This document shows, in pieces, positions 1 through 64,000 of a stretch of 64,000 nt of DNA. The position numbers were made by a program, and so were the translations under genes. Within the stretch, counting starts at the first letter, position 1; each line of letters opens with the position of its first letter. The notes below the pieces were generated by a model. That model was not told the origin of the DNA and made no database searches. It saw only the letters and a program-made list of their open reading frames with translations. The DNA is from Chthonomonas calidirosea (GTDB taxonomy: Bacteria > Armatimonadota > Fimbriimonadia > Fimbriimonadales > Fimbriimonadaceae): contig CAMCWC010000010.1 of the NCBI GenBank assembly GCA_945882415.1, positions 62,001 through 126,000 on the forward strand, written 5' to 3'.

Positions 1-776
1 TCGACCCATCGACGATAGCAAGCCTTAGCGAGTTCATTGGTCTCGGGCACGCGCAGTTCCCTTGCGGTTCGGAGCATCAGGGCGGAGTTGTAGCTCCACT
101 TCGTTTTCTCGATTTTCCCGTTCAGGTCGATGCTATCCCAGTAGAGGCCATCCGACGGGTCGCGCAAATTCTTGAGAGTCCAGTCGTAGATTTCTTGCGC
201 CTTCGCTCGGAGTTTCTTTCCATCCCGATATTTCCCCACCGCCAAGCAAGCTGCCGCAACCGGGGCGTTGGAGCAGGTGTTCTTTGAAGCCTTATCCGAC
301 TCTCGCCAATAAATCCCGCCACCGAGTTTTGCGTCTTCCCCGCTCAGCGCATATTCCAAAGCGCGCTCCGCCCGATCCAGAAACCGCTTCTCTTTGGTCA
401 GTTCAAAAATCTCGACGAGAGCCATCGCCATCCAGGCGTTATCGTCGTAATAGCGGTCAACCGGCTTCGGGCCGGGTAGCACGTCATAGCCCGGCACGGG
501 TCCTTTCGGGTTCCAATACACCTCAACTGCGTCCGCATACCGAATCAAACCAGGCCGCAAAGTAGAGTCCACGCGGGCCGCCGCGACCCAGGCACTGAGC
601 ACGACTCCAACCGTCCAGTTGAACGCGACGCCGCTCGCCTTGCCCTCGGGCGAAATCGCTTCGGCCAGAAGGGATGAATTCGGCACCGAATAAGCCCGGA
701 CCGCCCGCTCGAAATCGAGGTTAGTGTCTTTTAAACACGCGACGGGCGACGAAACAACCAAAAGCGCGGCGATCAT
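1..776 (-). CDS. Glycoside hydrolase family 76-like secreted protein (3' end outside window)
   Basis: The reading frame is open from an ATG at 776 to the window edge, so the C-terminus is missing (258 codons present). GH76 enzymes are alpha-1,6-mannanases of an (alpha/alpha)6 barrel fold. What I see: a hydrophobic N-terminus ending near a Cys (MIAALLVV...VAC), a tyrosine-rich YYDDNAW motif with the paired aspartates typical of the GH76 active site, then GGGIYWRE, an asparagine-rich stretch around NTCSNAPVAAA, and WSYNSALMLR near the visible end; this succession is characteristic of GH76. GGAG lies 8 nt before the ATG. The role is inferred as extracytoplasmic glycan hydrolysis; the substrate is unknown. 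Confidence 0.72.
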   Translation of the reverse strand, partial: MIAALLVVSSPVACLKDTNLDFERAVRAYSVPNSSLLAEAISPEGKASGVAFNWTVGVVLSAWVAAARVDSTLRPGLIRYADAVEVYWNPKGPVPGYDVLPGPKPVDRYYDDNAWMAMALVEIFELTKEKRFLDRAERALEYALSGEDAKLGGGIYWRESDKASKNTCSNAPVAAACLAVGKYRDGKKLRAKAQEIYDWTLKNLRDPSDGLYWDSIDLNGKIEKTKWSYNSALMLRTARELRVPETNELAKACYRRWV

Positions 777-912
777 CTTAACATCTCCGGGTCTATCATA
801 GCGTCAGAGTGATCAGAGCCATAGGGCACGCAATGTCCTGGGACTTTGCGAAATTTCTTCTCAAGATTGAACGAATCGCCACTGCGAAACACTTATTAAT
901 GTACGTGCTCCC

Positions 913-2076
913 ATGACGCCAATCCGAAGTGTGCTCCTCACCACCGCGTGCCTGACGTTACTCGTGCCCTCGTTAGGTCGGGCATGCATCAACGACACCG
1001 ACACCGTCGAGTTCGAACTCAAGAACATGAACTTGCTTGAGGAAATCAAGCAGACCAAACGCAGTACGGATAAGCGACGTTTGATCGGCGATCTGATTAT
1101 CCGCGCGGCATCGGGACGGTTCGAGCGATATCCGAAGAAGTACTACGAAATGCGAATTGCCGCACTCGAGAGAGAGCCAAAGCTCGACGCATATTCCGCA
1201 GACGATCTCGCGGTTGCCTACGACCGGATCGGCGATAGCAAGTCGGCAATGCGCGTGATCCGAGCGTCGCTGCCCCAGCGAAAACCTGGTTCCGAGGAGA
1301 TGTATCGGTTCCATGCCAACTACGGCACCTTCATTGCCCACAACTGGTTTAAGGGCGGCGCAAAGAAATCGGAAGTCAGTCAGTTGGATGAAGCCGCAGC
1401 GCAGATTGAATCCGGACTAAAAATCCGTCCCGATGCGCATTTCGGCCGAGAGCGTGTTCAGCTTCAACTGTTACGATTTGTGGCCGCTCATACGCGGGGC
1501 ACGGAGAAATTGCCACTGTATAACTATTTAAACCAGACGTTGACGGATCATGAGATCGCAATCGGCCTTTGCGGTTTAGTGATGATGGGGGCCGCATACG
1601 AGTCTCCAGACGTATTTGCCGCAATAACCCAGACTGGCTACTACGTGTCTGAATCCGGACGAAGGGTCGCCCGCTACAGGGCGGCAGAGCTCCTCAAAAC
1701 GCGAAAGCCAATCTCGGACTTCTTTGATGAGGAGTTGAATGAGCTTCTTAAGGATAAGCAGTTCCTTACGCGACCGAACCGCGCGGCAAGGTTGTATTCA
1801 AAGGTTCGACAAGATGGGGAAAAGGTTCATCAAAAGCGAACGGCCTATATGCTTGCCCGGCTCAATCGAGGCGAGCATCCTGACTGGACTGAAGAGTTCT
1901 GGTCGGACTGGGAAGAGCCCCCATATTTGGTTCTTGAGAAAGAGAAGCAAGGGCCGATCGTCAGGCAAGCAGACTACGTGCCCCTCGGTGCTGCAGGATT
2001 AATGCTTTTGGCGACCGGATTTTACGTCCGTGAGCGCATCGTCACACGTCGAAAAGCAAAGTTGCCGACCAAATGA
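913..2076 (+). CDS. Secreted helical-repeat (TPR-like) protein with C-terminal membrane anchor, unknown function
   Basis: A 387-residue protein that I do not recognise. It has a signal peptide (residues 1-24, ending GRA before Cys25), then a largely alpha-helical body with TPR-like pairs around residues 85-180 (for example DDLAVAYDRIGDSKSAMRV) and a hydrophobic segment near 360-378 followed by a basic tail (RKAKLPTK). That predicts a periplasmic helical-repeat domain anchored by its C-terminus. It is the first gene rightward from the intergenic gap after the GH76 gene, and no Shine-Dalgarno sequence is obvious. The gap 777-912 contains nothing else I can identify and presumably holds divergent promoters. 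Confidence 0.75.
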   Translation: MTPIRSVLLTTACLTLLVPSLGRACINDTDTVEFELKNMNLLEEIKQTKRSTDKRRLIGDLIIRAASGRFERYPKKYYEMRIAALEREPKLDAYSADDLAVAYDRIGDSKSAMRVIRASLPQRKPGSEEMYRFHANYGTFIAHNWFKGGAKKSEVSQLDEAAAQIESGLKIRPDAHFGRERVQLQLLRFVAAHTRGTEKLPLYNYLNQTLTDHEIAIGLCGLVMMGAAYESPDVFAAITQTGYYVSESGRRVARYRAAELLKTRKPISDFFDEELNELLKDKQFLTRPNRAARLYSKVRQDGEKVHQKRTAYMLARLNRGEHPDWTEEFWSDWEEPPYLVLEKEKQGPIVRQADYVPLGAAGLMLLATGFYVRERIVTRRKAKLPTK

Positions 2077-2093
2077 TTCCAAAATAGACCCCA

Positions 2094-2633
2094 GTGCAAT
2101 CCACCGCCGTCGACCTGCTGATCACCGGATTCGGACCGTTCCTCAACATTGAGGACAACCCGTCGAGCTATCTCGCCGAAAACTCCGGGCTCCCGTTCCG
2201 AATCCTGCCGGTCACGTTCGCGGGGGTGGAATCGTTCTTGGCCGAATGCCAAGGAACTCCTCCGCGACGGTTGCTCATGCTCGGCGTTGCGGCCGGAAGA
2301 GCCAAGTTCACGCCGGAACTTTTCGGGTGGAATCTCATCGGCGACACCGCCGACGCCGCCGGCGTGACCCAGCCCGGACTCATTGAGCCCGATGGTCCGT
2401 TCTTCCGAGAGTCCACCCTCTGGAGCAAAACTCAACTGATCCAACTCGTCCTCGGCGGAACCACCGGCCTCAGCGGAAGCCCCGGACATTACCTCTGCAA
2501 CTATGCCCTGTACCGGGCGCTTGGCACGTTGCCGGGCACCAAAGTTGGCTTTCTCCACGTCCCCGGAGACCAACATATGACGCGAGAAGAGATGCACCAG
2601 AGGTTTCAAACGGTGCTGAAAGAACTAAACTAG
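2094..2633 (+). CDS. Pyroglutamyl-peptidase I-like (peptidase family C15)
   Basis: Family C15 enzymes remove N-terminal pyroglutamate from peptides with a Glu-Cys-His triad. The 179-residue product begins VDLLITGFGPF, the family's start signature (GFGPF). The candidate triad is Glu75 (in TPELFGWN, aligning with the family's xERVAxN), Cys135 (in GHYLCNYALY, the family's xVCNxxxY) and His155 (in GFLHVPGD). It is shorter than the usual 200-215 residues. The start is GTG, 17 nt after the preceding gene's stop. The four-base gap to the following glycosyltransferase indicates one transcript. The family call is firm; substrate specificity is inferred. Confidence 0.75.
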   Translation: MQSTAVDLLITGFGPFLNIEDNPSSYLAENSGLPFRILPVTFAGVESFLAECQGTPPRRLLMLGVAAGRAKFTPELFGWNLIGDTADAAGVTQPGLIEPDGPFFRESTLWSKTQLIQLVLGGTTGLSGSPGHYLCNYALYRALGTLPGTKVGFLHVPGDQHMTREEMHQRFQTVLKELN

Positions 2634-2637
2634 GGCG

Positions 2638-3561
2638 GTGCCCCGCGTTTCGGTTTTGCTCACTTGCTACAACCACTTCCGCTATTTGCCGGAGGCGCTG
2701 GAAGGCATCCGTAATCAGACCTACCGCGACTTCGAAATCATCGCGATTGATGACGGAAGCACGGACGGCACGCGTGAATGGCTCTCACGCCAAACCGACC
2801 TGAAAACCATCTTTAACGAGGACAACCTCGGCACCTACGGGTCGCTCAACGTTGCCCTCGCCGCCGCCGAAGGCGAGCTCGTCGCGATCCTCAATGACGA
2901 CGACGTGTGGCTCCCAGAAAAGCTGGAGAAACAGGTCGCGCTGCTTGACGCTCACCCCGAAGTCGGGCTGGTCCATACCGGCGGCTACTTCATTGATGGC
3001 GACAGCAACCGGACCGAAGGTAACCCGCTTGGCTTCCGCTTCCCCCGCTTCGAAACTGGCGACATTCTGCTCGGCCTGGTCTTCGAAAACAAAATCATCG
3101 CCAGCGCCGCCCTCGCCCGGACCGAGATTCTTCGCGAACTCGGCGGATTCAATGAGCGCTACTTCGGCAGCGGCGACTGGGAGATGTGGTTCCGCGTTGC
3201 CGAGGTCGCCGATGTTGGCTTCGTCGACGCCCCACTCACCCTCTACCGGGTCCACGGAGCAAATGCGAGCCACAAGCTCGAACGAATATGGCGAGACGAC
3301 GAAATGCTTCGAGAGTGGATCCACGAACGCCTCGACGCGAACCTGAAGGCGGGACGACTGCATCCCCGCGACGTCGGTGAGTTCGGCGCGATGTCGTTCA
3401 ACTTTGCCGCCCTCGGCACGGTGCAAATGCTCAACGGAAAGCCCGAAGACGCCCGTCGTAGCTATAAAAAGTCTCTAAGACTGAACCCGCTCCGATGGCA
3501 AACTTACGCGCGGTACCTCCTTACCTTCGCTGGCCCAGCCAAGTTTCGAAAGTTCCTCTGA
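2638..3561 (+). CDS. Glycosyltransferase family 2 protein
   Basis: A GT-A fold inverting glycosyltransferase using nucleotide sugars. The N-terminus RVSVLLTCYNHFRYL, the AIDDGSTDGT motif and NDDDVW (the DxD metal site) are classic GT2. HTGGYFIDG and GSGDWEMWFRVAE follow as the acceptor-side signature (D in GDWEMW as likely base). Residues after about 255 look like a single TPR (ALGTVQMLNGKPEDARRSYKKSL) rather than membrane helices, so the enzyme is probably cytosolic. GTG start at 2638, 4 nt after the upstream gene's stop. Polysaccharide or cell-surface glycan synthesis is inferred. Confidence 0.88.
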   Translation: MPRVSVLLTCYNHFRYLPEALEGIRNQTYRDFEIIAIDDGSTDGTREWLSRQTDLKTIFNEDNLGTYGSLNVALAAAEGELVAILNDDDVWLPEKLEKQVALLDAHPEVGLVHTGGYFIDGDSNRTEGNPLGFRFPRFETGDILLGLVFENKIIASAALARTEILRELGGFNERYFGSGDWEMWFRVAEVADVGFVDAPLTLYRVHGANASHKLERIWRDDEMLREWIHERLDANLKAGRLHPRDVGEFGAMSFNFAALGTVQMLNGKPEDARRSYKKSLRLNPLRWQTYARYLLTFAGPAKFRKFL

Positions 3562-3685
3562 ACTTCACAGATTCTTGAGAAAAAACCAGCAGTTCCAGCA
3601 TGATTCTTAACAATCGCCAGGGTTATGATCACGGGGGAACCGAAGGACGCGCCAACTCGTAACTGCAGGTTCGAACAAGCGGAGC

Positions 3686-4831
3686 ATGTCCAAACGCATT
3701 TATCTCGATTACGCGGCGACTTCACCCTTACGGCCTGAAGTAAGGAAAGCCATGCTCCCCTGGCTTGAGTCCGGCAATCCAAGCAGCCTCCACGTCGATG
3801 GACGCCGTGCGAAAGGCGCGATTGATCAAGCACGAGAACGGGTCAGCACCGCGCTTGGATGCGAGTTTGGGGAGTGCCTTTTCACCTCCGGGGCAACAGA
3901 GTCTGCCAATGCCGCCATCATCGGCGCGGCGGTCGCTAACGAAGATCCAACCCGACGGCGCGTGCTCATCTCCGCGGCCGAGCACCACTGCGTGCTCCAC
4001 ACGCAGTCGATGTTGGAACGCCTGGGATACCAAGTCACCCTGCTCCCCGTGGGCCGAGACACGAGACCTGACTTCGATAGAGTCGTAGCCGAACTGACCA
4101 CCGATGTCCTTCTGATCGCCGTCATGCACGCGAACAACGAGACCGGCGCAATCACGGACGTTGCGGCCATTGTTGATAAAGCTCACGAAGCCGGAGTCCT
4201 TGTGTTCTCGGACGCCGTTCAGACCTTCACCAAGATTCCCAACCTAGTCAAGAAGCTGAGGGCCGACCTCATCGCCGTTTCCGCCCATAAAATCGGCGGA
4301 CCTCAGGGTGCCGGTTCCCTGTACGTCAAAGCGGGCACCAAGTTGAAGCCGCTTGTCGGTGGCGGTGGCCAAGAACGGGAGCTCCGGGGAGGCACGGAGA
4401 ATGTGGCCGGGATCGTAGGCTTCGCCGGCGCCGTGACTTTGCCAATGTCCGACGCAATGACGAAGAGCGCCCGCGATGCTCTCCTTAAGCGCCTAATTTC
4501 TGGAGGCGCGGTGCCGACGCTTTCGCCGGAAACCCCGACCCTGAACACCCACTGTCATGTTCGCTTCCCGGGCGTCGAGTCAGAGTCGATGCTCATTCGC
4601 CTCGATCGCGCCGGGGTCAGCGCCAGCGCCGGAGCGGCCTGCAGCAGTGGCAGCCTCGAAGCGTCACACGTTCTGCTCGCCGCCGGATTTTCCGAGGCCG
4701 AAGCCAAAGAAGGGCTCCGCTTCACTCTTGGCCCCGGCATTGGGCCGAACGACGCCATCCTCGCCGCCGATCGAATCATCCAAGCCGCCCAGGCTATTCT
4801 GGGCACCGAGAAATCCCGAGTCGCCAGATAG
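3686..4831 (+). CDS. Cysteine desulfurase (IscS/NifS family, class V aminotransferase fold)
   Basis: A PLP enzyme that mobilises sulfur from cysteine as an enzyme persulfide for Fe-S clusters or thiolation. Evidence: the YLDYAATSPLRP start, TSGATESANAA, MHANNETGAI, the PLP lysine in SAHKIGGPQGAG, and the persulfide Cys319 in SASAGAACSSGS, followed by LRFTLGP. At 381 residues the length is normal. GCGGAGC immediately precedes the ATG. A TATGAT at 3624-3629 could be a -10 box. No iscU, iscR, suf or thiI neighbour is visible, so whether it serves Fe-S assembly or tRNA thiolation is open. hslU follows after 19 nt. Confidence 0.92.
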   Translation: MSKRIYLDYAATSPLRPEVRKAMLPWLESGNPSSLHVDGRRAKGAIDQARERVSTALGCEFGECLFTSGATESANAAIIGAAVANEDPTRRRVLISAAEHHCVLHTQSMLERLGYQVTLLPVGRDTRPDFDRVVAELTTDVLLIAVMHANNETGAITDVAAIVDKAHEAGVLVFSDAVQTFTKIPNLVKKLRADLIAVSAHKIGGPQGAGSLYVKAGTKLKPLVGGGGQERELRGGTENVAGIVGFAGAVTLPMSDAMTKSARDALLKRLISGGAVPTLSPETPTLNTHCHVRFPGVESESMLIRLDRAGVSASAGAACSSGSLEASHVLLAAGFSEAEAKEGLRFTLGPGIGPNDAILAADRIIQAAQAILGTEKSRVAR

Positions 4832-4850
4832 CCTCTGGTACCTTGAAATT

Positions 4851-6239
4851 GTGAGTCTGCCCATCGAAGATCTAACGCCGCGACAAATCGTGGCCGAATT
4901 GGACAAGTACGTCATCGGACAACAAGCCGCCAAGCGAGCGGTCGCCGTTGCTCTTCGAAACCGATACCGCCGACAGCAACTCCCCGAGGAGCGCCGCGAT
5001 GATGTGATGCCGAAAAACATCCTCATGATCGGCCCTACGGGAGTCGGCAAAACCGAACTTGCTCGCCGCCTGGCGCAGCTTGCCCGAGCCCCATTCGTCA
5101 AGGTCGAAGCCACCAAGTTCACCGAGGTCGGTTACGTCGGTCGAGACGTGGATTCGATGGTTCGGGACCTGGTTTCTCACGCAGTCCGAATTGTCGAAAA
5201 GGAGAAATTCGAAGCCGTGCGCGAAGAGTCCGAGCGCCGCGCCATGGACCGACTGGTGGACATGGTCTACGACGGCCCGACTCCGTGGCAAACCAACTTC
5301 AACTACTTCTCTGACGACGCTGCCGAAACCGAAGCCAAGCCGGCCATCAGCGCAGAGGACTACCAAGCCGCTCAAGCATCGCTTCGCGCACAAATCCTTG
5401 CCGGTGAGCTTGATAGCCAGCTCGTCGAGATCGACGTTGAAGAAGCCAACAACCCGTTTGTCCAGGTCTTCTCCGCCCAAGGCATCGAAGAAATGGGCAT
5501 CGACACCAGCGCACCGGGCGGACCATTCGGCTCTCGACGTTCCACCCGCCGCGTGACCGTGCAAGAGGCCCATCCGATGCTGGTGGAAGAAGAGTCGAAG
5601 AAAATGGTCGATCGAAGCTCGATCAACCGCGAAGCGATCGTTCGAGCCGAGCAGACCGGCATCATCTTCATCGACGAAATCGACAAAGTCGCGATCAAAA
5701 GCTCTGGGGCTGGACCCGACGTTTCCCGAGAAGGGGTCCAGCGAGACTTGCTCCCGATCATCGAAGGCTCGACCGTGCAGTCGAAGTTCGGACCGATCAA
5801 AACCGACCACATCCTCTTCATCGCTGCCGGCGCCTTCCACATCGCCAAGCCAAGCGACCTGATCCCCGAGCTTCAGGGGCGACTCCCGATCCGAGTTGAG
5901 CTCGAAAGCCTCACTCGCGGCGACCTTCGCCGAATTCTTCAGGAGCCAAAGAACGCGCTCGTCGGCCAGTACTTCGACCTGCTCAAGGTAGACGGCGTTG
6001 AAATCGAGTTCACATCCGACGCGCTCGACGAAATCGCCGAGCTCGCCGAAGCGGTGAACGAGAAGATCGAAGACATCGGGGCGCGACGACTTCACACGAT
6101 GATGGAGCGACTTCTGGAAGAAGCCTTGTACGAAGCTCCGGAAACCGAACAGAAGCACATTCGGTTCAACCGAGAGTCGGTTCGAGCCAAGCTCGATCCG
6201 TTCGTCCGAAACCTCGAAACTTCTCGAAACGTGCTGTAG
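4851..6239 (+). CDS. hslU: ATP-dependent protease ATPase subunit HslU
   Basis: The unfoldase that feeds HslV in the cytosolic HslUV protease. I start it at GTG 4851 (VSLPIEDLTPRQIVAELDKY), matching the family's N-terminus; the frame is open upstream to 4557, but only as overlap with the desulfurase gene. Domains: Walker A GPTGVGKT at residues 61-68, pore loop GYVGRDV, an intermediate (I) domain about 110-230, Walker B IIFIDEID, and sensor region RLPIRVEL. Length 462 is typical. hslV normally lies directly upstream, but a cysteine desulfurase is there instead and no HslV is in the window. The C-terminus, SRNVL, departs from the usual RFIL/RYIL tail that docks into HslV. Confidence 0.93.
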   Translation: MSLPIEDLTPRQIVAELDKYVIGQQAAKRAVAVALRNRYRRQQLPEERRDDVMPKNILMIGPTGVGKTELARRLAQLARAPFVKVEATKFTEVGYVGRDVDSMVRDLVSHAVRIVEKEKFEAVREESERRAMDRLVDMVYDGPTPWQTNFNYFSDDAAETEAKPAISAEDYQAAQASLRAQILAGELDSQLVEIDVEEANNPFVQVFSAQGIEEMGIDTSAPGGPFGSRRSTRRVTVQEAHPMLVEEESKKMVDRSSINREAIVRAEQTGIIFIDEIDKVAIKSSGAGPDVSREGVQRDLLPIIEGSTVQSKFGPIKTDHILFIAAGAFHIAKPSDLIPELQGRLPIRVELESLTRGDLRRILQEPKNALVGQYFDLLKVDGVEIEFTSDALDEIAELAEAVNEKIEDIGARRLHTMMERLLEEALYEAPETEQKHIRFNRESVRAKLDPFVRNLETSRNVL

Positions 6240-6249
6240 CAGAAAAAAG

Positions 6250-6280
6250 TTGGGAAGCTCAGAAAACTTCTCCCTATAAT
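6250..6280 (+). promoter_or_regulatory. Candidate sigma-70 promoter for the lysozyme-like gene
   Basis: A perfect TATAAT at 6275-6280 with TTGGGA at 6250-6255, spacing 19, between the hslU stop and the next gene. The wide spacing keeps confidence modest. Confidence 0.4.
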
Positions 6281-6335
6281 CGAATTGAGTGCGCCGACGA
6301 ACGTCCTATCCTCGGCGCACAAGGTTTTGACTGAG

Positions 6336-7745
6336 ATGAGAATTTACGGCACGCTTCCGGTTCTGGCCCTCATCTCGTCTTTTGCGTCCGCACAGACAAG
6401 CTTTTTGCCGGAAGAGCGAGACCGCATCACGCAGTTTTGGAAAGAACCGTCACGGCTGGCGACGGTCGTGCCGGAGTCCGCCAACAAGCAAGGACTTTTT
6501 GTTGTGCGTCAAAGTCCAGAAGGTTCTTTTTGGCTCTGGAACTTTAACAAACTGCGCGGACTCGGCAAGGTTCCCCCAACCCAAACGGCGCCCATCGTTC
6601 CGGTCACATCGCCCGGTATCCAACCTGGTTCCGCAAAAGCTTGGGAAACGTGGCTTCAAGCCAAGCAGAAGTTCGATGAGTATCAAAGCGCTTTAGCCGC
6701 TAACGAGGAGAACCGCCTCGGCGGCTTTCCCACGGTGCCGCAAGTCGAGAGTCCAGACCCCGGTCCTGCGCCCGCAGATCTTGTCGCGTTCGCGGGTGAA
6801 CCACCCCGATTCTTCGAGCCCGCACGACCGAACGAGTTTCGGATCGTGTTCCATGACGCGGAGTACCGCTACGTGGATAACGTGACCGTGCCGAAGCAGT
6901 ACGCCTACTACCGATTCCGACAAGGCGTCCGCGCGGCTGGAAAACCCGTTAAGGGGATGCCAGACGACGAACTGAACTCACTGTTTGAAAAGGCCGGAAT
7001 CAGCCCCAAAATGTGCAAAACCATGCGGGCGGTTTCCCTACTCGAAGGGGGATTTGAGAGCGTAAACACCTATGACACTGGCTACTTGAGTGTCGGGGTC
7101 ATCCAGTTTGCCGCTCTTTCCGAAGGCGGCGGCAGCCTCGGCGCGGTTCTAGCGAAGATGGAAATGGAGTCTCCTACGGCATTCCAAGAACACTTCCGCA
7201 ACTTCGGAATCGATGTTTCGGATTCCGGCAAAATCCAGGTGTTTGATACCGACCAGCAGCAAGAGCTCGAGGGCCTAGATGCTGTACTCCGAATCATCGA
7301 AGACAAGCGACTCACCGCCGTTTTCCAGCGCGCCGGAGACCGGAGCGAAGAGTTCCGCATCAGCCAACTCAAAGTTGCCTACGAGCGGTACTACCCAGCA
7401 AACGATGTTCTGCTTCTGAACACCACGAAAGGACCGATCCAGGGAACGGTAGCGGAGGTTTTCCGCACCGATGCCGGAATCGCCACGCTAATGGATCGGA
7501 AGGTGAACACCGGCGGACTTGGGAACCTCACCGCTCTTCTCACTCAACTCGCCGAAAAAGTTGGGGCAACAAAACTTGCCGATCTCGCGACTTATGAGTA
7601 CGAGCTCACCGAAGCCATGCAGTACCGGCACAACTTCCTGAACGACGCTTCCCTAGAAAAGCCTGCCGAACCGAAAGTTCGCACTTTGCCATCGCGAGGA
7701 AACAACGGGCGGTTTGGTCGCACCGGCGTTCGGAAGGGACGTTGA
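6336..7745 (+). CDS. Secreted protein with lysozyme-like domain
   Basis: Start set at ATG 6336 because it opens a clean signal peptide (MRIYGTLPVLALISSFASA-Q); the frame is open upstream to 6285. Of 469 residues, the first about 150 are proline-rich and low in structure. A folded domain from about 170 holds SLLEGGFESVNTYDTG followed by SVGVIQFA, an arrangement seen in lysozyme-like or peptidoglycan-hydrolase-like folds, with Glu237 (in LEGGF) as candidate acid. The C-terminus is basic and Gly/Arg-rich (GRFGRTGVRKGR). A role in peptidoglycan or glycan cleavage in the envelope is inferred; the exact family is not established. Confidence 0.6.
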   Translation: MRIYGTLPVLALISSFASAQTSFLPEERDRITQFWKEPSRLATVVPESANKQGLFVVRQSPEGSFWLWNFNKLRGLGKVPPTQTAPIVPVTSPGIQPGSAKAWETWLQAKQKFDEYQSALAANEENRLGGFPTVPQVESPDPGPAPADLVAFAGEPPRFFEPARPNEFRIVFHDAEYRYVDNVTVPKQYAYYRFRQGVRAAGKPVKGMPDDELNSLFEKAGISPKMCKTMRAVSLLEGGFESVNTYDTGYLSVGVIQFAALSEGGGSLGAVLAKMEMESPTAFQEHFRNFGIDVSDSGKIQVFDTDQQQELEGLDAVLRIIEDKRLTAVFQRAGDRSEEFRISQLKVAYERYYPANDVLLLNTTKGPIQGTVAEVFRTDAGIATLMDRKVNTGGLGNLTALLTQLAEKVGATKLADLATYEYELTEAMQYRHNFLNDASLEKPAEPKVRTLPSRGNNGRFGRTGVRKGR

Positions 7746-7756
7746 ACCCATTAGAT

Positions 7757-7785
7757 TTCTTGTTCTATAGCCCCGGGTGTATAAT
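7757..7785 (+). promoter_or_regulatory. Candidate promoter for pspA
   Basis: TATAAT at 7780-7785 preceded by TTCTTG at 7757-7762 with 17-nt spacing, 33 nt upstream of the pspA start. The -10 is perfect, the -35 weak. No sigma-54 type GG-N10-GC box was seen, so the PspF mode of control is not suggested. Confidence 0.45.
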
Positions 7786-7817
7786 CCGGGCACCGAAACC
7801 TCGGGCAAATTCCGGCC

Positions 7818-8609
7818 ATGCAACGCTTTATTAACTGGATTAAGAGTCTTTTCAACCGCACCATGGATCGGCTAGAAGATCCCGAGATGATGCTGGATCA
7901 AGCACGTCGCGACATGCAACAGGCTCTCGTTGCTAACCGCGAAAAGGCCGTGCAGGCCATTACCCAGAAGAACCGTTTGCAGGGAATGCTGGAAGAGGCA
8001 AACAAGAAAAGCGCTCAACTAGAAAAGCAAGCCGCGATGGCATTGCAGCAAGGAAAGCGCGATCTCGCAACGAACTTCATGCGCGAGAAGATGACAAACG
8101 ACGCTACGATTGCGACGCTTCAGGCTTCGTACGATAGCGCCGTTCAGACCGTTGAGCAAGTTAAGGTCGCCATCAAGCGACAAGACGAAGAAGTTCGCGC
8201 CAAGACCGCCGAAGCCCTCGCCATGAAGGCGCAGTGGAAGCAGGCTCAGATTCAGAATTCAATCTCCAAAGCCCTCGACGGCTTGACCTTCGAAAACCAA
8301 TTTGAAGGATTTGGCGCCGCAAGTGAGCGAATCAAGGAAGCTCAGTCGGAGGCCGCTGCCCGACAAGAGATGTTCAGCACATCCATCCAAGGCAAGATGA
8401 TGATGATGGAAGACACCTCCCGCGACATGGAAGCGGAGAGCGAACTCGAAAAGCTGGAACAGCGACTGGGTCTCAAGCCGGCAACGCAAGAAGCGAGCAC
8501 CGCAACCGTATCGGTTGGACTCAACGGAGCTGCCGCTAGCGAAGCCGTCATTCAGTCTGAAGCCGAGAAGCAGCTCGAAGAACTCGAGAAGCGACTCAAG
8601 TCAGACTAG
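7818..8609 (+). CDS. pspA: PspA/IM30 (Vipp1) family membrane-stress protein
   Basis: An ESCRT-III-fold, coiled-coil protein that binds and remodels the inner membrane under stress. The N-terminal amphipathic helix (MQRFINWIKSLFNRTMDRLEDP) includes the family signature, followed by LDQARRDMQQALVANREKAV, and long heptad-rich helices run to about residue 215. A 45-residue C-terminal tail (ending QLEELEKRLKSD) resembles the extra C-terminal region of Vipp1-like members. The 263-residue length fits. It is a single-gene transcript, with a candidate promoter just upstream and a terminator just downstream. No pspF, pspB or pspC is in the window. Confidence 0.9.
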   Translation: MQRFINWIKSLFNRTMDRLEDPEMMLDQARRDMQQALVANREKAVQAITQKNRLQGMLEEANKKSAQLEKQAAMALQQGKRDLATNFMREKMTNDATIATLQASYDSAVQTVEQVKVAIKRQDEEVRAKTAEALAMKAQWKQAQIQNSISKALDGLTFENQFEGFGAASERIKEAQSEAAARQEMFSTSIQGKMMMMEDTSRDMEAESELEKLEQRLGLKPATQEASTATVSVGLNGAAASEAVIQSEAEKQLEELEKRLKSD

Positions 8610-8611
8610 GA

Positions 8612-9751
8612 TCACTTTACAGTAGAGCCGATCCCGGACCTTGATGGCTTTGGGGTCGGCTTTTTTGTGATCAAAGCTCGGTACACCAGCTCTGTGCTGG
8701 CCTCCATTGCCTCGGCGCTAAACAGCTTGCGCGCCCGAACCCGCGCCTTGCTACTCATTTCAATTCGACGCGAGGAATCCTGCAGCAACTCCATGCACCC
8801 CTGTGCCAGCGCCCGGACATCGTAGGCAGGCCGTAGAATTCCGACATCGGGCGTGACAACTTCAGGAATGCCACCAACGCGGGTTGCCACCGTCGGGAGG
8901 CCCAGAGCCATCGCTTCCACAAGCGCGATCCCCATGGCTTCCTGGTGGCTGGGGAATAAGAAGAGATCCATCGCCGCTAAGTACGGCCGAATGTCCGACT
9001 GGTAGCCGACAAACCGAACGTGGTTAACGAGCCCGAGATCCTCGGTCACGGATCGTGCGGCATCGAGCCCATCTCCATCGCCTACCAGCAGATAGCAGAG
9101 ATTCGGAAAGTGCTCGGTAAGGATTCCCACAGCCCGAATTCCGTCCTCAATCCCCTTCATCGCGGTGATGCGCGAAACCGTTCCGATGACCGGTCCAACG
9201 TTATCCAGGCCCAGCGCCATCCGAGAAGCATCCCCGTTTGCGTGAAAGTCGGCCAAGTTCAGCCCGTTGTAGACCACGGTGACGTCGCTGGCCAAAATGC
9301 CCTGAGCCATCATGTGGCTCTTCACTTGCTCGCTCACCGCGATCATATGGTCTGAGAAAGTGAACGACAGCTTCCCGCTCATTCCGTGCACGGTGCTCAC
9401 CGAAGGCACTTTCGCAATCCGGGCAGCCAGTCCTCCGTTGACGCTGCTCGTGCTGAGGTGGGTGTGAACGACGTCGTACTTTTCTCGCTTGATGTGCCGA
9501 GCCATTTGGATGGCGGCAACAAGATCGAGCTTTAGACGAACCCGAAACTCTCGGTTTGCAAAGCCACGTGCCCGCACCTGAGATCCGAACCGCTTGCCCG
9601 CGAAGGTCGCAAACTCGACCGTGTGTCCTGCCGCACGTTGGGCCTCGCCGAGGGTGAGCAAAGAAAGCGCCGCGCCGTACACCGCTTCGCGAGCGGAGCA
9701 AATTTGTAAAATTCTGAGGCCAGAATTCGGCTGAATCGGACTAGGCGGCAT
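8612..9751 (-). CDS. Glycosyltransferase family 4 (GT-B) protein
   Basis: A retaining GT-B glycosyltransferase. N-terminal donor-cleft features: LRILQICSAREAVYGAA and VVHTHLSTSS. In the C-terminal half: VIGTVSRITAMKGIEDGIRA, LLVGDGDGLDAA and the EX7E-type region FPSHQEAMGIALVEAMALG. 379 residues. The gene overlaps the upstream deacetylase gene by 11 nt, so the two are co-transcribed. Its final codons contain the pspA terminator on the other strand. It is probably involved in surface glycan or exopolysaccharide assembly at the cytosolic face; sugar specificity cannot be told. Confidence 0.88.
   Translation of the reverse strand: MPPSPIQPNSGLRILQICSAREAVYGAALSLLTLGEAQRAAGHTVEFATFAGKRFGSQVRARGFANREFRVRLKLDLVAAIQMARHIKREKYDVVHTHLSTSSVNGGLAARIAKVPSVSTVHGMSGKLSFTFSDHMIAVSEQVKSHMMAQGILASDVTVVYNGLNLADFHANGDASRMALGLDNVGPVIGTVSRITAMKGIEDGIRAVGILTEHFPNLCYLLVGDGDGLDAARSVTEDLGLVNHVRFVGYQSDIRPYLAAMDLFLFPSHQEAMGIALVEAMALGLPTVATRVGGIPEVVTPDVGILRPAYDVRALAQGCMELLQDSSRRIEMSSKARVRARKLFSAEAMEASTELVYRALITKKPTPKPSRSGIGSTVK
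8626..8666 (+). terminator. Rho-independent terminator of pspA
   Basis: The arms AGCCGATCCC (8626-8635) and GGGGTCGGCT (8652-8661) pair over 10 bp with one G-U, followed by six T (8661-8666). It lies inside the last codons of the convergent glycosyltransferase gene. Confidence 0.8.
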
Positions 9752-10448
9752 TTCGATATGCTCTAAGCAACTTCAGTAGGAACAGGGGTCCCCAGGTGTC
9801 TGCGCGAACATTGATCCTGCGCAAATCAAACTGATCCGACTCAGCCCGATTACTTCCCTTTCTGGTTCCGCATGCTGCTTCAAAGCCAGCCGTCTGAACC
9901 ACCCTTTTCACCGTCGCGTTGCTTTGCCCGTAAGGGTAGCAGAAAGTTTTGACGCAACGTCCAAAAAGCTCCTGAAGTTGGTCTTTTGCCCCGTTAACTT
10001 CGTCCGAAAGTTGATTTTCCGCAATATCCGCTAGGTGTGCGTGGGTTGCAGAATGGCAACCAATCCGGTTTCCGGCCGCCAACCACGCTTGCACCTCATC
10101 AACCGACATCAGCGGTTCCAGCCCGTCGTCCCAATCATTCGTCGCTCCCAAGCGCTCCGAAACGAGATAGACAATCCCGAAAAATCCGGTCGCCTGCATC
10201 GCTGGACTCGCATACGTGAGGTTGTTTCGGTACCCGTCATCGAACGTAATCGCGATGGGTCGGTTTACGGAGAAGACCCCGTCATACGGCGCGAGATCAA
10301 CCGAGGTGAATTTGAGCGCCCGGAGCCACTGCATCTGCCGTTCGAAAGCGGCGCGTGAAACGTAGTGCCCAGCCACGTGCGATCCAGCCACCACCGGGCC
10401 AACCTTGTGATACATCAGGATCGGAAGGCGGGTGGCCGGCATAGTCAC
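9741..10448 (-). CDS. Polysaccharide deacetylase (carbohydrate esterase family 4)
   Basis: A metal-dependent N- or O-deacetylase of the NodB fold. Motif 1 is ITFDDGYRNN (both Asp present), motif 2 is GCHSATHAHL (metal-binding HxxxH), and motif 3 is FCYPYGQ. MTMPATRLPILMYHKVG at the start is typical of the family's xxxLMYHxV opening. No signal peptide is visible, so it may act in the cytosol or on an undecaprenyl-linked precursor. It overlaps the GT4 gene downstream, pointing to a shared role in making a modified polysaccharide. Confidence 0.88.
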   Translation of the reverse strand: MTMPATRLPILMYHKVGPVVAGSHVAGHYVSRAAFERQMQWLRALKFTSVDLAPYDGVFSVNRPIAITFDDGYRNNLTYASPAMQATGFFGIVYLVSERLGATNDWDDGLEPLMSVDEVQAWLAAGNRIGCHSATHAHLADIAENQLSDEVNGAKDQLQELFGRCVKTFCYPYGQSNATVKRVVQTAGFEAACGTRKGSNRAESDQFDLRRINVRADTWGPLFLLKLLRAYRNAA

Positions 10449-10451
10449 GGT

Positions 10452-10661
10452 TTAAGGCGTGGTTGGTCCACCGCCACGCTTGGCGGCGATGTCTTTCCGC
10501 ATTTGCTCGCGGCGCTGGCGATCTTCGGCGTTGATTCGCTTCGAGAGCACGCTGCCGAAGGCAATAAATGACCAGATGAGAAGCGCTCCAACCCCTACCG
10601 CCATGTAACCGTAGGGCGTGTTCAACGCAATGAACCCTGCATTCGACGCTTCGCTTCTCAT
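10452..10661 (-). CDS. Small single-pass membrane protein
   Basis: A 69-residue protein, ATG at 10661 (MRSEASNAGF); the frame remains open upstream, but that part overlaps the divergent gene and has no protein-like character. One transmembrane helix (GYMAVGVGALLIWSFIAF, about residues 18-36), then a strongly basic cytosolic tail (RINAEDRQRREQMRKDIAAKR). It lies 3 nt upstream of the deacetylase start, so it probably heads this three-gene transcript. Function unknown. Confidence 0.6.
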   Translation of the reverse strand: MRSEASNAGFIALNTPYGYMAVGVGALLIWSFIAFGSVLSKRINAEDRQRREQMRKDIAAKRGGGPTTP

Positions 10662-10718
10662 TTCTGTAGCTAACCTCAAACCCGGTTGCGGTTGATGAGG
10701 CACTGCTAGAATCACCAC

Positions 10719-11057
10719 GTGGTTACTTCTCTGGACCGGCTGATTGTGATGACGTCTCGCATGAGCGACGCCATCCACTTTTACCAATCCGTTCTGGGTG
10801 GCGAGGTCGTCACAGAGAGTGAGCACTGGAGCCTAGTCCGCTTCCCTGGCTTCGAAATTGGCCTCCATTCCGCAACCCTCATCCAGCCAGGTGGCCCGGT
10901 CATCGGGATGCGAGTTCCGAACCTAATGGATGCAGTTACGACCCTCGCCGAATTCGGCATTTCGCCGGGAGAAATTCACGAAATTCCGTCAGGCCGAGTG
11001 GTTTCAATCTGGGATCCCGACGGAAATCAAATTCAGCTCGTCGAACGCGACGCTTAG
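10719..11057 (+). CDS. VOC-superfamily (glyoxalase/bleomycin-resistance fold) protein
   Basis: A single-domain vicinal-oxygen-chelate protein of 112 residues: a paired beta-alpha-beta-beta-beta layout with SDAIHFYQSVLGGEVV and, near the end, SIWDPDGNQIQLVE, the family's hallmark DPDGN. Likely metal ligands are Glu109 in the QLVE motif and an earlier His or Glu. The GTG start is supported by alignment of the first strand (DRLIVMTSRM). The substrate is not predictable. Its 3' end overlaps the convergent oxidoreductase gene by 4 nt. Confidence 0.82.
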   Translation: MVTSLDRLIVMTSRMSDAIHFYQSVLGGEVVTESEHWSLVRFPGFEIGLHSATLIQPGGPVIGMRVPNLMDAVTTLAEFGISPGEIHEIPSGRVVSIWDPDGNQIQLVERDA

Positions 11058-12214
11058 TCGACCTTTGGCGGTCGCGGATCGCTGTACTCGTCGACACCAA
11101 GTGCCGCTGGACGCTCAGGCTGGGTTGTCGGGGTTACGTACCGACTTTCCTCGCTGGCGGTTCGGACGCCGAGCATGACTTCCAGCGCGTGCAGAGCGAG
11201 TTCTCCGCTGGCTCGATGCTTGGCTCCAGTGCGAATGCCGATGGCCATGTCCATCACGCCGAGACCCCGGCTGTTTTCGTTGAACGTATGCACGTTCTCT
11301 AAGGTGCGCCAGTCCTCGTCATCGTGCCGCTTCAGCTTAACTTCTCCGCCGAAGTTGTTTGGATCCGGAACCAGGAGCGTGCCTTCCGTTCCGTAAATCG
11401 TAATTGGGTGAGCCCAATCGTTCCGGTGGTGCCAAATGTCAAAGCTCGTGCAGAGATCGCCGATTGCACCGCTTTCGAAGTCGAGCACGCCAACGTAGTG
11501 AGTTGGGGTTTCGACGGGAATTTCGTAGCCGGTTTCCGCAAATCCAGACCGATCCGCTCGTGCGTAGTATCTCTCGTTCTTAAGCGACACTTTGCGGGTG
11601 GTCTGGCTGGCTCGCGCCGAACCACTGACTCGCTTCACGGGTCCAAGCAGGTTCGTCAGCGCCGTCACGTAGTACGGCCCCATGTCGAGCATTGGGCCGC
11701 CGCCGTTCTGATAGAAGAAATCTGGATTTGGGTGCCAATCTTCTGGGCCATGGGCCAAGAAGGCGGCCTGGGCTCCGATTGGCGTACCGATCAGGCCGTC
11801 GTCAATCGCTCTACGCGCGGTCTGTTGCCCGCTGCCAAGGAAAGTATCCGGCGCGCAACCAACGCGCAGGCCCTTCTCCGCCGCCGAAGCGACCAGCGCT
11901 TGCGCGTCAGCAAGGCTGACCGCGAGCGGCTTTTCATTGTAAACATGCTTACCGTTCTCCAGCGCTTGGAGAGCGACCGGCCCGTGAGCGGCGGGAATCG
12001 TAAGGTTCAGAACCAGTTCAACATCAGAATCTTTCAGAAGCTCTTCTACCGAGAGAGCCTTCGGAATTGATTTCTCCGCTGCGACTCCGCGTGCCCGATC
12101 CTGATCAATATCGGCGCAGGCGATAAGGTCAACCCCGGCGAATGCCTGAAGGCATTCAATGTAAATTCCGCTGATATTTCCGACACCAATAATCCCAACT
12201 CGAACTGCTTCCAT
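11054..12214 (-). CDS. Gfo/Idh/MocA family oxidoreductase
   Basis: A 386-residue NAD(P)-dependent sugar or inositol-type dehydrogenase. Rossmann start RVGIIGVGNISGIYIE, cofactor aspartate in IACADID, the EKP motif (YNEKPLAV) that closes the nicotinamide site, and the C-terminal alpha/beta substrate domain (GGGPMLDMGPYYV, with the family's conserved Gly-Gly-Gly and Asp). It is a single gene read leftward. The closest style is glucose-fructose oxidoreductase-like proteins; substrate unknown. Confidence 0.85.
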   Translation of the reverse strand: MEAVRVGIIGVGNISGIYIECLQAFAGVDLIACADIDQDRARGVAAEKSIPKALSVEELLKDSDVELVLNLTIPAAHGPVALQALENGKHVYNEKPLAVSLADAQALVASAAEKGLRVGCAPDTFLGSGQQTARRAIDDGLIGTPIGAQAAFLAHGPEDWHPNPDFFYQNGGGPMLDMGPYYVTALTNLLGPVKRVSGSARASQTTRKVSLKNERYYARADRSGFAETGYEIPVETPTHYVGVLDFESGAIGDLCTSFDIWHHRNDWAHPITIYGTEGTLLVPDPNNFGGEVKLKRHDDEDWRTLENVHTFNENSRGLGVMDMAIGIRTGAKHRASGELALHALEVMLGVRTASEESRYVTPTTQPERPAALGVDEYSDPRPPKVD

Positions 12215-12262
12215 GCTCTACCTAACCTCTGTCCCGGTAGGTGATGTTACCAGTACGGGGAT

Positions 12263-13240
12263 TTAGAGGTCGCGATCTGAAGAGTGTCCCGGGAACAACT
12301 TCGCGTCCGGATCGAGACGCGTTTTCGCGAAACAAACGGCGGTTGCCGCTTCCCCAACCCCGGTCGCAATCAGCTTCAGCTTTTCGGCAAACGAGCAAAC
12401 GTCGCCAATCGCAAACACTCCCGGAAGGTTCGTTTCGAACTTGTGATCCACGACCACTTGGTTCTTCTGGATATCCAGCCCCCAGTCCTTAATCGGCCCG
12501 AGCGACGACTTGAACCCGATATTTACAACAATCGCGTCGCAAGGAAACTCCTGCAGTTCCTTGGTCTGGGTGTTCTCCAGCGTGATCCCTTCGAGCTTGT
12601 CCGTGCCGTGCAGTGCCTTCACCGCGCGCCAGAGGTGCATCTCTACCCGGCTGTTCTGAACTTGGTGCACGCTATCTTCGTGGGCCTTGAAGACGTCACG
12701 TCGGTGGATCAAACTAATTGGCCCCGCCGTGTCCAGCAGGTTGAGTGCCCAGTCAAAGGCCGAGTCGCCGCCGCCGACAATCGCGACGCGTTTCCCTTCC
12801 AGGCTCTTCTTATCGCGCACACCGTACATCAGTCCGCGTCCGATGTAATGCTCCTCATTCTCCACGCCAAGCTTGGTTGGTGAGAAAGCACCGGCACCGG
12901 CAGAAATGATCACCGTGCGCGTTGGATAAACCCCTGCCTCGGTTCGGATGGCGTAGCCCTCATCGGTCTTCTCGAGCTGATTCGCCGTCTCTTCCAGCAC
13001 GATTTCGGGATTGAACTGCGTCCCCTGCTCGATCAGGTTCTTGGCCAAATCTTTCGCCAGCACCTTCGGGAATCCCGGCATGTCGTAAACGTATTTTTCG
13101 GGATAAAGCGCGGTGAGCTGGCCGCCCAGTTCGGAAAGTGAATCCACAATCCGCACGCTCATGCCTCGCAGTCCCGCATAGAACGCCGCAAAAAGGCCGC
13201 AAGGCCCGCCCCCAATTATCGTCACGTCAACCGTATTCAT
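12263..13240 (-). CDS. Ferredoxin--NADP(+) reductase, type II (thioredoxin-reductase-like)
   Basis: A flavoprotein that exchanges electrons between ferredoxin and NADP. The FAD site is IIGGGPCGLFAAFYAGLRG, then LSELGGQLTALYPEKYVYD, a signature of this subfamily, and the NADPH site is AIVGGGDSAFDWAL. The CxxC redox pair of thioredoxin reductases is absent, which distinguishes FNR2 from TrxB. GDVCSFAEKLKLIATG near residue 285 is the second FAD-contact motif. Length 325 fits. The 100-nt region to the divergent gene at 13341 presumably holds promoters for both. Confidence 0.9.
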   Translation of the reverse strand: MNTVDVTIIGGGPCGLFAAFYAGLRGMSVRIVDSLSELGGQLTALYPEKYVYDMPGFPKVLAKDLAKNLIEQGTQFNPEIVLEETANQLEKTDEGYAIRTEAGVYPTRTVIISAGAGAFSPTKLGVENEEHYIGRGLMYGVRDKKSLEGKRVAIVGGGDSAFDWALNLLDTAGPISLIHRRDVFKAHEDSVHQVQNSRVEMHLWRAVKALHGTDKLEGITLENTQTKELQEFPCDAIVVNIGFKSSLGPIKDWGLDIQKNQVVVDHKFETNLPGVFAIGDVCSFAEKLKLIATGVGEAATAVCFAKTRLDPDAKLFPGHSSDRDL

Positions 13241-13340
13241 TCGGAACCAACCATTAAACCAGACGATCTCGCAATTTCCAAATCGTTCTCACCTGATCTA
13301 CGTGGGTCCACCGCAATCTGCGATCCATCCATAATCAGGC

Positions 13341-13790
13341 ATGATCTCCCAAGCCGTTTCTGAATCGATTCTTGCCGCCGTTCGAACCTCGGAACTCACC
13401 GGACGCGAACTCCGTGAGTTCGCGATGACCCAGCTCTCAGAACTGCCGAACTACAACTGGAGCGGCATTTACCGGCTCGAAGGCGACACGCTCGTGCTCG
13501 ATGCCTACGTTGGAGCAGAAACGGACCACACCCACATCCCGGTCGGTCGTGGTGTCTGCGGAACCGCCGTTGCGGAGAACGCGAATCAAGTCATCGAAGA
13601 CGTCCGCGAACTCAGCAATTATCTCTCCTGCTCGGTTCAGACCCGAAGCGAGATCGTCGTTTTGATCCACGCCGAAGATGGAACGATCCTCGGTCAGATC
13701 GACATCGATGGGCACACGGTCGGGGCGTTTGATGAGAGCGATGAAACTTTCCTTGCCGAACTCGGCAAAGTCCTCGCTCAGCGCTGGTAA
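13341..13790 (+). CDS. GAF-domain protein, free methionine-(R)-sulfoxide reductase type
   Basis: A stand-alone GAF domain of 149 residues that matches the fRMsr layout: NYNWSGIYRLEGDTLVLDAY, IPVGRGVCGTAVAENANQVIEDV, YLSCSVQTRSEIVVLI, LGQIDIDG. In the E. coli enzyme three cysteines (84, 94, 118) matter. Here the equivalents of 94 (GVCGT) and 118 (LSC) are present, but the Cys84 position lies in ETDHTHIP with no Cys. It probably reduces free Met-R-sulfoxide with a two-Cys cycle, though other GAF roles remain possible. thyX follows 24 nt downstream. Confidence 0.72.
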   Translation: MISQAVSESILAAVRTSELTGRELREFAMTQLSELPNYNWSGIYRLEGDTLVLDAYVGAETDHTHIPVGRGVCGTAVAENANQVIEDVRELSNYLSCSVQTRSEIVVLIHAEDGTILGQIDIDGHTVGAFDESDETFLAELGKVLAQRW

Positions 13791-13814
13791 GCGCCGCTTG
13801 GTACCATCTAGCGC

Positions 13815-14690
13815 ATGGGTCATATCGTCGTAGAAGCCGCCGAAGCGTTGCTGGATAAAGAGATTCCCGTCCTGGATCACGGCTTCGTGCGCCTCGTCGA
13901 TTACCTCGGTGGCGATGCCCGTATCGTGCAGTCCGCCCGCGTCAGCTACGGTGCTGGCACCAAGACCTTCCGGCAAGATCGCGGCCTCATTCACTACCTG
14001 CTCAAGAACGCTCACACGAGCCCGTTTGAGCAGGTTCAGCTGACCTTCCACACCAAGATGCCGATCTTTGTGGCCCGCCAATGGGTGCGACACCGAACTG
14101 CGAGGCTCAACGAAATCAGCGGCCGATACTCGGTGATGAAGGACGAGTTCTATCTCCCTCTGCCAGAGCACGTTTCCTACCAAAGCGAATCCAACAAGCA
14201 AGGCCGCGCCGGTGCCTTGCCGCCAGACGAAGCCGAGGCCGTCATCCAGACCCTGAAGGCCGAACAAGTCGCTGCCTACGCCAGCTACGAAAAGATGATC
14301 GAGCAAGGCGTCGCTCGCGAGCTCGCCCGCACCAACCTCCCCATCTCGCTCTACACCGAGTGGTACTGGCAAATTGACCTCCACAACCTGTTCCACTTCC
14401 TCCGGCTCCGCCTCGATGGCCACGCACAGTACGAAATCCGCGTCTATGCCGAAGCGATGGCCCAATGTGCAAAAGCCGTTGCGCCGATCGCTTTTGAAGC
14501 CTTCGAGGAACACCTTGTTGGCTCGGTCGACTTCAGCCGCTCAGAGTGCGCCGCGCTCGCGGCTCGACTCCGTGGCGAGCCGATTCAGCTCGAAGGAAAA
14601 GCCCTCGAACGGTTCGAAGCCAAGCTTGCGCACATGCTTGCTGCCAATGCCCCGGACGATGCACCCGAAGAACCCCAGCTACCCGTTTGA
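13815..14690 (+). CDS. thyX: Flavin-dependent thymidylate synthase ThyX
   Basis: Makes dTMP from dUMP using methylene-tetrahydrofolate and FADH2. The ThyX motif RHRX7S is present as RHRTARLNEISGRYS. Other conserved pieces are NAHTSPFEQVQLTF near the start, ARELARTNLPISLYTEWYWQIDLHNLFHFLRLR, and QYEIRVYA. Length 291 is normal for the longer bacterial ThyX proteins. First gene of a tight cluster thyX-tsaE-oxidoreductase-mutL with gaps of 2, 20 and 1 nt. Its presence implies no need for a ThyA/DHFR-coupled route. Confidence 0.93.
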   Translation: MGHIVVEAAEALLDKEIPVLDHGFVRLVDYLGGDARIVQSARVSYGAGTKTFRQDRGLIHYLLKNAHTSPFEQVQLTFHTKMPIFVARQWVRHRTARLNEISGRYSVMKDEFYLPLPEHVSYQSESNKQGRAGALPPDEAEAVIQTLKAEQVAAYASYEKMIEQGVARELARTNLPISLYTEWYWQIDLHNLFHFLRLRLDGHAQYEIRVYAEAMAQCAKAVAPIAFEAFEEHLVGSVDFSRSECAALAARLRGEPIQLEGKALERFEAKLAHMLAANAPDDAPEEPQLPV

Positions 14691-14692
14691 AC

Positions 14693-15109
14693 GTGTTCGA
14701 GATCGCATCCGAAGCTGAGCTTGCCCAGCTTGCCGAGAAGCTACTCCCCCAGTGGAACGTGGGAGACATCGTCGCGTTGGAAGGTCCCTTGGGTGCCGGA
14801 AAGACCACTTTCGTCCGCGCCTGCCTGCGAGCTTGCGGCTACGAGGGGGCGGTGCGATCGCCAACCTTCAACCTCATTCAATCTTTCCCGACCGATCCGC
14901 CGATCCTGCATTCCGACCTGTATCGAGTCAAGAGTGCGGCGGGGCTGGGCTTGGAAGACGAGTTTGCCGACCATCTAACCTTCATCGAATGGCCGGACCG
15001 AATGGCGGATTTGATCCCAGCCGAAGAATGCTGGTGGGTTCAAATTGAGTTTGGCCAAACCGCCGAAGCCCGAATCGTTACCGTAACGCCCCCCATTTCG
15101 GGTCGCTGA
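14693..15109 (+). CDS. tsaE: tRNA threonylcarbamoyladenosine biosynthesis ATPase TsaE
   Basis: The P-loop partner of TsaB/TsaD in t6A37 modification. Start at GTG 14693 (VFEIASEAELAQLAEKL), 2 nt after the thyX stop; a TTG at 14687 overlapping that stop is an alternative, and the longer open frame upstream is only thyX overlap. Walker A GPLGAGKTTFVR, RSPTFNL (the threonine contacting the active site), HSDLYRV and FIEWPDR are all family hallmarks. 138 residues. tsaB and tsaD are not in the window. Confidence 0.92.
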   Translation: MFEIASEAELAQLAEKLLPQWNVGDIVALEGPLGAGKTTFVRACLRACGYEGAVRSPTFNLIQSFPTDPPILHSDLYRVKSAAGLGLEDEFADHLTFIEWPDRMADLIPAEECWWVQIEFGQTAEARIVTVTPPISGR

Positions 15110-15129
15110 TTCTGGTGTAGCATTACCAA

Positions 15130-16107
15130 ATGGCGCTTCGGGTTGGGTTCGTTTCTTCGGCGCACCAGCACGCCCATGCCTATGTCCACGGACTTCGCAC
15201 CGTGCCGGGCTGCACTTTTGCTGGCATTTGGGACCGCAAGCCAGAGCGCCGAAACTCCTTCGCCGTCCTGCATGGCATCCCCGAGTTTGAGTCGCTAGCC
15301 GACCTTCTCGGCCAATGCGACGCCGTCGTGATTGCCAGCGAGAACAAGCGGCACGCCGAAGATATCGAAGCCGTGGCCACGGCTAACCTGCATTTCATCT
15401 GCGAAAAACCGATCGCAACAACCCCAGAGGAAGCGGCCAGAATTCGCGCCGCCGTTGCCAATCACACCGGCGTCAAAATGACCGCCTTCCCATGCCGCTA
15501 CAGCCCGGCGTACCAAAGCCTGCGGGCGAAAGTAGCCAACGGTGACATCGGCACGCTTCGCGCTATTTGCTCCACCAATCGCGGAACCTGCCCGTTCGAT
15601 TGGTTCGTTGATGTCGCCGAATCCGGCGGCGGCGCCATGATCGACCACGTCGTTCACGTCACTGACCTTTTGCGAGACCTGCTTCAAGAGGAAGTGGGGC
15701 GCGTCCAAGCCCAAACCGGCAATGGCGTCTACGCCCAATCCTGGGAAGACACCGCGATGGTGACGCTTGAATTCCCGTCCGGCGCCTTCGCAACCATCGA
15801 TTCTTCTTGGTCTCGCCCCGCAGGATTTCGAACCTGGGGCGACGTCATGTTGAACGTGGTTGGAGAAGCCGGCGTCATCGAGCTGGACATGTTCAGCCAA
15901 GAAGTCCACCGGTACGGCGTCGGGCAAAAGAGCCATACGGTTGCCAACTACGGATCGGATCTCGATGCCCTCATGATCGCTGAGTTCCTGAGTGCCATCC
16001 ACGAAGGCCGGCAGGGACGAACGACTCTCGAAGACGGGCTCAGGGCCAGCGAAGTGGCGATGGCCGCCTACCAAAGCGTCCAATCCCGCGAGGTCGCGTC
16101 GCTCTAA
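15130..16107 (+). CDS. Gfo/Idh/MocA family oxidoreductase
   Basis: A second family member, 325 residues. The start RVGFVSSAHQHAHAYVHGLR replaces the usual GxGxxG with a Ser/His-rich turn, an oddity shared with sugar-dehydrogenase-like members acting on unusual substrates. ICEKPIATTPEEA is the EKP motif, and GGGAMIDHVVHVTDLL carries the catalytic region. It sits between tsaE and mutL, 20 nt after the former and 1 nt before the latter, so it is part of that transcript. No functional link to DNA repair is implied. Substrate unknown. Confidence 0.82.
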   Translation: MALRVGFVSSAHQHAHAYVHGLRTVPGCTFAGIWDRKPERRNSFAVLHGIPEFESLADLLGQCDAVVIASENKRHAEDIEAVATANLHFICEKPIATTPEEAARIRAAVANHTGVKMTAFPCRYSPAYQSLRAKVANGDIGTLRAICSTNRGTCPFDWFVDVAESGGGAMIDHVVHVTDLLRDLLQEEVGRVQAQTGNGVYAQSWEDTAMVTLEFPSGAFATIDSSWSRPAGFRTWGDVMLNVVGEAGVIELDMFSQEVHRYGVGQKSHTVANYGSDLDALMIAEFLSAIHEGRQGRTTLEDGLRASEVAMAAYQSVQSREVASL

Positions 16108-16108
16108 G

Positions 16109-17956
16109 GTGAGCCTTCACGAACCATCCGAAACCGCCGGAAGAATCCGGCAACTCGATCCTCACACCGTCAACCAGATCGCCGCCGGCGAGGTTGTTGA
16201 ACGCCCAGCCTCGGTGGTCAAAGAGCTCGTGGAAAACGCGTTGGACGCGATGAGCACGCGGATCGAAGTCGAGCTCACCGACGCGGGCAGAACTCGAATC
16301 GTGGTTCGCGACAACGGCATCGGGATGTCCCGCGAAGAGGCGCACCTTTCGCTCTCTCGCCATGCAACGTCGAAGATTCGTGATGCCGAAGACTTGCTCC
16401 ATGTCGGCACGTTAGGCTTTCGTGGAGAGGCGCTCCCGAGCATTGCGTCGGTTTCCCGGTTCACCCTCATCACCGGAAACGTTGACGGCCTTCGCACGCG
16501 GCTTGAGATCGAGGGCGGCGAGCTTCGCCCGGCCGAGGCCGAAGCTGGATCTCGCGGCACCGAGATCGTCATTGAAGATCTCTTCTTCAATGTCCCGGCC
16601 CGGCGGAAATTCCTCAAATCGGACACGACCGAACTCGGCCAATCGCTCGATCATCTCTCTCGATACGCCTTTGCCTATCCGCACGTCGCCTTCAAGGTCA
16701 CCCACAACGGCCAAGTCGCGATGGAAACTCCAGGACGAGACGACCGGCTGGAGGCCATCGGAGCTGTCTGGAGCCGCGACGTCGCCCGCGCCCTCGTTCC
16801 CCTAGAAGCCCGCGCGGGAGATTTGCGCATTCACGGCTACATCAGCCCGCCGCACGTCACCCGGCCGACTCGCGCCTACCAGTTTCTATTCGTCAACGGT
16901 CGCCCGGTCCGGTCCCGAAATCTCACCGTGGCCGTAGACGTTGCGCTTCGTGACATCACGCCCGAGCGCCGATATCCGTACCTCGTCCTGATGCTCGAAA
17001 TCGATCCATCGAAGATCGACATCAATGTTTCTCCAACCAAGAGCGATGTTCGGTTTCAGCAAGAAAATCAGGCGTTTGATGGCATCCGGCTGGCAATCAA
17101 GAACGCCCTGTTGACCCACGGCATGATGCCTTCCGCCGCCCAGATTGCGACGGTGAATGAAGCCCTGCGCGCCGCCTCTGGCCCTGCGCTGTTTGAAGCG
17201 GGGAGATCAGCCAGTCGCGTTCCCGAGCCAAGTAGTAGCCTTCCCCCAAGCTGGGCAAACCTGCCGCCCGTCAACGCCGAAGGCTTCGCCGCACCAAAAC
17301 CCACGGTCGAACCTTCGACATCCGAAGAGCCGACGACCGATGCCCCGGCACTTGAGAACCTGCCGTTCGTTTCACTTCTTGATGGCCTTCGAATCCTTGG
17401 CCAAGCGATGAACACGTTTATCATCGCGGAAACCCGGCACGGGCTTGTGGTGATCGATCAGCACGTTGCCCACGAGCGAATCCTGTACGAGTACCTTTGC
17501 GGCGTCCGCGGATCGGTCGGAATCGAGAAGCAAGTGCTGCTCGTCCCGCAAACGCTCGAACTGGATCGCCGCGCCGCCACCCTCCTCGGAGAGCGACTCA
17601 ACGAAATCACCGAGGTCGGTTTTGAACTCGAGCCGTTTGGCGGAGAAAGCTTCGTCGTTCGTGCGGTGCCCGCTGCCATCCGTGGCCGAGATCCCATTCG
17701 GATGTTGCGAGACATGGTGGACGAACTGGTCGAGTCCTCCGTCCATCGCAGACTGATGCCAACCCGAGAACAAATCTGGATCACGTGCTCCTGCAAAATG
17801 GCGGTCAAAGCGGGCGACCCGCTCAGCATGGCCGAGATGGAAAAGCTCGTTACCGATTTGGCACTGACGGAGAACCCGTATCTTTGCCCCCACGGGCGCC
17901 CCATTACGGTCACCCTTTCGACGGAAAACTTGCTCAAGCTTTTCAAACGCACCTGA
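16109..17956 (+). CDS. mutL: DNA mismatch repair protein MutL (endonuclease type)
   Basis: Start at GTG 16109, one base after the preceding stop. N-terminal GHKL ATPase: KELVENALDA, RDNGIGM, LGFRGEALPSI. A Pro/Ser-rich linker spans about residues 370-435. C-terminal dimerisation/nuclease domain: DQHVAHERILYE at 450-461 corresponds to the DQHA(X)2E(X)4E metal motif (Val for Ala), and the CPHGRP motif near 593 is present. So the protein should nick DNA itself, as expected in bacteria lacking MutH. 615 residues. mutS is not here; MutS2 at 37.5-39.8 kb is not its mismatch-repair partner. Confidence 0.93.
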   Translation: MSLHEPSETAGRIRQLDPHTVNQIAAGEVVERPASVVKELVENALDAMSTRIEVELTDAGRTRIVVRDNGIGMSREEAHLSLSRHATSKIRDAEDLLHVGTLGFRGEALPSIASVSRFTLITGNVDGLRTRLEIEGGELRPAEAEAGSRGTEIVIEDLFFNVPARRKFLKSDTTELGQSLDHLSRYAFAYPHVAFKVTHNGQVAMETPGRDDRLEAIGAVWSRDVARALVPLEARAGDLRIHGYISPPHVTRPTRAYQFLFVNGRPVRSRNLTVAVDVALRDITPERRYPYLVLMLEIDPSKIDINVSPTKSDVRFQQENQAFDGIRLAIKNALLTHGMMPSAAQIATVNEALRAASGPALFEAGRSASRVPEPSSSLPPSWANLPPVNAEGFAAPKPTVEPSTSEEPTTDAPALENLPFVSLLDGLRILGQAMNTFIIAETRHGLVVIDQHVAHERILYEYLCGVRGSVGIEKQVLLVPQTLELDRRAATLLGERLNEITEVGFELEPFGGESFVVRAVPAAIRGRDPIRMLRDMVDELVESSVHRRLMPTREQIWITCSCKMAVKAGDPLSMAEMEKLVTDLALTENPYLCPHGRPITVTLSTENLLKLFKRT

Positions 17957-18128
17957 AACCCGGGATTTTCCGAAAAATTGCCCAAGGAAGGACCGTTCTT
18001 TACAGTGTCTTAACCCAAATCGGGCACAACTGAGTGATACTTGGCCGGGGAGACTTTTTCCGGCAAGACATGAGGAACCGCTTTTGGCTTTGGCTCAAGA
18101 CTTGCAACCGGAGAATTTAGAGGGCAGC

Positions 18129-18803
18129 ATGATGAAGCTGTTGATCGTGGATGACGAACCCGTCATTCTGGAAACGGTCGAGGCGAAAATGCGCAAGGAA
18201 GGTTTCACGACCTTCGTTGCGGATTCCGCTGAAGAAGGAATGCGCCTCTTCCGACGCATCAAGCCCGACCTCGTGATCCTCGATATCATGCTGCCGCAGC
18301 GCTCTGGCTTCGACTTCTGCCGAGCGATTCGAAAGGACAGCAACACCCCAATCATTTTTGTCTCGGCCCGCGCTGATGAAGCGGATCGTGTGAAGGGTCT
18401 CGAACTCGGTGCCGACGATTACGTGGTCAAGCCGTTCAACCTCGGCGAACTCGCCGCGCGCGTTAAGGCGATTTTGCGACGCTCGACCGGAGAACCGGTT
18501 CGCGAGGTCATCGAGTCTGGCAACTTACGCGTCGATCCCCGAAGCCATGAGGCGTGGATCGACGACCGACCACTGAACCTTTCGCCAAAGGAATTTGCGC
18601 TGATGTACTTCCTCGGCCGAAACGTGGGCCAAGTCTTCTCACGCGAAACCTTGCTGGACCGAGTGTGGGGCCGAGAAGCGTTCATTTCTGGCCGCACCGT
18701 GGATGTTCACATCCGCTGGCTGCGAACCCGAATTGAGCCGGATCCAACGAACCCAACGCGGCTTCTCACCATCCGCGGCGTCGGCTATAAGTTCACGGGC
18801 TAG
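18129..18803 (+). CDS. OmpR/PhoB-family response regulator (orphan)
   Basis: Two-domain transcription factor, 224 residues from ATG 18129 (GAGGG five bases upstream; the frame is open further to 18084). Receiver: KLLIVDDEPV (acidic pair), phospho-acceptor Asp in LVILDIMLP, Thr/Ser switch IIFVSARAD, Lys in YVVKPFN. C-terminal winged helix: LNLSPKEFALMYFLGRN and GRTVDVHIRWLRTRIE, RTIRGVGYKF-like end. No histidine kinase is adjacent on either side, which makes it an orphan here. A 172-nt gap separates it from mutL and contains an imperfect GCCGG/CCGGC stem at about 18042-18068 of unclear meaning. Confidence 0.92.
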   Translation: MMKLLIVDDEPVILETVEAKMRKEGFTTFVADSAEEGMRLFRRIKPDLVILDIMLPQRSGFDFCRAIRKDSNTPIIFVSARADEADRVKGLELGADDYVVKPFNLGELAARVKAILRRSTGEPVREVIESGNLRVDPRSHEAWIDDRPLNLSPKEFALMYFLGRNVGQVFSRETLLDRVWGREAFISGRTVDVHIRWLRTRIEPDPTNPTRLLTIRGVGYKFTG

Positions 18804-18826
18804 AGAAAATCAGCGATCATGAGCGC

Positions 18827-19747
18827 ATGAGTCCATTGCGCGAAGCGGTTTTACTCGTCAACGGTAAATCCCGCCGAGGACGAGACCTGTATGACGCCGC
18901 GCACCTGCGACTTGTGGATGCCGGGTTCCATTTTCATAAGGCCGGAGCTTTCCGGCAAATGGATCAGCTTCTCGGACTCGTTGATGATGCGATTCGCTCC
19001 GAGATTCCTCTCATCGTTGTCGGCGGCGGAGATGGCACGCTGTCGTCCGTCGCGCAAAAGCTGATTGGCACGAAGACCACTCTCGGAGTTTTGCCTCTTG
19101 GAACTGGAAACGCGTTTGCGCGTGATCTCGGCATTTCTCCCGACCTCAACCTTGCCCTCCCGGTGATTATGTCGGGCGAAACCAGGATGGTTGACCTGGG
19201 CGAAGCGAACGGCTCGGTGTTTGTCAATATCGCTTCGGTTGGCCTGACGACAGAAATCGCCAAGTCTCTGGACCCGACTTTGAAACGCACCCTCGGCAAG
19301 GCAGCGTATATTGCCGCCGTTTGGAGGGCACTAGCCCGCGTGAAGCCTTTTTGGGTCACGTTGTCCACCGAGAATGGCCTGGCTAAATTCGAGACCCTTC
19401 AAGTAGTCATCGGTTGCGGACGCTTCCATGCCGGGCCGTTTCAGCTCTCGGAAGCCGCCAGCATCGATTCCGGCAAATTATCGCTCTATGCGCTCCAGAC
19501 CGCCCGAAAATCTGCCCTTCTGAAACTCGCGCTTAACTTGACCTTTGGCCACCACGGGCGCCTGGAGGAGGTTCATACCGAGGAAACGGCAGGGGGGACG
19601 CTCAGAACCGATCCGAAGCGAAAAGTGACTGTGGACGGCGAAATCTCGCAACGGACCCCTCTCGAGTTCAAGATTCTTCCCGCTGCACTGCGGGTTCTGG
19701 TCCCGCATTCTGCCGATATCTCGCCAATGAGCGAACAATCGGTGTGA
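18827..19747 (+). CDS. Diacylglycerol kinase family (YegS/DagK-type) lipid kinase
   Basis: Phosphorylates a lipid or sphingoid-like alcohol with ATP. The nucleotide motif VVGGGDGTLSSVA and LGVLPLGTGNAFARDLGI are diagnostic. IASVGLTTEI and VTVDGEISQRTPLEFKI in the C-terminal beta-rich domain also match. Length 306. It starts 23 nt after the response regulator gene, so the pair may be co-expressed. A physiological role in diacylglycerol recycling is likely but not proved by sequence. Confidence 0.87.
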   Translation: MSPLREAVLLVNGKSRRGRDLYDAAHLRLVDAGFHFHKAGAFRQMDQLLGLVDDAIRSEIPLIVVGGGDGTLSSVAQKLIGTKTTLGVLPLGTGNAFARDLGISPDLNLALPVIMSGETRMVDLGEANGSVFVNIASVGLTTEIAKSLDPTLKRTLGKAAYIAAVWRALARVKPFWVTLSTENGLAKFETLQVVIGCGRFHAGPFQLSEAASIDSGKLSLYALQTARKSALLKLALNLTFGHHGRLEEVHTEETAGGTLRTDPKRKVTVDGEISQRTPLEFKILPAALRVLVPHSADISPMSEQSV

Positions 19748-19815
19748 TTCAATAGACCTTGTGCCTACGATTAGGTAAACACTTCTCGCATACTTCACTC
19801 AAACTTGGCGGCAAC

Positions 19816-20409
19816 TTGAGCATCGCAGCAGATTGGTATTACATTGGACACTACGGGCAACTCGGTCCGTTAACGCTCGACCAGATGGAAGAACTGGTTG
19901 CGGGCGGCGTTATCGACCGTGATACGTACGTTTGGAAGCAGGGACTTCCCGACTGGATGCCTGCGGGAAAGACTCCAGAAATCAGCACGATGTTCATGGA
20001 TGTGAAGACGAACGTCGCCCCGCCTCCCCCACCATCACCTGGCGCAAGAACGGCTGGCCCAACCGATCCTTACGGCGCTGTCGCCGGAATGGGACAACAG
20101 ACCAGACCCGCCGCGCCGAACTTCGGGATTAGCGATCCATTCGGTGCGCCGGCCGATCTGACGATGTCAATGACCTCGATGTCGCCATACGGCAGCCAGC
20201 GCAGCGACCGTAGCCGAATCCTCGCGGGAATTCTGCAGTTGATCATCCCCGGCGTCGGACGGATCTACCTCGGCTTCAGCGCCATCGGCGTGCTGCAATT
20301 GGTCCTCTCCCTCTGTGGCGTTGGCTTCATCTGGTCCTTCATCGACGGAATTTTGATCCTGGTTGGCAACGTTCGGATGGATGGTTACGGTCGGCAACTC
20401 GGCGACTAA
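19816..20409 (+). CDS. GYF_2-domain / TM2-like membrane protein
   Basis: N-terminal GYF_2 domain (also called DUF4339): WYYIGHYGQLGPLTLDQMEEL followed by YVWKQGLPDWMPA, known from protein-protein contact modules. Then a Pro/Gly/Met-rich linker and a TM2-like pair of helices (ILAGILQLIIPGVGRIYLG, then GVLQLVLSLCGVGFIWSFIDG, with the family's xxPGxGRxYLG turn), ending in NVRMDGYGRQLGD. Start uncertain: TTG at 19816 (LSIAADWYYIG) fits the domain edge, and another TTG lies at 19759. 197 residues from 19816. Function unknown beyond a membrane scaffold role. Confidence 0.75.
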   Translation: MSIAADWYYIGHYGQLGPLTLDQMEELVAGGVIDRDTYVWKQGLPDWMPAGKTPEISTMFMDVKTNVAPPPPPSPGARTAGPTDPYGAVAGMGQQTRPAAPNFGISDPFGAPADLTMSMTSMSPYGSQRSDRSRILAGILQLIIPGVGRIYLGFSAIGVLQLVLSLCGVGFIWSFIDGILILVGNVRMDGYGRQLGD

Positions 20410-20474
20410 TTACGCTTGGTCCTAATCCATTGTTCCGTTTTGGGTTTCCTGTCGTCTGAATAATTGCGAATTTC

Positions 20475-21038
20475 ATGAACCCACGAACTTTTCGGTGTCT
20501 AGCCCTTGTCGCGCTCCAAATCGGGGTCGCGTCCGCGTTTGCTCAGGGTTACGCCCCCCAGCCGGGCGAAACGGTTGTGCGCTTCGATGTTGAGAACCGC
20601 GGAAGTATCTTTGTCCGCTTCTTCACCAAAGAGGCACCTAAGGCAACCGCCCAGGTTCTTCGCCTTTCGCGCCAAGGTTTCTACAACGGCTTGCAGTTTT
20701 TCCGAGTGGAGCGAACACCACGCCCTTATCTAGCCTTCTTTGGCGATCCGCAGACGAAGTCGCTCAGTCTCGATTCGCCGCAAGTTGGAACCGGTGGTTC
20801 TGGAACCAAAGTTCCTCTCGAAACCACCCCGTATGAGCACGAGGAAGGCTCCGTTGGCCTCGCTCGCCCCTCCGATAACCCAAACGGCGGCGATAGCCAA
20901 ATCTACTTCTCCCTGGGTCGCTCGAAGTTTCTGGATGGCAAATACACGATCTTCGGCAAGGTCGTTTCGGGCATCGAGGTCCTTCGAAAGCTAGAGAAAG
21001 GCGATCGGGTCACTTCGGTGCGAATCGTGAGCGAATAA
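20475..21038 (+). CDS. Secreted cyclophilin-type peptidyl-prolyl cis-trans isomerase
   Basis: A 187-residue protein with a signal peptide (MNPRTFRCLALVALQIGVASAFAQ). Cyclophilin fold: VRFDVENRGSIFVRFFTKEAPKA, FYNGLQFFRVERTPRPYL, GSVGLARPSDNPNGGDSQIYFSL and FGKVVSGIEVLRKLEKGD. The family's active-site arginine is preserved in the FFRVE region (F-R-V), but the usual xQGGDP loop is replaced by FFGDPQT. It acts in the periplasm on secreted or outer-membrane proteins, as inferred from the signal sequence. It could also retain folding rather than catalytic activity. Confidence 0.85.
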   Translation: MNPRTFRCLALVALQIGVASAFAQGYAPQPGETVVRFDVENRGSIFVRFFTKEAPKATAQVLRLSRQGFYNGLQFFRVERTPRPYLAFFGDPQTKSLSLDSPQVGTGGSGTKVPLETTPYEHEEGSVGLARPSDNPNGGDSQIYFSLGRSKFLDGKYTIFGKVVSGIEVLRKLEKGDRVTSVRIVSE

Positions 21039-21091
21039 TTTTGAAGTCCGCTCGGCAAACGAGCCGCCTTGCGTGTTAAACTCGCAGACCC

Positions 21092-22042
21092 GTGCAGCTT
21101 GCCCGCGCGCTCGCAACCCGTTTCTTACTGGGATTATTGAGCCTGCTATTCATCTCCTTCGTCACGTTTCTGGCCGATGAAATTCAGCCCGGAGACGCGG
21201 CAACCGTATTGGCCGGAGAAAAAGCAAGCGCCGAGACCATAGAGCGATTGCGGGAAAACCTCGGCCTCAACCGACCGTGGCCGATTCGGTACGTGGAGTT
21301 CGTCAGCAAAGCGGTTCGCGGAGACTTTGGCACCAGCTATTACGGGGTGAAAGAACCCGTAGGTCAGCTCGTCGGCCGGAACGTCACGATGACGATCACC
21401 ATCGCCAGTTGCGCGATTCTGCTCGCCTCAGCCATCGGCATTTTCCTAGGCACGCTGGCCGCCGTTTGGCAGAACAAACCTCCGGACCAAGGCATTTTGT
21501 TTGTCAGCACGTTTGGCGTCACGTTGCCAAACTTCGTTCTTGCGCCAATCCTTGCGTATTTCTTCGCGTTGCAATGGGATGTGTTGCCGCTCACCTGGAG
21601 TGTGGACCGCGTCGCGCCGGATTACTACTATCTAATCCTTCCGGTCATCGTCCTTGCCATGCGCCCAACCGCGTTGCTGACTCGACTCACTCGCGCCAGC
21701 ATGGTCGAAACGCTACGACAGGAGTTCATCCGGACTGCCATTGCAAAGGGTGTTCCGCCGTTTCGCATGTACGTGAAGCACGCGCTTCGGAATGCCATCC
21801 TGCCCGTAATCACCGCGATCGGTACGTCATTTGGCTTCCTGCTCACCGGATCGTTCGTTGTCGAAACCTACTTCCTTCTGCCTGGCCTTGGCAGCACGAC
21901 AATCGATGCCATCCGAAAAGGCGACATTCCCGTGGTGCAAGCCTGCGTCATGCTGACCGGTGCCATCTTCATCGTTTTGAATCTCTTCGTTGACCTCATC
22001 CTGCCCATCCTCGATCCACGAATTCGGGAGAGTCAAGTTTGA
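21092..22042 (+). CDS. ABC transporter permease, oligopeptide/dipeptide type (DppB/OppB family)
   Basis: First of two paired inner-membrane permeases. 316 residues with about six transmembrane helices; the first (ARALATRFLLGLLSLLFISFVTF), then a periplasmic loop typical of DppB (LNRPWPIRYVEFVSKAVRGDFGTSY), and the EAA-type loop RQEFIRTAIAKGVPPFRMYVKHALRNAI that docks on the ATPase. Start GTG. The next gene overlaps by 4 nt (ATGA). No substrate-binding protein or ATPase is in this window, so the full transporter is incomplete here. Confidence 0.88.
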   Translation: MQLARALATRFLLGLLSLLFISFVTFLADEIQPGDAATVLAGEKASAETIERLRENLGLNRPWPIRYVEFVSKAVRGDFGTSYYGVKEPVGQLVGRNVTMTITIASCAILLASAIGIFLGTLAAVWQNKPPDQGILFVSTFGVTLPNFVLAPILAYFFALQWDVLPLTWSVDRVAPDYYYLILPVIVLAMRPTALLTRLTRASMVETLRQEFIRTAIAKGVPPFRMYVKHALRNAILPVITAIGTSFGFLLTGSFVVETYFLLPGLGSTTIDAIRKGDIPVVQACVMLTGAIFIVLNLFVDLILPILDPRIRESQV

Positions 22043-22929
22043 TGAAGCTCAAGAGCAAAAACCCGCGGAAGAAGCGACTTGGCCTCATCTTCGGCGCGGC
22101 TTACTTGGTGCTGTTGTTGCTCTTTGCGATCTTCGGCCCGATGATTCGAAACGCGCAGCTCAGCGATGTTGCCAAGGGCGTTGATCCCGACATCCGGGTT
22201 TACAACGCGGTCCTTGATCCGGTGAGCTCCAGCCCGTTCGCTCCGGCCGGAGGAGCCGCCATTCTTGGCACCGATGAGCTTCGGCGAGACATCGTGGCTC
22301 GACTCGCGGAGGGCGCCCGAGTGTCGCTCACCGTCGGGCTCTCGGTTCAGCTGATTGCTCTTCTCGTCGGAATCACCGTCGGGGTACTCGGCGTGCTCGC
22401 GCCGAAGTGGATTCGGAATCCGCTGATGCGGTTCACCGACGGCATGTTCGCTTTCCCAGACATCCTGCTCGCGATCCTTATCGTCAGCGTGGCCGGGCTT
22501 GGCATGGGACCCGTGATTTTCGCCCTTTCCGTGACCGCCTGGCCCAGCATTGCGCGTCTTGTCGCGTCGCAGGTGGCAACGCTTAAAGACCGCGAGTACG
22601 TGGTCGCCGCGAAAGCAGCAGGCGCCAGCAATTTCTATCTCGTCACGCGGCACATCTTGCCGCAAATCACAGGGATTCTCTTGGCGTATTCGATGATCGA
22701 CCTCGCAGGCACCATCCTCGCCGAAAGCACCCTCAGCTTCTTGGGAATCGGTGTTCAAGAGCCGCAGCCCAGCTGGGGCGGCATGATCAATGGCGCGCGC
22801 CTCAACATGAACAGCTACCCAGTTCTACTGATCTGGCCCTGCGCGATGTTGAGCATGACGATCTTTGCGCTCAACTTCGTGGGCGACGGTCTCCGGGCCC
22901 TTGCGGACCCGAGAGATAGATCAGCCTAA
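22039..22929 (+). CDS. ABC transporter permease, oligopeptide/dipeptide type (DppC/OppC family)
   Basis: Partner of the preceding permease. N-terminal basic stretch and transmembrane helix (GLIFGAAYLVLLLLFAIFG), then LGTDELRRDIVARLAEGARVSL, the conserved DppC loop, and EAA motif LKDREYVVAAKAAGASNFYLVTRHILPQ. 296 residues. It ends 4 nt before the convergent S41 protease gene; no terminator fits in between, so transcripts probably read across. Confidence 0.88.
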   Translation: MMKLKSKNPRKKRLGLIFGAAYLVLLLLFAIFGPMIRNAQLSDVAKGVDPDIRVYNAVLDPVSSSPFAPAGGAAILGTDELRRDIVARLAEGARVSLTVGLSVQLIALLVGITVGVLGVLAPKWIRNPLMRFTDGMFAFPDILLAILIVSVAGLGMGPVIFALSVTAWPSIARLVASQVATLKDREYVVAAKAAGASNFYLVTRHILPQITGILLAYSMIDLAGTILAESTLSFLGIGVQEPQPSWGGMINGARLNMNSYPVLLIWPCAMLSMTIFALNFVGDGLRALADPRDRSA

Positions 22930-22933
22930 TCGG

Positions 22934-24187
22934 TCAGTTCCGCGCTTGCTTTAGAACCGTCTCAATCGCCTTCTGGAGCTGGTTGTCGCTCTTTGGGTTA
23001 CCGAACTCGGGGTCCTTGTCCAGATCGAGTTCCACGGCGACGCTAGGCTTCAATCCGCCATCAATGTAGATGCCATCCTGATCGACCTTGCGGCCGATGT
23101 CATCTCCGCTCGGCAAGTAGTACTTCGCGATCGTGACCTTCGCGCTGCTCTTGTCCACGAGAGGGAACACGTTCTGGACGCTGGATTTCCCGTAAGAGTG
23201 GGTGCCAACCAACGTTGCCTTGTTGTAGTCCCGCAACACGCCAGCGAAGATTTCGGCCGCGCTTGCAGAGTTCTCGTCCATCAAGACAACCACCGGGTAA
23301 CCGAATGGCCGAACCTCATTGGATGCAGATCGAACGGTTTCATTGAATCCGTTTCGTCCCACCATCTTCACGACGACCTTGTCTGCCACAAATCGGCTCA
23401 ACATGTCAGCCGCGACGTCCAATAGTCCGCCCGGATTGCTGCGCATGTCGATAACAAGGCCCTTTGGCGACTTGCGATCTACCTTATCAAGCTCTCGGTC
23501 AAACTGCATCGTCGTCGGCTCGGCAAACTGCGAAACCGCAATGTAGCCGACCTTCGAATCTTCAAAGAACTTGCTCTCGACCGTCGGCGCGACGATTCGG
23601 GCTCGCTTGATCTTCATCGTCACGGGCTGCTGTTTGCCCTTCTTCGCAACGGTGAGGGTGACGAAGGTGCCTTCCTTGCCCTTGATCAGTAGGACAACGG
23701 CGTCGGTCGGCATCCCGCCAACTTTCTTGCCGTCAACCGCGATGATCACATCGTTGATGCGCAGGCCCGCCGCGTATGCCGGACCATCTTCGAAAACTGC
23801 CGCCGCTCGGACGCCCATCGCGTCATCGGACAATCGAGCGCCGACACCGAAGAAGTTGCCCGTCGTCTCTTCGCTGAACAGCTGAGCCGCCCGCGGTGGG
23901 AAGTACAACGTGTGAGGATCGCCAAGAGAGCTCAGCAGTCCTTGCATTCCGGCAAACCGGAGGTCGTCAGGCTTCACTTGTCGTGAATACTTAAACCGAA
24001 TCTGGTTGTAAGCCTGCTGGAAAACCTGTTCTGGGCTTGCTGCTTTCGCATTCTTGACACCGAGGAGCGAGTTGACCGCTCGAGAATCCACGCCCGAGCC
24101 TGATTGAAGATCTCGCCATGCGAACCCCAAGGATCCGGCACTCAGCGCGGCAACGGCGAACGCAACGTACTTGATTCCGGTTTTCAT
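22934..24187 (-). CDS. C-terminal processing peptidase, S41 family (CtpA-like), catalytically complete
   Basis: A PDZ-containing serine protease of the envelope. N-terminal membrane anchor or signal (VAFAVAALSAGSLGFAW), helical CtpA N-region with SSLGDPHTLYF, PDZ about residues 125-215 (AAVFEDGPAYAAGLRINDVIIAVDG), and tail-protease core: LVIDMRSNPGGLL, then NSASAAEIFAG with the nucleophile (second Ser of SAS) and HSYGKSSVQN with the catalytic Lys 25 residues later and Gln after it. 417 residues. It overlaps the next upstream gene by 4 nt; that gene encodes an S41 homologue without these residues. Likely role: processing or turnover of envelope proteins. Confidence 0.92.
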   Translation of the reverse strand: MKTGIKYVAFAVAALSAGSLGFAWRDLQSGSGVDSRAVNSLLGVKNAKAASPEQVFQQAYNQIRFKYSRQVKPDDLRFAGMQGLLSSLGDPHTLYFPPRAAQLFSEETTGNFFGVGARLSDDAMGVRAAAVFEDGPAYAAGLRINDVIIAVDGKKVGGMPTDAVVLLIKGKEGTFVTLTVAKKGKQQPVTMKIKRARIVAPTVESKFFEDSKVGYIAVSQFAEPTTMQFDRELDKVDRKSPKGLVIDMRSNPGGLLDVAADMLSRFVADKVVVKMVGRNGFNETVRSASNEVRPFGYPVVVLMDENSASAAEIFAGVLRDYNKATLVGTHSYGKSSVQNVFPLVDKSSAKVTIAKYYLPSGDDIGRKVDQDGIYIDGGLKPSVAVELDLDKDPEFGNPKSDNQLQKAIETVLKQARN

Positions 24188-25515
24188 CTCACTTCCTCCG
24201 TCTTATCCGCCATGACAACTTTCGTGCTGGTCACGTTGACTTGGTATTCGCCGATCGGCAAAACGTAGCCCGAGCCATCTGGCAACGGGACGATGTCGAC
24301 CAGCGTCCGATCTCCTCCGGTGAGGCTCCCAACAAGGGTCGCCTTACCCTTCGATTGAAGCGCCAGCGCGAACATTTCCGCTACTCCACGGGTGCTCGAA
24401 TCCACGAGCAGTTCGTACTTGGGTGCGGCAGGGTTTCCTTTTGCGACAACGAGGTTCGTTGGCTCGCTGCCGCGTGCAGTAACAAACTGTCCATAGGTTC
24501 CTTTCGGCGCGACCTTTTCAAGCACGGCTTTCAGCGATTCAAAATCACCGTGGGTGTTGTTTCGAAGATCGATACGAACCTTCGTCTTGCCTTGAAGTTC
24601 CTTCGCGATCCAAGCATCCGCGCCTTTCTGGAAGGCCAACCTCAGATCACCATTTGGAAGAACCGTCATCGGGCTCATCGCGGTCACGGACTTGGTGAGA
24701 TCGGTAGTGCGCTTCTCAGTCCCGCGCTCCCAGACCACCTTCACCTTTCCACTGGTGCCCGTAACCAGTCGCTCCATTGCGCGCATCGGCAACAGTGCTC
24801 TTTCGGTGCGCTCGCGCACTTCTTTGCGGACGAGGTTCAGCTGGCTATAGGTGATCTTCTTGGCTTTGAAGTCGTCTTGGGCCTTCTGGAATTTGATCAG
24901 CAGGTCGGTGTTCACAACCCAGTGGCTGTCGATTTCGTAGGCGACGTCTCCAATCTTGACCCCAGCTTTCGCTGCCGGACTACCTGGGATGACGTTCGAA
25001 ACCATGAGTCGAGGCACTCGGACGCGGGAGACGAGCGCCTCCTCCGCTGTACCTTCTGGAAGAGCGCCTTCAGAATCGGATGCCTTCGCGGCTTGCTTGT
25101 TTGCGGCGCCACGCATGACCATCACAACCTCGACGCCGATGCCTTCGTACTTTCCGGCTCGGGCGTTCTGGAAGCTCGCGAACTGCTTCTTGTCCAGGAA
25201 CATCGCCTTAGGGTCGTTAAGGCTGCCGATCATGCTTCGAATCGCGCCGGAAGCAAGTTTCTGATCGTCCGGAATGGGTTCGACGTACTCGCGCTTCAGG
25301 AGGCGCATGAGTTGGTAGAAATAGTCCCCAGCGGTGTAGCTCGCGCCGTTCGCATCGGTGGATGCGACCAAGCCAACGCCCGAGAAATTCGGCATTTCGG
25401 CTTCAGCCCGTCGGCCCAGGTCCACCCAATCTCGCAAGGCGGCCCCACCAACTGCGGTAAACGCAATAAGCGCCGTCCCTCCAAGCACAACGACCGTTCG
25501 ATTCATTCCTTTCAT
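24184..25515 (-). CDS. S41-family homologue with no catalytic residues (pseudoprotease)
   Basis: Same architecture as the gene after it: membrane anchor (VVVLGGTALIAFTAVGGAAL), helical N-region with SLNDPKAMF, PDZ (MVSNVIPGSPAAKAGVKIGDVAYEID) and an S41-like C-terminal domain. In the core, VDSSTRGVAEMFA aligns without gaps to DENSASAAEIFAG of the neighbour, so the nucleophile position is Gly, and GSLTGGDRTLVD aligns to GTHSYGKSSVQN, putting Asp at the catalytic Lys and Val at the Gln. An insertion of about 60 residues (FKAKKITYSQLNL...VRERTERALLP) sits in or after the PDZ domain. 443 residues. I infer a non-hydrolytic partner or adaptor for the active protease, translated first in the pair. 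Confidence 0.82.
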   Translation of the reverse strand: MKGMNRTVVVLGGTALIAFTAVGGAALRDWVDLGRRAEAEMPNFSGVGLVASTDANGASYTAGDYFYQLMRLLKREYVEPIPDDQKLASGAIRSMIGSLNDPKAMFLDKKQFASFQNARAGKYEGIGVEVVMVMRGAANKQAAKASDSEGALPEGTAEEALVSRVRVPRLMVSNVIPGSPAAKAGVKIGDVAYEIDSHWVVNTDLLIKFQKAQDDFKAKKITYSQLNLVRKEVRERTERALLPMRAMERLVTGTSGKVKVVWERGTEKRTTDLTKSVTAMSPMTVLPNGDLRLAFQKGADAWIAKELQGKTKVRIDLRNNTHGDFESLKAVLEKVAPKGTYGQFVTARGSEPTNLVVAKGNPAAPKYELLVDSSTRGVAEMFALALQSKGKATLVGSLTGGDRTLVDIVPLPDGSGYVLPIGEYQVNVTSTKVVMADKTEEVR

Positions 25516-25556
25516 GATATGCGACTTTCCGTGTCCGTAAGCCTATTACGCGTACT

Positions 25557-27887
25557 TCAGTCAGTAAGGTCCTTTGCGGCGGCGCGAATCCCGGCAAAGG
25601 GACTAGCTTTGAGCATTTTGACCGTGTCTGCAGGCAACGTGACTTTGCCAGCTTTACTGGCGCTGATTAACTGGAATTGGACGGCTGGATAGGCGTCGGT
25701 AAAGAGATTCTGAATTTCGTCTGCCGAAACCGGCCCAAGCTGCGCAAGTCCACGCAGGCCGTTTGCACGGACGCGCGAATCTGAATCCACGACCGCCAAA
25801 CGGAGCGCATCTCGGTGAGCCTCGGTCGGGGTGTTCGCAAGCGCAACCGAAATTGATAGCCGAACTCCGATGCTGTCGTCTTTGATTCCCCGGTAGCCGT
25901 CTTTTCGAAACTCCGGCACGTTCGACTGAATCAGTTTGAGACAGCTCTTCAATCGGACGGCATCCCACGGTTCATTCACCGCAGACCAGAGCAGCTTCCG
26001 CATCTGATACTCGTCATTCGGATCCGAAGCGTCGGTTACTATTGCCTTCAGCATCGGATCGACCTGGGTGATGTACGCCATTCGAATGATGCCTGCTTCT
26101 CGGCCTTTTAGCTTCGCAAGAGCCTTCAGACCGCCACGTCGCACAGCCGCTCTTCGATCTCCCAAGAGAACAGAAATATAGCCAGCTTCTTTCGGATCCA
26201 CGCCCTGAGCAACCACGAGGGCAGCCTCAACTCTGGCCGCGTCGGTGATTCCAAACTGCATGATGCGGCGCATTTCGGTCGGCGACGTGGCATCGGGTTC
26301 GGAAGCCAGACGTCGAACCGCGAGTTGAGCCACCCGACCCTCGATGCTCGATGCCGCCGAGGTCAAAGCAACGCGCAAAGTCGGACTGAGCGGCCGAGGC
26401 AGCGCCTGAATCGCGTTCATCGCCACTTCCTCTTCCGTATCCTTTAGCGCGGCAATGAAGATATCTTCTGGTGTCTCCGCGCCAAATTTCGTTGCGGCAG
26501 AAATCCTCTGATCAAGTTCGGACAGAGCGGGCTCGGGCAGGTTGGAAGTCGAAGTCGCCACGAGTTTGAAATCGGTCAATCGAACCTCGATCGGACGATT
26601 CTGAATCTTCCCTCTCAAGAACGCTCCCGGAGCCGGCCGAACAGCGATGCTGCTGATCAGGTCTAGCCCGAGGTCCTTGAGTGAAACTTGGACGGTTTGC
26701 CAGGTTCCATTTCGCTCGAACGGGACGGCTTGCCCAAGCTTATCGGTCGCTAGCCGGTCGCTTCCCAAAGTGACCGCCGTCGTACCGTTGAACCAAAGCG
26801 CCACCGGCTCAGGAGTGTCCTGCTTCACCGAAAAGGTTAAGGTCGGGGTTTGCTTCGGATCAATGCCACCGCCAGGCACGACGAGGGATGCTCCGCCGGT
26901 GCGTCCGACGCTCCGCTCGGTAATCGAAAGTACTTGTCCCTTTTCAGGATCTGTGACCAAACTTACCGCGGTATCGGCCGACCGCACGCCAAGCTCAACT
27001 CCGGCAGAACTCGGTACGTCAAACGCGGCCGGAACACCGGAAAACACCGCTAGCTGCTGCTCAATCGTGGGTTCATCAAACGAAAGAACCTTGGCCCATT
27101 CGGCTCCGGCTGGCCACTTGTTTGCGCCTTTTTGCACGCTCCAGAACAGCAACGTCTCACGGACTGCCTGGTCCAACTTGATCCCGAAAGAATGGGGACC
27201 GTAGTAGCCCAACGCAAAAGAAGGTGAATTCCAGATGCCGCCTAGCGGCGCAAACTGGCGCTCAAGGTTGGGCGCAAGAGCAGAGATCACAAACCCAACG
27301 TGGTAAGGACCACGGTATTGCTTGTCTTCCGCATCGAAACTGCCGCCGTTTGTCGCAACCTCAAGCTCGTTCCGCCAGGCTTCGGTTGGCAAACTTGCCA
27401 TGCCAGGTTGGAGGTCAACTCGCTCAATCTCTTCGCGGATTTCAACGTCGGGCTGAAAGTCAACATTCCCGTCCGTTGAAGCGGCAACCTGATTTTTCAG
27501 CCGTACAATTGCGGCCAGCGCTTCATTGACCTGGGCGTCTTCCATGTCCGCCCGACGCAGGCGCAAGGTGCCATCCGCGCTCGGCTGGAGCCCATCGACC
27601 CTCGGATAGATGATGAATTTGGCTCGAAGGACCGTCGCTCCGGCCTTAGGCAGCTTTCCGACCAACTGATCCGGTCGATCAAGGATGAAGATTCGTTGCG
27701 GTTCCCCTTTGAGGTCGCCCCAGCCGCTCCAGGCATCAATGGCCCCGTCATAGTCGAGGTTGGTAGTGGACGCATACGACACTTCGACGGTGCGTCCACC
27801 GATCTTTACGCTCACCGGAGCGGCTTGTTGAGGGTCCAGCACCCCCGGCATCAGGACCGAGGTCGCGAGGATTCCTATCAGATTCAT
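25557..27887 (-). CDS. Large secreted protein with C-terminal HEAT-like repeats
   Basis: 776 residues, short signal peptide (MNLIGILATSVLMPGVLDPQQA). Residues about 20-270: beta-rich with a tryptophan cluster (GAIDAWSGWGDL), reminiscent of DNRLRE-type structural modules. About 280-470: beta-sandwich with carbohydrate-binding-module-like strings (GQVLSITERSVGRTGGASLVVPGGG; ALWFNGTTAVTL). About 500-776: helical repeats with HEAT-like pairs (for example KALAKLKGREAGIIR, RANGLRGLAQLGPVSADE). It lies 42 nt upstream of the S41 pair in the same direction and 2 nt after the MTAP gene. Possibly a scaffold or substrate for that protease pair; no catalytic domain is recognisable. Confidence 0.72.
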   Translation of the reverse strand: MNLIGILATSVLMPGVLDPQQAAPVSVKIGGRTVEVSYASTTNLDYDGAIDAWSGWGDLKGEPQRIFILDRPDQLVGKLPKAGATVLRAKFIIYPRVDGLQPSADGTLRLRRADMEDAQVNEALAAIVRLKNQVAASTDGNVDFQPDVEIREEIERVDLQPGMASLPTEAWRNELEVATNGGSFDAEDKQYRGPYHVGFVISALAPNLERQFAPLGGIWNSPSFALGYYGPHSFGIKLDQAVRETLLFWSVQKGANKWPAGAEWAKVLSFDEPTIEQQLAVFSGVPAAFDVPSSAGVELGVRSADTAVSLVTDPEKGQVLSITERSVGRTGGASLVVPGGGIDPKQTPTLTFSVKQDTPEPVALWFNGTTAVTLGSDRLATDKLGQAVPFERNGTWQTVQVSLKDLGLDLISSIAVRPAPGAFLRGKIQNRPIEVRLTDFKLVATSTSNLPEPALSELDQRISAATKFGAETPEDIFIAALKDTEEEVAMNAIQALPRPLSPTLRVALTSAASSIEGRVAQLAVRRLASEPDATSPTEMRRIMQFGITDAARVEAALVVAQGVDPKEAGYISVLLGDRRAAVRRGGLKALAKLKGREAGIIRMAYITQVDPMLKAIVTDASDPNDEYQMRKLLWSAVNEPWDAVRLKSCLKLIQSNVPEFRKDGYRGIKDDSIGVRLSISVALANTPTEAHRDALRLAVVDSDSRVRANGLRGLAQLGPVSADEIQNLFTDAYPAVQFQLISASKAGKVTLPADTVKMLKASPFAGIRAAAKDLTD

Positions 27888-27888
27888 T

Positions 27889-28740
27889 TCATTCCCAGCT
27901 TTGGAAGATTCTCAAGTCGTCTGGACTTGTTGCGTGACCGTCGCCTCTCGTCCACTGCAGGCCTTCCTGCGTTCTGACGAGCGACAAGTCGGTCGGTATC
28001 TTCCCGATCAAATCTAACACCACGCGCTTGATTTTCTCCGAGTTTGACTGGAACACCTCAAGCACGCTGTGTGCGGTCACCGCATCGGCATCAGCATGAA
28101 CGCCGCTGTCGTAGTCGGTAATCAACGCAATATTTACTACGCCCATTCCCAGTTCGTGGCATAGGTACGCCTCCGGATATTGGGTCATGTTGATGACTTC
28201 CCAACCCTGATCGTGGAACCACTTGCTTTCGGACTTCGTGCTAAAACGCGGTCCTTGAATTACGACGACCGTTCCCTTTTCATGGCAAACGATCCCGTTT
28301 TCTCGAATGGCTTCCGCCGCCAGCTTTCGCAGTAGCGGGTGGTACATGTCCGCTGGAGACACGTGGGTGACGATCGGACCGTCGTAGAACGTGTCGCTTC
28401 GACCGTTCGTTCGGTCGACAAACTGATCGCACAAAACGAAGTGACCGGGCTCCACGTGACGCTGGAGCGAACCCGCGGCACAAGGGCTGATGATCGCCGC
28501 GCAGCCAATCGAGCGCATGGCCCAAACGTTGGCGCGGTAGTTGATCTTGTGCGGAGGAAGCGTGTGGTTTCGACCGTGGCGCGGAAGGAAGGCAACTTTA
28601 CGACCGTTGACCGTGGCAAGGAAAACGGAGTCGCTCGGCGCGCCATATGGGGTGTCGATCTTGACTTCGCGAACGTCCTCAAGCAGCTTGTAGAAACCCG
28701 AACCGCCAAAGACGCCGATCTCGGCTAATTCGCGCGCCAT
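27889..28740 (-). CDS. mtnP: S-methyl-5'-thioadenosine phosphorylase (MTAP)
   Basis: Splits methylthioadenosine into adenine and methylthioribose-1-phosphate in methionine salvage. Purine nucleoside phosphorylase fold class II: IGVFGGSGFYKLL (phosphate loop), LPRHGRNHTLPPHKINYRAN (highly conserved), SPCAAGSLQ, VVIQGPRFSTKSESKWF and INMTQYPEAYLCHELGM. 283 residues. The start overlaps the upstream lipoprotein stop by one base (TAATG). MTAP and PNPII are hard to separate by sequence; MTAP fits best because of the NHTLPPH region. It is an orphan within salvage genes here. Confidence 0.9.
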   Translation of the reverse strand: MARELAEIGVFGGSGFYKLLEDVREVKIDTPYGAPSDSVFLATVNGRKVAFLPRHGRNHTLPPHKINYRANVWAMRSIGCAAIISPCAAGSLQRHVEPGHFVLCDQFVDRTNGRSDTFYDGPIVTHVSPADMYHPLLRKLAAEAIRENGIVCHEKGTVVVIQGPRFSTKSESKWFHDQGWEVINMTQYPEAYLCHELGMGVVNIALITDYDSGVHADADAVTAHSVLEVFQSNSEKIKRVVLDLIGKIPTDLSLVRTQEGLQWTRGDGHATSPDDLRIFQSWE

Positions 28741-29642
28741 TACTTGCTCACCACTCGCTTGTGCAACTCGTCGATCAGCTTGTCCACGCGGTAACCACGT
28801 CGCGTGAGAACGTCTTCGTCGATCGGCACGATTCGCTTTTTCTGTACGGCCGATACGTTGGCGAACCGCTTGTCGTTGAGAATGATGTTGACCCGTTTGA
28901 GGGCATTGGTTCGGCTCTCGTCGTCCTTGTTCTCAACCCGCGGGAACGCCACAACGATCATGTCCGGATTATTTGCAATGAAAGCTTCGGGGCTCAACGC
29001 GACAAACTTGTCGGAGGCTGGGCCAACTGGTTCTCCACCCGCGCTCTTCACGATGTCGGCAAGAAATCCTTGGGTCCCAGCGATGTAGTGCTCTGCGCCA
29101 TCGCCGGCAAGAACAACCGCAACTTTCGGCTTCGGCTCGATCGCATCACCAAGAGCAGAATTCCGCGCAGCAAGGACCTTGTCCGCGTAAGTGTTGGCAC
29201 TGGTCTCCGACTCGGTTTCTGCACCGAGAAGGTAAAGCTGCTCTACAAAGGCTTCGACCGTCTTAGCGTCGATGACGAACGTCTTGAAGCCCATTCCCTT
29301 GATCTTCTCGACGTCCTGTTCGTTGTACAAATCAGCGTCGTAGACGACCAAATCTGGCTTGATCTGCGCGATCTTTTCGTAGTCGGGTTTTACCGAGGCA
29401 ACGATCGGAATGCTTTTAGCGATAACGGGGAAATCGTCGGCCGCTGTTCGACCTTTGAGAACGCCGGAGTAGTTAAACGAGCCAACGAGCTCTGTTGTGC
29501 TCGGGCTGAGGCTAACCACCGCCTTAAGCGGAGTCGCTCGCATCTTGCCACCTTGGGTGACCGGTGGAGCATCACACCCAAATACGAGAAGTAACGATAG
29601 GGCCGCAAGGGCCGCGGACAAACGACCGCGCATAGTCCTCAT
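28740..29642 (-). CDS. ABC substrate-binding lipoprotein, BtuF/iron-siderophore type
   Basis: Lipobox LLLVFGC with Cys near residue 22 of the start at ATG 29642, then a periplasmic binding protein of cluster A-II: VVSLSPSTTELV, YEKIAQIKPDLVVYDADLYN, FVIDAKTVEAFVEQL, and a long helix linking two lobes. The start is MRTMRGRLSAALAALSL; the frame extends eight codons upstream without support. Cargo could be cobalamin or ferric siderophore; no TonB receptor, permease or ATPase is close. One-base overlap with the MTAP gene indicates co-transcription. Confidence 0.85.
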   Translation of the reverse strand: MRTMRGRLSAALAALSLLLVFGCDAPPVTQGGKMRATPLKAVVSLSPSTTELVGSFNYSGVLKGRTAADDFPVIAKSIPIVASVKPDYEKIAQIKPDLVVYDADLYNEQDVEKIKGMGFKTFVIDAKTVEAFVEQLYLLGAETESETSANTYADKVLAARNSALGDAIEPKPKVAVVLAGDGAEHYIAGTQGFLADIVKSAGGEPVGPASDKFVALSPEAFIANNPDMIVVAFPRVENKDDESRTNALKRVNIILNDKRFANVSAVQKKRIVPIDEDVLTRRGYRVDKLIDELHKRVVSK

Positions 29643-29699
29643 TGTGGCGCAACCGTCTGGGCCCACGCACGACGTGAGCCCACAGAATTCAGGTTTTGA

Positions 29700-30548
29700 T
29701 CAATAGGTGACGTTAAGGCCCCAGAAGATGCGGCTTTTGCGAATAATTCCGAGACTCATCACGACATCACCGCGGCGCGGATCGTCTTCCGTTGAAAGCA
29801 GATACTTTGGATCCGACTTCTTGAGCGGTCCGAGGCTATAGGCAACCGCATAGTTGGTGTTGAACGTGTCGTTCTCGACCACCAGCTTCACTCGCGGCCC
29901 AATGCTCAGGCTAGCATTGCCAAAGAGTCCCGCAAACCGACGATCACCCTTTCCAAGGCTGACATGAATGCCTTGCTTGATCTCGTACGTTGCGACCACG
30001 TAGTACGACCGGCTGCTATCGTTGTCGCTCGGCTGACCCTGTCCGGCAGAACCGCCCGTTGAGAAAGCGTCTTGAACTCCAACGCTCACGCCGAGACCCT
30101 TCACTCCAAGGCCTTGAGGTCCGAACGAAGGTGCGTACTGCAGGTTCAAAACGCTGTCACCAACGCCGCTGTGGAGCATTCCGCTGATCGTGACCGCACC
30201 GTACGGCGACGGAATTCCGATCATTGCCTGACCGGTGCCATTTGCGTCGGAGGCATCCCGGGAGCCGTTCGGGAATCGAAGGGTTCGGTCGCGGCTCATA
30301 TTCGCAAAACCAAACGCGAAGTGATAGTCGGAAAGCGAGTAGCCGACGGGCGTCGAAATCCCCATTGCTCCCCACATACTGGGTTTCCCGAGCGAGTTGA
30401 CGCCAAAGAGTCCACCCGGCAGGCCCGACATGTTTCGGAACTGAGGGTACTGTCGCGCTCCGGAGAGTGGCTGCGCGAGAGCAGAACCTCCTACAACAAG
30501 AAAACCAAGGACGACGGCCGTCCGGACCAAAGGATTCGCTCGACGCAT
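29700..30548 (-). CDS. Predicted outer-membrane beta-barrel or surface protein, unknown
   Basis: 282 residues, signal peptide (TAVVLGFLVVGGSALAQ). The body alternates Gly/aromatic and Ser/Asn-rich strands (YHFAFGFANMSRDRTL, VSVGVQDAFSTGG, SYYVVATYEIKQGIHVSLGKGD, FWGLNVTY end), as in outer-membrane barrels with an aromatic C-terminal residue (Tyr). A TATACT (minus strand, + positions 30556-30561) ends 7 nt before the ATG, so the transcript may have almost no leader; no -35 is convincing. Precise family not recognised. Confidence 0.55.
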   Translation of the reverse strand: MRRANPLVRTAVVLGFLVVGGSALAQPLSGARQYPQFRNMSGLPGGLFGVNSLGKPSMWGAMGISTPVGYSLSDYHFAFGFANMSRDRTLRFPNGSRDASDANGTGQAMIGIPSPYGAVTISGMLHSGVGDSVLNLQYAPSFGPQGLGVKGLGVSVGVQDAFSTGGSAGQGQPSDNDSSRSYYVVATYEIKQGIHVSLGKGDRRFAGLFGNASLSIGPRVKLVVENDTFNTNYAVAYSLGPLKKSDPKYLLSTEDDPRRGDVVMSLGIIRKSRIFWGLNVTY

Positions 30549-30616
30549 GGGTCCCAGTATAGAACGATGCCGACGACGCGGTGTGCTTTATCGGTCTGGT
30601 ACATTTAAGAACACGC

Positions 30617-30692
30617 AGGGGTGTAGCTCAGTTGGTAGAGTCCTGGTCTCCAAAACCAGTTGTCGCGGGTTCGAGTCCTGTCGCCCCTGCCA
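30617..30692 (+). tRNA. tRNA-Trp (anticodon CCA)
   Basis: 76 nt with encoded CCA end (30690-30692). Acceptor AGGGGTG pairs with CGCCCCT (one G-U), D-arm GCTC/GAGT, anticodon arm CTGGT-CTCCAAA-ACCAG giving CCA, T-arm GCGGG/CCTGT with TTCGAGT loop. The structure and identity elements follow the E. coli tRNA-Trp pattern closely. Confidence 0.95.
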
Positions 30693-30732
30693 AATCTTTC
30701 AAGCGCTTGACTCGTGAGTCAAACTTTCCGGC

Positions 30733-31479
30733 TCACTTAATCAAGCTGCATAGGCGAATTGCCGCAACCTTAAGATTCTCGGTCGGCCGCTCTCCCATGA
30801 GGAAAACCGTGTAGTTTGGCTTGTACCAACCGATGCAGTTCGCCTTACCGACGTGCCCAACCATGTACTTGCCGTCTTCGCCAGACGGGGTCATTCCGGT
30901 CAATGGCACTTGTCCTTCAACCGCAATCAAGACAATCTGGCCCTCGCCGTCTTTAATCCAGTGTCGCTCGACCATCTTGCCGCCAGACAACCCTTTCTCC
31001 ATGGCCAGTAGCTCGAGCCGGTCTGGTCGAGTTGCTTCACCCGCGAAGTCAAAGACGCCTTCAACCCATCGCTGAACTTCGGCCGGTGTTGAGGTCTGCT
31101 GGCGATTGGGAACGAATCCCGCCATCATTTCCGTGATTGCCGTGCCGTTCGGGTTCGAATTGCCATTCAGACGCTGCCAGCCGCCGCCGACCACGATCAT
31201 CAGAATGAGCGACGCACAGAGCGCCCAGGCATAGCGAGACACAAAACTTTCGGTTCGGCGAGCGCTTTCAATCTCGACGATGCGCCCCTTACATTTCTTC
31301 CAGGCATCTTCGCATTCCATGCCGTAATTGAGGTTCACCATGGCCGACTTCTGGGCCTGAACCAGGGCAACTTGTTTACGAAGCTCGGCATCCTGACTCA
31401 TCAGGGCTTCAAATGCCGTCTTCTCTTCCGGGCTAAGTTCCCGGTCTACGTAGGCGTGTAGCGTTTCCACGTCTCTCAT
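30733..31479 (-). CDS. Anti-sigma factor-like membrane protein
   Basis: Overlaps the ECF sigma gene by 4 nt and lies downstream of it, the usual position for its anti-sigma. 248 residues: a cytosolic N-terminal helical domain (RDVETLHAYVDRELSPEEKTAFEALMSQDAELRKQV, the typical anti-sigma opening), a single transmembrane helix (about 83-101), and an extracytoplasmic sensor domain of about 140 residues (MVERHWIKDGEGQIVLIAVEGQVPL). The HxxxCxxC zinc motif of ZAS anti-sigmas is absent; only an isolated Cys pair (MECEDAWKKCK) occurs. It ends 41 nt from the tRNA, which is on the opposite strand. Confidence 0.8.
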   Translation of the reverse strand: MRDVETLHAYVDRELSPEEKTAFEALMSQDAELRKQVALVQAQKSAMVNLNYGMECEDAWKKCKGRIVEIESARRTESFVSRYAWALCASLILMIVVGGGWQRLNGNSNPNGTAITEMMAGFVPNRQQTSTPAEVQRWVEGVFDFAGEATRPDRLELLAMEKGLSGGKMVERHWIKDGEGQIVLIAVEGQVPLTGMTPSGEDGKYMVGHVGKANCIGWYKPNYTVFLMGERPTENLKVAAIRLCSLIK

Positions 31480-32042
31480 TCGATCTCCATTCCTTCTTTA
31501 ACGATGCCTTCACGAAGGGCATATTCTGCCAGGGCGGTTCGGAGCAGAGCGCGACCTCGTGCCAGTCGAGATCGGACGGTGCCGATAGGCACATCCGTCG
31601 CGTCGGCAATCTCTTGATAGCTCAGCCCTTCAATGTCGCTCAAAATTACAGTAATCCTAAAATCTGCTGGGACCTTTGAAAGTGCTTCTTCGACTTCCGC
31701 CCCAAGTGCTTCATCAAAAAGCGCCCGATCTGGAAGGACCGTTTCCGCTGCCGTAGGTTCAACTGCTCCATCTTCATCAAGCGAACCCATATGTGGGCCC
31801 CGCTGTTGACGACGGTATTTGTTGATGTACAGATTCGTTACTATTCGCAACAGCCAAGCCTTGAAGTTCGTTCCATCAAATCGATCGAACGCCTCGTAGG
31901 CTCGCACGATGGCTTCTTGGCAAAGGTCTTCCGCTTCCTCACGAGATCTGGTGAGGCGAAGTGCGGTGCCGAAGACAGACGGAAAGACACTTTCAGCGTA
32001 GCGTTCGAATGCGTCCCGTTTATCCCGTCTGCCGAAGAGCAT
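31476..32042 (-). CDS. ECF-subfamily RNA polymerase sigma factor
   Basis: 188 residues from ATG 32042 (MLFGRRDKRDAFERY). Region 2: TRSREEAEDLCQEAIVRAYEAFDRFDGTNFKAWLLRIVTNLYINKYRR (DNA and core binding). Region 4: LPDRALFDEALG linker, then VPADFRITVILSDIEGLSYQEIADATDVPIGTVRSRLARGRALLR with a helix-turn-helix. The frame is open 36 bases upstream, from a GTG at 32078. Co-transcribed with its putative anti-sigma. The start here and the overlapping partner argue for a membrane-signalled sigma; regulon unknown. Confidence 0.92.
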   Translation of the reverse strand: MLFGRRDKRDAFERYAESVFPSVFGTALRLTRSREEAEDLCQEAIVRAYEAFDRFDGTNFKAWLLRIVTNLYINKYRRQQRGPHMGSLDEDGAVEPTAAETVLPDRALFDEALGAEVEEALSKVPADFRITVILSDIEGLSYQEIADATDVPIGTVRSRLARGRALLRTALAEYALREGIVKEGMEIE

Positions 32043-32084
32043 TAATCGGCGGGAGAATACCCCTGCCCTACAGGCCACTTGGGA

Positions 32085-32792
32085 CTACAGGAGCCGATAC
32101 AAAAATGCCGCACTTGCGGCCCGAGGCATTTCTGGTAGCGGTTTGCCGCGGGGTTGCTCGGCCAGCCGCCCAACTTCGATTTGGAACTGCTGGTCCTCCG
32201 CTAAGAATTTTTCAACGTAAGCGCGGGCCGCCTTTCGTCCACACTCGGCAAGCAACAGCTCAATTGCCGTTCCGTGACCGATCAACGGCAAACCTGCGCC
32301 CATCAAGTTCGCTTCTAACTGTTCAGGATCCTCAAACTCGGCGAACCAGGGGATTGCCGTGGCTTGGATATGGGAGAGGAGTTCCGCATACTCGTACGTC
32401 CGGCCCTTGCACCACCAAACAAAGTATGAAGGCGGAAGTTCGAGTGCACCGATATCCGATGAGGCCACCAGGATAGGCGCGGCACTGGCCGGAGTCCAAT
32501 ACTTTTCTCGAACGGCGCGAATGTTGCGGTGGCAAAGATGGATGCGCAGGCGCACGGGAATCGCCGCAGCCTCGGTCTCATTCACGTCAAGCAGAATTTC
32601 GCAAATCCAGTCGTCTCGTCGCCGTTCGAACTGCGGAAGACCGCCGTTGTGAAAGAGCCTAAAGCCCGATTGCCAGAGCCCACCGGCAATGAAATGGCTT
32701 GCGCCCTGACGAATCTTGGGAATGGGAGCCAAAGGCGAGCCCGGCTCGAACTCGCGTTGCCACTCGTCTGCGTGCCGGTAGGTTTTCCGCAT
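32085..32792 (-). CDS. Conserved-looking hypothetical protein
   Basis: 235 residues with no family that I recognise. Features: a Trp/Arg-rich start (MRKTYRHADEWQREFEP), a central WWCKGRTYEYAELLSHIQ stretch that could be a small alpha-helical domain, and no signal peptide or membrane helix, so cytosolic. Composition and codon use match the neighbours. It lies 6 nt from the cyclase-like gene upstream and 42 nt from the sigma gene downstream. Possibly one transcript with both. Confidence 0.6.
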   Translation of the reverse strand: MRKTYRHADEWQREFEPGSPLAPIPKIRQGASHFIAGGLWQSGFRLFHNGGLPQFERRRDDWICEILLDVNETEAAAIPVRLRIHLCHRNIRAVREKYWTPASAAPILVASSDIGALELPPSYFVWWCKGRTYEYAELLSHIQATAIPWFAEFEDPEQLEANLMGAGLPLIGHGTAIELLLAECGRKAARAYVEKFLAEDQQFQIEVGRLAEQPRGKPLPEMPRAASAAFLYRLL

Positions 32793-32798
32793 GGAAAA

Positions 32799-34064
32799 TC
32801 AAACCGCCGGCAGCGGCGGAGTTTGCTCAGCCGAACCCGTCGTGACCATCGCCTTCGGCCGCCAGATTGCCGCCCGGGTATCTGCCGCCTCGATCATCTC
32901 TTCCCCAACTGCGGTTGCTCCACCCGGCAGGTACATTACGCTGGCTTCGGTTACCGCCACACCGCCCGGAGGGCAGTACTTCTGGATCGTAGCCGCGACA
33001 TCGATCACGTGTGAGAAGTTGAGCGACTTGATGTCTCCGCCCTGGGGCGTAACCACCGTTCCGGTATGAACGCCGCACCGCAAGGTGATCGGCGACCCCA
33101 ATCGGTTTCGGAACGTGTTGAGCTCAAACAACCCGGACTGAATCGTCTTAGCCGCGGCAAAGGCCTGATGCGGATGATCAAACGCACAAGTCACGCCATC
33201 ACCCGCCGTGCTGTGAACACGACCGCCGTACCGCACCGTGATGCGCTCCACGTACCCGTGGTATTCGGTGAAGGTGTATTCCACCGCCAGCAGGTCTGCT
33301 TTCAGCTTCATCTTCGTCGAACCCACGATATCGACGCTGAGGAACGTAACGCTCTGCTCACCGCTCCGAAGTCGGTCCTGCAGCTCAACGAGCTGAGAAA
33401 GCAGTTCTTGACGCTCCTTGATCGGGTCCCGCAAGCCGAGACTGTCACGGTTGTTTTCAACCGCCTTCTTGAGCAGGGCGCCGGCAATGCCACCGCCAAT
33501 CATGATTGGCAAAATCGCCGGAGCATAAATCTTCATCGCCGACTGCATCAGCAACGAAAACACCGCGTACATTCCGAAGAACGCACCGCCAAGAATGGCT
33601 CCATTCACACCGGCCCACTTAACATCTTTCGAAAGTGCGACCTGATACAAGCCGAGCGAAAGCGCGATGAGGCCGACCATGCTGAGCACGCCGTATTGGC
33701 TGACCGAACTCCCGAGTCGGTACTCCAAGGCAAACAGGAAGGCGCACACCGTCGCCATGGTGCCAACGCCGACCATGCGGCGCGTTTCTGGGTCCAGCGT
33801 GAGGAACTGTGCACGCAGGTTGGTAAGCCGACTCCGGTTTTCCTTTTCGGCACGGACCTTGACCGCAAGTCGAACGTACTCGGTTGGCGCACCGGTGGCT
33901 TCGGCGACCGCCTGAATGGCGTCGTCGTCAAGCACTCCTCCGTTCGACATCCGCAGGCGCTCTGCGAGCGCCAGCATCTGGTCAACCGTGTCTTCGGTGA
34001 GGTCAAATTGCCCCCCCGAACCATCCGCTAGCCTCGTTTGCAGCGGGTTTAAATCTGAACTCAT
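32799..34064 (-). CDS. Membrane protein with degenerate class III nucleotidyl cyclase domain
   Basis: 421 residues. N-terminal cytosolic helices (about 20-75), four transmembrane helices between about 98 and 198, a coiled-coil linker (about 212-236, ELLSQLVELQDRLRSG), and a class III cyclase fold from about 239. The two metal aspartates are kept (Asp245 in VDIVGST; Asp289 in STAGDG). Other catalytic positions, numbered as in Rv1625c, are lost: the purine-selecting Lys is Ser285, the second selecting Asp is Leu348, and the transition-state Asn/Arg are Asp355/Thr359. A catalytically weak or inactive signalling scaffold is likely. Divergent from the cytochrome gene. Confidence 0.78.
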   Translation of the reverse strand: MSSDLNPLQTRLADGSGGQFDLTEDTVDQMLALAERLRMSNGGVLDDDAIQAVAEATGAPTEYVRLAVKVRAEKENRSRLTNLRAQFLTLDPETRRMVGVGTMATVCAFLFALEYRLGSSVSQYGVLSMVGLIALSLGLYQVALSKDVKWAGVNGAILGGAFFGMYAVFSLLMQSAMKIYAPAILPIMIGGGIAGALLKKAVENNRDSLGLRDPIKERQELLSQLVELQDRLRSGEQSVTFLSVDIVGSTKMKLKADLLAVEYTFTEYHGYVERITVRYGGRVHSTAGDGVTCAFDHPHQAFAAAKTIQSGLFELNTFRNRLGSPITLRCGVHTGTVVTPQGGDIKSLNFSHVIDVAATIQKYCPPGGVAVTEASVMYLPGGATAVGEEMIEAADTRAAIWRPKAMVTTGSAEQTPPLPAV

Positions 34065-34197
34065 CCTTCTCTCCCAGAAACTGTACTATTCCTTTGGTCA
34101 AAAAGGATTCATTCGAACCGCAAAATTCTCAGAATTGGTTCTAATGGCGCTGATGCCTCTGTATACGACCGTACGTCATATTAGGTGCTGGAAACTT

Positions 34198-35424
34198 ATG
34201 GCAAATCAAAAAACTGATCATGTAGCGACTTTGGGGGCAGCAGCGCTGATCCTCACCGTCAGTCAGATTGCGGTCGGGATCGCACTCGGCACTCGTTACA
34301 TTGCTACGACCGGTGGTGCCCATAAGAGCGTCCAGAACCTTCACTTCGATCCGACGTTCGGAATTTTGCAGGGATTCCACTATTGGGCCAGCGCGGTCCT
34401 CATCGTCGTCAGCGGCCTTGCAGTAGCCGCCGGCCTTTGGAGTGGAAGCTACATCCACAAGAGTCAAACGCAGTTCGTCAGCAACGTCTTCCTGTTTGTT
34501 TTCGCCTTCGCTTTCCAGCTAACCGGCAACATTTTGCCTTGGGATCGTCATGCGGTCCAAACCGCCGCAATCGAAGGAAGCATTGCTGGCCGAGTGCCGG
34601 GGATCGGAAGACCCCTCATGGAAGCAATGCTAGGAGGCAAGGGTGTTTCCCAGGAGACGTTGACGCTTTGGTACGACCTGCACCGATTCGTCTTGCCGGG
34701 CCTCTTTGTGGTCCTAGCGATCGTGCTCATCAGTTCTTACATCAAAGAGCGGGAAGGAGAGCCGAACTGGGCTGCCGCAGCCGGCGGGCTTGCGGTCGCA
34801 TTCCTAACCTCGTTTGTCTTGCGCAGCCCGCTGGGCACCGCCGCCACGGCCGCCGATGCCGGAAAATTTGACGCCCTCGCTAGTTGGTACACCCTTCCGG
34901 CTCACGCTATGCTCGTTTGGACCGATGGGCTTATGCGAAGTGGCGGTTGGCTCGGTGCCGTTCTCCTACCATCCGCCGTCCTTGCCGCCATTCTTGGAAT
35001 TGGTGTGCTTAAGGTTTCGCAGCAGGTTGCCCAGTGGTTCCTGGTTGGCACGACCCTGCTGTTTTCCGGCATCACGTTGCTACACGGCGGGAAGCCCGCG
35101 CCCCTCGTCGGAAAGCGCGACCCGGCTTCCCTAGCCACGATTGCCAAGCAAACCGATACCAAGGACCCGCAACTGGCCGCAATGGGGCGCCGAGTGTTCA
35201 ACTCGAACTCTTGCGTGGCCTGCCACGGACAGGATGGCAAAGTTGGCACGACGGGGCCAAGCCTCGCGGATTCGTACAAAAAGCGGACCGACGTGTTCTA
35301 TTACGTCACGTACATCAAGAACCCGAAAGAGATTAAGCCAGGCTCGACAATGCCAGGTTTCCCGGGTCTAAAACCAGAAGAACTCCGCGCGTTGGCGGAG
35401 TTCCTTCGGTTCCCAAATGAGTAG
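34198..35424 (+). CDS. Cytochrome b-like membrane protein fused to a C-terminal cytochrome c domain
   Basis: 408 residues from ATG 34198; the frame is open much further upstream but overlaps the divergent gene and has no family match. Residues 10-295: about eight helices resembling cytochrome b6 and subunit IV: His61 in GFHYW, ILPWDRHA (the family's LPWDQ), His162 in DLHRFVLPG, and SWYTLPAHAMLVW (in place of PEWYFLPxYA). The residues at +14 from His61 and +14/+15 from His162 are Ala75, Val176 and Leu177, not His. The c domain has CVACH at 339-343 and Met385 (STMPGFP) as likely axial ligand. No Rieske gene is adjacent. An electron-transfer role is inferred; the partner is unknown. Confidence 0.78.
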   Translation: MANQKTDHVATLGAAALILTVSQIAVGIALGTRYIATTGGAHKSVQNLHFDPTFGILQGFHYWASAVLIVVSGLAVAAGLWSGSYIHKSQTQFVSNVFLFVFAFAFQLTGNILPWDRHAVQTAAIEGSIAGRVPGIGRPLMEAMLGGKGVSQETLTLWYDLHRFVLPGLFVVLAIVLISSYIKEREGEPNWAAAAGGLAVAFLTSFVLRSPLGTAATAADAGKFDALASWYTLPAHAMLVWTDGLMRSGGWLGAVLLPSAVLAAILGIGVLKVSQQVAQWFLVGTTLLFSGITLLHGGKPAPLVGKRDPASLATIAKQTDTKDPQLAAMGRRVFNSNSCVACHGQDGKVGTTGPSLADSYKKRTDVFYYVTYIKNPKEIKPGSTMPGFPGLKPEELRALAEFLRFPNE

Positions 35425-35432
35425 GGTGCAGA

Positions 35433-36218
35433 CTAGCCGCAACCGGTAAGGTCTGGCTCTGGCTCGCTGGTCTTCGGAACGAAGACCGTTCCAAACGAGT
35501 TGTTGCCAAGCGAGAACGTTGGCGACGAAGCGTAGCACCCTGGATCGCCAGTTCGGAAACCGTTGCCTTCAAAGCTGAAGACACGTCGGTAGTTCGTCGG
35601 CAGCGTGTCGCTGTTGATCGTGAACGTTGCAGCATTGAGCGGCAAGGAGGCTCGGAAGTTGCCTTGGAACGGCTGTCGGACGGTTCCAATGAGAACTCCG
35701 CTAGCATCGTAGAACTCGATCGCGGCGCCGCGAATCGGCTGGCCAGTCGAAGAGTCCACAACCTGGCCCTGAACCGAAGCCTGTGCGGGCTTGATCTGGT
35801 AAGCGGCAAAGTAGTCCACGCCGTTGTAGCGAGTTCCGATGAATTCCGTGGTTGTCGTGACGACGTTGCCCGCTTCGTAAAGACCGGAATCGGTTCCGAT
35901 CTGGCCAAAGGCGCTCGTTTCGTCGCTGTTTCTCCACTCGGTGACCGGTAGAACCGTTCGCACACCCGTGGTCGAGTACGTTGCGAGTTGGTACTTAATG
36001 ATCTGACCGACCTGAACGTTCAGGGGGTCAACAACCACGAAGGCGGCTGGATCGCTTGGAGCAACCCCACCAGGAGCCAACACGGCCTCGACGAACGTAA
36101 GTGGGCCAGCTGTTGGCAATCCGCCGCCACCACCTGCTGCCCCACCACCGTTATTTCCTCCGCATCCTGCTAAGAACAGTGCGGCCAAAGTAGTTACCGC
36201 GAAACTTGCGCGCTTCAT
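35433..36218 (-). CDS. Lipoprotein with carboxypeptidase-regulatory-like domain (paralogue 1)
   Basis: Signal and lipobox (LFLAGC), then a Gly-rich linker. Two beta-rich modules: about 50-140, containing SDETSAFGQIGTDSGLY, resembling a bacterial Ig-like fold; about 150-215, VQGQVVDSSTGQPIRGAAIEFYDASGVLIG, a carboxypeptidase-regulatory-like (transthyretin-like) domain that usually mediates surface contacts. Ends PEPDLTGCG. 261 residues. Paralogue of the next gene, which is oriented the same way. Function unknown. Confidence 0.7.
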   Translation of the reverse strand: MKRASFAVTTLAALFLAGCGGNNGGGAAGGGGGLPTAGPLTFVEAVLAPGGVAPSDPAAFVVVDPLNVQVGQIIKYQLATYSTTGVRTVLPVTEWRNSDETSAFGQIGTDSGLYEAGNVVTTTTEFIGTRYNGVDYFAAYQIKPAQASVQGQVVDSSTGQPIRGAAIEFYDASGVLIGTVRQPFQGNFRASLPLNAATFTINSDTLPTNYRRVFSFEGNGFRTGDPGCYASSPTFSLGNNSFGTVFVPKTSEPEPDLTGCG

Positions 36219-36258
36219 CGATTCATATTATGCCAATCTCAGCGAATATTGGGAAGGT

Positions 36259-37053
36259 TTACAATCCGCAATCTGGAGGCGGAGGCGGAGGAGTTGTGCC
36301 GCCAACCTTACGATAGACGACCGGATTCGATGGCAACAAGGTCAAACTTGAACTTGAAACTGCCGGAAGTGTCGCTTTTGAGTCTGGACAAATGACGCTG
36401 TATTCGCTCGCACCGTAGCCAAACTGATTGTAATATCTTGTGGCCAATCCGGTCATATCCACCAAAAAACCAGTAGCGTTAAACGGCGCGACGACTCGGA
36501 AGGTGCCGTTCGAGCCCGTAACCGCGGTTCCGACCTGAGCCCCTGCACCGTTGTAGATGCGCACGAAGGCTCCAGGGACGCCTTGCGAGTCCGTATTCCG
36601 AACGCGACCCGCGACCAAACCACCGCTTGCCGCCTTAATCGTGAAGTTCGCGGTGTATTCGTTTCCGTTGGCTCGCACGACGTAAGTTGTGCTCGTGGCT
36701 GCCTTGGCCTCAAAAGCCCCGGAACTGCTCGTCACGGCGATCGAGCCAGGCGCAGTGGTTGACCAGTTGCTGGAAGGCACGGCGGCGATCTGTCCGGTGG
36801 AATCGCGGCCCCAGAGGTACATCTGAAGCGTGTCCCCGACCCGAATGTTCGAGGGATCGACTACGTAGTTGTCGGGCGTTCGGAACTCAACCGCGACTTC
36901 CGTGAAGGTTCCGCCAGAGCCGCCGCCGCTGGCCGAGGTGCTGCCGCCTCCACCGCCGCCGCCACCACACGCTATCACTGTGATCAAAAGGGCAGAGCAA
37001 ACACCAACACTCCACGCCGAACCCGCTTTACGCATACCATTCCAACGATTCAT
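36259..37053 (-). CDS. Lipoprotein with carboxypeptidase-regulatory-like domain (paralogue 2)
   Basis: 264 residues, lipobox region LLITVIAC followed by a poly-Gly tract. Same plan as its neighbour: VVDPSNIRVGDTLQMYLWG aligns with VVDPLNVQVGQIIKYQL there, then a regulatory-like domain VAGRVRNTDSQGVPGAFVRIYNGAG, and a short Pro-rich tail ending in PDCGL. AGG seven bases before the ATG supports 37053. Tandem duplication is evident (40-nt gap). The outer face of the membrane is the likely location. Confidence 0.7.
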   Translation of the reverse strand: MNRWNGMRKAGSAWSVGVCSALLITVIACGGGGGGGGSTSASGGGSGGTFTEVAVEFRTPDNYVVDPSNIRVGDTLQMYLWGRDSTGQIAAVPSSNWSTTAPGSIAVTSSSGAFEAKAATSTTYVVRANGNEYTANFTIKAASGGLVAGRVRNTDSQGVPGAFVRIYNGAGAQVGTAVTGSNGTFRVVAPFNATGFLVDMTGLATRYYNQFGYGASEYSVICPDSKATLPAVSSSSLTLLPSNPVVYRKVGGTTPPPPPPDCGL

Positions 37054-37108
37054 TTTCTTACCTGTTCCACTTAAACTTCGAATTCGAAAGAATTCTCAAG
37101 GTTGGCGA

Positions 37109-37522
37109 TTATCCAACGCGCCGTACAGCTTCCGACGCAAATCCCATCGGCAACAGTTCAATGAGCCGATGCTCCGTCGTCTTGCCTGTCGAACCACAAA
37201 GCAAGATACGACAGTTCGACGGATCCTCGACAAACTCGACCAGGGTTTGCAGGCACATGCCACACGGCGTGCCCCCATCGTTTGTGAAGACCGCAAGCTC
37301 GGTCCATCTTTGCTTACCGGCCGAAACCATCGCGGCGATCGCGCTCCGCTCGGCACAGATCGTCAAACCGAACGAAAGGTTCTCGACGTTGGCACCAATG
37401 AAAATCTCGCCGTCCGCTGCCCGAAGCGCCGCCCCAACCAAATACCCGCTGTACGGTGCATAGGCGTGGCTCCGAACTTCCTTTGCTTTGGCAATCAGGA
37501 TCTCGTCACTCGAAATGGACAA
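37109..37522 (-). CDS. cdd: Cytidine deaminase
   Basis: Converts (deoxy)cytidine to (deoxy)uridine in pyrimidine salvage. 137 residues, the tetrameric Cdd type: YAPYSGYLVGAAL, GANVENLSFGLTICAERSAI (zinc CxE motif) and PCGMC (zinc PCxxC). It overlaps the mutS2 stop by 17 nt, so translation is likely coupled. With thyX at 13.8 kb it shows deoxynucleotide metabolism but not a shared operon. Confidence 0.93.
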   Translation of the reverse strand: MSISSDEILIAKAKEVRSHAYAPYSGYLVGAALRAADGEIFIGANVENLSFGLTICAERSAIAAMVSAGKQRWTELAVFTNDGGTPCGMCLQTLVEFVEDPSNCRILLCGSTGKTTEHRLIELLPMGFASEAVRRVG

Positions 37523-39845
37523 TCGTCACTCCTTGCCCGCCTTCGCTCGGTTCGCCATCGCGATAGGACACTACCTCGGGATGCTTTTTAAGAGCTTCCT
37601 GGGTGACCTTTCGCAGGATGCCCTCGCCCTTTCCGTGGACAATGCGCAAGTTCGAGGTCCCGGCTAACAAAGCGTCATCGATGAATCTCTCCAGTCGGGG
37701 TAAAGCTTCCTCGGCCCGTAAGTGCCTCAGGTCAAGCTCCAGCGTTGAGTTGATCGCTTTCTGCAATCTCATCTCCATCGTTCGGCGCGAGCCGACCGGG
37801 TTTGCCGATGTCTTCTGCAGCCGCTCGATGTGGACCGACAGCTTCATCATTCCCACCTGCACCATGACCTGCCCGCCTCTTGGGGCCTCAAGTACGACTC
37901 CCTTCTGGCCAAACCCGGTCACGCTCACCGAATCCCCTTTCTGGATCTGATCTGGAATGCTCGTGCGAGATGATGTTGCGCCAGCACGAAACTCCTTCGC
38001 GAAATCCTTGCCGACTTCGTCGAGCTCTTTCAATCCGCGTCGCACGCTCTCGCTCGTTTTCGTGTCGCCAGGCTTGGCCTTCAGTTCGTCGAAAAGCCGA
38101 TTGGCTTCCAGCCGAATCTCACGCAAGGCGATCTCGATGACTTCGTTCGCGTTGGCGTGGGCTTTCTTTCGAATGTCTTCGGCTTCTCGCAGCTTTTGGT
38201 CGGCGACTTTTTCGGCCACCCGCAATTCGTTCAGCTTGCGATCTGCCTCACCCTGAGCAATTCGCGCCAGCTTTTGCGCTTGGGAAAGTTGCTCCAACAT
38301 CTTTGCCAAGTCTTGAGCCTGGGTGCCTAGCTCTTCTCGCGCCTGCTCGACAATGGTGGGATCGATGCCGTATCGTTCGGCGATCTTGAGCGCATGGCTC
38401 GCGCCTGGAGCGCCAACGAGCAGCCGGTACGTTGGGCGCAATGTCTTCTCGTCGAACTCCATGGCGGCGTTCTGGAAGCCTTCGGTGTTGTACGCAAACG
38501 CCTTCAGCTCGCCGTAGTGCGTGCTCGCAAGGATGGCAGCACCTTTCTCGTGCAAAGCTCGAAGAATCGCCGCCGCAAGCGCGGCCCCTTCGGCCGGGTC
38601 CGTTCCGGCTCCAATTTCGTCTAGGAGCACCAGACCTCCAGGTTTCAATTCTCGAACCGCTTTACCGACGTTCTTGATGTGCCCGGAGAATGTCGAGAGC
38701 GACTGCTCAAGACTTTGTTCGTCGCCAATGTCCGCCCAAATTTGGCAGAACGGCGACAACCGAACCTCCAACGCAGGAGGCATGAGGCCAGTCTGGGCCA
38801 TGGCGACGAACAGCCCAACGCACTTGATGGCCACTGTCTTACCGCCCGTGTTTGGACCCGTAATGAGCACGCTCTTGCCGGGCTGAAGCGTGATGTCCAA
38901 CGGGACCGCCTTGGCCGGATCCAGCAACGGATGCTTGCCATGCAAAATCTGGATTCGCGCCGGGCCTTCGGACATCATCGGCAAGACTCCTCTCACCGAG
39001 AATCCATACCGCGCGCTGGCAAAAGCCAGATCAATCTGCGCCGCCGCTTCGACGGCTCCGGAGGTCGCGAGGGCCTCTTTCCCGACCCATTCGCTAAGCG
39101 CAGTCAGGATTCGAAACTCTTCTGCCCGGGCGAGCGCTTCCGCCTCTCGCAGGGTGTTGCCGAGCTGAACGACTTCATCGGGTTCGAGGAAAATCGTCTG
39201 ACCGCTGGCACTGGTGTCGTGAACGATGCCACGAATTTTTCCGCGATTCTCCGCCTTCAACGGCACAACGTAGCGACCGTCTCGGGTCGTATAGATCGGG
39301 TCGCTCAAGAGGTCGCGGAACCGGCCCGAGGTGTACTTCTGAATCGTCTCGACAATCCGCGTCGCGGTTCCGGCCCGCCGACGGCGCAATGTCGCTAGCT
39401 CTGGCGAAGCGTGATCCCGCAGCGTGCCGCCCGGCTCCAAAACATCCAGCAAGCGGGCTTCCAGCGACGGCGCGGCATGCAACGCAAACGCGTACGGATG
39501 GAGCGCCGGCATGTCCTCTTGGCGATTCGAAAGGAACTCCTTCATCGCTCGCAAAGCGCCAAGGCACTCGCCGATGCGGAACAACTCTTCACCACCCAGC
39601 ACGCCGCCCTTTTCTGCCCGCTTCAACGGACCGCGTAAATCTCTTACCGCCGAGAGCCCAGGCGGCGAGTGGCGCTCCAGCGCAGTTACTGCGTCGGTCG
39701 TCTTTTGCTGGCGCTCAAAAACGCTGGGCGCGTCGAAACTCGGCTTCAGCTCGATCGCTTGAGCTGCGCCAATTTCAGTTTCGCAATGCCGAGCGAGCTC
39801 CGCCAGAATTGCGCCGTATTCAAGAACCTTTAGGGCGTGAATCAT
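37506..39845 (-). CDS. mutS2: Endonuclease MutS2
   Basis: Anti-recombination and ribosome-rescue-associated MutS homologue. 779 residues: N-terminal lever/clamp domain, ATPase with Walker A TGPNTGGKTVAIK, DELGAGTDP-like signature LVLLDEIGAGTDPAEGAALAAAIL, a long coiled coil (about 520-640) with KQLxxAEDIRKKAHAN-like helices, KOW-like (DSVSVTGFGQKGVVLE), and the C-terminal Smr nuclease domain LDLRHLRAEEALPRLERFIDDAL followed by RIVHGKGEGILR. No mismatch-recognition domain (FxE), as expected. Co-transcribed with cdd. Confidence 0.94.
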   Translation of the reverse strand: MIHALKVLEYGAILAELARHCETEIGAAQAIELKPSFDAPSVFERQQKTTDAVTALERHSPPGLSAVRDLRGPLKRAEKGGVLGGEELFRIGECLGALRAMKEFLSNRQEDMPALHPYAFALHAAPSLEARLLDVLEPGGTLRDHASPELATLRRRRAGTATRIVETIQKYTSGRFRDLLSDPIYTTRDGRYVVPLKAENRGKIRGIVHDTSASGQTIFLEPDEVVQLGNTLREAEALARAEEFRILTALSEWVGKEALATSGAVEAAAQIDLAFASARYGFSVRGVLPMMSEGPARIQILHGKHPLLDPAKAVPLDITLQPGKSVLITGPNTGGKTVAIKCVGLFVAMAQTGLMPPALEVRLSPFCQIWADIGDEQSLEQSLSTFSGHIKNVGKAVRELKPGGLVLLDEIGAGTDPAEGAALAAAILRALHEKGAAILASTHYGELKAFAYNTEGFQNAAMEFDEKTLRPTYRLLVGAPGASHALKIAERYGIDPTIVEQAREELGTQAQDLAKMLEQLSQAQKLARIAQGEADRKLNELRVAEKVADQKLREAEDIRKKAHANANEVIEIALREIRLEANRLFDELKAKPGDTKTSESVRRGLKELDEVGKDFAKEFRAGATSSRTSIPDQIQKGDSVSVTGFGQKGVVLEAPRGGQVMVQVGMMKLSVHIERLQKTSANPVGSRRTMEMRLQKAINSTLELDLRHLRAEEALPRLERFIDDALLAGTSNLRIVHGKGEGILRKVTQEALKKHPEVVSYRDGEPSEGGQGVTIVHFE

Positions 39846-39891
39846 CGACCAAGATCATTGTGTCGTCAAAGAAGGCAATCGAACACCGAAT

Positions 39892-40566
39892 GTGCCGTAC
39901 TCCCTACCGGCGAAAACTTGCCAAACTACAAACGTGCTGGTTGCCTCGCTGTCTTTGATGTTCGCAAATGTCGTGACCCTAAGCCCGACGGATGACATTT
40001 GGGCCTATCCTCACGCCACGGATCCGCAGCGCGATGCGTACCTGCGCGTTTGGGGAGTTGGCGGAGTTCCTGTTGCGGAATCAGCCTCCGACGCCGAATC
40101 ATTTTCTTACAGCCTGCTTCAGTTCAACACCGGCAAGGTGCCGACGGGAAAGAAACTCACTGCCGCCAAGCTGATCGTCACCCACATCGCGAACCCGTCG
40201 TTCACCGTAGAAGGCGCGGCGAAAACTCCGCTCGAAGTTCGATCGGTCGATGGCGAGTTCAAGGAAAAGGGTTGGACTTACGAATCACTTTTCAAACTCA
40301 AGCTCGACGGCAAGGAAACTTCACTCTTCGGTGCCGCGGCACCAAAGTTCACCGCACCGGATGCCGAGTTTAAGATCGAGATTGATCTCATGACTGGCAA
40401 AGGCAATTTTGCCGAGTACCTGTCGAAGCGAGTCGGCGGGCCACTTTCGCTGGTCCTCACGACGAAACTGAGCATGGACGAAAACCGCCAGACCTACAAG
40501 ATCTTCTCGAAAGATGCTGAGCGCGAAGCCGCGCGACCGGTCCTTGAACTCACGTTCGAGGACTGA
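39892..40566 (+). CDS. Secreted DNRLRE-like beta-structured protein, unknown function
   Basis: Reading frame 224 residues from GTG 39892; a second GTG at 39934 (VLVASLSLMFAN) would start directly at a signal-like sequence and is my alternative. Strand-rich body: SPTDDIWAYPHATDPQRDAYLRVWG, YSLLQFNTGKVPTGKKLTAAKLIV, and a closing LSLVLTTKLSM with ARPVLELTFED. This matches the DNRLRE/CBM96-like plan of secreted structural domains seen in the first module of the large protein at 25.5-27.9 kb. The last 17 nt overlap the convergent ATPase gene. Confidence 0.62.
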   Translation: MPYSLPAKTCQTTNVLVASLSLMFANVVTLSPTDDIWAYPHATDPQRDAYLRVWGVGGVPVAESASDAESFSYSLLQFNTGKVPTGKKLTAAKLIVTHIANPSFTVEGAAKTPLEVRSVDGEFKEKGWTYESLFKLKLDGKETSLFGAAAPKFTAPDAEFKIEIDLMTGKGNFAEYLSKRVGGPLSLVLTTKLSMDENRQTYKIFSKDAEREAARPVLELTFED

Positions 40567-42469
40567 GCCCCGGTCCTCGCAACAGCCTGAGCCCGTTCAA
40601 AATCACGAGCACCGTACTTCCCTCATGCCCAATGACCGCAACGGGCAGGGGTAGCCGGATGATGAACGAGCTCACGGTGAGCGCAATGATCACTCCACCC
40701 GCAAAGATCAAATTCGTCGTGATCGTTTTGCGAGTTTTCCGCCCAAGTTCGATTAGCTCGGGCAAGGCATCGAGCCGATCTCGCATTAGAACCACATCCG
40801 CCGAGTTGAGCGCCACGTCCGATCCGAGCCCGCCCATCGCAACTCCAACGTAGGCAGCCGAAAGCGCCGGCCCATCGTTGACGCCATCGCCAACCATCAT
40901 GACCCGGTGCTCTTTTCCAAGCTCGCCAATCCGTCCTGATTTCTGGCCCGGCATCAAGCCGCCTTGGATCTCGTCCAGCTTCAGCATTGTTGCCAATCGC
41001 GAAACCGCCGCCGGCGAATCTCCGCTGAGCATGGCCAGATGCTTTACGCCCATCGACCGCAGTTGCTCCAAAACCGCCGGGGTCTCGGGTCGCATCTCGT
41101 CTTCAAAAGCAAGCACGGCAAACCCCAAAGGCGAATCCATGACGACGATGCCGAGGCCTTGCCCCTGCCATTCGGTGACGTGGCTTTGAACGTAGGTTGG
41201 CACCTGGACGTTGGCTTCTTCCCAAAGGCGAATTTGCCCCAGCCGGATCGGGCCGTTTGCGGTGATTCCCTCGATTCCGAGGCCCGGAATAACCCGGTGG
41301 TCGGATACGACCGGCTCAGGCTCCGGCCATTGAACGGCCGCCCGGCGGATGGCCTCCGCCATCGGGTGCGCCGCGTACTTTTCGAGCGCCGCTGCAAGTG
41401 CCACCACTTCGCGAACCCGAGGGCTTGGGTCTCCCACTCCCGAATAACACTGGTCCTCTGCCGCGCTATCGACTTCATCACGGCTGCAAACACAAACGCA
41501 TCGTAGCTTTGGTCGACCGCTAGTGATGGTGCCGGTCTTGTCGAAGGCCACCGCATTAACTTCACCCGCGCGCTCAATAAACTCTCCGCCCCGAATAAGC
41601 AAACCGTTACGCGCTGCCCATGCCAAAGCGCTCAGAGTCGTCGCCGGGGTCGAGATCACCAAAGCACATGGGCTAAGGGCGACCAACAGCACCACGGAAG
41701 CATAGGTCGCCGCCATCAAAGGCTGGTTCATTCCGAGGAGTCGAACGGCGAGCGAAATGCCAAACGCCGCGAGCACGAACCAGGTGTATCGCTGCCCGAA
41801 CCACTGGCTGATGCGTTCGCCGGACGCTTTGTTCGTTTGCGCTTCTTGCACGAGCGCAACAATTCGATCCAAAGTGCTGTCTCCGACGATGGTTCGAACC
41901 GAAATCAGTAGCGGACCGTCGAGGTTTTGGGTTCCGCCGATGACGTTCGTGCCTTTTTCGACTGATACAGGAACGGATTCACCTGTGATCGATGCCTGAT
42001 TGACGGAGCTTAAGCCTTCAACAACCGTTCCGTCGACCGGAATCGAAGTAAAGCTGGGCACCCGGACGACATCTCCGACCGCGAGCGTTTCGACCGGCAC
42101 CGTCTTGTCCGCCCCGTCGCGAACCAGAATCGCCTCGCTCGGTCGTAGCTTGACCAGGGAAGAAATTGCATCCTTGGTGCGGCTCATCGCGCGCTCCTCC
42201 ATCACGCTCGAAAGATTAAACAGGAAGAGCAAAATCGCCGCGTCACCGGGCTGATTGACTACAGCCGCACCGACGGCGGCGAGGAGCATCAGGAAGTCGA
42301 CATCCAGATCGCCGTGGCGCAAACTTTCAAAAGTCCGCTTGATCAGGAACGGCAATCCGACCGCTAAAGCCACCCACGCGAGCCAGCTCAGATTCGGCAG
42401 GTAGCTCAAACCACCTGCCACAAATACAAGAACCGTTAGGACCTCGCGAAAGGAACCTAACGGTTTCAT
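40550..42469 (-). CDS. P1B-4-type heavy-metal transporting ATPase
   Basis: 639 residues from ATG 42469; longer open reading upstream would run into the RND gene. Few membrane helices (six predicted), no N-terminal HMA domain. Motifs: TGES (residues 162-165), SPC in TM4 (266-268) followed by ALVISTPAT, DKTGTITSG (310-318), KYAAHPMAEAI, MLSGDSPAAV, VGDGVNDGPALSAA, and HEGST in the last helix. SPC with HEGxT/S is the P1B-4 signature (Co2+, Fe2+ or Zn2+ export). An extra stretch with Cys 324, 326, 328 and 341 follows the phosphorylation site and may bind metal. Last gene of the efflux operon (22 nt after the RND gene). Confidence 0.9.
   Translation of the reverse strand: MKPLGSFREVLTVLVFVAGGLSYLPNLSWLAWVALAVGLPFLIKRTFESLRHGDLDVDFLMLLAAVGAAVVNQPGDAAILLFLFNLSSVMEERAMSRTKDAISSLVKLRPSEAILVRDGADKTVPVETLAVGDVVRVPSFTSIPVDGTVVEGLSSVNQASITGESVPVSVEKGTNVIGGTQNLDGPLLISVRTIVGDSTLDRIVALVQEAQTNKASGERISQWFGQRYTWFVLAAFGISLAVRLLGMNQPLMAATYASVVLLVALSPCALVISTPATTLSALAWAARNGLLIRGGEFIERAGEVNAVAFDKTGTITSGRPKLRCVCVCSRDEVDSAAEDQCYSGVGDPSPRVREVVALAAALEKYAAHPMAEAIRRAAVQWPEPEPVVSDHRVIPGLGIEGITANGPIRLGQIRLWEEANVQVPTYVQSHVTEWQGQGLGIVVMDSPLGFAVLAFEDEMRPETPAVLEQLRSMGVKHLAMLSGDSPAAVSRLATMLKLDEIQGGLMPGQKSGRIGELGKEHRVMMVGDGVNDGPALSAAYVGVAMGGLGSDVALNSADVVLMRDRLDALPELIELGRKTRKTITTNLIFAGGVIIALTVSSFIIRLPLPVAVIGHEGSTVLVILNGLRLLRGPGLSPRT
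42431..42465. repeat. Perfect 10-bp inverted repeat at the start of the P1B-4 ATPase gene
   Basis: AACCGTTAGG (42431-42440) and CCTAACGGTT (42456-42465) with a 15-nt loop. On the minus strand it begins 4 nt inside the coding sequence, immediately after the ATG (42469), so mRNA could fold here; alternatively a DNA-binding palindrome. Confidence 0.6.
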
Positions 42470-42491
42470 GTATCCACTGTACCGCTGGGGG

Positions 42492-45400
42492 TTAAGCCAC
42501 CGGTAGGCTCTCGGTCGAACTTGGATCTGCGCCGACCGAACCTGCGCCCGGGTCGGTGTCAAATTCCGTTCGTCGTCCACGCAGACGACCGATCCAGTTG
42601 GACCAATCGTCGAAGATCGTGTACGAACAAGGAATGACCAGCAGAGTTAAGAACGTCGAGAGCGTTACGCCACCGATGATGACGTAGCCCAGCGACTCGC
42701 GGAACTCCGAACCGCGACCAACCGCCAGAGCCGTTGGCAACAATCCGAGGACCAAAGCCAGCGAGGTCATCATGATCGGTCGAAGTCGGGTCGGACCCGC
42801 TTCCAGAATCGCGTCCTCTCGCTGCCTTCCACGACCACGCAAGGTGTTCGTGTAGTCCACGAGCAGAATCGCGTTCTTACCGACCAATCCGATCAGCGTC
42901 AGCAAGCCGATAAAGCCGATAAGGCTGAACTGCTTGTTGAAGATCATCAACGCGACGAGCGCGCCAACGAACGCTTGCGGCTGAGCGATTTGGATGATGA
43001 ACGGATACAGAAGGTTCTCGTACAGCGAAGCCAGAACCATGTACACGAGCACCAGACCCAGGAGCAACGCTCCCAGAAGGGCTGCCGATTCTCGGTTCTG
43101 AGATTCAGCCTGCCCCAGCGGTCGAAGGGTAACCGTGGATGGGATTAGCTTTTCCTTTGCCATCCAAGCGTTGATCTGCGCCTGAACCGTTCCGGCTGCG
43201 AAGCCAGGCAGCAAGTCCGCCGTGACCCGAATTTCTTCAGCACGGTTTCGTCGCTCAATCTTGTCGGTGCCGGTTCCTGGAACCAGATTCGCAACGCCGC
43301 TGACGTAGATCGGCTCACCCTGGGTGAACTTCACCGGGATCGAGTTGAGCGTGTTCGGATCGTTTCGGTCCTCAAGGTCCAGCATCGTGCGGATCGAGTA
43401 CTCCCGGCCCGCTTCTCGGTACTTGACCGTATCGTCGCCAGTGTAGGCAATTCGCAAAACCGACGCCAAATCGTTGACCGTCATGCCCGAGTCGGCAAGC
43501 CGAGTTCGGTCTGGTTCAGCCCGAAGCTCCGGCTTGCCGGGCTTGGACGAGATGTCGGGGTTGATGACACCCGCAATGGCACCGCCTTGCAGGCCACGCT
43601 TGATCTTCGAGACGACGTCCAAAATCTCTTCTCGGTTGTTCCCCGAGAACGACATTTGAATCGCCGATCCGGCACCAAAGCCATCTGACTGGGCAACCCG
43701 AATTTCTGCACCCGAGATTCGACCGACCTTTTGGATGATCTCTGCCGAGACCGCATCCGTGGACCGATCTCGTAGCGGTTCTTCGTGCTTCACCCAGAAG
43801 GCGAGCGTGTCCAGAATCGATTTCTTCTCATGGAGCGAAACCACGACCTGAGCGTAGTTGCCGCCCTGCGTTCCGGCCTGGAACTGGCTAACGCCCTGAG
43901 AACCAATGGTGGCGAGCATGTACTCGACTTCCGGAATGCCTTTGATCCTTTCTTCAACCAACGCGACAACTCGCTCGGTGGCTTCCAAGCTTCTGCCCGG
44001 CGGAAGCTGAATGTTAACGTTCAGCGATCCGGTGTCCGACGATGGGAAGAAGGAGAACTTGAACAATGGTTCGTCCTTCCACTGACCAATGTGGTAGCCG
44101 CCAAAGGCCGCGATCGGGAAGATCACACCGTAAGCAAGTCCGACCCAAAGGAAGTTCGTCGGCGCGATCTTGTAGTTCTTCTGTGTCCCGGAATATTGCA
44201 GAAATGCTCCGGCGATCGCCGCAACGATAGTGCCCACTGCGAAGGCCAACGCAGGAATTGGTATCGCGCCTTTGCTCGGTGCAGCAATCACAATTGCCAC
44301 AATTGACCCGATAACGTAGCACACCATCATTGCCTTCAGGCCATCTCTCCAATACACCCGCTTGAAAGCAGAGATCATGTAGACGATGAGCCCCACGAAC
44401 CAAGAAGCCACCATGATCGGCAAGCCCGTCATCAGCGCCGCGGTTGCGCTCGGTTGATTGCTACCTGCGATCAAAACAAAAACCGCAACCAGAACAAGGT
44501 TGCCCATGATGAACACCGGCCAGCGGTGGTTCAAAGACCAATTTAGAGCCTTGCGATAGCCGCGCTCAAACGAGGCAAACCATCGGTCGAAGCTCTGAGC
44601 GAAGCGTCCACGCGGGTGCTCCATGTCTTCGCCGGCTTTGTACCAGCGCGAAGCAAGCATCGGCGTGAGCGTAAAGGATACGAATAGCGAGAACAGAACC
44701 GCCATGACGTAGCCGAGAGCAAGCGGTCGGAAGAACTGTCCGACAATGCCTCCAACAAACGCAAGCGGCAGGAAGACAACCACGTCCGCCAAGGTGATCG
44801 CGATGGCCGCAACGCCGATTTCTGCACGACCGTTGATCGCCGCCTCGCGAGGGTCCTCGCCCATCTTCAAGTGACGATAGATGTTCTCAAGAACAACGAT
44901 CGCGTCGTCCACCAGAACCGCGATTGCCAGCGAGAGCGCCAGCATCGACAAGTTGTTGATCGTGAATCCAGCAATTCGGTAAGCCGCGAACGTCGCGAAC
45001 AAACAAACCGGAATCGCCAATGCAACGATTGCCGTTCCACGGAAGTCGTGAAGGAAGATGTAAACGATCAAGCTGACCAAGAAGATGCTGAAATACAGCG
45101 TCAGGTTAAGGTCATCGAGGCCTTCCTGAATCTTGATCGCTTGGTCTTGAGTCTTGACAAACTTAAGTCCAATCGCAGAGAACTCTTTTTCAAGGCCCGC
45201 GATAACTTCAGTAGATGCCTTCGAAATCTCGACTGCGTTACCCTCTCGGGCCTTCTGCAGAACGAGAACGATTGTGTCGGCGCCATCTAGCGTGGAGTAG
45301 GCGGAACGCTCGGCAACGGTGTCGCGAATTGTCGCAACATCCTTGAGCCGAATCAGCCGACCTTTGCCCTGAGGGTTATTGGGGTTCGACTTGGAGAACT

Positions 45401-46130
45401 GAAGTTCTTCCAGTTCCTTAATGCTGGTGAACTCACCCGGCACGCGGACGCTCACTTCTTGCTCGCCGGTGATGATCTTTCCGGACGGGATGTTCAGGGT
45501 TGCAGCCTGAATCGCATTCTTAACTTCAAGAAGGCCGACGCCATATCGAATCAGCTGATCCTTCTTGATCTCAACCTGGAATTCACGAACGTCGCCGCCC
45601 TGAACTCCAACTTCTGCAACACCCGAAATTCGGGCAAACCGGTCCTTCAACTTGTCGTCGACAAGCGTTCGCAGGTCGCGGCCGTTTAGCCCGGTAGCCG
45701 AAAGAGCGTAATACAAGATCGGCGTCGAAGACGTGTCAACCTTCGAGATGGTTGGTTTCTCAACGCTGTCTGGAAGCTGGCCCGAAACCGAGTCAACCTT
45801 CGACCGAACTTCGTTCAGCGCGACGTCCACGTCGGTCGTGAGCTCAAGCTGGATGATAACCACTGATCGGCCTTCGACCGACGTACTGGTGACTTCTCGA
45901 ATTCCGTTGACGCCCGAGACCGATTCTTCGATGGGTCGAGAGACCAGCGTGGCGACTTCGTCGGGGTTTGCGCCGGGATAGAGGGTCAAAACCGTCAACG
46001 TGCCAAAGCTAACGTCTGGGTTTTGCTCTTTGCGCATTGCCTGGTAGCCGAGAAGCCCCATGGCGATTACGCCGATCATGATCATCAAGATCAAGATCGG
46101 GCGCTGAATGGCGGTTTTTGTTAAGTTCAC
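42492..46130 (-). CDS. RND efflux transporter, HAE1 type, with an extra transmembrane block
   Basis: 1212 residues, about 160 longer than AcrB. HAE1 features: QNPDVSFGTLTVLTLYPGANPDEV, SVSGVNGIREVTSTSVEG, TM4 pair Asp408-Asp409 (AVLVDDAIVVLEN), VVVFLPLAFVGGIVGQFF, and the second half symmetrical with PPGRSLEATERV and GLVGKNAILLVDY. Between TM7 and the FFPSSD strand, residues about 556-694 hold four added hydrophobic helices (about 567-589, 599-616, 623-645, 659-681). Upstream: MFP, TolC and an AbrB-like protein, each overlapping by 4 nt; downstream: metal ATPase. Proton-driven export of drugs or lipophiles is likely; substrate unknown. Confidence 0.9.
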   Translation of the reverse strand: MNLTKTAIQRPILILMIMIGVIAMGLLGYQAMRKEQNPDVSFGTLTVLTLYPGANPDEVATLVSRPIEESVSGVNGIREVTSTSVEGRSVVIIQLELTTDVDVALNEVRSKVDSVSGQLPDSVEKPTISKVDTSSTPILYYALSATGLNGRDLRTLVDDKLKDRFARISGVAEVGVQGGDVREFQVEIKKDQLIRYGVGLLEVKNAIQAATLNIPSGKIITGEQEVSVRVPGEFTSIKELEELQFSKSNPNNPQGKGRLIRLKDVATIRDTVAERSAYSTLDGADTIVLVLQKAREGNAVEISKASTEVIAGLEKEFSAIGLKFVKTQDQAIKIQEGLDDLNLTLYFSIFLVSLIVYIFLHDFRGTAIVALAIPVCLFATFAAYRIAGFTINNLSMLALSLAIAVLVDDAIVVLENIYRHLKMGEDPREAAINGRAEIGVAAIAITLADVVVFLPLAFVGGIVGQFFRPLALGYVMAVLFSLFVSFTLTPMLASRWYKAGEDMEHPRGRFAQSFDRWFASFERGYRKALNWSLNHRWPVFIMGNLVLVAVFVLIAGSNQPSATAALMTGLPIMVASWFVGLIVYMISAFKRVYWRDGLKAMMVCYVIGSIVAIVIAAPSKGAIPIPALAFAVGTIVAAIAGAFLQYSGTQKNYKIAPTNFLWVGLAYGVIFPIAAFGGYHIGQWKDEPLFKFSFFPSSDTGSLNVNIQLPPGRSLEATERVVALVEERIKGIPEVEYMLATIGSQGVSQFQAGTQGGNYAQVVVSLHEKKSILDTLAFWVKHEEPLRDRSTDAVSAEIIQKVGRISGAEIRVAQSDGFGAGSAIQMSFSGNNREEILDVVSKIKRGLQGGAIAGVINPDISSKPGKPELRAEPDRTRLADSGMTVNDLASVLRIAYTGDDTVKYREAGREYSIRTMLDLEDRNDPNTLNSIPVKFTQGEPIYVSGVANLVPGTGTDKIERRNRAEEIRVTADLLPGFAAGTVQAQINAWMAKEKLIPSTVTLRPLGQAESQNRESAALLGALLLGLVLVYMVLASLYENLLYPFIIQIAQPQAFVGALVALMIFNKQFSLIGFIGLLTLIGLVGKNAILLVDYTNTLRGRGRQREDAILEAGPTRLRPIMMTSLALVLGLLPTALAVGRGSEFRESLGYVIIGGVTLSTFLTLLVIPCSYTIFDDWSNWIGRLRGRRTEFDTDPGAGSVGADPSSTESLPVA

Positions 46131-47611
46131 GCTTTCGTCTCCTCTGTCACTTCTTTTGTTTCGCCCGGCTTCGCGTCAGTTCCGGCTTGAACCTTTACTT
46201 TCGTGCCGTTATCCAGAGCCTCTTGCCCGCGAATAACAACTTCGGTGCCGGGTAGAACACCGGAAACCTGAACGAGTTCGCCCTGTCGCAGCCCGCGGGT
46301 CACCGACACTTGTTCGGCCGCCGAGTCGCGAATGGTAAAGACCACGTCTTTGCCGTCACGCTTGACCACCGCGCTGTCGGGAACAACCGTAGCGCTCGGG
46401 ATCGATCGGAGCAGTACCGAGCCTCGGGCAAACATTCCAGGCCGCAAGCTTGCGGTGGCGGCATCAAAAGCCACGCGTACGCTGAACTGCCGGCCGAACT
46501 CACTGCCCAGAGGGTTCACCGATTCGACCCGTCCCGGGAACTTGGCCCCCAGCGCATCGATGGTGATGGTGACCGTGGCACCAGAGATCAGCTTCGGAAT
46601 AACTTGTTCCGGAACTTGCGCGGTGAAGTACGGCTTGCTCTGGCCGACGAGGTCCACGACCTTTCCGCCCGGCGCAAGCACCGATCCGGCCTGGGTTGGC
46701 TTTCCGGTGATCGTTCCAGCGAACGGAGCCTTCACCGTAGCATCGCCAATCTGCTGTTGAATCTGCTGGACCGATGCGCGTGCCGCATCGACTTGAGCCT
46801 TGGAAGATCGGACCTGATCTAGAAGCAAGGAGTCGAGATCGCGTTGGACTTTCGAACTTCGAACGCTCGATTCGGCTTGGCTGACTGCCTCACGAAGCGC
46901 CTGAATGTCTTCCTTTCGCGTACCTTCACGCAATAGGTTGACCGACTGCTTTGCGCCATCGAACTGGGCTTGGGCGGCAGCAACCTGGTTGCGCTGGCTG
47001 TCCAATCGGTTTGCGGCGACCGCTCCTTCTGAAACGAGTTTTTGAACTCGCTCGAGCTCAAGCTTTTGCGTTTTCAAATTCTCGTCTGACGAGCGAAGGG
47101 TCGCCTCCGCCTGTTCGATCTCTTGACCTCGTGGACCGTTGATAGCCTTCTGGAGGTTCACGCGTGCTTGTCGCAACGCGGCTTCTGCCGTGCGAATCTG
47201 GGCCGAGGTCCGATCCGGAGTCATCGAGGCATTCTTGATCTGCTGCTGAAGCTGAGCTTCGGCGGAACGCAGGTTAGCGAGAGCTTGCGACAACTGAGTC
47301 TGCAGTTGGCTGGTGTCCTGCACCGCCAAAATCTGCCCTTCCTTAACGACCGAGCCTTCCTGAACAAAAACGCTCACGATGCGGCCGCTAATGCGCGCGC
47401 CAACCGCGGTAGTGTCGCCAACATCGATGCTTCCGGTGACTTCGACAGACTCCGAAAGTGGCCGCGTTTGCGCGGACTGAACTGAAACCGCGATCAGCGG
47501 GTCGCTGACGATTTTTGCCGTTTCTTTGGCCGTCTTCTGCTCGTCGCGATTGACGCAGCCGGTCACGGTCAAAGCGACAAGGGCCATTGCTGCCAGGGTG
47601 ATTTGCTTCAT
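46127..47611 (-). CDS. RND membrane fusion protein (AcrA/HlyD family)
   Basis: Periplasmic adaptor that joins the pump to TolC. Lipobox VALTVTGC at the N-terminus (lipid-anchored), biotinyl-like half GARISGRIVSVFVQEGSVVKEGQILAVQD, a long alpha-helical hairpin (about 118-300), then VKAPFAGTITGKPTQAGSVLAPG (second lipoyl half), beta-barrel and membrane-proximal domains (SVTRGLRQGELVQVSGVLPGTEVV). 494 residues. The hairpin is long, as needed for a TolC channel. Stop and start overlap with both neighbours. Confidence 0.92.
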   Translation of the reverse strand: MKQITLAAMALVALTVTGCVNRDEQKTAKETAKIVSDPLIAVSVQSAQTRPLSESVEVTGSIDVGDTTAVGARISGRIVSVFVQEGSVVKEGQILAVQDTSQLQTQLSQALANLRSAEAQLQQQIKNASMTPDRTSAQIRTAEAALRQARVNLQKAINGPRGQEIEQAEATLRSSDENLKTQKLELERVQKLVSEGAVAANRLDSQRNQVAAAQAQFDGAKQSVNLLREGTRKEDIQALREAVSQAESSVRSSKVQRDLDSLLLDQVRSSKAQVDAARASVQQIQQQIGDATVKAPFAGTITGKPTQAGSVLAPGGKVVDLVGQSKPYFTAQVPEQVIPKLISGATVTITIDALGAKFPGRVESVNPLGSEFGRQFSVRVAFDAATASLRPGMFARGSVLLRSIPSATVVPDSAVVKRDGKDVVFTIRDSAAEQVSVTRGLRQGELVQVSGVLPGTEVVIRGQEALDNGTKVKVQAGTDAKPGETKEVTEETKA

Positions 47612-48963
47612 TTACTTTCCTCTCGAACTAAAGTGGTTTGCCCAGACAACGGGGCGGGAGTGGCTGCCTCGGTTGCATCGAACCGGTCCTTTCCAATCGC
47701 TCGCTGCAGTTGGAAGTAGGCAAGGAGGGTGTCGTAGCGCGAGTTCACAACGTTGTTTCGGGCCTGGGTGAGTTGATTGATCGAGTCCACGACCTCGACG
47801 TAAGTCCCTTCTCCCGCGTCTCGACGGACGACGGAGATGCGATAGACCTCTTCGGCAAGGCGCTCTTGATCGAGACCGTTCTTGAGGCGGGCAGATGCCG
47901 TGTTGTAGTCGTTGAGCGCGTTTCGCACTTGCTGCGAAACGTTTAGCTTGAGCTGATCGAGCTGAATCTTGGCCGACGCTTCATCCTGTCGAGCCGCTTT
48001 GACTCGAGATCGGGTGATGCCCTGATCGAAGATTGGAATGCTCAGGGTGAAAGTGCTGGTGGTCTGGAAGGTTCGCGGGTTGAGTCCGGTGGCGTTGAGG
48101 TTTCGCTGGTGACTCATGTTGAAGTTCAGCGTCGGATCGTCGCCGGTTTCTTCTGAGCGTCGAACGTCCTTCAGCGCTAGGATCGTGGTTTCCGTTCGCT
48201 TTACATCCGGCCGTGACTTCACCGCCAAATCCACGAGCGCATCCGGTGAGGCGAGCGTTGGCACATCCACCGTGAGCACCTCCAACTCCGATTCGGTTTC
48301 AATCGGCCGGGAGAGCACTTGGTTCAGACCATTTTTGGCATTTGCCAGCGAGTTCTTCGCGCTGACCAAATCAGCTTCGGCTTGGGAAACTTGCGCTTCG
48401 AACCGGGTGAGATCGACCCGCGCGGCGGAGTCCGCTTCGAACTGTCGCTTGGCTTGGTCACGCCGGGCCTTAGAAAGTTCGAGAGCCTGCTCGGCAACCT
48501 TAACCTGTCCCTGGGCTCGCAGCACGGTGACGTAGCTCGACTTCACGCTGAGCCGCAGCTCATTCAAGATCGCCTGCACGCCGTACTCTTGAGCGGTGAG
48601 CGTCCGGCGCTGAGCATCAATCTGCTTTCTCGCCGAGCCCGCAATATCAATGTCGTAAGTCAGCGACGCCGTCACGTTGGTGCTGTTCAACGGCTGCGTT
48701 ACAAAACTCTGTCCGGGTCCGATTGAGGCGACGTTCTCTTTATCAAACCGGGTGTAAACGGTATTCAAACCAAGGCGTGGGTTCAGCGCAGCCTTGGCTT
48801 GCATCAGCCGCTGCCGCTGGGACTCCACCGTGGTGCGCTGGATCAGAACGTCAAATGCGTTGGCTTCGGCGAGCGCCAGTGCTCGGTCTAGGCTGAGTGT
48901 CGAGGTCGATTGCGCGCTCAAGAGCGCGCCGACAGCCATTAGGCTAGACGTGATCATGCTCAT
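47608..48963 (-). CDS. TolC-family outer-membrane efflux protein
   Basis: 451 residues with signal sequence (MSMITSSLMAVGALLSAQS). Two repeats of the OEP helix-strand pattern: LSLDRALALAEANAFDVLIQR, TYDIDIAGSARKQIDAQRRTL, SVKSSYVTVLRAQGQVKVAEQAL, and the second copy LVDLAVKSRPDVKRTETTILALKDV, SIPIFDQGITRSRVKAARQDEA, AYFQLQRAIG end. Forms the outer-membrane channel for the MFP/RND pair in this operon. It overlaps the AbrB-like gene by 4 nt. Confidence 0.92.
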   Translation of the reverse strand: MSMITSSLMAVGALLSAQSTSTLSLDRALALAEANAFDVLIQRTTVESQRQRLMQAKAALNPRLGLNTVYTRFDKENVASIGPGQSFVTQPLNSTNVTASLTYDIDIAGSARKQIDAQRRTLTAQEYGVQAILNELRLSVKSSYVTVLRAQGQVKVAEQALELSKARRDQAKRQFEADSAARVDLTRFEAQVSQAEADLVSAKNSLANAKNGLNQVLSRPIETESELEVLTVDVPTLASPDALVDLAVKSRPDVKRTETTILALKDVRRSEETGDDPTLNFNMSHQRNLNATGLNPRTFQTTSTFTLSIPIFDQGITRSRVKAARQDEASAKIQLDQLKLNVSQQVRNALNDYNTASARLKNGLDQERLAEEVYRISVVRRDAGEGTYVEVVDSINQLTQARNNVVNSRYDTLLAYFQLQRAIGKDRFDATEAATPAPLSGQTTLVREESK

Positions 48964-49289
48964 ATTCCTTCCTGTTCGGCGCCGTCAGCGGGTGCCGAAT
49001 GTGTTGCGTCCTCTGGCAAAGGGCTCGCCGCTTGTTGCAGTTCCATTTGATCCAAAGTTCGGCTGAACTCCTCAAGGAACTGGCGGGCGTGACTGAGCTT
49101 AAACATCACGAGACCCTTCTGAACGGGGTGGCGCATGATCAGGATCTTGTCCCCTGGTTGCATGTCCATGGTAGCTCTGGCTTCCGCCGGAATCACCAAT
49201 TGCCCTCGTTCTCCTAGGGTCGCGGTTCCGTAAAATGCCTCATCAAAATCACACATTGGTGAATCAGACTGAGATTTCATACTTTTCAT
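48960..49289 (-). CDS. AbrB/SpoVT-type DNA-binding regulator heading the efflux operon
   Basis: 109 residues from ATG 49289 (an ATG at 49280 is possible). A swapped-hairpin AbrB domain: FYGTATLGERGQLVIPAEARATMDMQPGDKILIM, the canonical SRGQVxIPxxxRxxLxLxxGD pattern. The C-terminus is a helix with Glu/Gln/Ala content (RQFLEEFSRTLDQMELQQAA). First gene of the operon AbrB-like, TolC, MFP, RND, P1B ATPase, so autoregulation and efflux control are the obvious inference. Effector unknown. Confidence 0.85.
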   Translation of the reverse strand: MKSMKSQSDSPMCDFDEAFYGTATLGERGQLVIPAEARATMDMQPGDKILIMRHPVQKGLVMFKLSHARQFLEEFSRTLDQMELQQAASPLPEDATHSAPADGAEQEGI

Positions 49290-49338
49290 ACTCGACGCGT
49301 GAATGATACTACACGACAAATATGAAGGAAATAAGCAG

Positions 49339-49374
49339 AAAGGCCCGGGACTCCTCTCGGATTCCCGGGCCTTT
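49339..49374 (-). terminator. Hairpin terminator of the rplU-rpmA operon
   Basis: AAAGGCCCGGGA (49339-49350) and TCCCGGGCCTTT (49363-49374) form a perfect 12-bp stem with a 12-nt loop, 21 nt past the rpmA stop (reading leftward). The following U-rich run is interrupted (TTTCTGCTTATTT). It also faces the start of the efflux operon, which reads the same way. Confidence 0.72.
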
Positions 49375-49394
49375 CAAACTTGATGATGTTTTCT

Positions 49395-49652
49395 TTAGCT
49401 TTGCTGAGCGTAAACCGCGATGCGTCGCTTGCTCTCAGGTCCTTCAAAAGTGACGAACCCTTCGATGAGGGCAAAGATGGTGTGGTCTCGGCCCATACCA
49501 ACGTTCGGACCAGGGTGGAACTGGGTTCCGCGCTGTCGAATAATGATGGTTCCCGCCTTAACGAGCTCTCCGCCGAATCGCTTGACCCCTAGTCGCTGCG
49601 AATGCGAATCGCGACCGTTTCGTGAGGAGCCTTGTCCTTTCTTGTGTGCCAT
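49395..49652 (-). CDS. rpmA: 50S ribosomal protein L27
   Basis: 85 residues, starting [24 protein letters not shown], the standard L27 sequence with the N-terminal tail reaching the peptidyl-transferase centre (no Firmicute-style cleaved extension). [23 protein letters not shown] is the conserved core. Second gene of rplU-rpmA, 3 nt after rplU. obgE, often third, is not here: an efflux regulator follows. Confidence 0.97.
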
Positions 49653-49655
49653 GAA

Positions 49656-49970
49656 TTACTTGACCTCGATCCCTGTAACCTTGATCTGAGTCAGCGGCTG
49701 GCGGTGTCCCCAGCGCTTGCGCTCGTTCTTCTTCGGTTTGTAGTTAAAAGCGTTGATCTTAGGCGCTTTGGTCTGCTTGACGATTTCGACCATCACCGAA
49801 GCTCCCTTGACGAACGGCGCACCCAACGTCGTAGAACTTCCGTCTACAACCATGAGAACGTCATTAAGTTCAATGGCGGTGCCAGCATCGCCCTCGATCT
49901 TGTCGACGACGATAATTTCATCTTGTGAGGCTCGGTATTGCTTGCCTCCGGTCTTTACGATCGCGTACAT
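49656..49970 (-). CDS. rplU: 50S ribosomal protein L21
   Basis: 104 residues from ATG 49970 ([13 protein letters not shown]); GGAG lies 6 nt upstream, and the adjacent ATG at 49973 would leave only 3. [37 protein letters not shown]-like end matches L21 KNYRRRxGHRQ. Binds 23S rRNA together with L20. Leads the rplU-rpmA transcript; a candidate promoter lies about 40 nt upstream. Confidence 0.97.
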
Positions 49971-50006
49971 CATCAGCTCCAAACACCCCTAAGGGCGCAA
50001 TTGGTA

Positions 50007-50036
50007 ATGATGCCTCATCCGAGCACCAAAACGCAA
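50007..50036 (-). promoter_or_regulatory. Candidate promoter of rplU-rpmA
   Basis: On the minus strand TTGCGT (50036-50031) and CATCAT (50012-50007), 18-nt spacing, upstream of the L21 start. Matches are partial (4 of 6 each at best). Confidence 0.35.
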
Positions 50037-50049
50037 GGTCTGCGAAACA

Positions 50050-50081
50050 TTGGCAGTCCGGGTGCCCAAATATGCTATCCT
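50050..50081 (+). promoter_or_regulatory. Candidate promoter of rpsR
   Basis: TTGGCA at 50050-50055 and an extended -10 (TGC-TATCCT, TATCCT at 50076-50081), spacing 20; an alternative -10 TATGCT at 50071 gives spacing 15. Upstream of the S18 start at 50124. Confidence 0.33.
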
Positions 50082-50123
50082 CTTGGGTTCTAACGGGCCA
50101 AATTGGCTCAATGTAGATTTAGC

Positions 50124-50549
50124 ATGAGCGAAGAAATCAAGCAAGGACCTGCTGCTGGACTAGCAGCCGCGCTTCCTCGGATGGATAAAGATGCCGATCC
50201 GAACGCGCGACCAAAGGGCAAACGTAAGCGAAAGGTGAGCTACCTGACGCTGAACAAGATTGAAACCGTGGACTACAAGGAAGTTAACATCCTCCGAAAG
50301 TTCATCAACGATCGTGGCAAGATGCTTCCTGCCCGACAGTCCGGAAACACCGCCGCTCAGCAGCGAATGATTTCCACCGCCATTCGACGAGCTCGAGAAA
50401 TGGCTCTGTTGCCGTTCGTTGTCACCGACATGACCAACGACCGACCAGCAATGCGACGATCCCGACGAGACGACCAGGCTCCGATGGATTCTGGAAACAC
50501 CCCCGTCGAGTCGACTGCAAAAGAAGCGACGCCAACCGAATCGGCCTAA
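50124..50549 (+). CDS. rpsR: 30S ribosomal protein S18, extended
   Basis: S18 core (residues about 38-100): KRKVSYLTLNKIETVDYKEVNILRKFINDRGKMLPARQSGNTAAQQRMISTAIRRAREMALLPF, the full family sequence. Start at ATG 50124; seven upstream codons are also open. The protein has 141 residues versus about 75 in E. coli, with an N-terminal acidic/Ala-rich extension (about 37 residues) and a C-terminal tail (about 40 residues, RRSRRDDQAPMDSGN...). It is an isolated gene here, not with rpsF/ssb/rplI. It converges on the KdsD-like gene, overlapping it by 4 nt. Confidence 0.95.
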   Translation: MSEEIKQGPAAGLAAALPRMDKDADPNARPKGKRKRKVSYLTLNKIETVDYKEVNILRKFINDRGKMLPARQSGNTAAQQRMISTAIRRAREMALLPFVVTDMTNDRPAMRRSRRDDQAPMDSGNTPVESTAKEATPTESA

Positions 50550-51508
50550 ACGATTCCGCTTCGAAGAAGGTCCTTCAGGACCAAAACTCCGGCGAGATTC
50601 CCGTGCTCAAGCACAGGCATCTCGCCGATTCTCTTTGGATGGTTCTGAAACGCCTCAAGGGCGTCAATCGCCAGCACTTCGATATCAATCGTGCTCGGCA
50701 TCCCGTTCACCATCTCGCTGGCCGTTCCGCCTTCGATGTTGCCGGTCTTCAGCAGATAGCGCCGAAGGTCCCCTTCGCTGATTAAGCCAACCAAAGCATC
50801 GTTCTCGATCACGCAAGCCACCCCCATCCCGGCGGAGGTCATTGCCTTCACGACTTCCATGCTGGTTGCTTCTGGCGATACGACCGCAATCTCGTTCCGG
50901 GGCCGCATCACGTCACGCACTCGCAACAACAACCGCTTCCCGAGCGAACCGCTTGGGTGAAGCCGCGCAAAGTCGTCTCGACCAAAACCACGGCGATCCA
51001 TCACCGCCACCGCCAAGGCATCGCTTAATGCGAGCATCGTCGTTGTGCTGGTCGTCGGAGCAAGGTTGTTTGGACACGACTCCTCGCTAACGAGGGTGAC
51101 AAGCACTAAATCTGCCAAGCGAGCCGAGCTGGAATCGGCCCGTCCCGTCACCAAAATTGACTTCGCCCCGAGCTCGCGAATCGGAGCAAACAGCCGCACG
51201 ATCTCATCTGTCTCGCCGCTGTGGCTGTAGAGCAGAACAACGTCGGAAGGCGCGATCATCCCAAGGTCGCCGTGAACTGCTTCCGCGGCATGAAGAAAGA
51301 GCGACGGAGTGCCCGTGCTGCTCAACGTTCCGCTGGTCTTTCGCGCGATGTGGCCCGATTTTCCGATCCCACAGGTGATGACCCGTCCTGGACATTCGAG
51401 AAGCATCTGCACCGCGAGGTTAAACCGGTCGTCCAGCTTGTCTGCGAGATGGAGCAAAGCCTGGGCTTGGTGCAACAGCACGTCTCGCCCGATCGAAACG
51501 GAACTCAA
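50546..51508 (-). CDS. Arabinose-5-phosphate isomerase (KdsD/KpsF type, SIS + 2 CBS)
   Basis: Interconverts ribulose-5-phosphate and arabinose-5-phosphate, the first committed step to Kdo. 320 residues from a TTG at 51508, whose last three bases overlap the arginase TGA (TTGA); the frame is open further upstream only as overlap. SIS domain: TCGIGKSGHIARKTSGTLSSTGTPS, LYSHSGETDEI, RLHPSGSLGKRLL. CBS pair: MRPRNEIAVVSPEATSMEV, LVGLISEGDLRRYL, MPSTIDIEVLAIDALEAFQNHP. Kdo implies an outer-membrane LPS-like glycan; no other Kdo gene is in the window. Confidence 0.9.
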   Translation of the reverse strand: MSSVSIGRDVLLHQAQALLHLADKLDDRFNLAVQMLLECPGRVITCGIGKSGHIARKTSGTLSSTGTPSLFLHAAEAVHGDLGMIAPSDVVLLYSHSGETDEIVRLFAPIRELGAKSILVTGRADSSSARLADLVLVTLVSEESCPNNLAPTTSTTTMLALSDALAVAVMDRRGFGRDDFARLHPSGSLGKRLLLRVRDVMRPRNEIAVVSPEATSMEVVKAMTSAGMGVACVIENDALVGLISEGDLRRYLLKTGNIEGGTASEMVNGMPSTIDIEVLAIDALEAFQNHPKRIGEMPVLEHGNLAGVLVLKDLLRSGIV

Positions 51509-52488
51509 ACCGTGCCCACCCGAGCCGTAGCTTCGTGCGCTAAAAGGTCGTTTCCGAGGATGGTTTTGCCGAAGAGGGAGGCGATCCATTCCACTGCCAC
51601 TTGTGCGGTTTCATTGTTTCGGTCCACCAACGGGTTGGTTTCCACCAAGTCGACGCCAGCGAGTTGAACCTGAGCCACCCGTAAGGCTTCGTGCAGCAGT
51701 TCCGCTAGCAAATGCGCCTCTCGGTAAGTAAGACCACCGCGCACCGCGGTCCCCGTGCCGGGAGCAAGAATCGGGTCAAGTGCATCGACGTCGAAAGACA
51801 CCCACAAGTGGGTGCCCCGAAAGTCACTCAACCAGCGCGTGATCATGCCGACACACGCATCCACGCCATAGCGGTCGACATCGTGCATCGTCACGGGCAA
51901 GCCGTGCATGCGGCGCCGTTCGGAGACATCCACGTCTCGCAGCCCAAACCATGCGGTTTTTGTTGCCTGCAATCTTGTCGGCCCGAGAAGATCAAGCAGT
52001 TCCTGCCATTGGGCATCCACTTCATTCTCCGCTTCGCTGGGCGTTCCCCAGAGCGCAGCAATGGGCATCCCATGAATGTTGCCGGTTGAGCTGGAACCAG
52101 GCGTGTTGACATCCGCATGGGCATCGATCCACAGCACCGCCAAGTTTTCGCCGTACGCCTCGAGAGCCGCACTCACCCCGGCTACCGCCAATGTGTGCTC
52201 GCCGCCGAGAACCACCGGCAATCGTCCGGCCGCTATCGAGCCCGAGACCTTTGCGCGCAACAGTCGAATGCATTCCAAAAGGGGCTGAAAACTGCGCATT
52301 CCCGGACCCGAAGTTGGGTTCAAGTCTACGGCCACGTCGCCGAGATCTTGTGCCGCCAAGCCTAAGCCCAAAAGGGCATCGGAGAGTCCCGCAAGCCGAA
52401 TTGCTGCGGGCCCAAGGCGACTGCCTAAGCGCATTCCGCAAAGATCAAACGGCGCGCCAATGATGTCAACCACGTGCCGAGTGTACAT
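51505..52488 (-). CDS. Arginase (ureohydrolase family)
   Basis: 327 residues, ATG 52488 with GGAG 8 nt upstream. Mn2+ site: VVLGGEHTLAVAG, LWIDAHADVNTPGSSSTGNIHGMP, and SFDVDALDPILAPGTGT, the signature that places it in arginase rather than agmatinase (GNIHGMP, DVDALDPxxAPGTGT). A loop RYGVDACVGMITRWLSD follows. It is upstream of the KdsD-like gene in one overlapping transcript; the metabolic link is not obvious. Divergent from pdxT. Confidence 0.87.
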   Translation of the reverse strand: MYTRHVVDIIGAPFDLCGMRLGSRLGPAAIRLAGLSDALLGLGLAAQDLGDVAVDLNPTSGPGMRSFQPLLECIRLLRAKVSGSIAAGRLPVVLGGEHTLAVAGVSAALEAYGENLAVLWIDAHADVNTPGSSSTGNIHGMPIAALWGTPSEAENEVDAQWQELLDLLGPTRLQATKTAWFGLRDVDVSERRRMHGLPVTMHDVDRYGVDACVGMITRWLSDFRGTHLWVSFDVDALDPILAPGTGTAVRGGLTYREAHLLAELLHEALRVAQVQLAGVDLVETNPLVDRNNETAQVAVEWIASLFGKTILGNDLLAHEATARVGTV

Positions 52489-52532
52489 TTCCGCTCCGGC
52501 GCGGCACCGGGACAACAAGTATCCTCTCTCTA

Positions 52533-53111
52533 ATGTTCAAATTCCCCGATCAAACCGTCGGGATCGTCGCGATTCAGGGTGACTACGAAAAGCACCGACA
52601 TGCCGTGGAAGCTTGCGGAGCAAGCGCGCGCTACGTCAAAGTTCCAGAGGACCTCGAAGGCTGCGGCCGGGTCATCATTCCCGGCGGAGAAAGCACTACC
52701 GTCGGACAACTGATGCAGCGTTTCGGTCTGGCCGATGCCCTCATCGAAAAGGTTGCCGCTGGCTTGCCCGTCTGGGGCACTTGCATGGGGATGATCATGA
52801 TGGCCAAGGACATCGAGTCACGCCCCGATCAGTTCAGCCTCGGGATTCTTGACGTTTCTGTGCGGCGGAACGCGTTCGGCCCGCAAGTCCACAGCTTTGA
52901 GGCACCGGTCAAGGTCAACGGGCTCCCAAAGCCGATCATGGCGGTCTTTATCCGTGCGCCAATCGTGACCCGAGTCGGGCCGGGCGTCAACGTCATTGCG
53001 GAAGTCGAGGGTCAAGTGATTGCCGTACGTCAAGGAAATCTGCTCGGGACGTCTTTCCATCCCGAGCTAACCGACGACCGGCACATGCACCAGTGGTTCT
53101 TATCGATCTGA
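52533..53111 (+). CDS. pdxT: Pyridoxal 5'-phosphate synthase glutaminase subunit PdxT
   Basis: Class I glutamine amidotransferase that supplies ammonia to PdxS. 192 residues: VGIVAIQGDYEKHRHAV, the IPGGESTTVGQLM loop, catalytic Cys in WGTCMGMIMMAK, SFHPELTDDRHMHQWF (catalytic His and Glu), and NAFGPQVHSFE. pdxS is usually adjacent upstream; here an arginase operon diverges instead, so pdxS is elsewhere. The final codons and the stop lie in a 15-bp tandem repeat shared with the convergent gene. Confidence 0.95.
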   Translation: MFKFPDQTVGIVAIQGDYEKHRHAVEACGASARYVKVPEDLEGCGRVIIPGGESTTVGQLMQRFGLADALIEKVAAGLPVWGTCMGMIMMAKDIESRPDQFSLGILDVSVRRNAFGPQVHSFEAPVKVNGLPKPIMAVFIRAPIVTRVGPGVNVIAEVEGQVIAVRQGNLLGTSFHPELTDDRHMHQWFLSI

Positions 53112-54131
53112 GCCGATTCGATCTGAGCCGATTCGATCCGAGTCAACGTCTTTGCCGTTGATCCGAATCGCCTTTGGCGAGATCAGGGCGAAGGCATCGG
53201 CCGGCACGAACCACTCCTTTCCACGAAGCTGAACCGCGTCCTTAAGGGTTCGGCGCTTGCCGTTGAGGCGAATGTCGCGCGATCCGGCGGTGAGCCGCAG
53301 CACGCCGTTCTCGCCGTGGATGTAAACCACGTCATCGCTGATTCGATCGACTTCGAAATCAAGCTGTTCTGCGGTGCGCCGTAGCGGCAGGAAGTACCGG
53401 TCGCCTTCTCGGTACGGAGATTCGGATTGTGAGTACCGGAATTTTCGGTCGTCGCATTCCACCGAGATTTCTCGCTCATTGATGCGATCGCGTCGGTAGT
53501 AGTCCTCGTCCTGGATGATGATCTGGTTTCGGTCCCAGTCCTGAACGGTGAACGATTCGGAGAACCAAGCTCCGATCTTCGTGCCCCGTGCCAATGTCAG
53601 ATCTCCGGTGCTCTTCTTGCCGGTTTCCGCGACCAAAATGCCCGCGAGCGTTCCGAATAAGAGGCCCTCGCCTGGCTTTTTGATCAACGCACCAAGGACC
53701 AGCCCGCCGACGGCGCCCCCCAGAATGCTGTTCTCCTTTCTGCGGTTATCGTTACTCTTCGCGATGAACCGACCATCACGGTCTTGCGAGAGGTTCCGCT
53801 TGTCCCACGCCACCGGAGTCGCCGAGACCCTCTGGTCTCGTCCGTCCGGAAACACCATTCGATCAAATCGAAACTCGATATACGCTGGACGATCGCCATT
53901 GGCTTGGCGAGCAGCGAGGATTTCACCTTCTAGCCGGGTTCCGCTGGGCAGGTATCGGTCATCTTCCAGCCGAGCAGTCACGCGGTCACCTGCCTCTGCG
54001 TCCCGAAGTCGAAGATCTTGCTCCAGAATCACCGGCAGAACGGTGTTCTCCCGAATGTAACCGCGCCCCTGTTGGGCAACGGCAGAAGCGGCAAGCACGG
54101 AAACAATAGCGAGGGAGCTGACAACTTTCAT
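53100..54131 (-). CDS. Secreted protein with glycine zipper and copper-amine-oxidase-N-like domain
   Basis: 343 residues from ATG 54131 (a GTG at 54140 adds three). Signal peptide MKVVSSLAIVSVLAASAVAQ. Residues about 25-115: beta-rich, with LEGEILAARQANGDRPAYIEFRFD. About 137-165: Gly-zipper hydrophobic segment (ILGGAVGGLVLGALIKKPGEGLLFGTLAG), as in membrane-inserting Gly-zipper proteins. About 225-330: DVVYIHGENGVLRLTAGSRDIRLNGKRRTLKDAVQLRGKEWFVPADAFALI, an extracellular copper-amine-oxidase-N-like fold. C-terminal DRIGS repeats. Probable envelope protein of unknown role. Confidence 0.72.
   Translation of the reverse strand: MKVVSSLAIVSVLAASAVAQQGRGYIRENTVLPVILEQDLRLRDAEAGDRVTARLEDDRYLPSGTRLEGEILAARQANGDRPAYIEFRFDRMVFPDGRDQRVSATPVAWDKRNLSQDRDGRFIAKSNDNRRKENSILGGAVGGLVLGALIKKPGEGLLFGTLAGILVAETGKKSTGDLTLARGTKIGAWFSESFTVQDWDRNQIIIQDEDYYRRDRINEREISVECDDRKFRYSQSESPYREGDRYFLPLRRTAEQLDFEVDRISDDVVYIHGENGVLRLTAGSRDIRLNGKRRTLKDAVQLRGKEWFVPADAFALISPKAIRINGKDVDSDRIGSDRIGSDR
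53104..53144. repeat. 15-bp tandem repeat at convergent gene ends
   Basis: Unit CGATCTGAGCCGATT at 53104-53118, repeated exactly at 53119-53133 and partially (11 bases, two changes) at 53134-53144. On the minus strand it encodes the repeated pentapeptide DRIGS at the C-terminus of the secreted protein; on the plus strand the first copy contains the pdxT stop. Confidence 0.9.
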
Positions 54132-54206
54132 CTTCTTCACACGGTTCTTTTGTACAGGATCGAACGCGCGGACGAAGGCCGAGTTACCATTTTGGGGCCT
54201 TTCGAA

Positions 54207-55211
54207 CTACCGCTCGCGGCGATAGCTGAGGCGTAAATCTTCGCCAAGCCGTTTCATGTCTTCGAAGCGCCAACCGGTCGTTTCGCTTAGGTCCGTTCGA
54301 ATCAGTTCTTCCACCCAGCCTTTTCCGGAGCCAAGAATCTTCGGCGCAATGTAGAGCACAAGCCGATCCACCAAGTCTTCCGCGAGGAAATGCCGAACCG
54401 TCGTCGCTCCGCCTTCGACCAAAACTCCCGTGAGCCCCTTCTGGAACCATGTCGTTGCCAGTTTGGGTATGTCGATTTCGCCGGTGACATGAATCGTCTC
54501 GGCTTCACCGTTGAAGACCTGCTCGCTACCTGTGAGCTTGTGCGACGGATCAAGAACGATTCGAACCGGCTGATTCACACGCCGATTGAGGCGAACGGTT
54601 AGCATTGGATCATCCGCCACCACTGTTCCACGCCCAACCAGAACCGCCCCACACTCGGCCCGGAGGTGATGCCCATCGCGTCTTGCCGCCTCGCCGGTTA
54701 TCCACTGGGATTGACCATTTGGGAGAGCGATGCGGCCATCCAGCGAAATCGCTGCCTTTGCCGTGATCATCGGCCGCCGATGCCGATGGGCGAACAGAAA
54801 CTGCTCATTTGCGGCCGCGGCGTCTTCCGCCAACAAGCCGACGACAACCTCTACGCCAGCCTCACGTAGAGTCTCCGCTCCACCAGCGGCCCTTGGATTA
54901 GGGTCTGCCACCGCAACCACCACCCGTGCGACACCAGACGCCAACAACGCCTGTGTACATGGCCCGGTGCGTCCGGTGTGATTGCACGGTTCCAGCGTCA
55001 CGTACGCGGTCGCGCCGTTTAGGTCGACCTTTGCATTTCGAATCGCCGCGACCTCTGCGTGCGGCCCTCCGGCTAGAGCGTGAAACCCTTCGCCAAGAAC
55101 CACCCCATCTCGGACAATCACGCAACCGACGTGGGGATTAGGCGCGGTGATCCCGCGCTTCGAGATCGCGATGGCTCGCCGCATCCATCGAACATCATCC
55201 GGCAGCATCAT
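54207..55211 (-). CDS. ribD: Bifunctional riboflavin biosynthesis protein RibD
   Basis: Diaminohydroxyphosphoribosylaminopyrimidine deaminase plus 5-amino-6-(5-phosphoribosylamino)uracil reductase. Deaminase about 1-145: NPHVGCVIVRDG, GPHAEVAAI (HAE) and LEPCNHTGRTGPC (zinc). Reductase about 146-334: TAKAAISLDGRIALPNGQSQWITG, LVGRGTVVADDPMLTVR and EGGATTVRHFL. 334 residues. Last gene of the pil-aro operon read leftward; its start overlaps the upstream small membrane gene by 17 nt. ribE, ribA and ribH are not here. Confidence 0.94.
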   Translation of the reverse strand: MMLPDDVRWMRRAIAISKRGITAPNPHVGCVIVRDGVVLGEGFHALAGGPHAEVAAIRNAKVDLNGATAYVTLEPCNHTGRTGPCTQALLASGVARVVVAVADPNPRAAGGAETLREAGVEVVVGLLAEDAAAANEQFLFAHRHRRPMITAKAAISLDGRIALPNGQSQWITGEAARRDGHHLRAECGAVLVGRGTVVADDPMLTVRLNRRVNQPVRIVLDPSHKLTGSEQVFNGEAETIHVTGEIDIPKLATTWFQKGLTGVLVEGGATTVRHFLAEDLVDRLVLYIAPKILGSGKGWVEELIRTDLSETTGWRFEDMKRLGEDLRLSYRRER

Positions 55212-55491
55212 TCTTTTCTCGCTGGCGATTCGCCTCTAGCACCAGTTCTTCCAAATTCTTCTTTGCAGTGACTCGATATTCCTCGCGAGCTTTTCGCAGG
55301 ATCAGGGCCGAACCCACGCCCGCCCCGATTAGGGCGAGGCAGACGGTACTGAGGTGGATAATCGACCGATTGACGTAGCCCTGCTTGACGGCTCTTGTCG
55401 CACTCTTCTCGGGCGGGCTCCCTACCGTCCACGGGTAACTCCCGAGCGCCGCAAAGCAAAGTACCAAGCACAGCGCTGTGAACAGCTTCAA
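55195..55491 (-). CDS. Small two-helix membrane protein
   Basis: 98 residues from TTG 55491, whose bases overlap the rpe stop (TTGA). Helix 1: LKLFTALCLVLCFAALGS (about 2-20); helix 2: IHLSTVCLALIGAGVGSALIL (about 49-69); short periplasmic loop of about 28 residues and a charged, coiled cytosolic tail (RKAREEYRVTAKKNLEELVLEANRQREKND). Between rpe and ribD. No known family recognised. Confidence 0.6.
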   Translation of the reverse strand: MKLFTALCLVLCFAALGSYPWTVGSPPEKSATRAVKQGYVNRSIIHLSTVCLALIGAGVGSALILRKAREEYRVTAKKNLEELVLEANRQREKNDAAG

Positions 55492-56132
55492 ACCAGGAGG
55501 TCCTTGATGTTGCGCACCGCCCAACCAAGATCATCCGCTTTGGCCAAGTGGCTACCAACCACAAATACGTTGGCGCCTGCCTCCTTCGCCGCCGCAACGG
55601 TGAATGCATCGATCCCGCCATCAACTTCAATCGACATTTCGGGTCGAAGCGCGCGAATCTGCCGAACCTTGTCTAGAGTTGACGCGATGAGCTTTTGCCC
55701 TCCCCAGCCGGGGTTAACCGTCATCACCAAAGCCAGATCGATATCCGCAAGAATCGGTTCAAGCACGGCGACCGGTGTGGCCGGATTAATCGCCACCCCG
55801 GCTTCCGCCCCGGCTTCCTTGATCTGCTGAACCAAACGATGTGCATGGACCGTGGCTTCGGCGTGGAAGATCACCCGATTACATCCTGCCGAAATGAACG
55901 CGTCGAACTGCCGCTCCGGGGTGAGCGTCATGAGATGGACCTCAAACTTTGCCGGGGTTACCCGCCGAAGATCACGAACGAGTTGGTCTCCAAAAGTGAT
56001 TGGCGGCACAAACTGCCCATCCATCACATCGAAGTGGATCCAGTCGGCTCCGTTCTCCACCATGATGGGCACGGCTTGTCCAAGCTCGATCAGCGGAAAG
56101 GAAAGAATGGATGGGGCAAGTTCACCGTTCAT
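55488..56132 (-). CDS. rpe: Ribulose-phosphate 3-epimerase
   Basis: Interconverts ribulose-5-P and xylulose-5-P. 214 residues from ATG 56132 (NGELAPSILSF); the frame is open 15 bases further, from a TTG inside the kinase gene. TIM-barrel motifs: IHFDVMDGQFVPPITFG, FEVHLMTLTPERQ, LALVMTVNPGWGGQKLI, MSIEVDGGIDAF and VVGSHLAKAD. Metal and catalytic residues (His, Asp pairs) are intact. Its start overlaps the kinase gene by 11 nt. Confidence 0.95.
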   Translation of the reverse strand: MNGELAPSILSFPLIELGQAVPIMVENGADWIHFDVMDGQFVPPITFGDQLVRDLRRVTPAKFEVHLMTLTPERQFDAFISAGCNRVIFHAEATVHAHRLVQQIKEAGAEAGVAINPATPVAVLEPILADIDLALVMTVNPGWGGQKLIASTLDKVRQIRALRPEMSIEVDGGIDAFTVAAAKEAGANVFVVGSHLAKADDLGWAVRNIKDLLV

Positions 56133-57846
56133 CGGCTTTTTTCTCAAACTCCTTCACGACCTCGTCGTCGTAATAGATTCGGAAAGTCGCAGAAGTCCCA
56201 AATCCAGTGGCTTCGAAGTCGATCATGTCGCCTTCGATGTGGCTGCCTTCATATACGGTTCGCGCGCCCTGAATGTCGGAAAGCTCAATCTTCACCGTAG
56301 TCCGCTGATCGACTCCGGCAACCTTCACGTGCAAGGTGTACACGTAAGATTTGGTGATTTCGGAAGGCTGAGTGACGCTTCCTGCACTCACAATTAGCTT
56401 CACCTTCGACGCACGCAGGACTTTGCTTCGCACGGGTGGATCCGTACCGAGAACCCGACCGAACTCAACGTCGTTACTCGACCTTTGCTCCGTTATCGAG
56501 TCCGGCGAAAGGTTTAGGTTCTCCAGAATGTTTCGCGCGCTATCAATGGTTTCGTTCTTGACGTCCGGCATCTGCACGTACGTGCTTCCAGAACTGACCA
56601 CCACGTTGACCGTGCCGCCTTCTCGAACATCGCGCCCCGGTTCGGGGTTTACGCGGAGAATCCGGTCCACCTCTACCTTTTCGTTTGCTTCCTTCTCTTG
56701 AATTCTCAGATCAAGCTTAAGGCGCGTGAGCATGGTCCGGGCTTCCGAAATGCTGAGATTGCGGATATCGGGCACTCGAACGGTCTTAGGCCGACGCAAA
56801 GTGTCAAGGCTCCAAAACGCCACCAGCGTGATGAGAACCGCGGCAAAAAACGTAAGCAGCATCAGCATCCAGACCGGAACGTCGCGCTCCCGGCGGCGCT
56901 TCTTCACCGCCTCCTGGGCGTTCTCGTCTCGGATGGCCGACATCTTCGGGGCAACCGGTCCAGGCTCAATCCCCACCTCGGTAGCGTCTTCTGGTCGTAG
57001 CGGCCAGGTGATCGACTTGCCAAAGCGCAGCGCCTCTTGTACAAGACGAAGATCCGACAGGAGCGCCGATGCATCCTGATATCGCGCTTCCGGATTCTTG
57101 GCCATCGCCTTCTGTACGATTCGGTCGAGGACATCCGGCACCGAAGCGTTGTGCCCGCGGACGCTAGGTACCTCTCGCGTGCGATGCTCGTTGATCAGGC
57201 CGAGCGGGGTGTCGGCATAGTACGGCGGCCGACCCGTCAGCAGTTCGAACATCAAAATGCCAACGGCGTAAATGTCCGATGCCGGGCTAGGCATTTGACC
57301 TTCGGCAACTTCTGGTGCAAGGTACGGCGCCATCATCGGAAGCACCGCGCGTCCCGCATCTTCGCTGCCGCCGTACGCTTCCCAAAGCCCGGCCATCTGG
57401 AGGCGGATATCGCCGTTGGCGAGCACAATCGCATGGCTAGAACTCACATCTCCGTGTGCAAGGCTATGACGATGCAGCGGCTCAAGAGCGCGGCACAGGC
57501 TGATTCCCATCCCGACCGATACTTGCACCGAGAAAGGTGCGAGTTTCCGAATTCGGTCCGCCAAACTAGGACCGCGCGTCAGTTCTCCGACGACAAAGAC
57601 ATAGGCGTCTTCCGAGATCACCCGTTGCATCGGCTCCAGATAGGGACTAGATGCCTTTCGGTACCGGTCGAGTGCCTTATTCAGGGCCGAGACAAACGCG
57701 GGCTCCTGATCGCACGGAGACTTCAATATTCGAAGGCAGACGTCGCGTCCAGAAGTAACATCACGCGCTGACCAAACGCTGAAGACAGGTCCGTCGGAAA
57801 GGACCGACATCAGTTCATATCGATTCGCGAGTACGGTGCCGATCAC
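56122..57846 (-). CDS. PASTA-domain protein kinase homologue, predicted pseudokinase
   Basis: 574 residues: kinase-like domain about 8-270, juxtamembrane basic stretch (VKKRRRERD), one transmembrane helix about 323-345, PASTA repeat 1 about 354-420 (VPDIRNLSISEARTML), PASTA 2 about 424-490 (MPDVKNETIDSARNIL), then a 84-residue beta-rich end. Versus PknB-type kinases: the glycine loop is SDGPVFSVW; the beta3 lysine position is Arg39 (VCLRILK); HRDxKxxN is HGDVSSSH, keeping Asp133 but losing the Lys and Asn; DFG is MAG at 151-153. APE (177-179) and the helix-F Asp191 (SDIYAVG) are intact. So phosphotransfer is unlikely; sensing of peptidoglycan with scaffold output is inferred. Confidence 0.87.
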   Translation of the reverse strand: MIGTVLANRYELMSVLSDGPVFSVWSARDVTSGRDVCLRILKSPCDQEPAFVSALNKALDRYRKASSPYLEPMQRVISEDAYVFVVGELTRGPSLADRIRKLAPFSVQVSVGMGISLCRALEPLHRHSLAHGDVSSSHAIVLANGDIRLQMAGLWEAYGGSEDAGRAVLPMMAPYLAPEVAEGQMPSPASDIYAVGILMFELLTGRPPYYADTPLGLINEHRTREVPSVRGHNASVPDVLDRIVQKAMAKNPEARYQDASALLSDLRLVQEALRFGKSITWPLRPEDATEVGIEPGPVAPKMSAIRDENAQEAVKKRRRERDVPVWMLMLLTFFAAVLITLVAFWSLDTLRRPKTVRVPDIRNLSISEARTMLTRLKLDLRIQEKEANEKVEVDRILRVNPEPGRDVREGGTVNVVVSSGSTYVQMPDVKNETIDSARNILENLNLSPDSITEQRSSNDVEFGRVLGTDPPVRSKVLRASKVKLIVSAGSVTQPSEITKSYVYTLHVKVAGVDQRTTVKIELSDIQGARTVYEGSHIEGDMIDFEATGFGTSATFRIYYDDEVVKEFEKKADER

Positions 57847-58070
57847 TCGGCGGAATCCTCCGGCTGCTCCATCCCTTCCTTATCGGGGAGGAAAGCGAGA
57901 ACAAGGGCACCGAGAAAGATGATCGTTGCGAGCATTCGAACCGGGGGCACGTCGATCTTCTGCGCGTACTCTGCCGCCGTTCCTTGGATCGAAGCCGACA
58001 GGCTGGCCAGGAAGCCGCCAAAAAGGAGGGCCACCGCCATCATTGTGATTACCATTCGGGCTAGTTTCAT
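57843..58070 (-). CDS. Small two-helix membrane protein
   Basis: 75 residues: helix 1 about 5-27 (RMVITMMAVALLFGGFLASL), a 20-residue loop, helix 2 about 46-62 (LATIIFLGALVLAFL), then a short acidic tail ending in GMEQPEDSAE. Overlaps aroB by 4 nt upstream and the PASTA gene by 4 nt downstream (ATGA in both cases), so it is translationally coupled to the kinase-like protein and might be its membrane partner. No family known to me. Confidence 0.68.
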   Translation of the reverse strand: MKLARMVITMMAVALLFGGFLASLSASIQGTAAEYAQKIDVPPVRMLATIIFLGALVLAFLPDKEGMEQPEDSAE

Positions 58071-59068
58071 GCCGTTAGTGCTGCTTGAACGGATTCGTCA
58101 TCCACGTCTCGCACGAGTTTACAATCGCCAAGCCGAGTCAACAAGCTAAATGCAAGTTTTCCGCCTGTCGCCTTCTTATCTGAACGCATCGCCGCGATCA
58201 AAGGTTCAAAGTCCCGCAGCCCGTCCCAGTCAACTGGTAGTCCTGCCGATGCAAGATCAATCTTCACTTGCTCGGCCGTGCCAGCTTCAGTGATTCCCAA
58301 CAACTCGCCGAGCCGCGCTTCGGCAGCCATGCCGATGCTGATCGCCTCGCCATGGAGGAAAGTCTCATATCCCAGCACTTTTTCGATCGCGTGGCCGACC
58401 GTATGTCCAAAGTTGAGAGTGGCCCTCAGTCCGCTTGTTTCGAACTCGTCCTCTTCAACCACCCTCGCTTTGTGATCGAGGCAGTCGAAGATGATCTCAG
58501 TCAATGGAGCTTGCCCGGCTCGGAGTTTATTGAGTTCTGGGGCATCACCGATGAAGCCGTACTTCCAAACTTCCGCCATCCCGTTTGTAAGTTGCCTTGC
58601 CGGGAGTTGATCCAAGAACTCAGAGCAGATGAGAACCTGATCGGCCGGTTTAAATGCTCCGACGAGGTTTTTGCCCTGCGGCGTGTCAACTCCGACTTTT
58701 CCGCCGATACTAGAATCGACCATTGCGAGAAGTGTCGTCGGAACTTGGAGGAAGGTAACGCCGCGCAGAATCGTTGCCGCCACAAATCCGGCCAGATCGC
58801 CGACCACTCCGCCGCCCAACGCAACGATGATCGTGTTCCGATCAATTCCGAGACTCAAAATCTGCTCGACCACCTGGCTGTAGGAGTGCAGAGACTTGCT
58901 CGCTTCACCCGCCGGTACTACGATTCGGCGATGCGGACTTTCCCAAAGCTCCGTGACGATATCGTCTGTGACGATCACGGCTTTGCTCGGAAGTCGCTCC
59001 TGAAGTTCGGCAATCGGTAGAAAATCGATGTGGGTCACGTTCGAGTGAGTTCGGACCTGCATTGTCAT
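58067..59068 (-). CDS. aroB: 3-dehydroquinate synthase
   Basis: Second step of the shikimate pathway, NAD- and metal-dependent. 333 residues: VPAGEASKSLHSYSQVVE, IIVALGGGVVGDLAGFVAATILRGV, PTTLLAMVDSSIGGKVGVDTPQGKNLVGAF, zinc ligands Glu in NGMAEVWKYG, and the histidines of LNFGHTVGHAIE and FLHGEAISIGM. A little shorter than usual (about 350-360). Starts by ATGA overlap with aroK. Confidence 0.95.
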   Translation of the reverse strand: MTMQVRTHSNVTHIDFLPIAELQERLPSKAVIVTDDIVTELWESPHRRIVVPAGEASKSLHSYSQVVEQILSLGIDRNTIIVALGGGVVGDLAGFVAATILRGVTFLQVPTTLLAMVDSSIGGKVGVDTPQGKNLVGAFKPADQVLICSEFLDQLPARQLTNGMAEVWKYGFIGDAPELNKLRAGQAPLTEIIFDCLDHKARVVEEDEFETSGLRATLNFGHTVGHAIEKVLGYETFLHGEAISIGMAAEARLGELLGITEAGTAEQVKIDLASAGLPVDWDGLRDFEPLIAAMRSDKKATGGKLAFSLLTRLGDCKLVRDVDDESVQAALTA

Positions 59069-59583
59069 TCGGTGGTTCTCTCCTCAAAGGCCTGCTGAAC
59101 CGCTTCGGCGGTGAGGCCAAGATCGTTATGGTTGACTTCAACCGAGAAGTCTGCTTGGTCATAAAGCGGTTTTCGCACCGCAATCAGGTTTGATAGGCGC
59201 TGTTGCCAGTCGTCCGTCTCGAGCAAGGGGCGCTTCTTTTTGCTGACTTCGAGTCTTTCACAAAGCGTTTCGAAGCTTGCATCTAGGTAACAGGTTAGAC
59301 CGAGACGACGGAGTTCAACCCAATTCTCGGGCCGCGTGACGATTCCACCACCGGTTGCAATGACAAACTCTCCAGGTTCAAGCCCCGTTAGAACACTCGT
59401 CTCGTGGGCGCGAAAAGTCTCTTCTCCGTAGATCTGGAACACCTGACTCACCGTGCGTCCAAAGCGATTCTGGATGAGCAAGTCGGTGTCAATGAACTCT
59501 CGGTTTGTGGCCTCGGCAAGGGTGCGTCCGATGGATGACTTTCCGGCACCCATCATGCCCACTAAAATCCAAGCCTTTGACAT
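59065..59583 (-). CDS. aroK: Shikimate kinase
   Basis: 172 residues. Walker A GMMGAGKSSIGRTLAE, shikimate-binding IDTDLLIQNRFG, IATGGGIVTRPENWV (Gly-rich loop), and LID CYLDASFETLCERLEVSKKKRPLLE with the catalytic Arg/Lys region. Follows pilQ. No Shine-Dalgarno sequence precedes the ATG: instead a strong hairpin ends 4 nt before it. Confidence 0.95.
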   Translation of the reverse strand: MSKAWILVGMMGAGKSSIGRTLAEATNREFIDTDLLIQNRFGRTVSQVFQIYGEETFRAHETSVLTGLEPGEFVIATGGGIVTRPENWVELRRLGLTCYLDASFETLCERLEVSKKKRPLLETDDWQQRLSNLIAVRKPLYDQADFSVEVNHNDLGLTAEAVQQAFEERTTE

Positions 59584-59587
59584 GATA

Positions 59588-59620
59588 AAGGGCAGGATAC
59601 GCTAAACGTATCCCGCCCTT
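59588..59620 (-). terminator. Hairpin between pilQ and aroK
   Basis: AAGGGCAGGATACG (59588-59601) pairs with CGTATCCCGCCCTT (59607-59620): 13 of 14 pairs with a five-base loop. On the minus strand it is followed only by TTTAT, then the aroK ATG at 59583, 4 nt past the stem. It may be a weak terminator, an RNA-processing site or translational control. Confidence 0.65.
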
Positions 59621-59634
59621 CTTAGATTCCCAGG

Positions 59635-61341
59635 TTAGCGAGGTCCGCCGACCGAATCTTCGTCCTCAATAATCGTCGGGGTAACGAAGATGAGGGTTTC
59701 TGAGTTCGCTCGGTTGCGGCTCGTGTTTCGGAAGAACTGACCGATAACCGGCAGGTCTGCGAGAACAGGAACCTTCTGGATTGCAGTTCGATCTTCCTTA
59801 CCAACGAAGCCACCGAGAACGATGGTCTCGCCGTTTCGAACACGGGCAACGACCGTAACACCCTGGTTGGTAGTGTTAGGGACTCGCTGGGAGCCGTCCG
59901 GAGAAACCGATTCACCCTGGAAGCCACCAATCGATGGGTTCAAGAACATCGTGATCGTGTTATCGCCAACGTTAATTCGTGGCGCAACTGCGAGCGACGT
60001 TCCAACCGTGATCTGACTCTGGTTGAAGCCAGTTTGTGCACCGGCACCAGAGACGAACGTGGTGAACGGGCTGAAGACCGTCTGCGAGGTGAAGCTGAAC
60101 ACCGTTGCCGGCATGTTGTTCAGCGTTCGAACGATCGGTGCGTTCTCAAGTCGGCTGTTGCTGGTTGAGAGCGACGTTCGAAGTCGCATTGCGACGTTTC
60201 CAGTTTGGTAGTTCAAGTAAATCGGGCTGCTTGTTGGAGCAAAGCTGCCAGGTCTCTCACCGGCGAACACCGAACCACGCTGATACTGGAATTCGTAGCC
60301 TAGCGACTTGCTCAAGTTGTCAAGGATCGAGATGAACTCAACCTTAACCTGAACCTGCTTCGGAGCAACATCAAAGAGCGGGATGATTTCATCTCGCAGC
60401 TTGTTGATGGCTGCTTCGTCATCCGCTTCAACGATCAAGCTGTTGGTTGATGGGTCGTAGCTGATGAAGGTGATTCCTGTTGGAACCAAGCCCTGACCGC
60501 CGGTGAGCTGGATGTTGCCACCCTGACCGCCTCCACCGAAGCCGCCCTGACCACCACCGCCGCCACCAATACCGCCGCCGCCACCGCCACCGATGCCGCC
60601 GCCGCCACCACCGAAGCCGCCCTGACCGCCGCCGCCTCTACCGCCGCCACCGCCGCCTGGCGAGAACTGTCTCGCGGCGTCGCCTGGGAGCTGAATATCA
60701 GAAGCCGAATCCGAGTTGCTGGAAATCGGTCGGTTGTTAGGAAGCGAAGATCCGCCACCCTGAATGTCGAAAGCAGGAATGGCTTGCTGTCCGTAGACGT
60801 CAACGTTTGGACCACCAAAGATTCGTGTTACGTCATTCTGGCTGAGGCGAGTGAATCGCTTGAGGTTCTCCCAACCGCGCATCGGATCGGACTTGATGTC
60901 GTAAACGATTGCGTCAAAAGTTTCCTGAGCGGACGCATGCCGAATTTGGATAGCGCGATAAACGCTCGAAGCCTTCTTCGGGGCAACCGTAGGCTCGGCA
61001 GCCGCTTTGAATGGTTCTGGGCTAATGATATAAACCCCTAACTCATCTCGCATGAAGTAGGCGCCTGCCGCATCGCAGATGTACTTCACCGCATCTTCTG
61101 CGGTGACATCGTTGAGCTTGAGCGTGATTCTTGAATACGCCTTGGTCGTCGGCTTAACCAAGAACTGGATTCCAGTTCGTTGGAAAATCGTTCGGGTCGC
61201 CGCCATCATGTCGGCGTCCTTCAGATTAACGTCAAGACGTACGTCTGCTGGCTGCTGCGCGAAGGCAGAAGCGGAGATTGCAATCCCCATTGCAATCATG
61301 CAGTTCCGCACTGTTTTCAATCCTTGTCCTCGTAAGTTCAT
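59635..61341 (-). CDS. pilQ: Type IV pilus secretin PilQ-like
   Basis: Outer-membrane pore for the pilus. 568 residues, signal peptide to ASAFAQ. About 30-105: STN-like domain (LDVNLKDADMMAATRTIFQRTGIQF). About 125-215: N-domain (YRAIQIRHASAQETFDAIVYDI). About 225-290: an extreme Gly-rich tract, GGGGG with I, F, Q interspersed. From about 290: secretin core (SYDPSTNSLIVEADDEAAINKLRDEI; VQVKVEFISILDNLSKSLGYEFQ; VFSFTSQTVFSPFTTF) with VLADLPVIGQFFRNTSRNRANSETLIFVTPTIIED end. The Gly tract replaces a typical linker. Neighbouring gene 61380-62051 encodes an additional N-domain protein. Confidence 0.88.
   Translation of the reverse strand: MNLRGQGLKTVRNCMIAMGIAISASAFAQQPADVRLDVNLKDADMMAATRTIFQRTGIQFLVKPTTKAYSRITLKLNDVTAEDAVKYICDAAGAYFMRDELGVYIISPEPFKAAAEPTVAPKKASSVYRAIQIRHASAQETFDAIVYDIKSDPMRGWENLKRFTRLSQNDVTRIFGGPNVDVYGQQAIPAFDIQGGGSSLPNNRPISSNSDSASDIQLPGDAARQFSPGGGGGGRGGGGQGGFGGGGGGIGGGGGGGIGGGGGGQGGFGGGGQGGNIQLTGGQGLVPTGITFISYDPSTNSLIVEADDEAAINKLRDEIIPLFDVAPKQVQVKVEFISILDNLSKSLGYEFQYQRGSVFAGERPGSFAPTSSPIYLNYQTGNVAMRLRTSLSTSNSRLENAPIVRTLNNMPATVFSFTSQTVFSPFTTFVSGAGAQTGFNQSQITVGTSLAVAPRINVGDNTITMFLNPSIGGFQGESVSPDGSQRVPNTTNQGVTVVARVRNGETIVLGGFVGKEDRTAIQKVPVLADLPVIGQFFRNTSRNRANSETLIFVTPTIIEDEDSVGGPR
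60500..60660 (-). repeat. Gly-rich coding repeat in pilQ
   Basis: Low-complexity tract of CCG/CCA/ACC triplets on the plus strand, encoding runs of Gly with I, F, Q and R on the minus strand. Imprecise edges; a repeat of changing unit. Confidence 0.8.
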
Positions 61342-61379
61342 CCTGTGGTTCCTCTCAAATCTGTTGTAAGTTGACGCGC

Positions 61380-62051
61380 TTAGAAGCCTCGGCCGCCACC
61401 GCCGCCGCCGCCACCGAAGCCGCCACCGCCGCCGCCAAATCCACCGCCGCCGCCGCCGAAGCCGCCGCCGCCCTGACCGCCGCCGAAGCCACCGCCGCCC
61501 TGACCGCCGCCGAAGCCGCCGCCACCTTGACCGCCGCCACCGCCGCCGAACAGCGAACCGAGCGTGATTGTGGACTGCTCAACCAGCTGCGAGAAGTTAG
61601 TGCTTCCGCCCTGGGTGCCGATCAAGATCGCGATCAACTGTGGATCCGCATACTTGATCTGGATTCGTCGAATAACTCGGTTAGTAACCGGTGCTACGAC
61701 ATCATTTGGGTTCAAATTGGCCGGAGTCTGGTCAGCTTCTTTTCGAAGGACCTGATAGATTCCACTTTCAACTCGGTAAGTCGCATCGACCTGTCGAAGA
61801 AGCGCGTTGAGCGCAACTCCGAGGGTGACGTTCGTGAGGTTGGCCGTAACCGTTCCCTGTACCGTCGGGTCGATGGTGTAACCAGCAACGCCCGCAGACT
61901 TGAACAGGGCACGAAGCGCTTCCCGCACGTCCGATTGCTCGTATTGGACGGAAGCGACAATCTGCTCGTCCTTGTTGTCTTGAGCCAGACTAGTGGTGTA
62001 AAGACCTCCTAGTACGATCAGCCCCGCGAATGCTTTGAGTGTCAGTTTCAT
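61380..62051 (-). CDS. Short secretin-family protein (N-domain plus Gly-rich tail)
   Basis: 223 residues from ATG 62051 (AGGAG 11 nt upstream); signal peptide to SLAQ. About 30-105 STN-like (SVQYEQSDVREALRALFKSAGVAGYTIDPTVQGTVTANLTNVTLGVALNALL) then about 115-160 a secretin-N-like strand-helix (RVIRRIQIKYADPQLIAILIGTQGGSTNFS). The secretin pore domain is missing; residues 168-223 are almost only Gly with F and Q. A nearly identical opening block occurs in PilQ next door. Probably a periplasmic or outer-membrane accessory of the pilus, or a product of partial duplication of pilQ. Confidence 0.72.
   Translation of the reverse strand: MKLTLKAFAGLIVLGGLYTTSLAQDNKDEQIVASVQYEQSDVREALRALFKSAGVAGYTIDPTVQGTVTANLTNVTLGVALNALLRQVDATYRVESGIYQVLRKEADQTPANLNPNDVVAPVTNRVIRRIQIKYADPQLIAILIGTQGGSTNFSQLVEQSTITLGSLFGGGGGGQGGGGFGGGQGGGGFGGGQGGGGFGGGGGGFGGGGGGFGGGGGGGGRGF
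61383..61560 (-). repeat. Gly-rich tandem repeat at the 3' end of the short secretin gene
   Basis: On the minus strand, three copies of a 9-residue unit (QGGGGFGGG, 27 nt) followed by about three units of 7 residues (FGGGGGG, 21 nt), then RGF and stop. Confidence 0.85.
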
Positions 62052-62117
62052 TTTTCTGCTCCTAATTGTAAGCCTCTTCTTCTTTGATGCACAAGTTGAC
62101 GATTCGTTTTGCTGCAT

Positions 62118-62864
62118 TTAATCGTCACCTTGGTTGCGACCACCGCCGCCACCGCCGCCTCTAGGCGGGAATCCACCGGGTGCAAATCCTCCAGGTGGAA
62201 CGTTGCCGCCTCCTGGTCCCTGCCCCGGCCCACCTGCTGGTGGAGCGAAAACAGTTCCGGGTGGTGCGGTTTCTAGCCGGACAACAACAAGCTTGGGTTG
62301 AATGTTCTCTTTGGTTACCCGGCGGAACGTAGCCTTTTCTTCATCGATCGCCTGAACAATCCACTGGGTGCCAGGAATGCTCATTCCTGGGCGTATCAGC
62401 ATCGTGGTGCCATCTTCCATTTCAAGGAGTGCAATCACCGAAACGCCGACGACGATTCCAGAAAGCCGTCTGAATGGCGCTGGTTCAAAGCGAGCAACTG
62501 GAGGAATAACTTCCTGCTCTTCGTACTCAACCGCGAAACCAGAGCTGGCGAAGACTCGCTCCATTCCTTGCTCCGCCTCATAGGCAAGCTCGGAACCACG
62601 AAGTTTGAAGGCCGAGCCGTTCGCGTTGTGCTTCGGATACTTACCGGAAGTGACTGCCGCAAGCTTGGTGTATTCAGCCACATCAGCAGACTGCGTAACG
62701 GGCACACCAGCGTCGACGTTTGGCTCGAAATTGACTGGCTTCGGCGTTGCTGCAGGTGCTGCCGTAGTGGTCGTCGCGGCAGGTCCACCACCGCAGCCTA
62801 CAACGGCAAGGGCTAGAACAGAAAGTCCAAAGATTCCGATCTGGTTCATGTTCAGTAGTCTCAT
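62118..62864 (-). CDS. PilP-like type IV pilus lipoprotein
   Basis: 248 residues, lipobox region LALAVVGC. Middle: Ala/Thr/Pro-rich linker, helical segment, and about 130-195 a beta domain (LSGIVVGVSVIALLEMEDGTTMLIRPGMSIPGTQWIVQAIDEEKATFRRV) that matches the PilP strand pattern (VGVIxxxxxxxALVxxxDGxxxxVxxGxxxG). C-terminal Gly/Pro-rich tail. The start at 62864 overlaps the pilO stop by one base (TAATG); an ATG at 62849 is also possible. Position between pilO and pilQ supports the call. Confidence 0.75.
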   Translation of the reverse strand: MRLLNMNQIGIFGLSVLALAVVGCGGGPAATTTTAAPAATPKPVNFEPNVDAGVPVTQSADVAEYTKLAAVTSGKYPKHNANGSAFKLRGSELAYEAEQGMERVFASSGFAVEYEEQEVIPPVARFEPAPFRRLSGIVVGVSVIALLEMEDGTTMLIRPGMSIPGTQWIVQAIDEEKATFRRVTKENIQPKLVVVRLETAPPGTVFAPPAGGPGQGPGGGNVPPGGFAPGGFPPRGGGGGGGRNQGDD

Positions 62865-63685
62865 TATCGCCCTGCTCCTGCCGCACCTGGAGGAGGTCCA
62901 CCGGCACCGACGGCTCCTGGAGGCGGACCACCAGGTCCACCGAACGGAGTGACTCCTGGCGGAAGGCCAGGGATACCACCGGCTGCAGGTGCCGCGCCAG
63001 CGGCATCACCGATCGGCGGCGCAATCTTCTTACCTCGAATGAATCCAACAACCGAGAGGTTGTAGGTTCCAGTCAAAGTTGCTCCCGTACCCTCAAGCCG
63101 CAGACCATCGGCAATTGCCAAGTATCTCGGCATCTTCGAATACGCCTTGTAGTTCGCCTTGATCTGATCGTAGGTGCCGCGAACGGTGACCTGACCAAGA
63201 TCCAGGATCACTACCGGGAAGGCAAACGGCGGGTAGTTGTAGAAAGTTCGAAGAACTTCGTTCACCGGGGACGTAGTGTCTGGACCGGGAACATAAGGAC
63301 CCTGAACAACTACGACTCCACCAGCTCGAACCTGAGCGTTGATGGCTCGTTGAATGTCGTTCCGGTAACCCTGTGTGTCAGCGATCAACTGATACGGATT
63401 CACACCGATGTCAACGCCTCGCTCAGCTCGGCTAGTTGCCGGAGTTCGAAGCGCAACGATGGCTCGCCACTTCGCGGCTTCGGCTTCAACCATGCTTTTC
63501 GCCGTGTCAACTCGTCGCTGCGCTTGAGGACGCTGATCAATGACCGCTTGCAATTCTTCAGAAGTCGCGTTGAATCGACTTGCCTCCGTGTCATTTGGCG
63601 TCCACTGATGGAAGAAACCGTAGCTCGCAGCGATAAGCGCAATGGATACGCCGATCATATAGATAGGTAACGGGCTAAGTTTCAT
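62864..63685 (-). CDS. PilO-like type IV pilus inner-membrane protein
   Basis: 273 residues: one transmembrane helix (about 7-25, PIYMIGVSIALIAASYGFF), a coiled coil (about 38-75, EELQAVIDQRPQAQRRVDTAKSM), and a ferredoxin-like beta-alpha region (LDLGQVTVRGTYDQIKANYKAYSKMPRYLAIADGLRLEG) typical of PilO. C-terminal Pro/Gly/Ala-rich tail. TAATG overlap with pilN and pilP. Together the pilN-pilO-pilP set forms the periplasmic alignment complex. Confidence 0.82.
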   Translation of the reverse strand: MKLSPLPIYMIGVSIALIAASYGFFHQWTPNDTEASRFNATSEELQAVIDQRPQAQRRVDTAKSMVEAEAAKWRAIVALRTPATSRAERGVDIGVNPYQLIADTQGYRNDIQRAINAQVRAGGVVVVQGPYVPGPDTTSPVNEVLRTFYNYPPFAFPVVILDLGQVTVRGTYDQIKANYKAYSKMPRYLAIADGLRLEGTGATLTGTYNLSVVGFIRGKKIAPPIGDAAGAAPAAGGIPGLPPGVTPFGGPGGPPPGAVGAGGPPPGAAGAGR

Positions 63686-64000
63686 TAATCTACTTCCTGC
63701 GCTGCTCCGCCGCCGCCAGCTGGGCCAGATGTGGTTCCGCGACCAGGAATGCCGGCTGGAATTCCAGGAACGGCTGCTGCCGCTCCACCGCCGCCACCCT
63801 GCAAGGTTCCGCGAACATCGGGGACTTGAAGATTTGCCGAGATATTGATGACCATTCGAACCAGCGAGCTGTTTGGCCCTGCCGATCTAGCGGTAGTCGT
63901 CGTGTCGCCAAAACCACCAATACCGGTGGCTTCTCGAATGGCTCCTTGGCGCTCGTAGTATGCGAGTCGATCAATCTCGTTATCTGGAATCGGCTCAGCA
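63685..64000 (-). CDS. PilN-like type IV pilus protein (5' end outside window)
   Basis: Only the last 105 codons are visible, in frame to TAA at 63685-63687, which overlaps the pilO ATG. Seen: IDRLAYYERQGAIREATGIGGFGD, a strand block LVRMVINISANLQVPDVRGTL, and a Gly/Pro/Ala-rich end. The call rests on position (immediately before pilO) and a plausible PilN C-terminal pattern; sequence evidence is limited. Confidence 0.6.
   Translation of the reverse strand, partial: AEPIPDNEIDRLAYYERQGAIREATGIGGFGDTTTTARSAGPNSSLVRMVINISANLQVPDVRGTLQGGGGGAAAAVPGIPAGIPGRGTTSGPAGGGGAAQEVD

Follow-up and report, generated by a model that had tools for sequence, protein, structure and literature searches.

The window (the whole stretch of 64,000 nucleotides that was analyzed) contains two overlapping genes of the S41 family, here called B (upstream) and A (downstream). 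A is predicted to be an active C-terminal processing protease (CTP), while B is rather probably its non-proteolytic S41 paralogue, which originated from one duplication of the neighboring A and has been retained as a partner (subunit or adaptor) of A. The evidence comes from the catalytic loss observed in all B proteins, the co-conservation and adjacency of the two genes, the single origin of B and the purifying selection acting on it, the regional constraint and the operon context; the physical contact between A and B, the direction of its effect and the substrates are what we infer.

Two S41 genes in the window

A preliminary description of this DNA had reported two S41 open reading frames with a 4-nt ATGA overlap. 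Both are confirmed here, on the minus strand, together with the residues it had named: Gly, Asp and Val of the upstream copy at the Ser, Lys and Gln sites are G377, D402 and V406 by alignment, and the S-K-Q pattern of the downstream copy is S309-K334-Q338, equivalent to the CtpB triad. The features are as follows.

24184..25515 (-), gene B, S41 pseudoprotease, 443 aa; hydrophobic N-terminal anchor, N-terminal dimerization-like region, PDZ domain with an insert, degenerate S41 core
22934..24187 (-), gene A, active-type C-terminal processing protease, 417 aa; S309/K334/Q338 intact
24184..24187 (-), ATGA overlap of 4 nt, B stop and A start
24385..24387 (-), B codon 377 (Gly), at the catalytic Ser position by alignment with A
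24310..24312 (-), B codon 402 (Asp), at the catalytic Lys position by alignment with A
24298..24300 (-), B codon 406 (Val), at the catalytic Gln position by alignment with A
23261..23263 (-), A codon 309, catalytic Ser, equivalent to CtpB Ser309
23186..23188 (-), A codon 334, catalytic Lys, equivalent to CtpB Lys334
23174..23176 (-), A codon 338, triad Gln, equivalent to CtpB Gln338
25186..25320 (-), B residues 66-110, region like the CtpB N-terminal (dimerization) domain (PF22694, 28.3 bits, cut-off 27)
23903..24037 (-), A residues 51-95, N-terminal dimerization-like region (PF22694, 24.2 bits, slightly below the cut-off of 27)
25135..25143 (-), B residues 125-127 (GIG), retained PDZ carboxylate-binding loop (loop role as described for CtpB, PMC3808539)
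24769..24918 (-), B residues 200-249, stretch with the PDZ insert, a trait of the B family located after W199 (from the span lengths in B and A)

By family profiles and its S-K-Q residues, A is an ordinary S41A CTP with predicted activity: the profile search yields 286.1 bits for TIGR00225 (cut-off 218.6) and 154.5 bits for PF03572, and the PDZ domain, located N-terminal to the catalytic domain, matches PF13180, PF17820 and PF00595, all above their cut-offs. B also has an S41 domain by sequence (PF03572, 49.3 bits, above the cut-off of 24), its TIGR00225 score of 91.7 bits is below the subfamily cut-off of 218.6, and its Pfam PDZ matches are slightly under the cut-offs. Common to both proteins are a hydrophobic N terminus as well as PDZ and S41 domains; a region similar to the N-terminal domain of CtpB scores above the profile cut-off in B and slightly below it in A. 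In the BLASTP alignment A and B share 22% identity (E 2e-9) with 24% gaps over the whole length, the PDZ parts differing by a large insert, while the catalytic stretch (A 301-356, B 369-424) is gap-free, with SAS replaced by TRG, YGK by GGD, and VQ by LV. Hence the core without gaps that had been claimed for the pair exists in the active-site segment, but does not extend to the pair as a whole.

A scan for promoters found no site on either strand. The AlphaFold2 model of B, built from a two-row alignment (the window and its 92% relative, locus L039), has pLDDT of 33.7 and pTM of 0.20, and no claim about the fold rests on it. With B as the query, the search of genome contigs returned this 92% relative as the single locus, and the search of plasmids just 13 distant S41 records. 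Four more S41 domains are found in the window's genome, on contigs C2, C6, C7 and C12 (L003-L006), in ORFs of about 1050-1150 aa that are perhaps tricorn-like.

Distribution and linkage of the pair

A and B of the window were searched for in 101 genomes (the window's genome and its relatives), and a B profile in 251 genomes across the phylum; 181 loci (L040-L220) were fetched, and family profiles built from the first set were used for calling B and A. The loci were recruited by matches to B or A, so that the counts below measure linkage and not natural frequency. Three rows were dropped, being an opposite-strand ORF (L054, 7564-8643), a third S41-like gene (L057, 7563-8720, genome G026) and another S41 protein (L111, genome G040). 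The third S41-like gene, on the plus strand right after A, carries S-D-T at the catalytic columns and is possibly another dead copy.

B is present in 156 loci, with A directly downstream on the same strand in 150 of them. In one more locus (L137) A also directly follows B, initially missed since the A ORF had been called with a long 5' extension, and the remaining five loci are cut by a contig edge or have the frame broken at the contig end. The linkage of the two copies is thus borne out, as every B on a long enough contig has A after it on the same strand, and in no case has B been found apart from A, though the neighbors of the pair change between families. Both genes reside on one strand of one contig in 152 genomes from 22 families of the window's phylum. 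In the order of the window, both genes are on one contig in 84 of 89 genomes, the five exceptions being three incomplete assemblies (65-72% complete), a pair split over two contigs in G022 and a contig edge in G078. A B-profile match is also retained in two genomes of 1.5 Mb, G047 and G249; in the former the B-A pair could be read, with G-K-K at the catalytic columns of B.

The junction between B and A is an overlap or a gap of 0-30 nt in 141 of the 150 loci. The 4-nt overlap type dominates in families f1-f5 (72 of 83 junctions); elsewhere it is found in 10 of 67 junctions, and a gap of 0-30 nt in 45 of 67.

At the same time, 22 genomes from 18 families have A and no B, hence A can work alone, and not all of the phylum has the pair. 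These are 22 of 26 B-less loci, the other four (L108 with no A, L110 at the contig start of the split G022, L111, and L220 at a contig edge) not being counted as A-only; 20 regions were fetched for the pairless genomes of the B-profile search, family f23 being left out. The preliminary description had held that relatives with the active copy alone would speak against a partnership: such relatives exist in these 18 other families, so that this objection holds in part; in the window's own order, the genomes lacking the complete pair on one contig are the five incomplete or split ones listed above.

Catalytic residues

All three columns can be read in 155 B proteins, and none of these has the S-K-Q combination, which is present in each of the 173 readable A; rows with gaps at catalytic columns (two of B, three of A) are not part of these counts. 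Such conservation excludes coincidence. Individual residues are sometimes kept in B (Ser in 12 proteins, Lys in 3, Gln in 43), but Ser and Lys never together. The lack of a complete Ser-Lys catalytic pair, both in the window and in the family, is the reason why B is best called a non-proteolytic S41 homologue, and not a family protease. The Gln may matter less, since the Q331A substitution in CtpA of Pseudomonas aeruginosa has only a minor effect (PMC11021448), and thus the argument for inactivity rests on Ser and Lys.

The Lys column is occupied by Asp in 64% of B. Moreover, nine B proteins from families f10 and f17 are in the S-D-Q state, with Asp at the Lys column while Ser and Gln persist. 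As Asp occurs there even in B retaining both other residues, it was probably the catalytic Lys that was lost first, in most cases to Asp.

The remodelled PDZ domain of B

The Gly pair of the carboxylate-binding loop is kept in B (153 of 153 and 152 of 153 proteins read), and the GIG loop is among the columns that are near-invariant across 154 B. Another column of the domain differs: Arg or Lys occupies it in 172 of 173 A proteins, and Thr, Ser, Leu and others in B. By our reading of the alignment, this column corresponds to Arg168 of CtpB, its substrate-sensing residue (PMC3808539). The span between W199 and L250 has a median length of 51 residues in B and 13 in A, which gives an insert of about 38 residues; Trp is found at the W199 position in 126 of 154 B, and residues 198-266 are identical in B of the window and its 92% relative.

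Gene neighborhoods

In the family of the window, the pair is preceded by genes encoding a nucleoside phosphorylase (PF01048), a HEAT-repeat protein and, often, a putative RpiB-like protein. The HEAT-repeat protein of the window (25557-27887, minus strand, 776 aa), preceding the pair, is conserved in most of the family and has about 1225 aa in f5. Downstream of the pair there is an 870-aa protein in f5, and a putative RpiB with an HflX-like GTPase in f2. Farther along the window (30733-34064, minus strand) genes for an ECF-type sigma factor, an adenylate/guanylate cyclase-domain protein and a zf-HC2-like protein (slightly under the cut-off) lie close together.

A different context is seen in families f10, f11, f16 and f22 (8 loci), where an EnvC-like gene immediately precedes B, and FtsX and then an FtsE-like ATPase are encoded farther upstream, where the contig allows. 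In one of these loci (L102) the EnvC-like protein combines M23 with a PcsB-type coiled coil, and FtsX matches PF18075. No EnvC-like gene is found close upstream in the 84 other B loci scored outside f1. Among lone-A loci, the EnvC-like gene precedes A in 18 of 22 (L220 at a contig edge being left out), which makes it likely that ftsE-ftsX-envC-ctp is the ancestral order, the place of B being between envC and ctp. A Priestia record similarly has a peptidoglycan DD-metalloendopeptidase gene immediately before the S41 gene.

The window's genome has an intact ftsE-ftsX-envC on contig 2, apart from B-A on contig 10. No S41 gene follows ftsE-ftsX-envC in the stretch fetched from contig 2, the S41 places of that contig being far off; B and A have thus moved together.

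One lone CTP (L107, 4008-5441, minus strand, genome G098) has a C-terminal TPR motif (PF00515, residues 400-433). It may represent a fused adaptor, since the CTP adaptors NlpI and LbcA carry TPR repeats (PMC11021448).

Origin of B and selection

A tree was constructed by a quick method from 132 rows chosen with per-family limits (53 B, 53 paired A, 21 lone A and 5 outgroup CTPs from plasmid records). A phylogeny of S41 pairs in relatives had been proposed as a check, and here all B form one clade (SH-aLRT 100); judged from the sequences, B has a single origin. The grouping of most families is similar in the A and the B parts of the tree. The B clade groups with A of the pairless genome G101 (support 85), and A of f1 and f5 are at the base of the tree, perhaps due to long-branch attraction. 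The tree is compatible both with B present at the base of the phylum and subsequently lost, and with B gained later.

B evolves faster than A, as seen from the tree and from dN/dS, and is under purifying selection by sequence comparison: of 15 close comparisons, 13 give B a dN/dS of 0.03-0.19, one gives 0.43 and one has no defined value. B has the higher dN/dS in all 12 comparisons with values defined for both A and B, though these ratios are rough, as several dS values are above 1. The ratio of mean column entropies, B to A, calculated for 149 genomes with both genes, is lowest in the N-terminal dimerization region (1.05), followed by the PDZ domain (1.18), the cap/core (1.28), the C-terminal part (1.51) and the active-site segment (1.73). 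Thus selection has been released at the active site of B, and not at its dimerization region. A region-wise mirror-tree test (119 genomes, thinned from 147 with both genes) gives raw correlations of 0.46-0.64 and small partial correlations, the one between the dimerization regions (0.112) not being the highest; this is compatible with contact through that region as well as with its absence.

Possible role of B

Following the loss of the catalytic Lys (usually to Asp), and then of Ser and Gln, B would act together with A, both being membrane-anchored envelope proteins presumably produced from one transcript. B may pair with A via the conserved N-terminal helical dimerization region, and its PDZ domain, with the loop kept, the activating Arg lost and the helical insert gained, could recruit or position substrate C termini or an envelope protein, so that A would cut, while B would recruit, orient or hold. 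The dimer is suggested by the fact that the inactive B keeps the dimerization region and a modified PDZ domain, and by the dimer architecture of CtpB and CtpA. Possible substrates are cell-wall hydrolases or their activators, as suggested by the ftsE-ftsX-envC-B-A order in several families. The view put forward in the preliminary description, of an inactivated S41 copy partnered with an active one, is partly supported, by the inactivation of B and its linkage to A.

Linkage and purifying selection would be expected, too, if B had a function of its own in the pathway of A without touching it. In particular, B could serve in the envelope as a separate non-proteolytic scaffold or as a PDZ receptor, sharing a transcript with A because both take part in cell-wall remodelling, but never complexed with it. 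We consider this unlikely, though deserving attention: B has kept the PDZ domain and the anchor and gained a PDZ insert of its own, the constraint pattern by itself needs no contact with A, and the mirror-tree test shows no coevolution specific for the dimerization region, but B is never away from A in 156 loci despite the changing neighbors, and the dimerization region is equally conserved in B and A. Another role for B would be that of an inhibitor, titrating A into inactive heterodimers or keeping A shut until a signal. The PDZ domain and the partner subunit control opening in CtpB and CtpA (PMC3808539, PMC11021448), and a B-containing dimer might be locked, since the activating Arg is absent from B; still, the tight overlap of the genes suggests a fixed ratio of the two proteins and not a brake that can be tuned, and the present data do not separate inhibition from activation. 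We regard such a role as distinctly improbable.

It is highly improbable that B is still an enzyme with a shifted catalytic site. Judged from its sequence, B retains the S41 fold, one Gly of the oxyanion hole is kept in 150 of 154 proteins, and three of 155 B have Lys at the Lys column, but no column of Ser, Lys, His or Cys able to rebuild an active site is conserved in more than 75% of B (the highest, Ser in the C-terminal part, reaches 75%), and the near-invariant Thr of B aligns with the first Ser of SAS, where A too has Ser or Thr. Hence a relocated active site in the upstream copy, which would have contradicted its inactivation, is unsupported by residue conservation, and B is a true S41 pseudoprotease. 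Hardly any credence is due to B as a decaying, pseudogene-like remnant of a tandem duplication: its catalytic residues are gone and it evolves faster than A, but L042 is the sole frame-broken B among the fetched loci, dN/dS is far below 1, and near-invariant columns (the GIG loop, D316) persist across 154 B.

The partnership of B with A could be taken further, to an obligate heteromeric CTP, where an ancient dead subunit of single origin fixes the asymmetry seen in CtpA, and the remodelled PDZ domain picks cell-wall-related substrates at the division machinery. This extension is possible, but falls short of being probable, and the 22 genomes with A and no B argue against obligate pairing. Control of CTPs is thought to be exerted by their own PDZ domains or by unrelated adaptors (NlpI, LbcA), and a conserved dead paralogue, acting as a subunit, would be a third mode. 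The 152 natural pairs, the 22 pairless genomes and the B intermediates missing just the Lys form a test system for the change from a protease to a regulator.

Comparison with known systems

The best PDB relatives of A are the structures of Bacillus subtilis CtpB (4c2c-4c2h), aligned over residues 56-369 at E about 1e-56, with identical numbering of the triad Ser309/Lys334/Gln338 (PMC3808539). CtpB is a ring-like homodimer, which dimerizes via N-terminal helices and has PDZ domains gating the tunnel (PMC3808539), whereas here a dead paralogue is encoded beside A. A region resembling the N-terminal dimerization domain of CtpB is seen in B and, slightly below the profile cut-off, in A; the C-terminal dimerization domain of CtpB was not found in A by sequence, the match ending at residue 369 of 417.

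CtpA of P. aeruginosa, an envelope CTP functioning with LbcA, forms an asymmetric dimer and degrades cell-wall hydrolases; LbcA binds the same N-terminal region of CtpA, and only one CtpA per dimer is activated (PMC11021448). There the asymmetry is imposed on identical subunits by a TPR lipoprotein, while in B-A it would be fixed in sequence by the dead paralogue.

The nearest precedent is MamE/MamO of magnetotactic bacteria, like B-A an active protease with a catalytically degenerate paralogue: MamO, whose catalytic triad is dispensable, promotes MamE-dependent proteolysis by being present, and in the authors' view selection has favored pairs of an active and an inactive copy (PMC4794232). 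These proteins belong to HtrA (trypsin-like) and not to S41, MamO binds metal and needs the TauE domain, and physical contact was undetected there as well (PMC4794232). As expected for a MamO-like role, a degenerate active site in a conserved domain and linkage to the active copy across lineages are both found for B.

The ftsE-ftsX-envC-ctp type operons provide the same neighbors for lone A and, in four families, for B-A, from which they differ in that envC is followed by the protease gene with no inactive S41 gene in between. RBP3 (interphotoreceptor retinoid-binding protein), a non-proteolytic retinoid carrier of animals with S41-like modules, is a weak PDB match of both A and B; RBP3 is not known to have a PDZ-CTP partner. 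A keyword search of the literature, with most subscription papers outside its coverage, came upon no example of an S41 pseudoprotease that forms a pair with its active paralogue. Pairs of dead and live paralogues are a known kind, of which the bacterial CTP example appears, within this coverage, to be new.

Follow-up and report, generated by a model that had tools for sequence, protein, structure and literature searches.

A cytochrome b/c fusion without n-side haem ligands or a Rieske partner: a candidate non-bifurcating quinol:cytochrome c oxidoreductase

The window, which is the whole 64,000-nucleotide stretch of DNA analysed here, encodes a cytochrome b membrane domain fused to a c-type haem domain in one chain, with ligands for only one haem b and no Rieske gene beside it. 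It is tentatively proposed, at somewhat less than even confidence, that this single-subunit protein derives from a b6c-type Rieske/cytochrome b protein and acts as a Rieske-independent, non-bifurcating menaquinol:cytochrome c oxidoreductase. The architecture is observed; the activity is what the conserved residues suggest. A more specific version, slightly less probable, is that of a natural Rieske-free quinol:cytochrome c oxidoreductase with one b haem, in which His118, Glu126 and His236 would form the acceptor set and bifurcation would have been dropped in evolution. Complex III is taken to be defined by a core of two b haems and a Rieske cluster that cannot be separated from one another. 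The focal protein clearly belongs to the cytochrome b family and falls outside the Rieske/cytochrome b complexes as so defined.

Architecture of the fusion protein

The gene and its domains are as follows.
34198..35424, + strand: cytochrome b/c fusion gene, 408 aa, open reading frame with an ATG start; the 90%-identical orthologue L004 starts alike
34198..35097, + strand: b6 + subunit IV-like membrane domain, residues 1-300, helices A-G (AlphaFold, structure matches)
35167..35412, + strand: c-type haem domain, residues 324-405, Cytochrome_CBB3-like (Pfam, AlphaFold)
35212..35226, + strand: CVACH (339-343), haem c attachment motif, with C, C and H invariant (sequence, alignment)
35350..35352, + strand: Met385, axial haem c ligand, invariant (alignment)

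Pfam assigned Cytochrome_B to residues 10-176 (E = 9e-21) and Cytochrome_CBB3 to residues 327-403 (E = 1e-9), and the top matches among PDB sequences were cytochromes b6. The protein stays well below the curated NCBIfam thresholds, scoring 100.7 bits against a cut-off of 290 for ExtP and 97.2 bits against 325 for cytochrome b6 PRK03735. AlphaFold with the family alignment gave a mean pLDDT of 90.6 and a pTM of 0.87, and residues 1-300 matched cytochrome b of bc complexes in Foldseek and VIA-align (best Z ∼25-27, 286-295 residues aligned). The cytochrome b fold is thus recovered by Pfam, AlphaFold and structure alignment, and a membrane-bound c-type haem acceptor is present as the fused CxxCH...M domain. 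As modelled, the protein is a b6 + subunit-IV fold fused to a single c-type haem domain, which the topology of helices A-G would place on the p side. The original prediction that the c domain is intact was borne out by CVACH and Met385, with C339, C342, H343 and M385 invariant in 28 orthologues.

Comparison of the window gene with its nearest orthologue (90% identical) gave a dN/dS of 0.039, a rough value because dS is 1.6, which points to strong purifying selection. A pseudogene was ruled out by this ratio together with conservation across the family.

Loss of the n-side haem site and of the Rieske partner

The haem b ligand positions were read from the alignment.
34378..34380, + strand: His61, p-side haem b ligand on helix B, yeast H82 position, invariant
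34681..34683, + strand: His162, p-side haem b ligand on helix D, yeast H183 position, invariant
34420..34422, + strand: Ala75, where helix B would be expected to carry its n-side haem ligand
34723..34728, + strand: Val176-Leu177, the corresponding site on helix D, likewise without its n-side haem ligand (His in 0/28)

At +14 on helix B a His is found in only 5 of the 28 orthologues, each without a partner on helix D, where neither +14 nor +15 is His in any orthologue. The n-side member of the two bis-His sites is therefore absent in 28/28. Alternative n-side ligands were also sought in the 28-orthologue alignment and rejected, as the n-side halves of the helices hold no other conserved His. 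The pattern is not a chance one, since His61, His162, C339, C342, H343 and M385 are invariant while helix D lacks the second His throughout. It had been predicted from this one sequence that the first His of each pair is kept, with partners replaced by Ala75 and Val176/Leu177, and that the n-side site is gone while the p-side site is retained. Both statements agree with the alignment, and the comparison with Armatimonadota homologues suggested there as a check returned the one-haem ligand pattern throughout the 28 orthologues.

The source genome (3.36 Mb, 99.2% complete) has a single Cytochrome_B-family gene, the focal gene itself. A bc-type Rieske protein was not found in this genome, whose only Rieske domain belongs to a ring-hydroxylating-oxygenase-like protein; the earlier claim that no Rieske gene lies nearby thus extends genome-wide. 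At this completeness an assembly gap was ruled out as the cause for this genome. No Rieske iron-sulfur protein is encoded near any focal locus, and the Rieske motif, present at every canonical-side locus read, occurs at none of the focal loci. The focal gene is the sole cytochrome b in 16 of 29 focal genomes. Nine of the sixteen, including the source genome, lack a bc-type Rieske protein at 91-100% completeness; the other seven have only an unlinked small Rieske-domain protein of 160-175 aa.

The source genome also carries an alternative complex III (act) cluster, after which come Sco-like genes and those of a caa3-type oxidase whose subunit II bears a c domain; all genes of this act-cox cluster except NrfD and COX1 were recognised by eye. 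Its main respiratory chain is alternative complex III plus the caa3-type oxidase. An oxidase and NrfD occur together in 27/29 focal genomes, but also in nearly all genomes of the order, so that their co-occurrence with the focal gene is not diagnostic. Fimbriimonas ginsengisoli, a cultured, strictly aerobic member of the class, contains MK-10/MK-11 (PMC4072686), and by analogy the quinone of the focal enzyme is likely menaquinone.

A rebuilt Qo pocket

Residues of the Qo region were mapped without gaps onto yeast cytochrome b, with an offset of 21 from His61=H82 and His162=H183 and an offset of 43 anchored on PEWY.
34549..34551, + strand: His118, yeast M139 position, His in 26/28; not His in canonical or Rieske-bearing relatives (alignment)
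34561..34563, + strand: Thr122, yeast G143 position, 27/28 (alignment)
34573..34575, + strand: Glu126, yeast I147 position, 28/28, in none of 13 canonical-side relatives (alignment)
34879..34890, + strand: ASWY (228-231), replacing the PEWY Qo motif, with Ser229 at the yeast E272 position (sequence)
34903..34905, + strand: His236, yeast Y279 position, 28/28 (alignment)

Yeast M139, G143, I147, E272 and Y279 are all known as Qo positions through studies of inhibitors and mutants, and Rhodobacter capsulatus G158 corresponds to yeast G143. The substitution G158W has been used in R. capsulatus to inactivate Qo (PMC4330944). In canonical-side relatives of the phylum, position 118 is Lys, Arg or Leu, 122 is Ala, Gly or Ser, 126 is Gly or Arg, and 236 is Phe or Tyr (His once). 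In every one-haem member, including two Rieske-bearing proteins (L109 and L110), 122 is Thr (Ser once), 126 is Glu and 236 is His. Trp230 and Tyr231 are invariant in the 28 orthologues, as are His61, His162, Glu126, His236 and the haem c ligands.

The acidic PEWY-type motif is absent from the window protein, in line with the earlier reading of ASWY and a lost Qo glutamate; that reading is refined by the finding that family members differ at this position (Glu in 4/28, Ser in 11, Met in 7, others in the rest). The second PEWY residue is also naturally variable with quinone type (reviewed in PMC9162462), so that a missing glutamate is by itself no sign of an inactive Qo site. The alignment points to a pocket that has been rebuilt, not abandoned, as a re-engineered quinol (or metal) site, because it ranks with the best-conserved regions of the family, and a mere carrier would not need this.

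Family and probable order of loss

A search across 121 related genomes recovered full-length orthologues of 30-90% identity, all within one order. When 291 genomes of the phylum were searched with a profile, a sharp gap separated the focal orthologues (E < 1e-109) from other cytochromes b, with one gene split into two ORFs as the sole exception. The alignment set therefore comprises 28 orthologues, and the 29 focal genomes include the one with the split gene. In that genome (L057, G061:C1:2780080-2781278) the two ORFs overlap, possibly through a frameshift, and a canonical Rieske/cytochrome b is also present. A scan of genome contigs for close relatives returned a single record, which is apparently the L004 genome again; the matches found in plasmids were all partial, to the b domain, and none reached 80% coverage.

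In a tree computed after removal of the ligand and pocket columns, all 30 one-haem proteins fall on one side of a 100/98 branch; the shared ancestry of the one-haem b/c fusions is thus seen independently of the ligand columns. Among the 30 are L109 (6483-7895, - strand) and L110 (2596-4002, + strand), two b/c fusions that belong to a different family in the phylum. They resemble the focal protein in having no n-side ligands (+14 is Thr, +15 is Pro) and in Thr122, Glu126 and His236, but differ in having an adjacent Rieske gene, an AEWY motif that keeps the Glu, and Ser/Asn at 118. As 118 is His in 26/28 Rieske-less members, gain of His118 appears to accompany Rieske loss. Four focal-type proteins without a nearby Rieske gene (L020, L025, L026, L029) keep PEWY; the other 24 form a group without the PEWY Glu (branch 100/99).

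Because L109 and L110 lack the n-side ligands yet retain an adjacent Rieske gene and the EWY Glu, the order of loss would be n-side haem, then Rieske, then PEWY Glu. The variation of this Glu within the family also places its loss after that of the n-side site. L109 and L110 are possible living intermediates. A conserved lineage losing a haem, then Rieske, then the Qo Glu, with apparent intermediates alive, would be a case of nature taking the Q cycle apart step by step. It opens to test whether quinol oxidation at the Qo site of a cytochrome b can proceed in the absence of bifurcation, and what residues are required to replace the Rieske histidine and the PEWY glutamate.

Other variants were seen in the phylum. 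L111 (1683-3152, - strand), a Rieske-adjacent protein of another family with PDWY, has lost both n-side ligands (Tyr, Phe) independently. L108 (7258-9525, + strand) and L113 (6196-8403, + strand) consist of cytochrome b and a c domain followed by a long tail with many CxxCH motifs.

Proposed mechanism and alternatives

In canonical complexes one quinol electron passes to the Rieske protein and the other through haem b-p and haem b-n to Qi. Judged from its sequence, the focal protein is unlikely to perform such bifurcating quinol oxidation, since both acceptor branches, Rieske and n-side, have been lost. In the proposed enzyme, menaquinol would bind in the remodelled Qo pocket, where Glu126, His236 and His118 would stand in for the PEWY glutamate and the Rieske histidine as acceptors of the quinol protons. 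The two electrons would then leave one by one, by way of the p-side haem b and then the fused haem c, for either the caa3-type oxidase or a soluble cytochrome c. As there is no n-side haem there would be no Q cycle to conserve energy, and the enzyme would thus form an electroneutral or low-yield bypass beside alternative complex III.

A plain p-side conduit, carrying electrons from haem b to haem c between periplasmic partners without quinol chemistry, is unlikely but would fit the loss of the n-side haem, of Rieske and (in 24/28) of the PEWY Glu, as well as the lack of conserved partner genes. Such a conduit would have no use for a seven-helix quinone-site fold, and it leaves unexplained the cluster of invariant Glu126/His236 and near-invariant Thr122/His118 at Qo positions. 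The original prediction of a stripped-down carrier rather than a bc complex accordingly stands in its second half, the n-side haem and Rieske being absent; the carrier half sits badly with these conserved pocket residues. The same residues could instead serve as a built-in high-potential acceptor replacing the Rieske cluster, His118, Glu126 and His236 binding a non-haem metal (2-His-1-carboxylate) or an extra haem. This is a rather improbable reading, which is favoured by the contrast at 118 between Rieske-less members and the two Rieske-bearing one-haem relatives but meets Gln or Arg there in two Rieske-less members.

It is very improbable that the protein serves as cytochrome b subunit in a Rieske/cytochrome b complex with its Rieske protein encoded elsewhere. 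The unlinked Rieske-domain proteins of seven sole-cytochrome-b genomes could act in trans, and the sister proteins L109/L110 have an adjacent Rieske, but the nine near-complete or complete genomes without a bc-type Rieske, that of the window among them, argue against it. Least probable is a redox sensor signalling the quinone or cytochrome redox state to a membrane cyclase: a Guanylate_cyc-domain gene does adjoin the focal gene divergently in 13 loci of one family, but not in other families of the order, and adjacency is by itself no proof of interaction. The preferred reading remains the quinol:cytochrome c oxidoreductase.

Comparison with known enzymes

With cytochrome b6 and subunit IV of b6f/b6c complexes (PDB 1q90, 2zt9; PF00033) the focal protein shares the fold, the p-side bis-His site and the LPW and WY motifs. 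It differs in lacking n-side ligands and Rieske, in its fused c haem and rebuilt Qo pocket, and in having SWY/MWY for PEWY. Bacillus-type QcrB/QcrC consists of b6 plus a subunit-IV/cytochrome c fusion with C-terminal class I cytochrome c elements. In the focal protein, by comparison, b6, IV and c are joined in one chain with one b haem and no QcrA. NapC/NrfH-type quinol dehydrogenases carry out Rieske-free, non-bifurcating p-side quinol oxidation to haem c; they may be functionally alike, but are unrelated multihaem c proteins. In an engineered b-H knockout of R. capsulatus bc1 (H212N), haem b-p alone is still reducible by quinol with Rieske present (PMC4330944). There too only the p-side haem b is left, but in a laboratory mutant with Rieske and a normal Qo site, whereas in the focal family the single-haem state is natural, conserved and Rieske-free. 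Among the PDB and NCBIfam matches inspected, none is described as lacking the n-side haem, and no published description of a Rieske-less or single-haem cytochrome b was found in the open-access literature.

Neighbouring genes

No conserved redox partner gene was found beside the focal gene across loci, and the neighbours do not point to a donor or acceptor. The gene mostly stands alone: one family has a divergently oriented membrane cyclase gene beside it in 13 loci, and elsewhere the adjacent genes are unrelated; in another family the neighbours are LytR-like and PilZ-like (envelope/regulatory; these two named by eye). In the window the divergent neighbour (32799-34064, - strand) has an N-terminal membrane region and a Guanylate_cyc domain; where this pairing is conserved, a 235-aa protein of no known family (32085-32792 in the window) often adjoins it. 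On the other side, two tandem putative lipoproteins with a carboxypeptidase-regulatory-like domain (35433-37053, - strand) are kept beside the focal gene in several relatives. Further along the window, a 1212-aa RND-type transporter (42492-46130, - strand) seemingly has an additional insert in its central part, comprising several helices and ∼150 residues.
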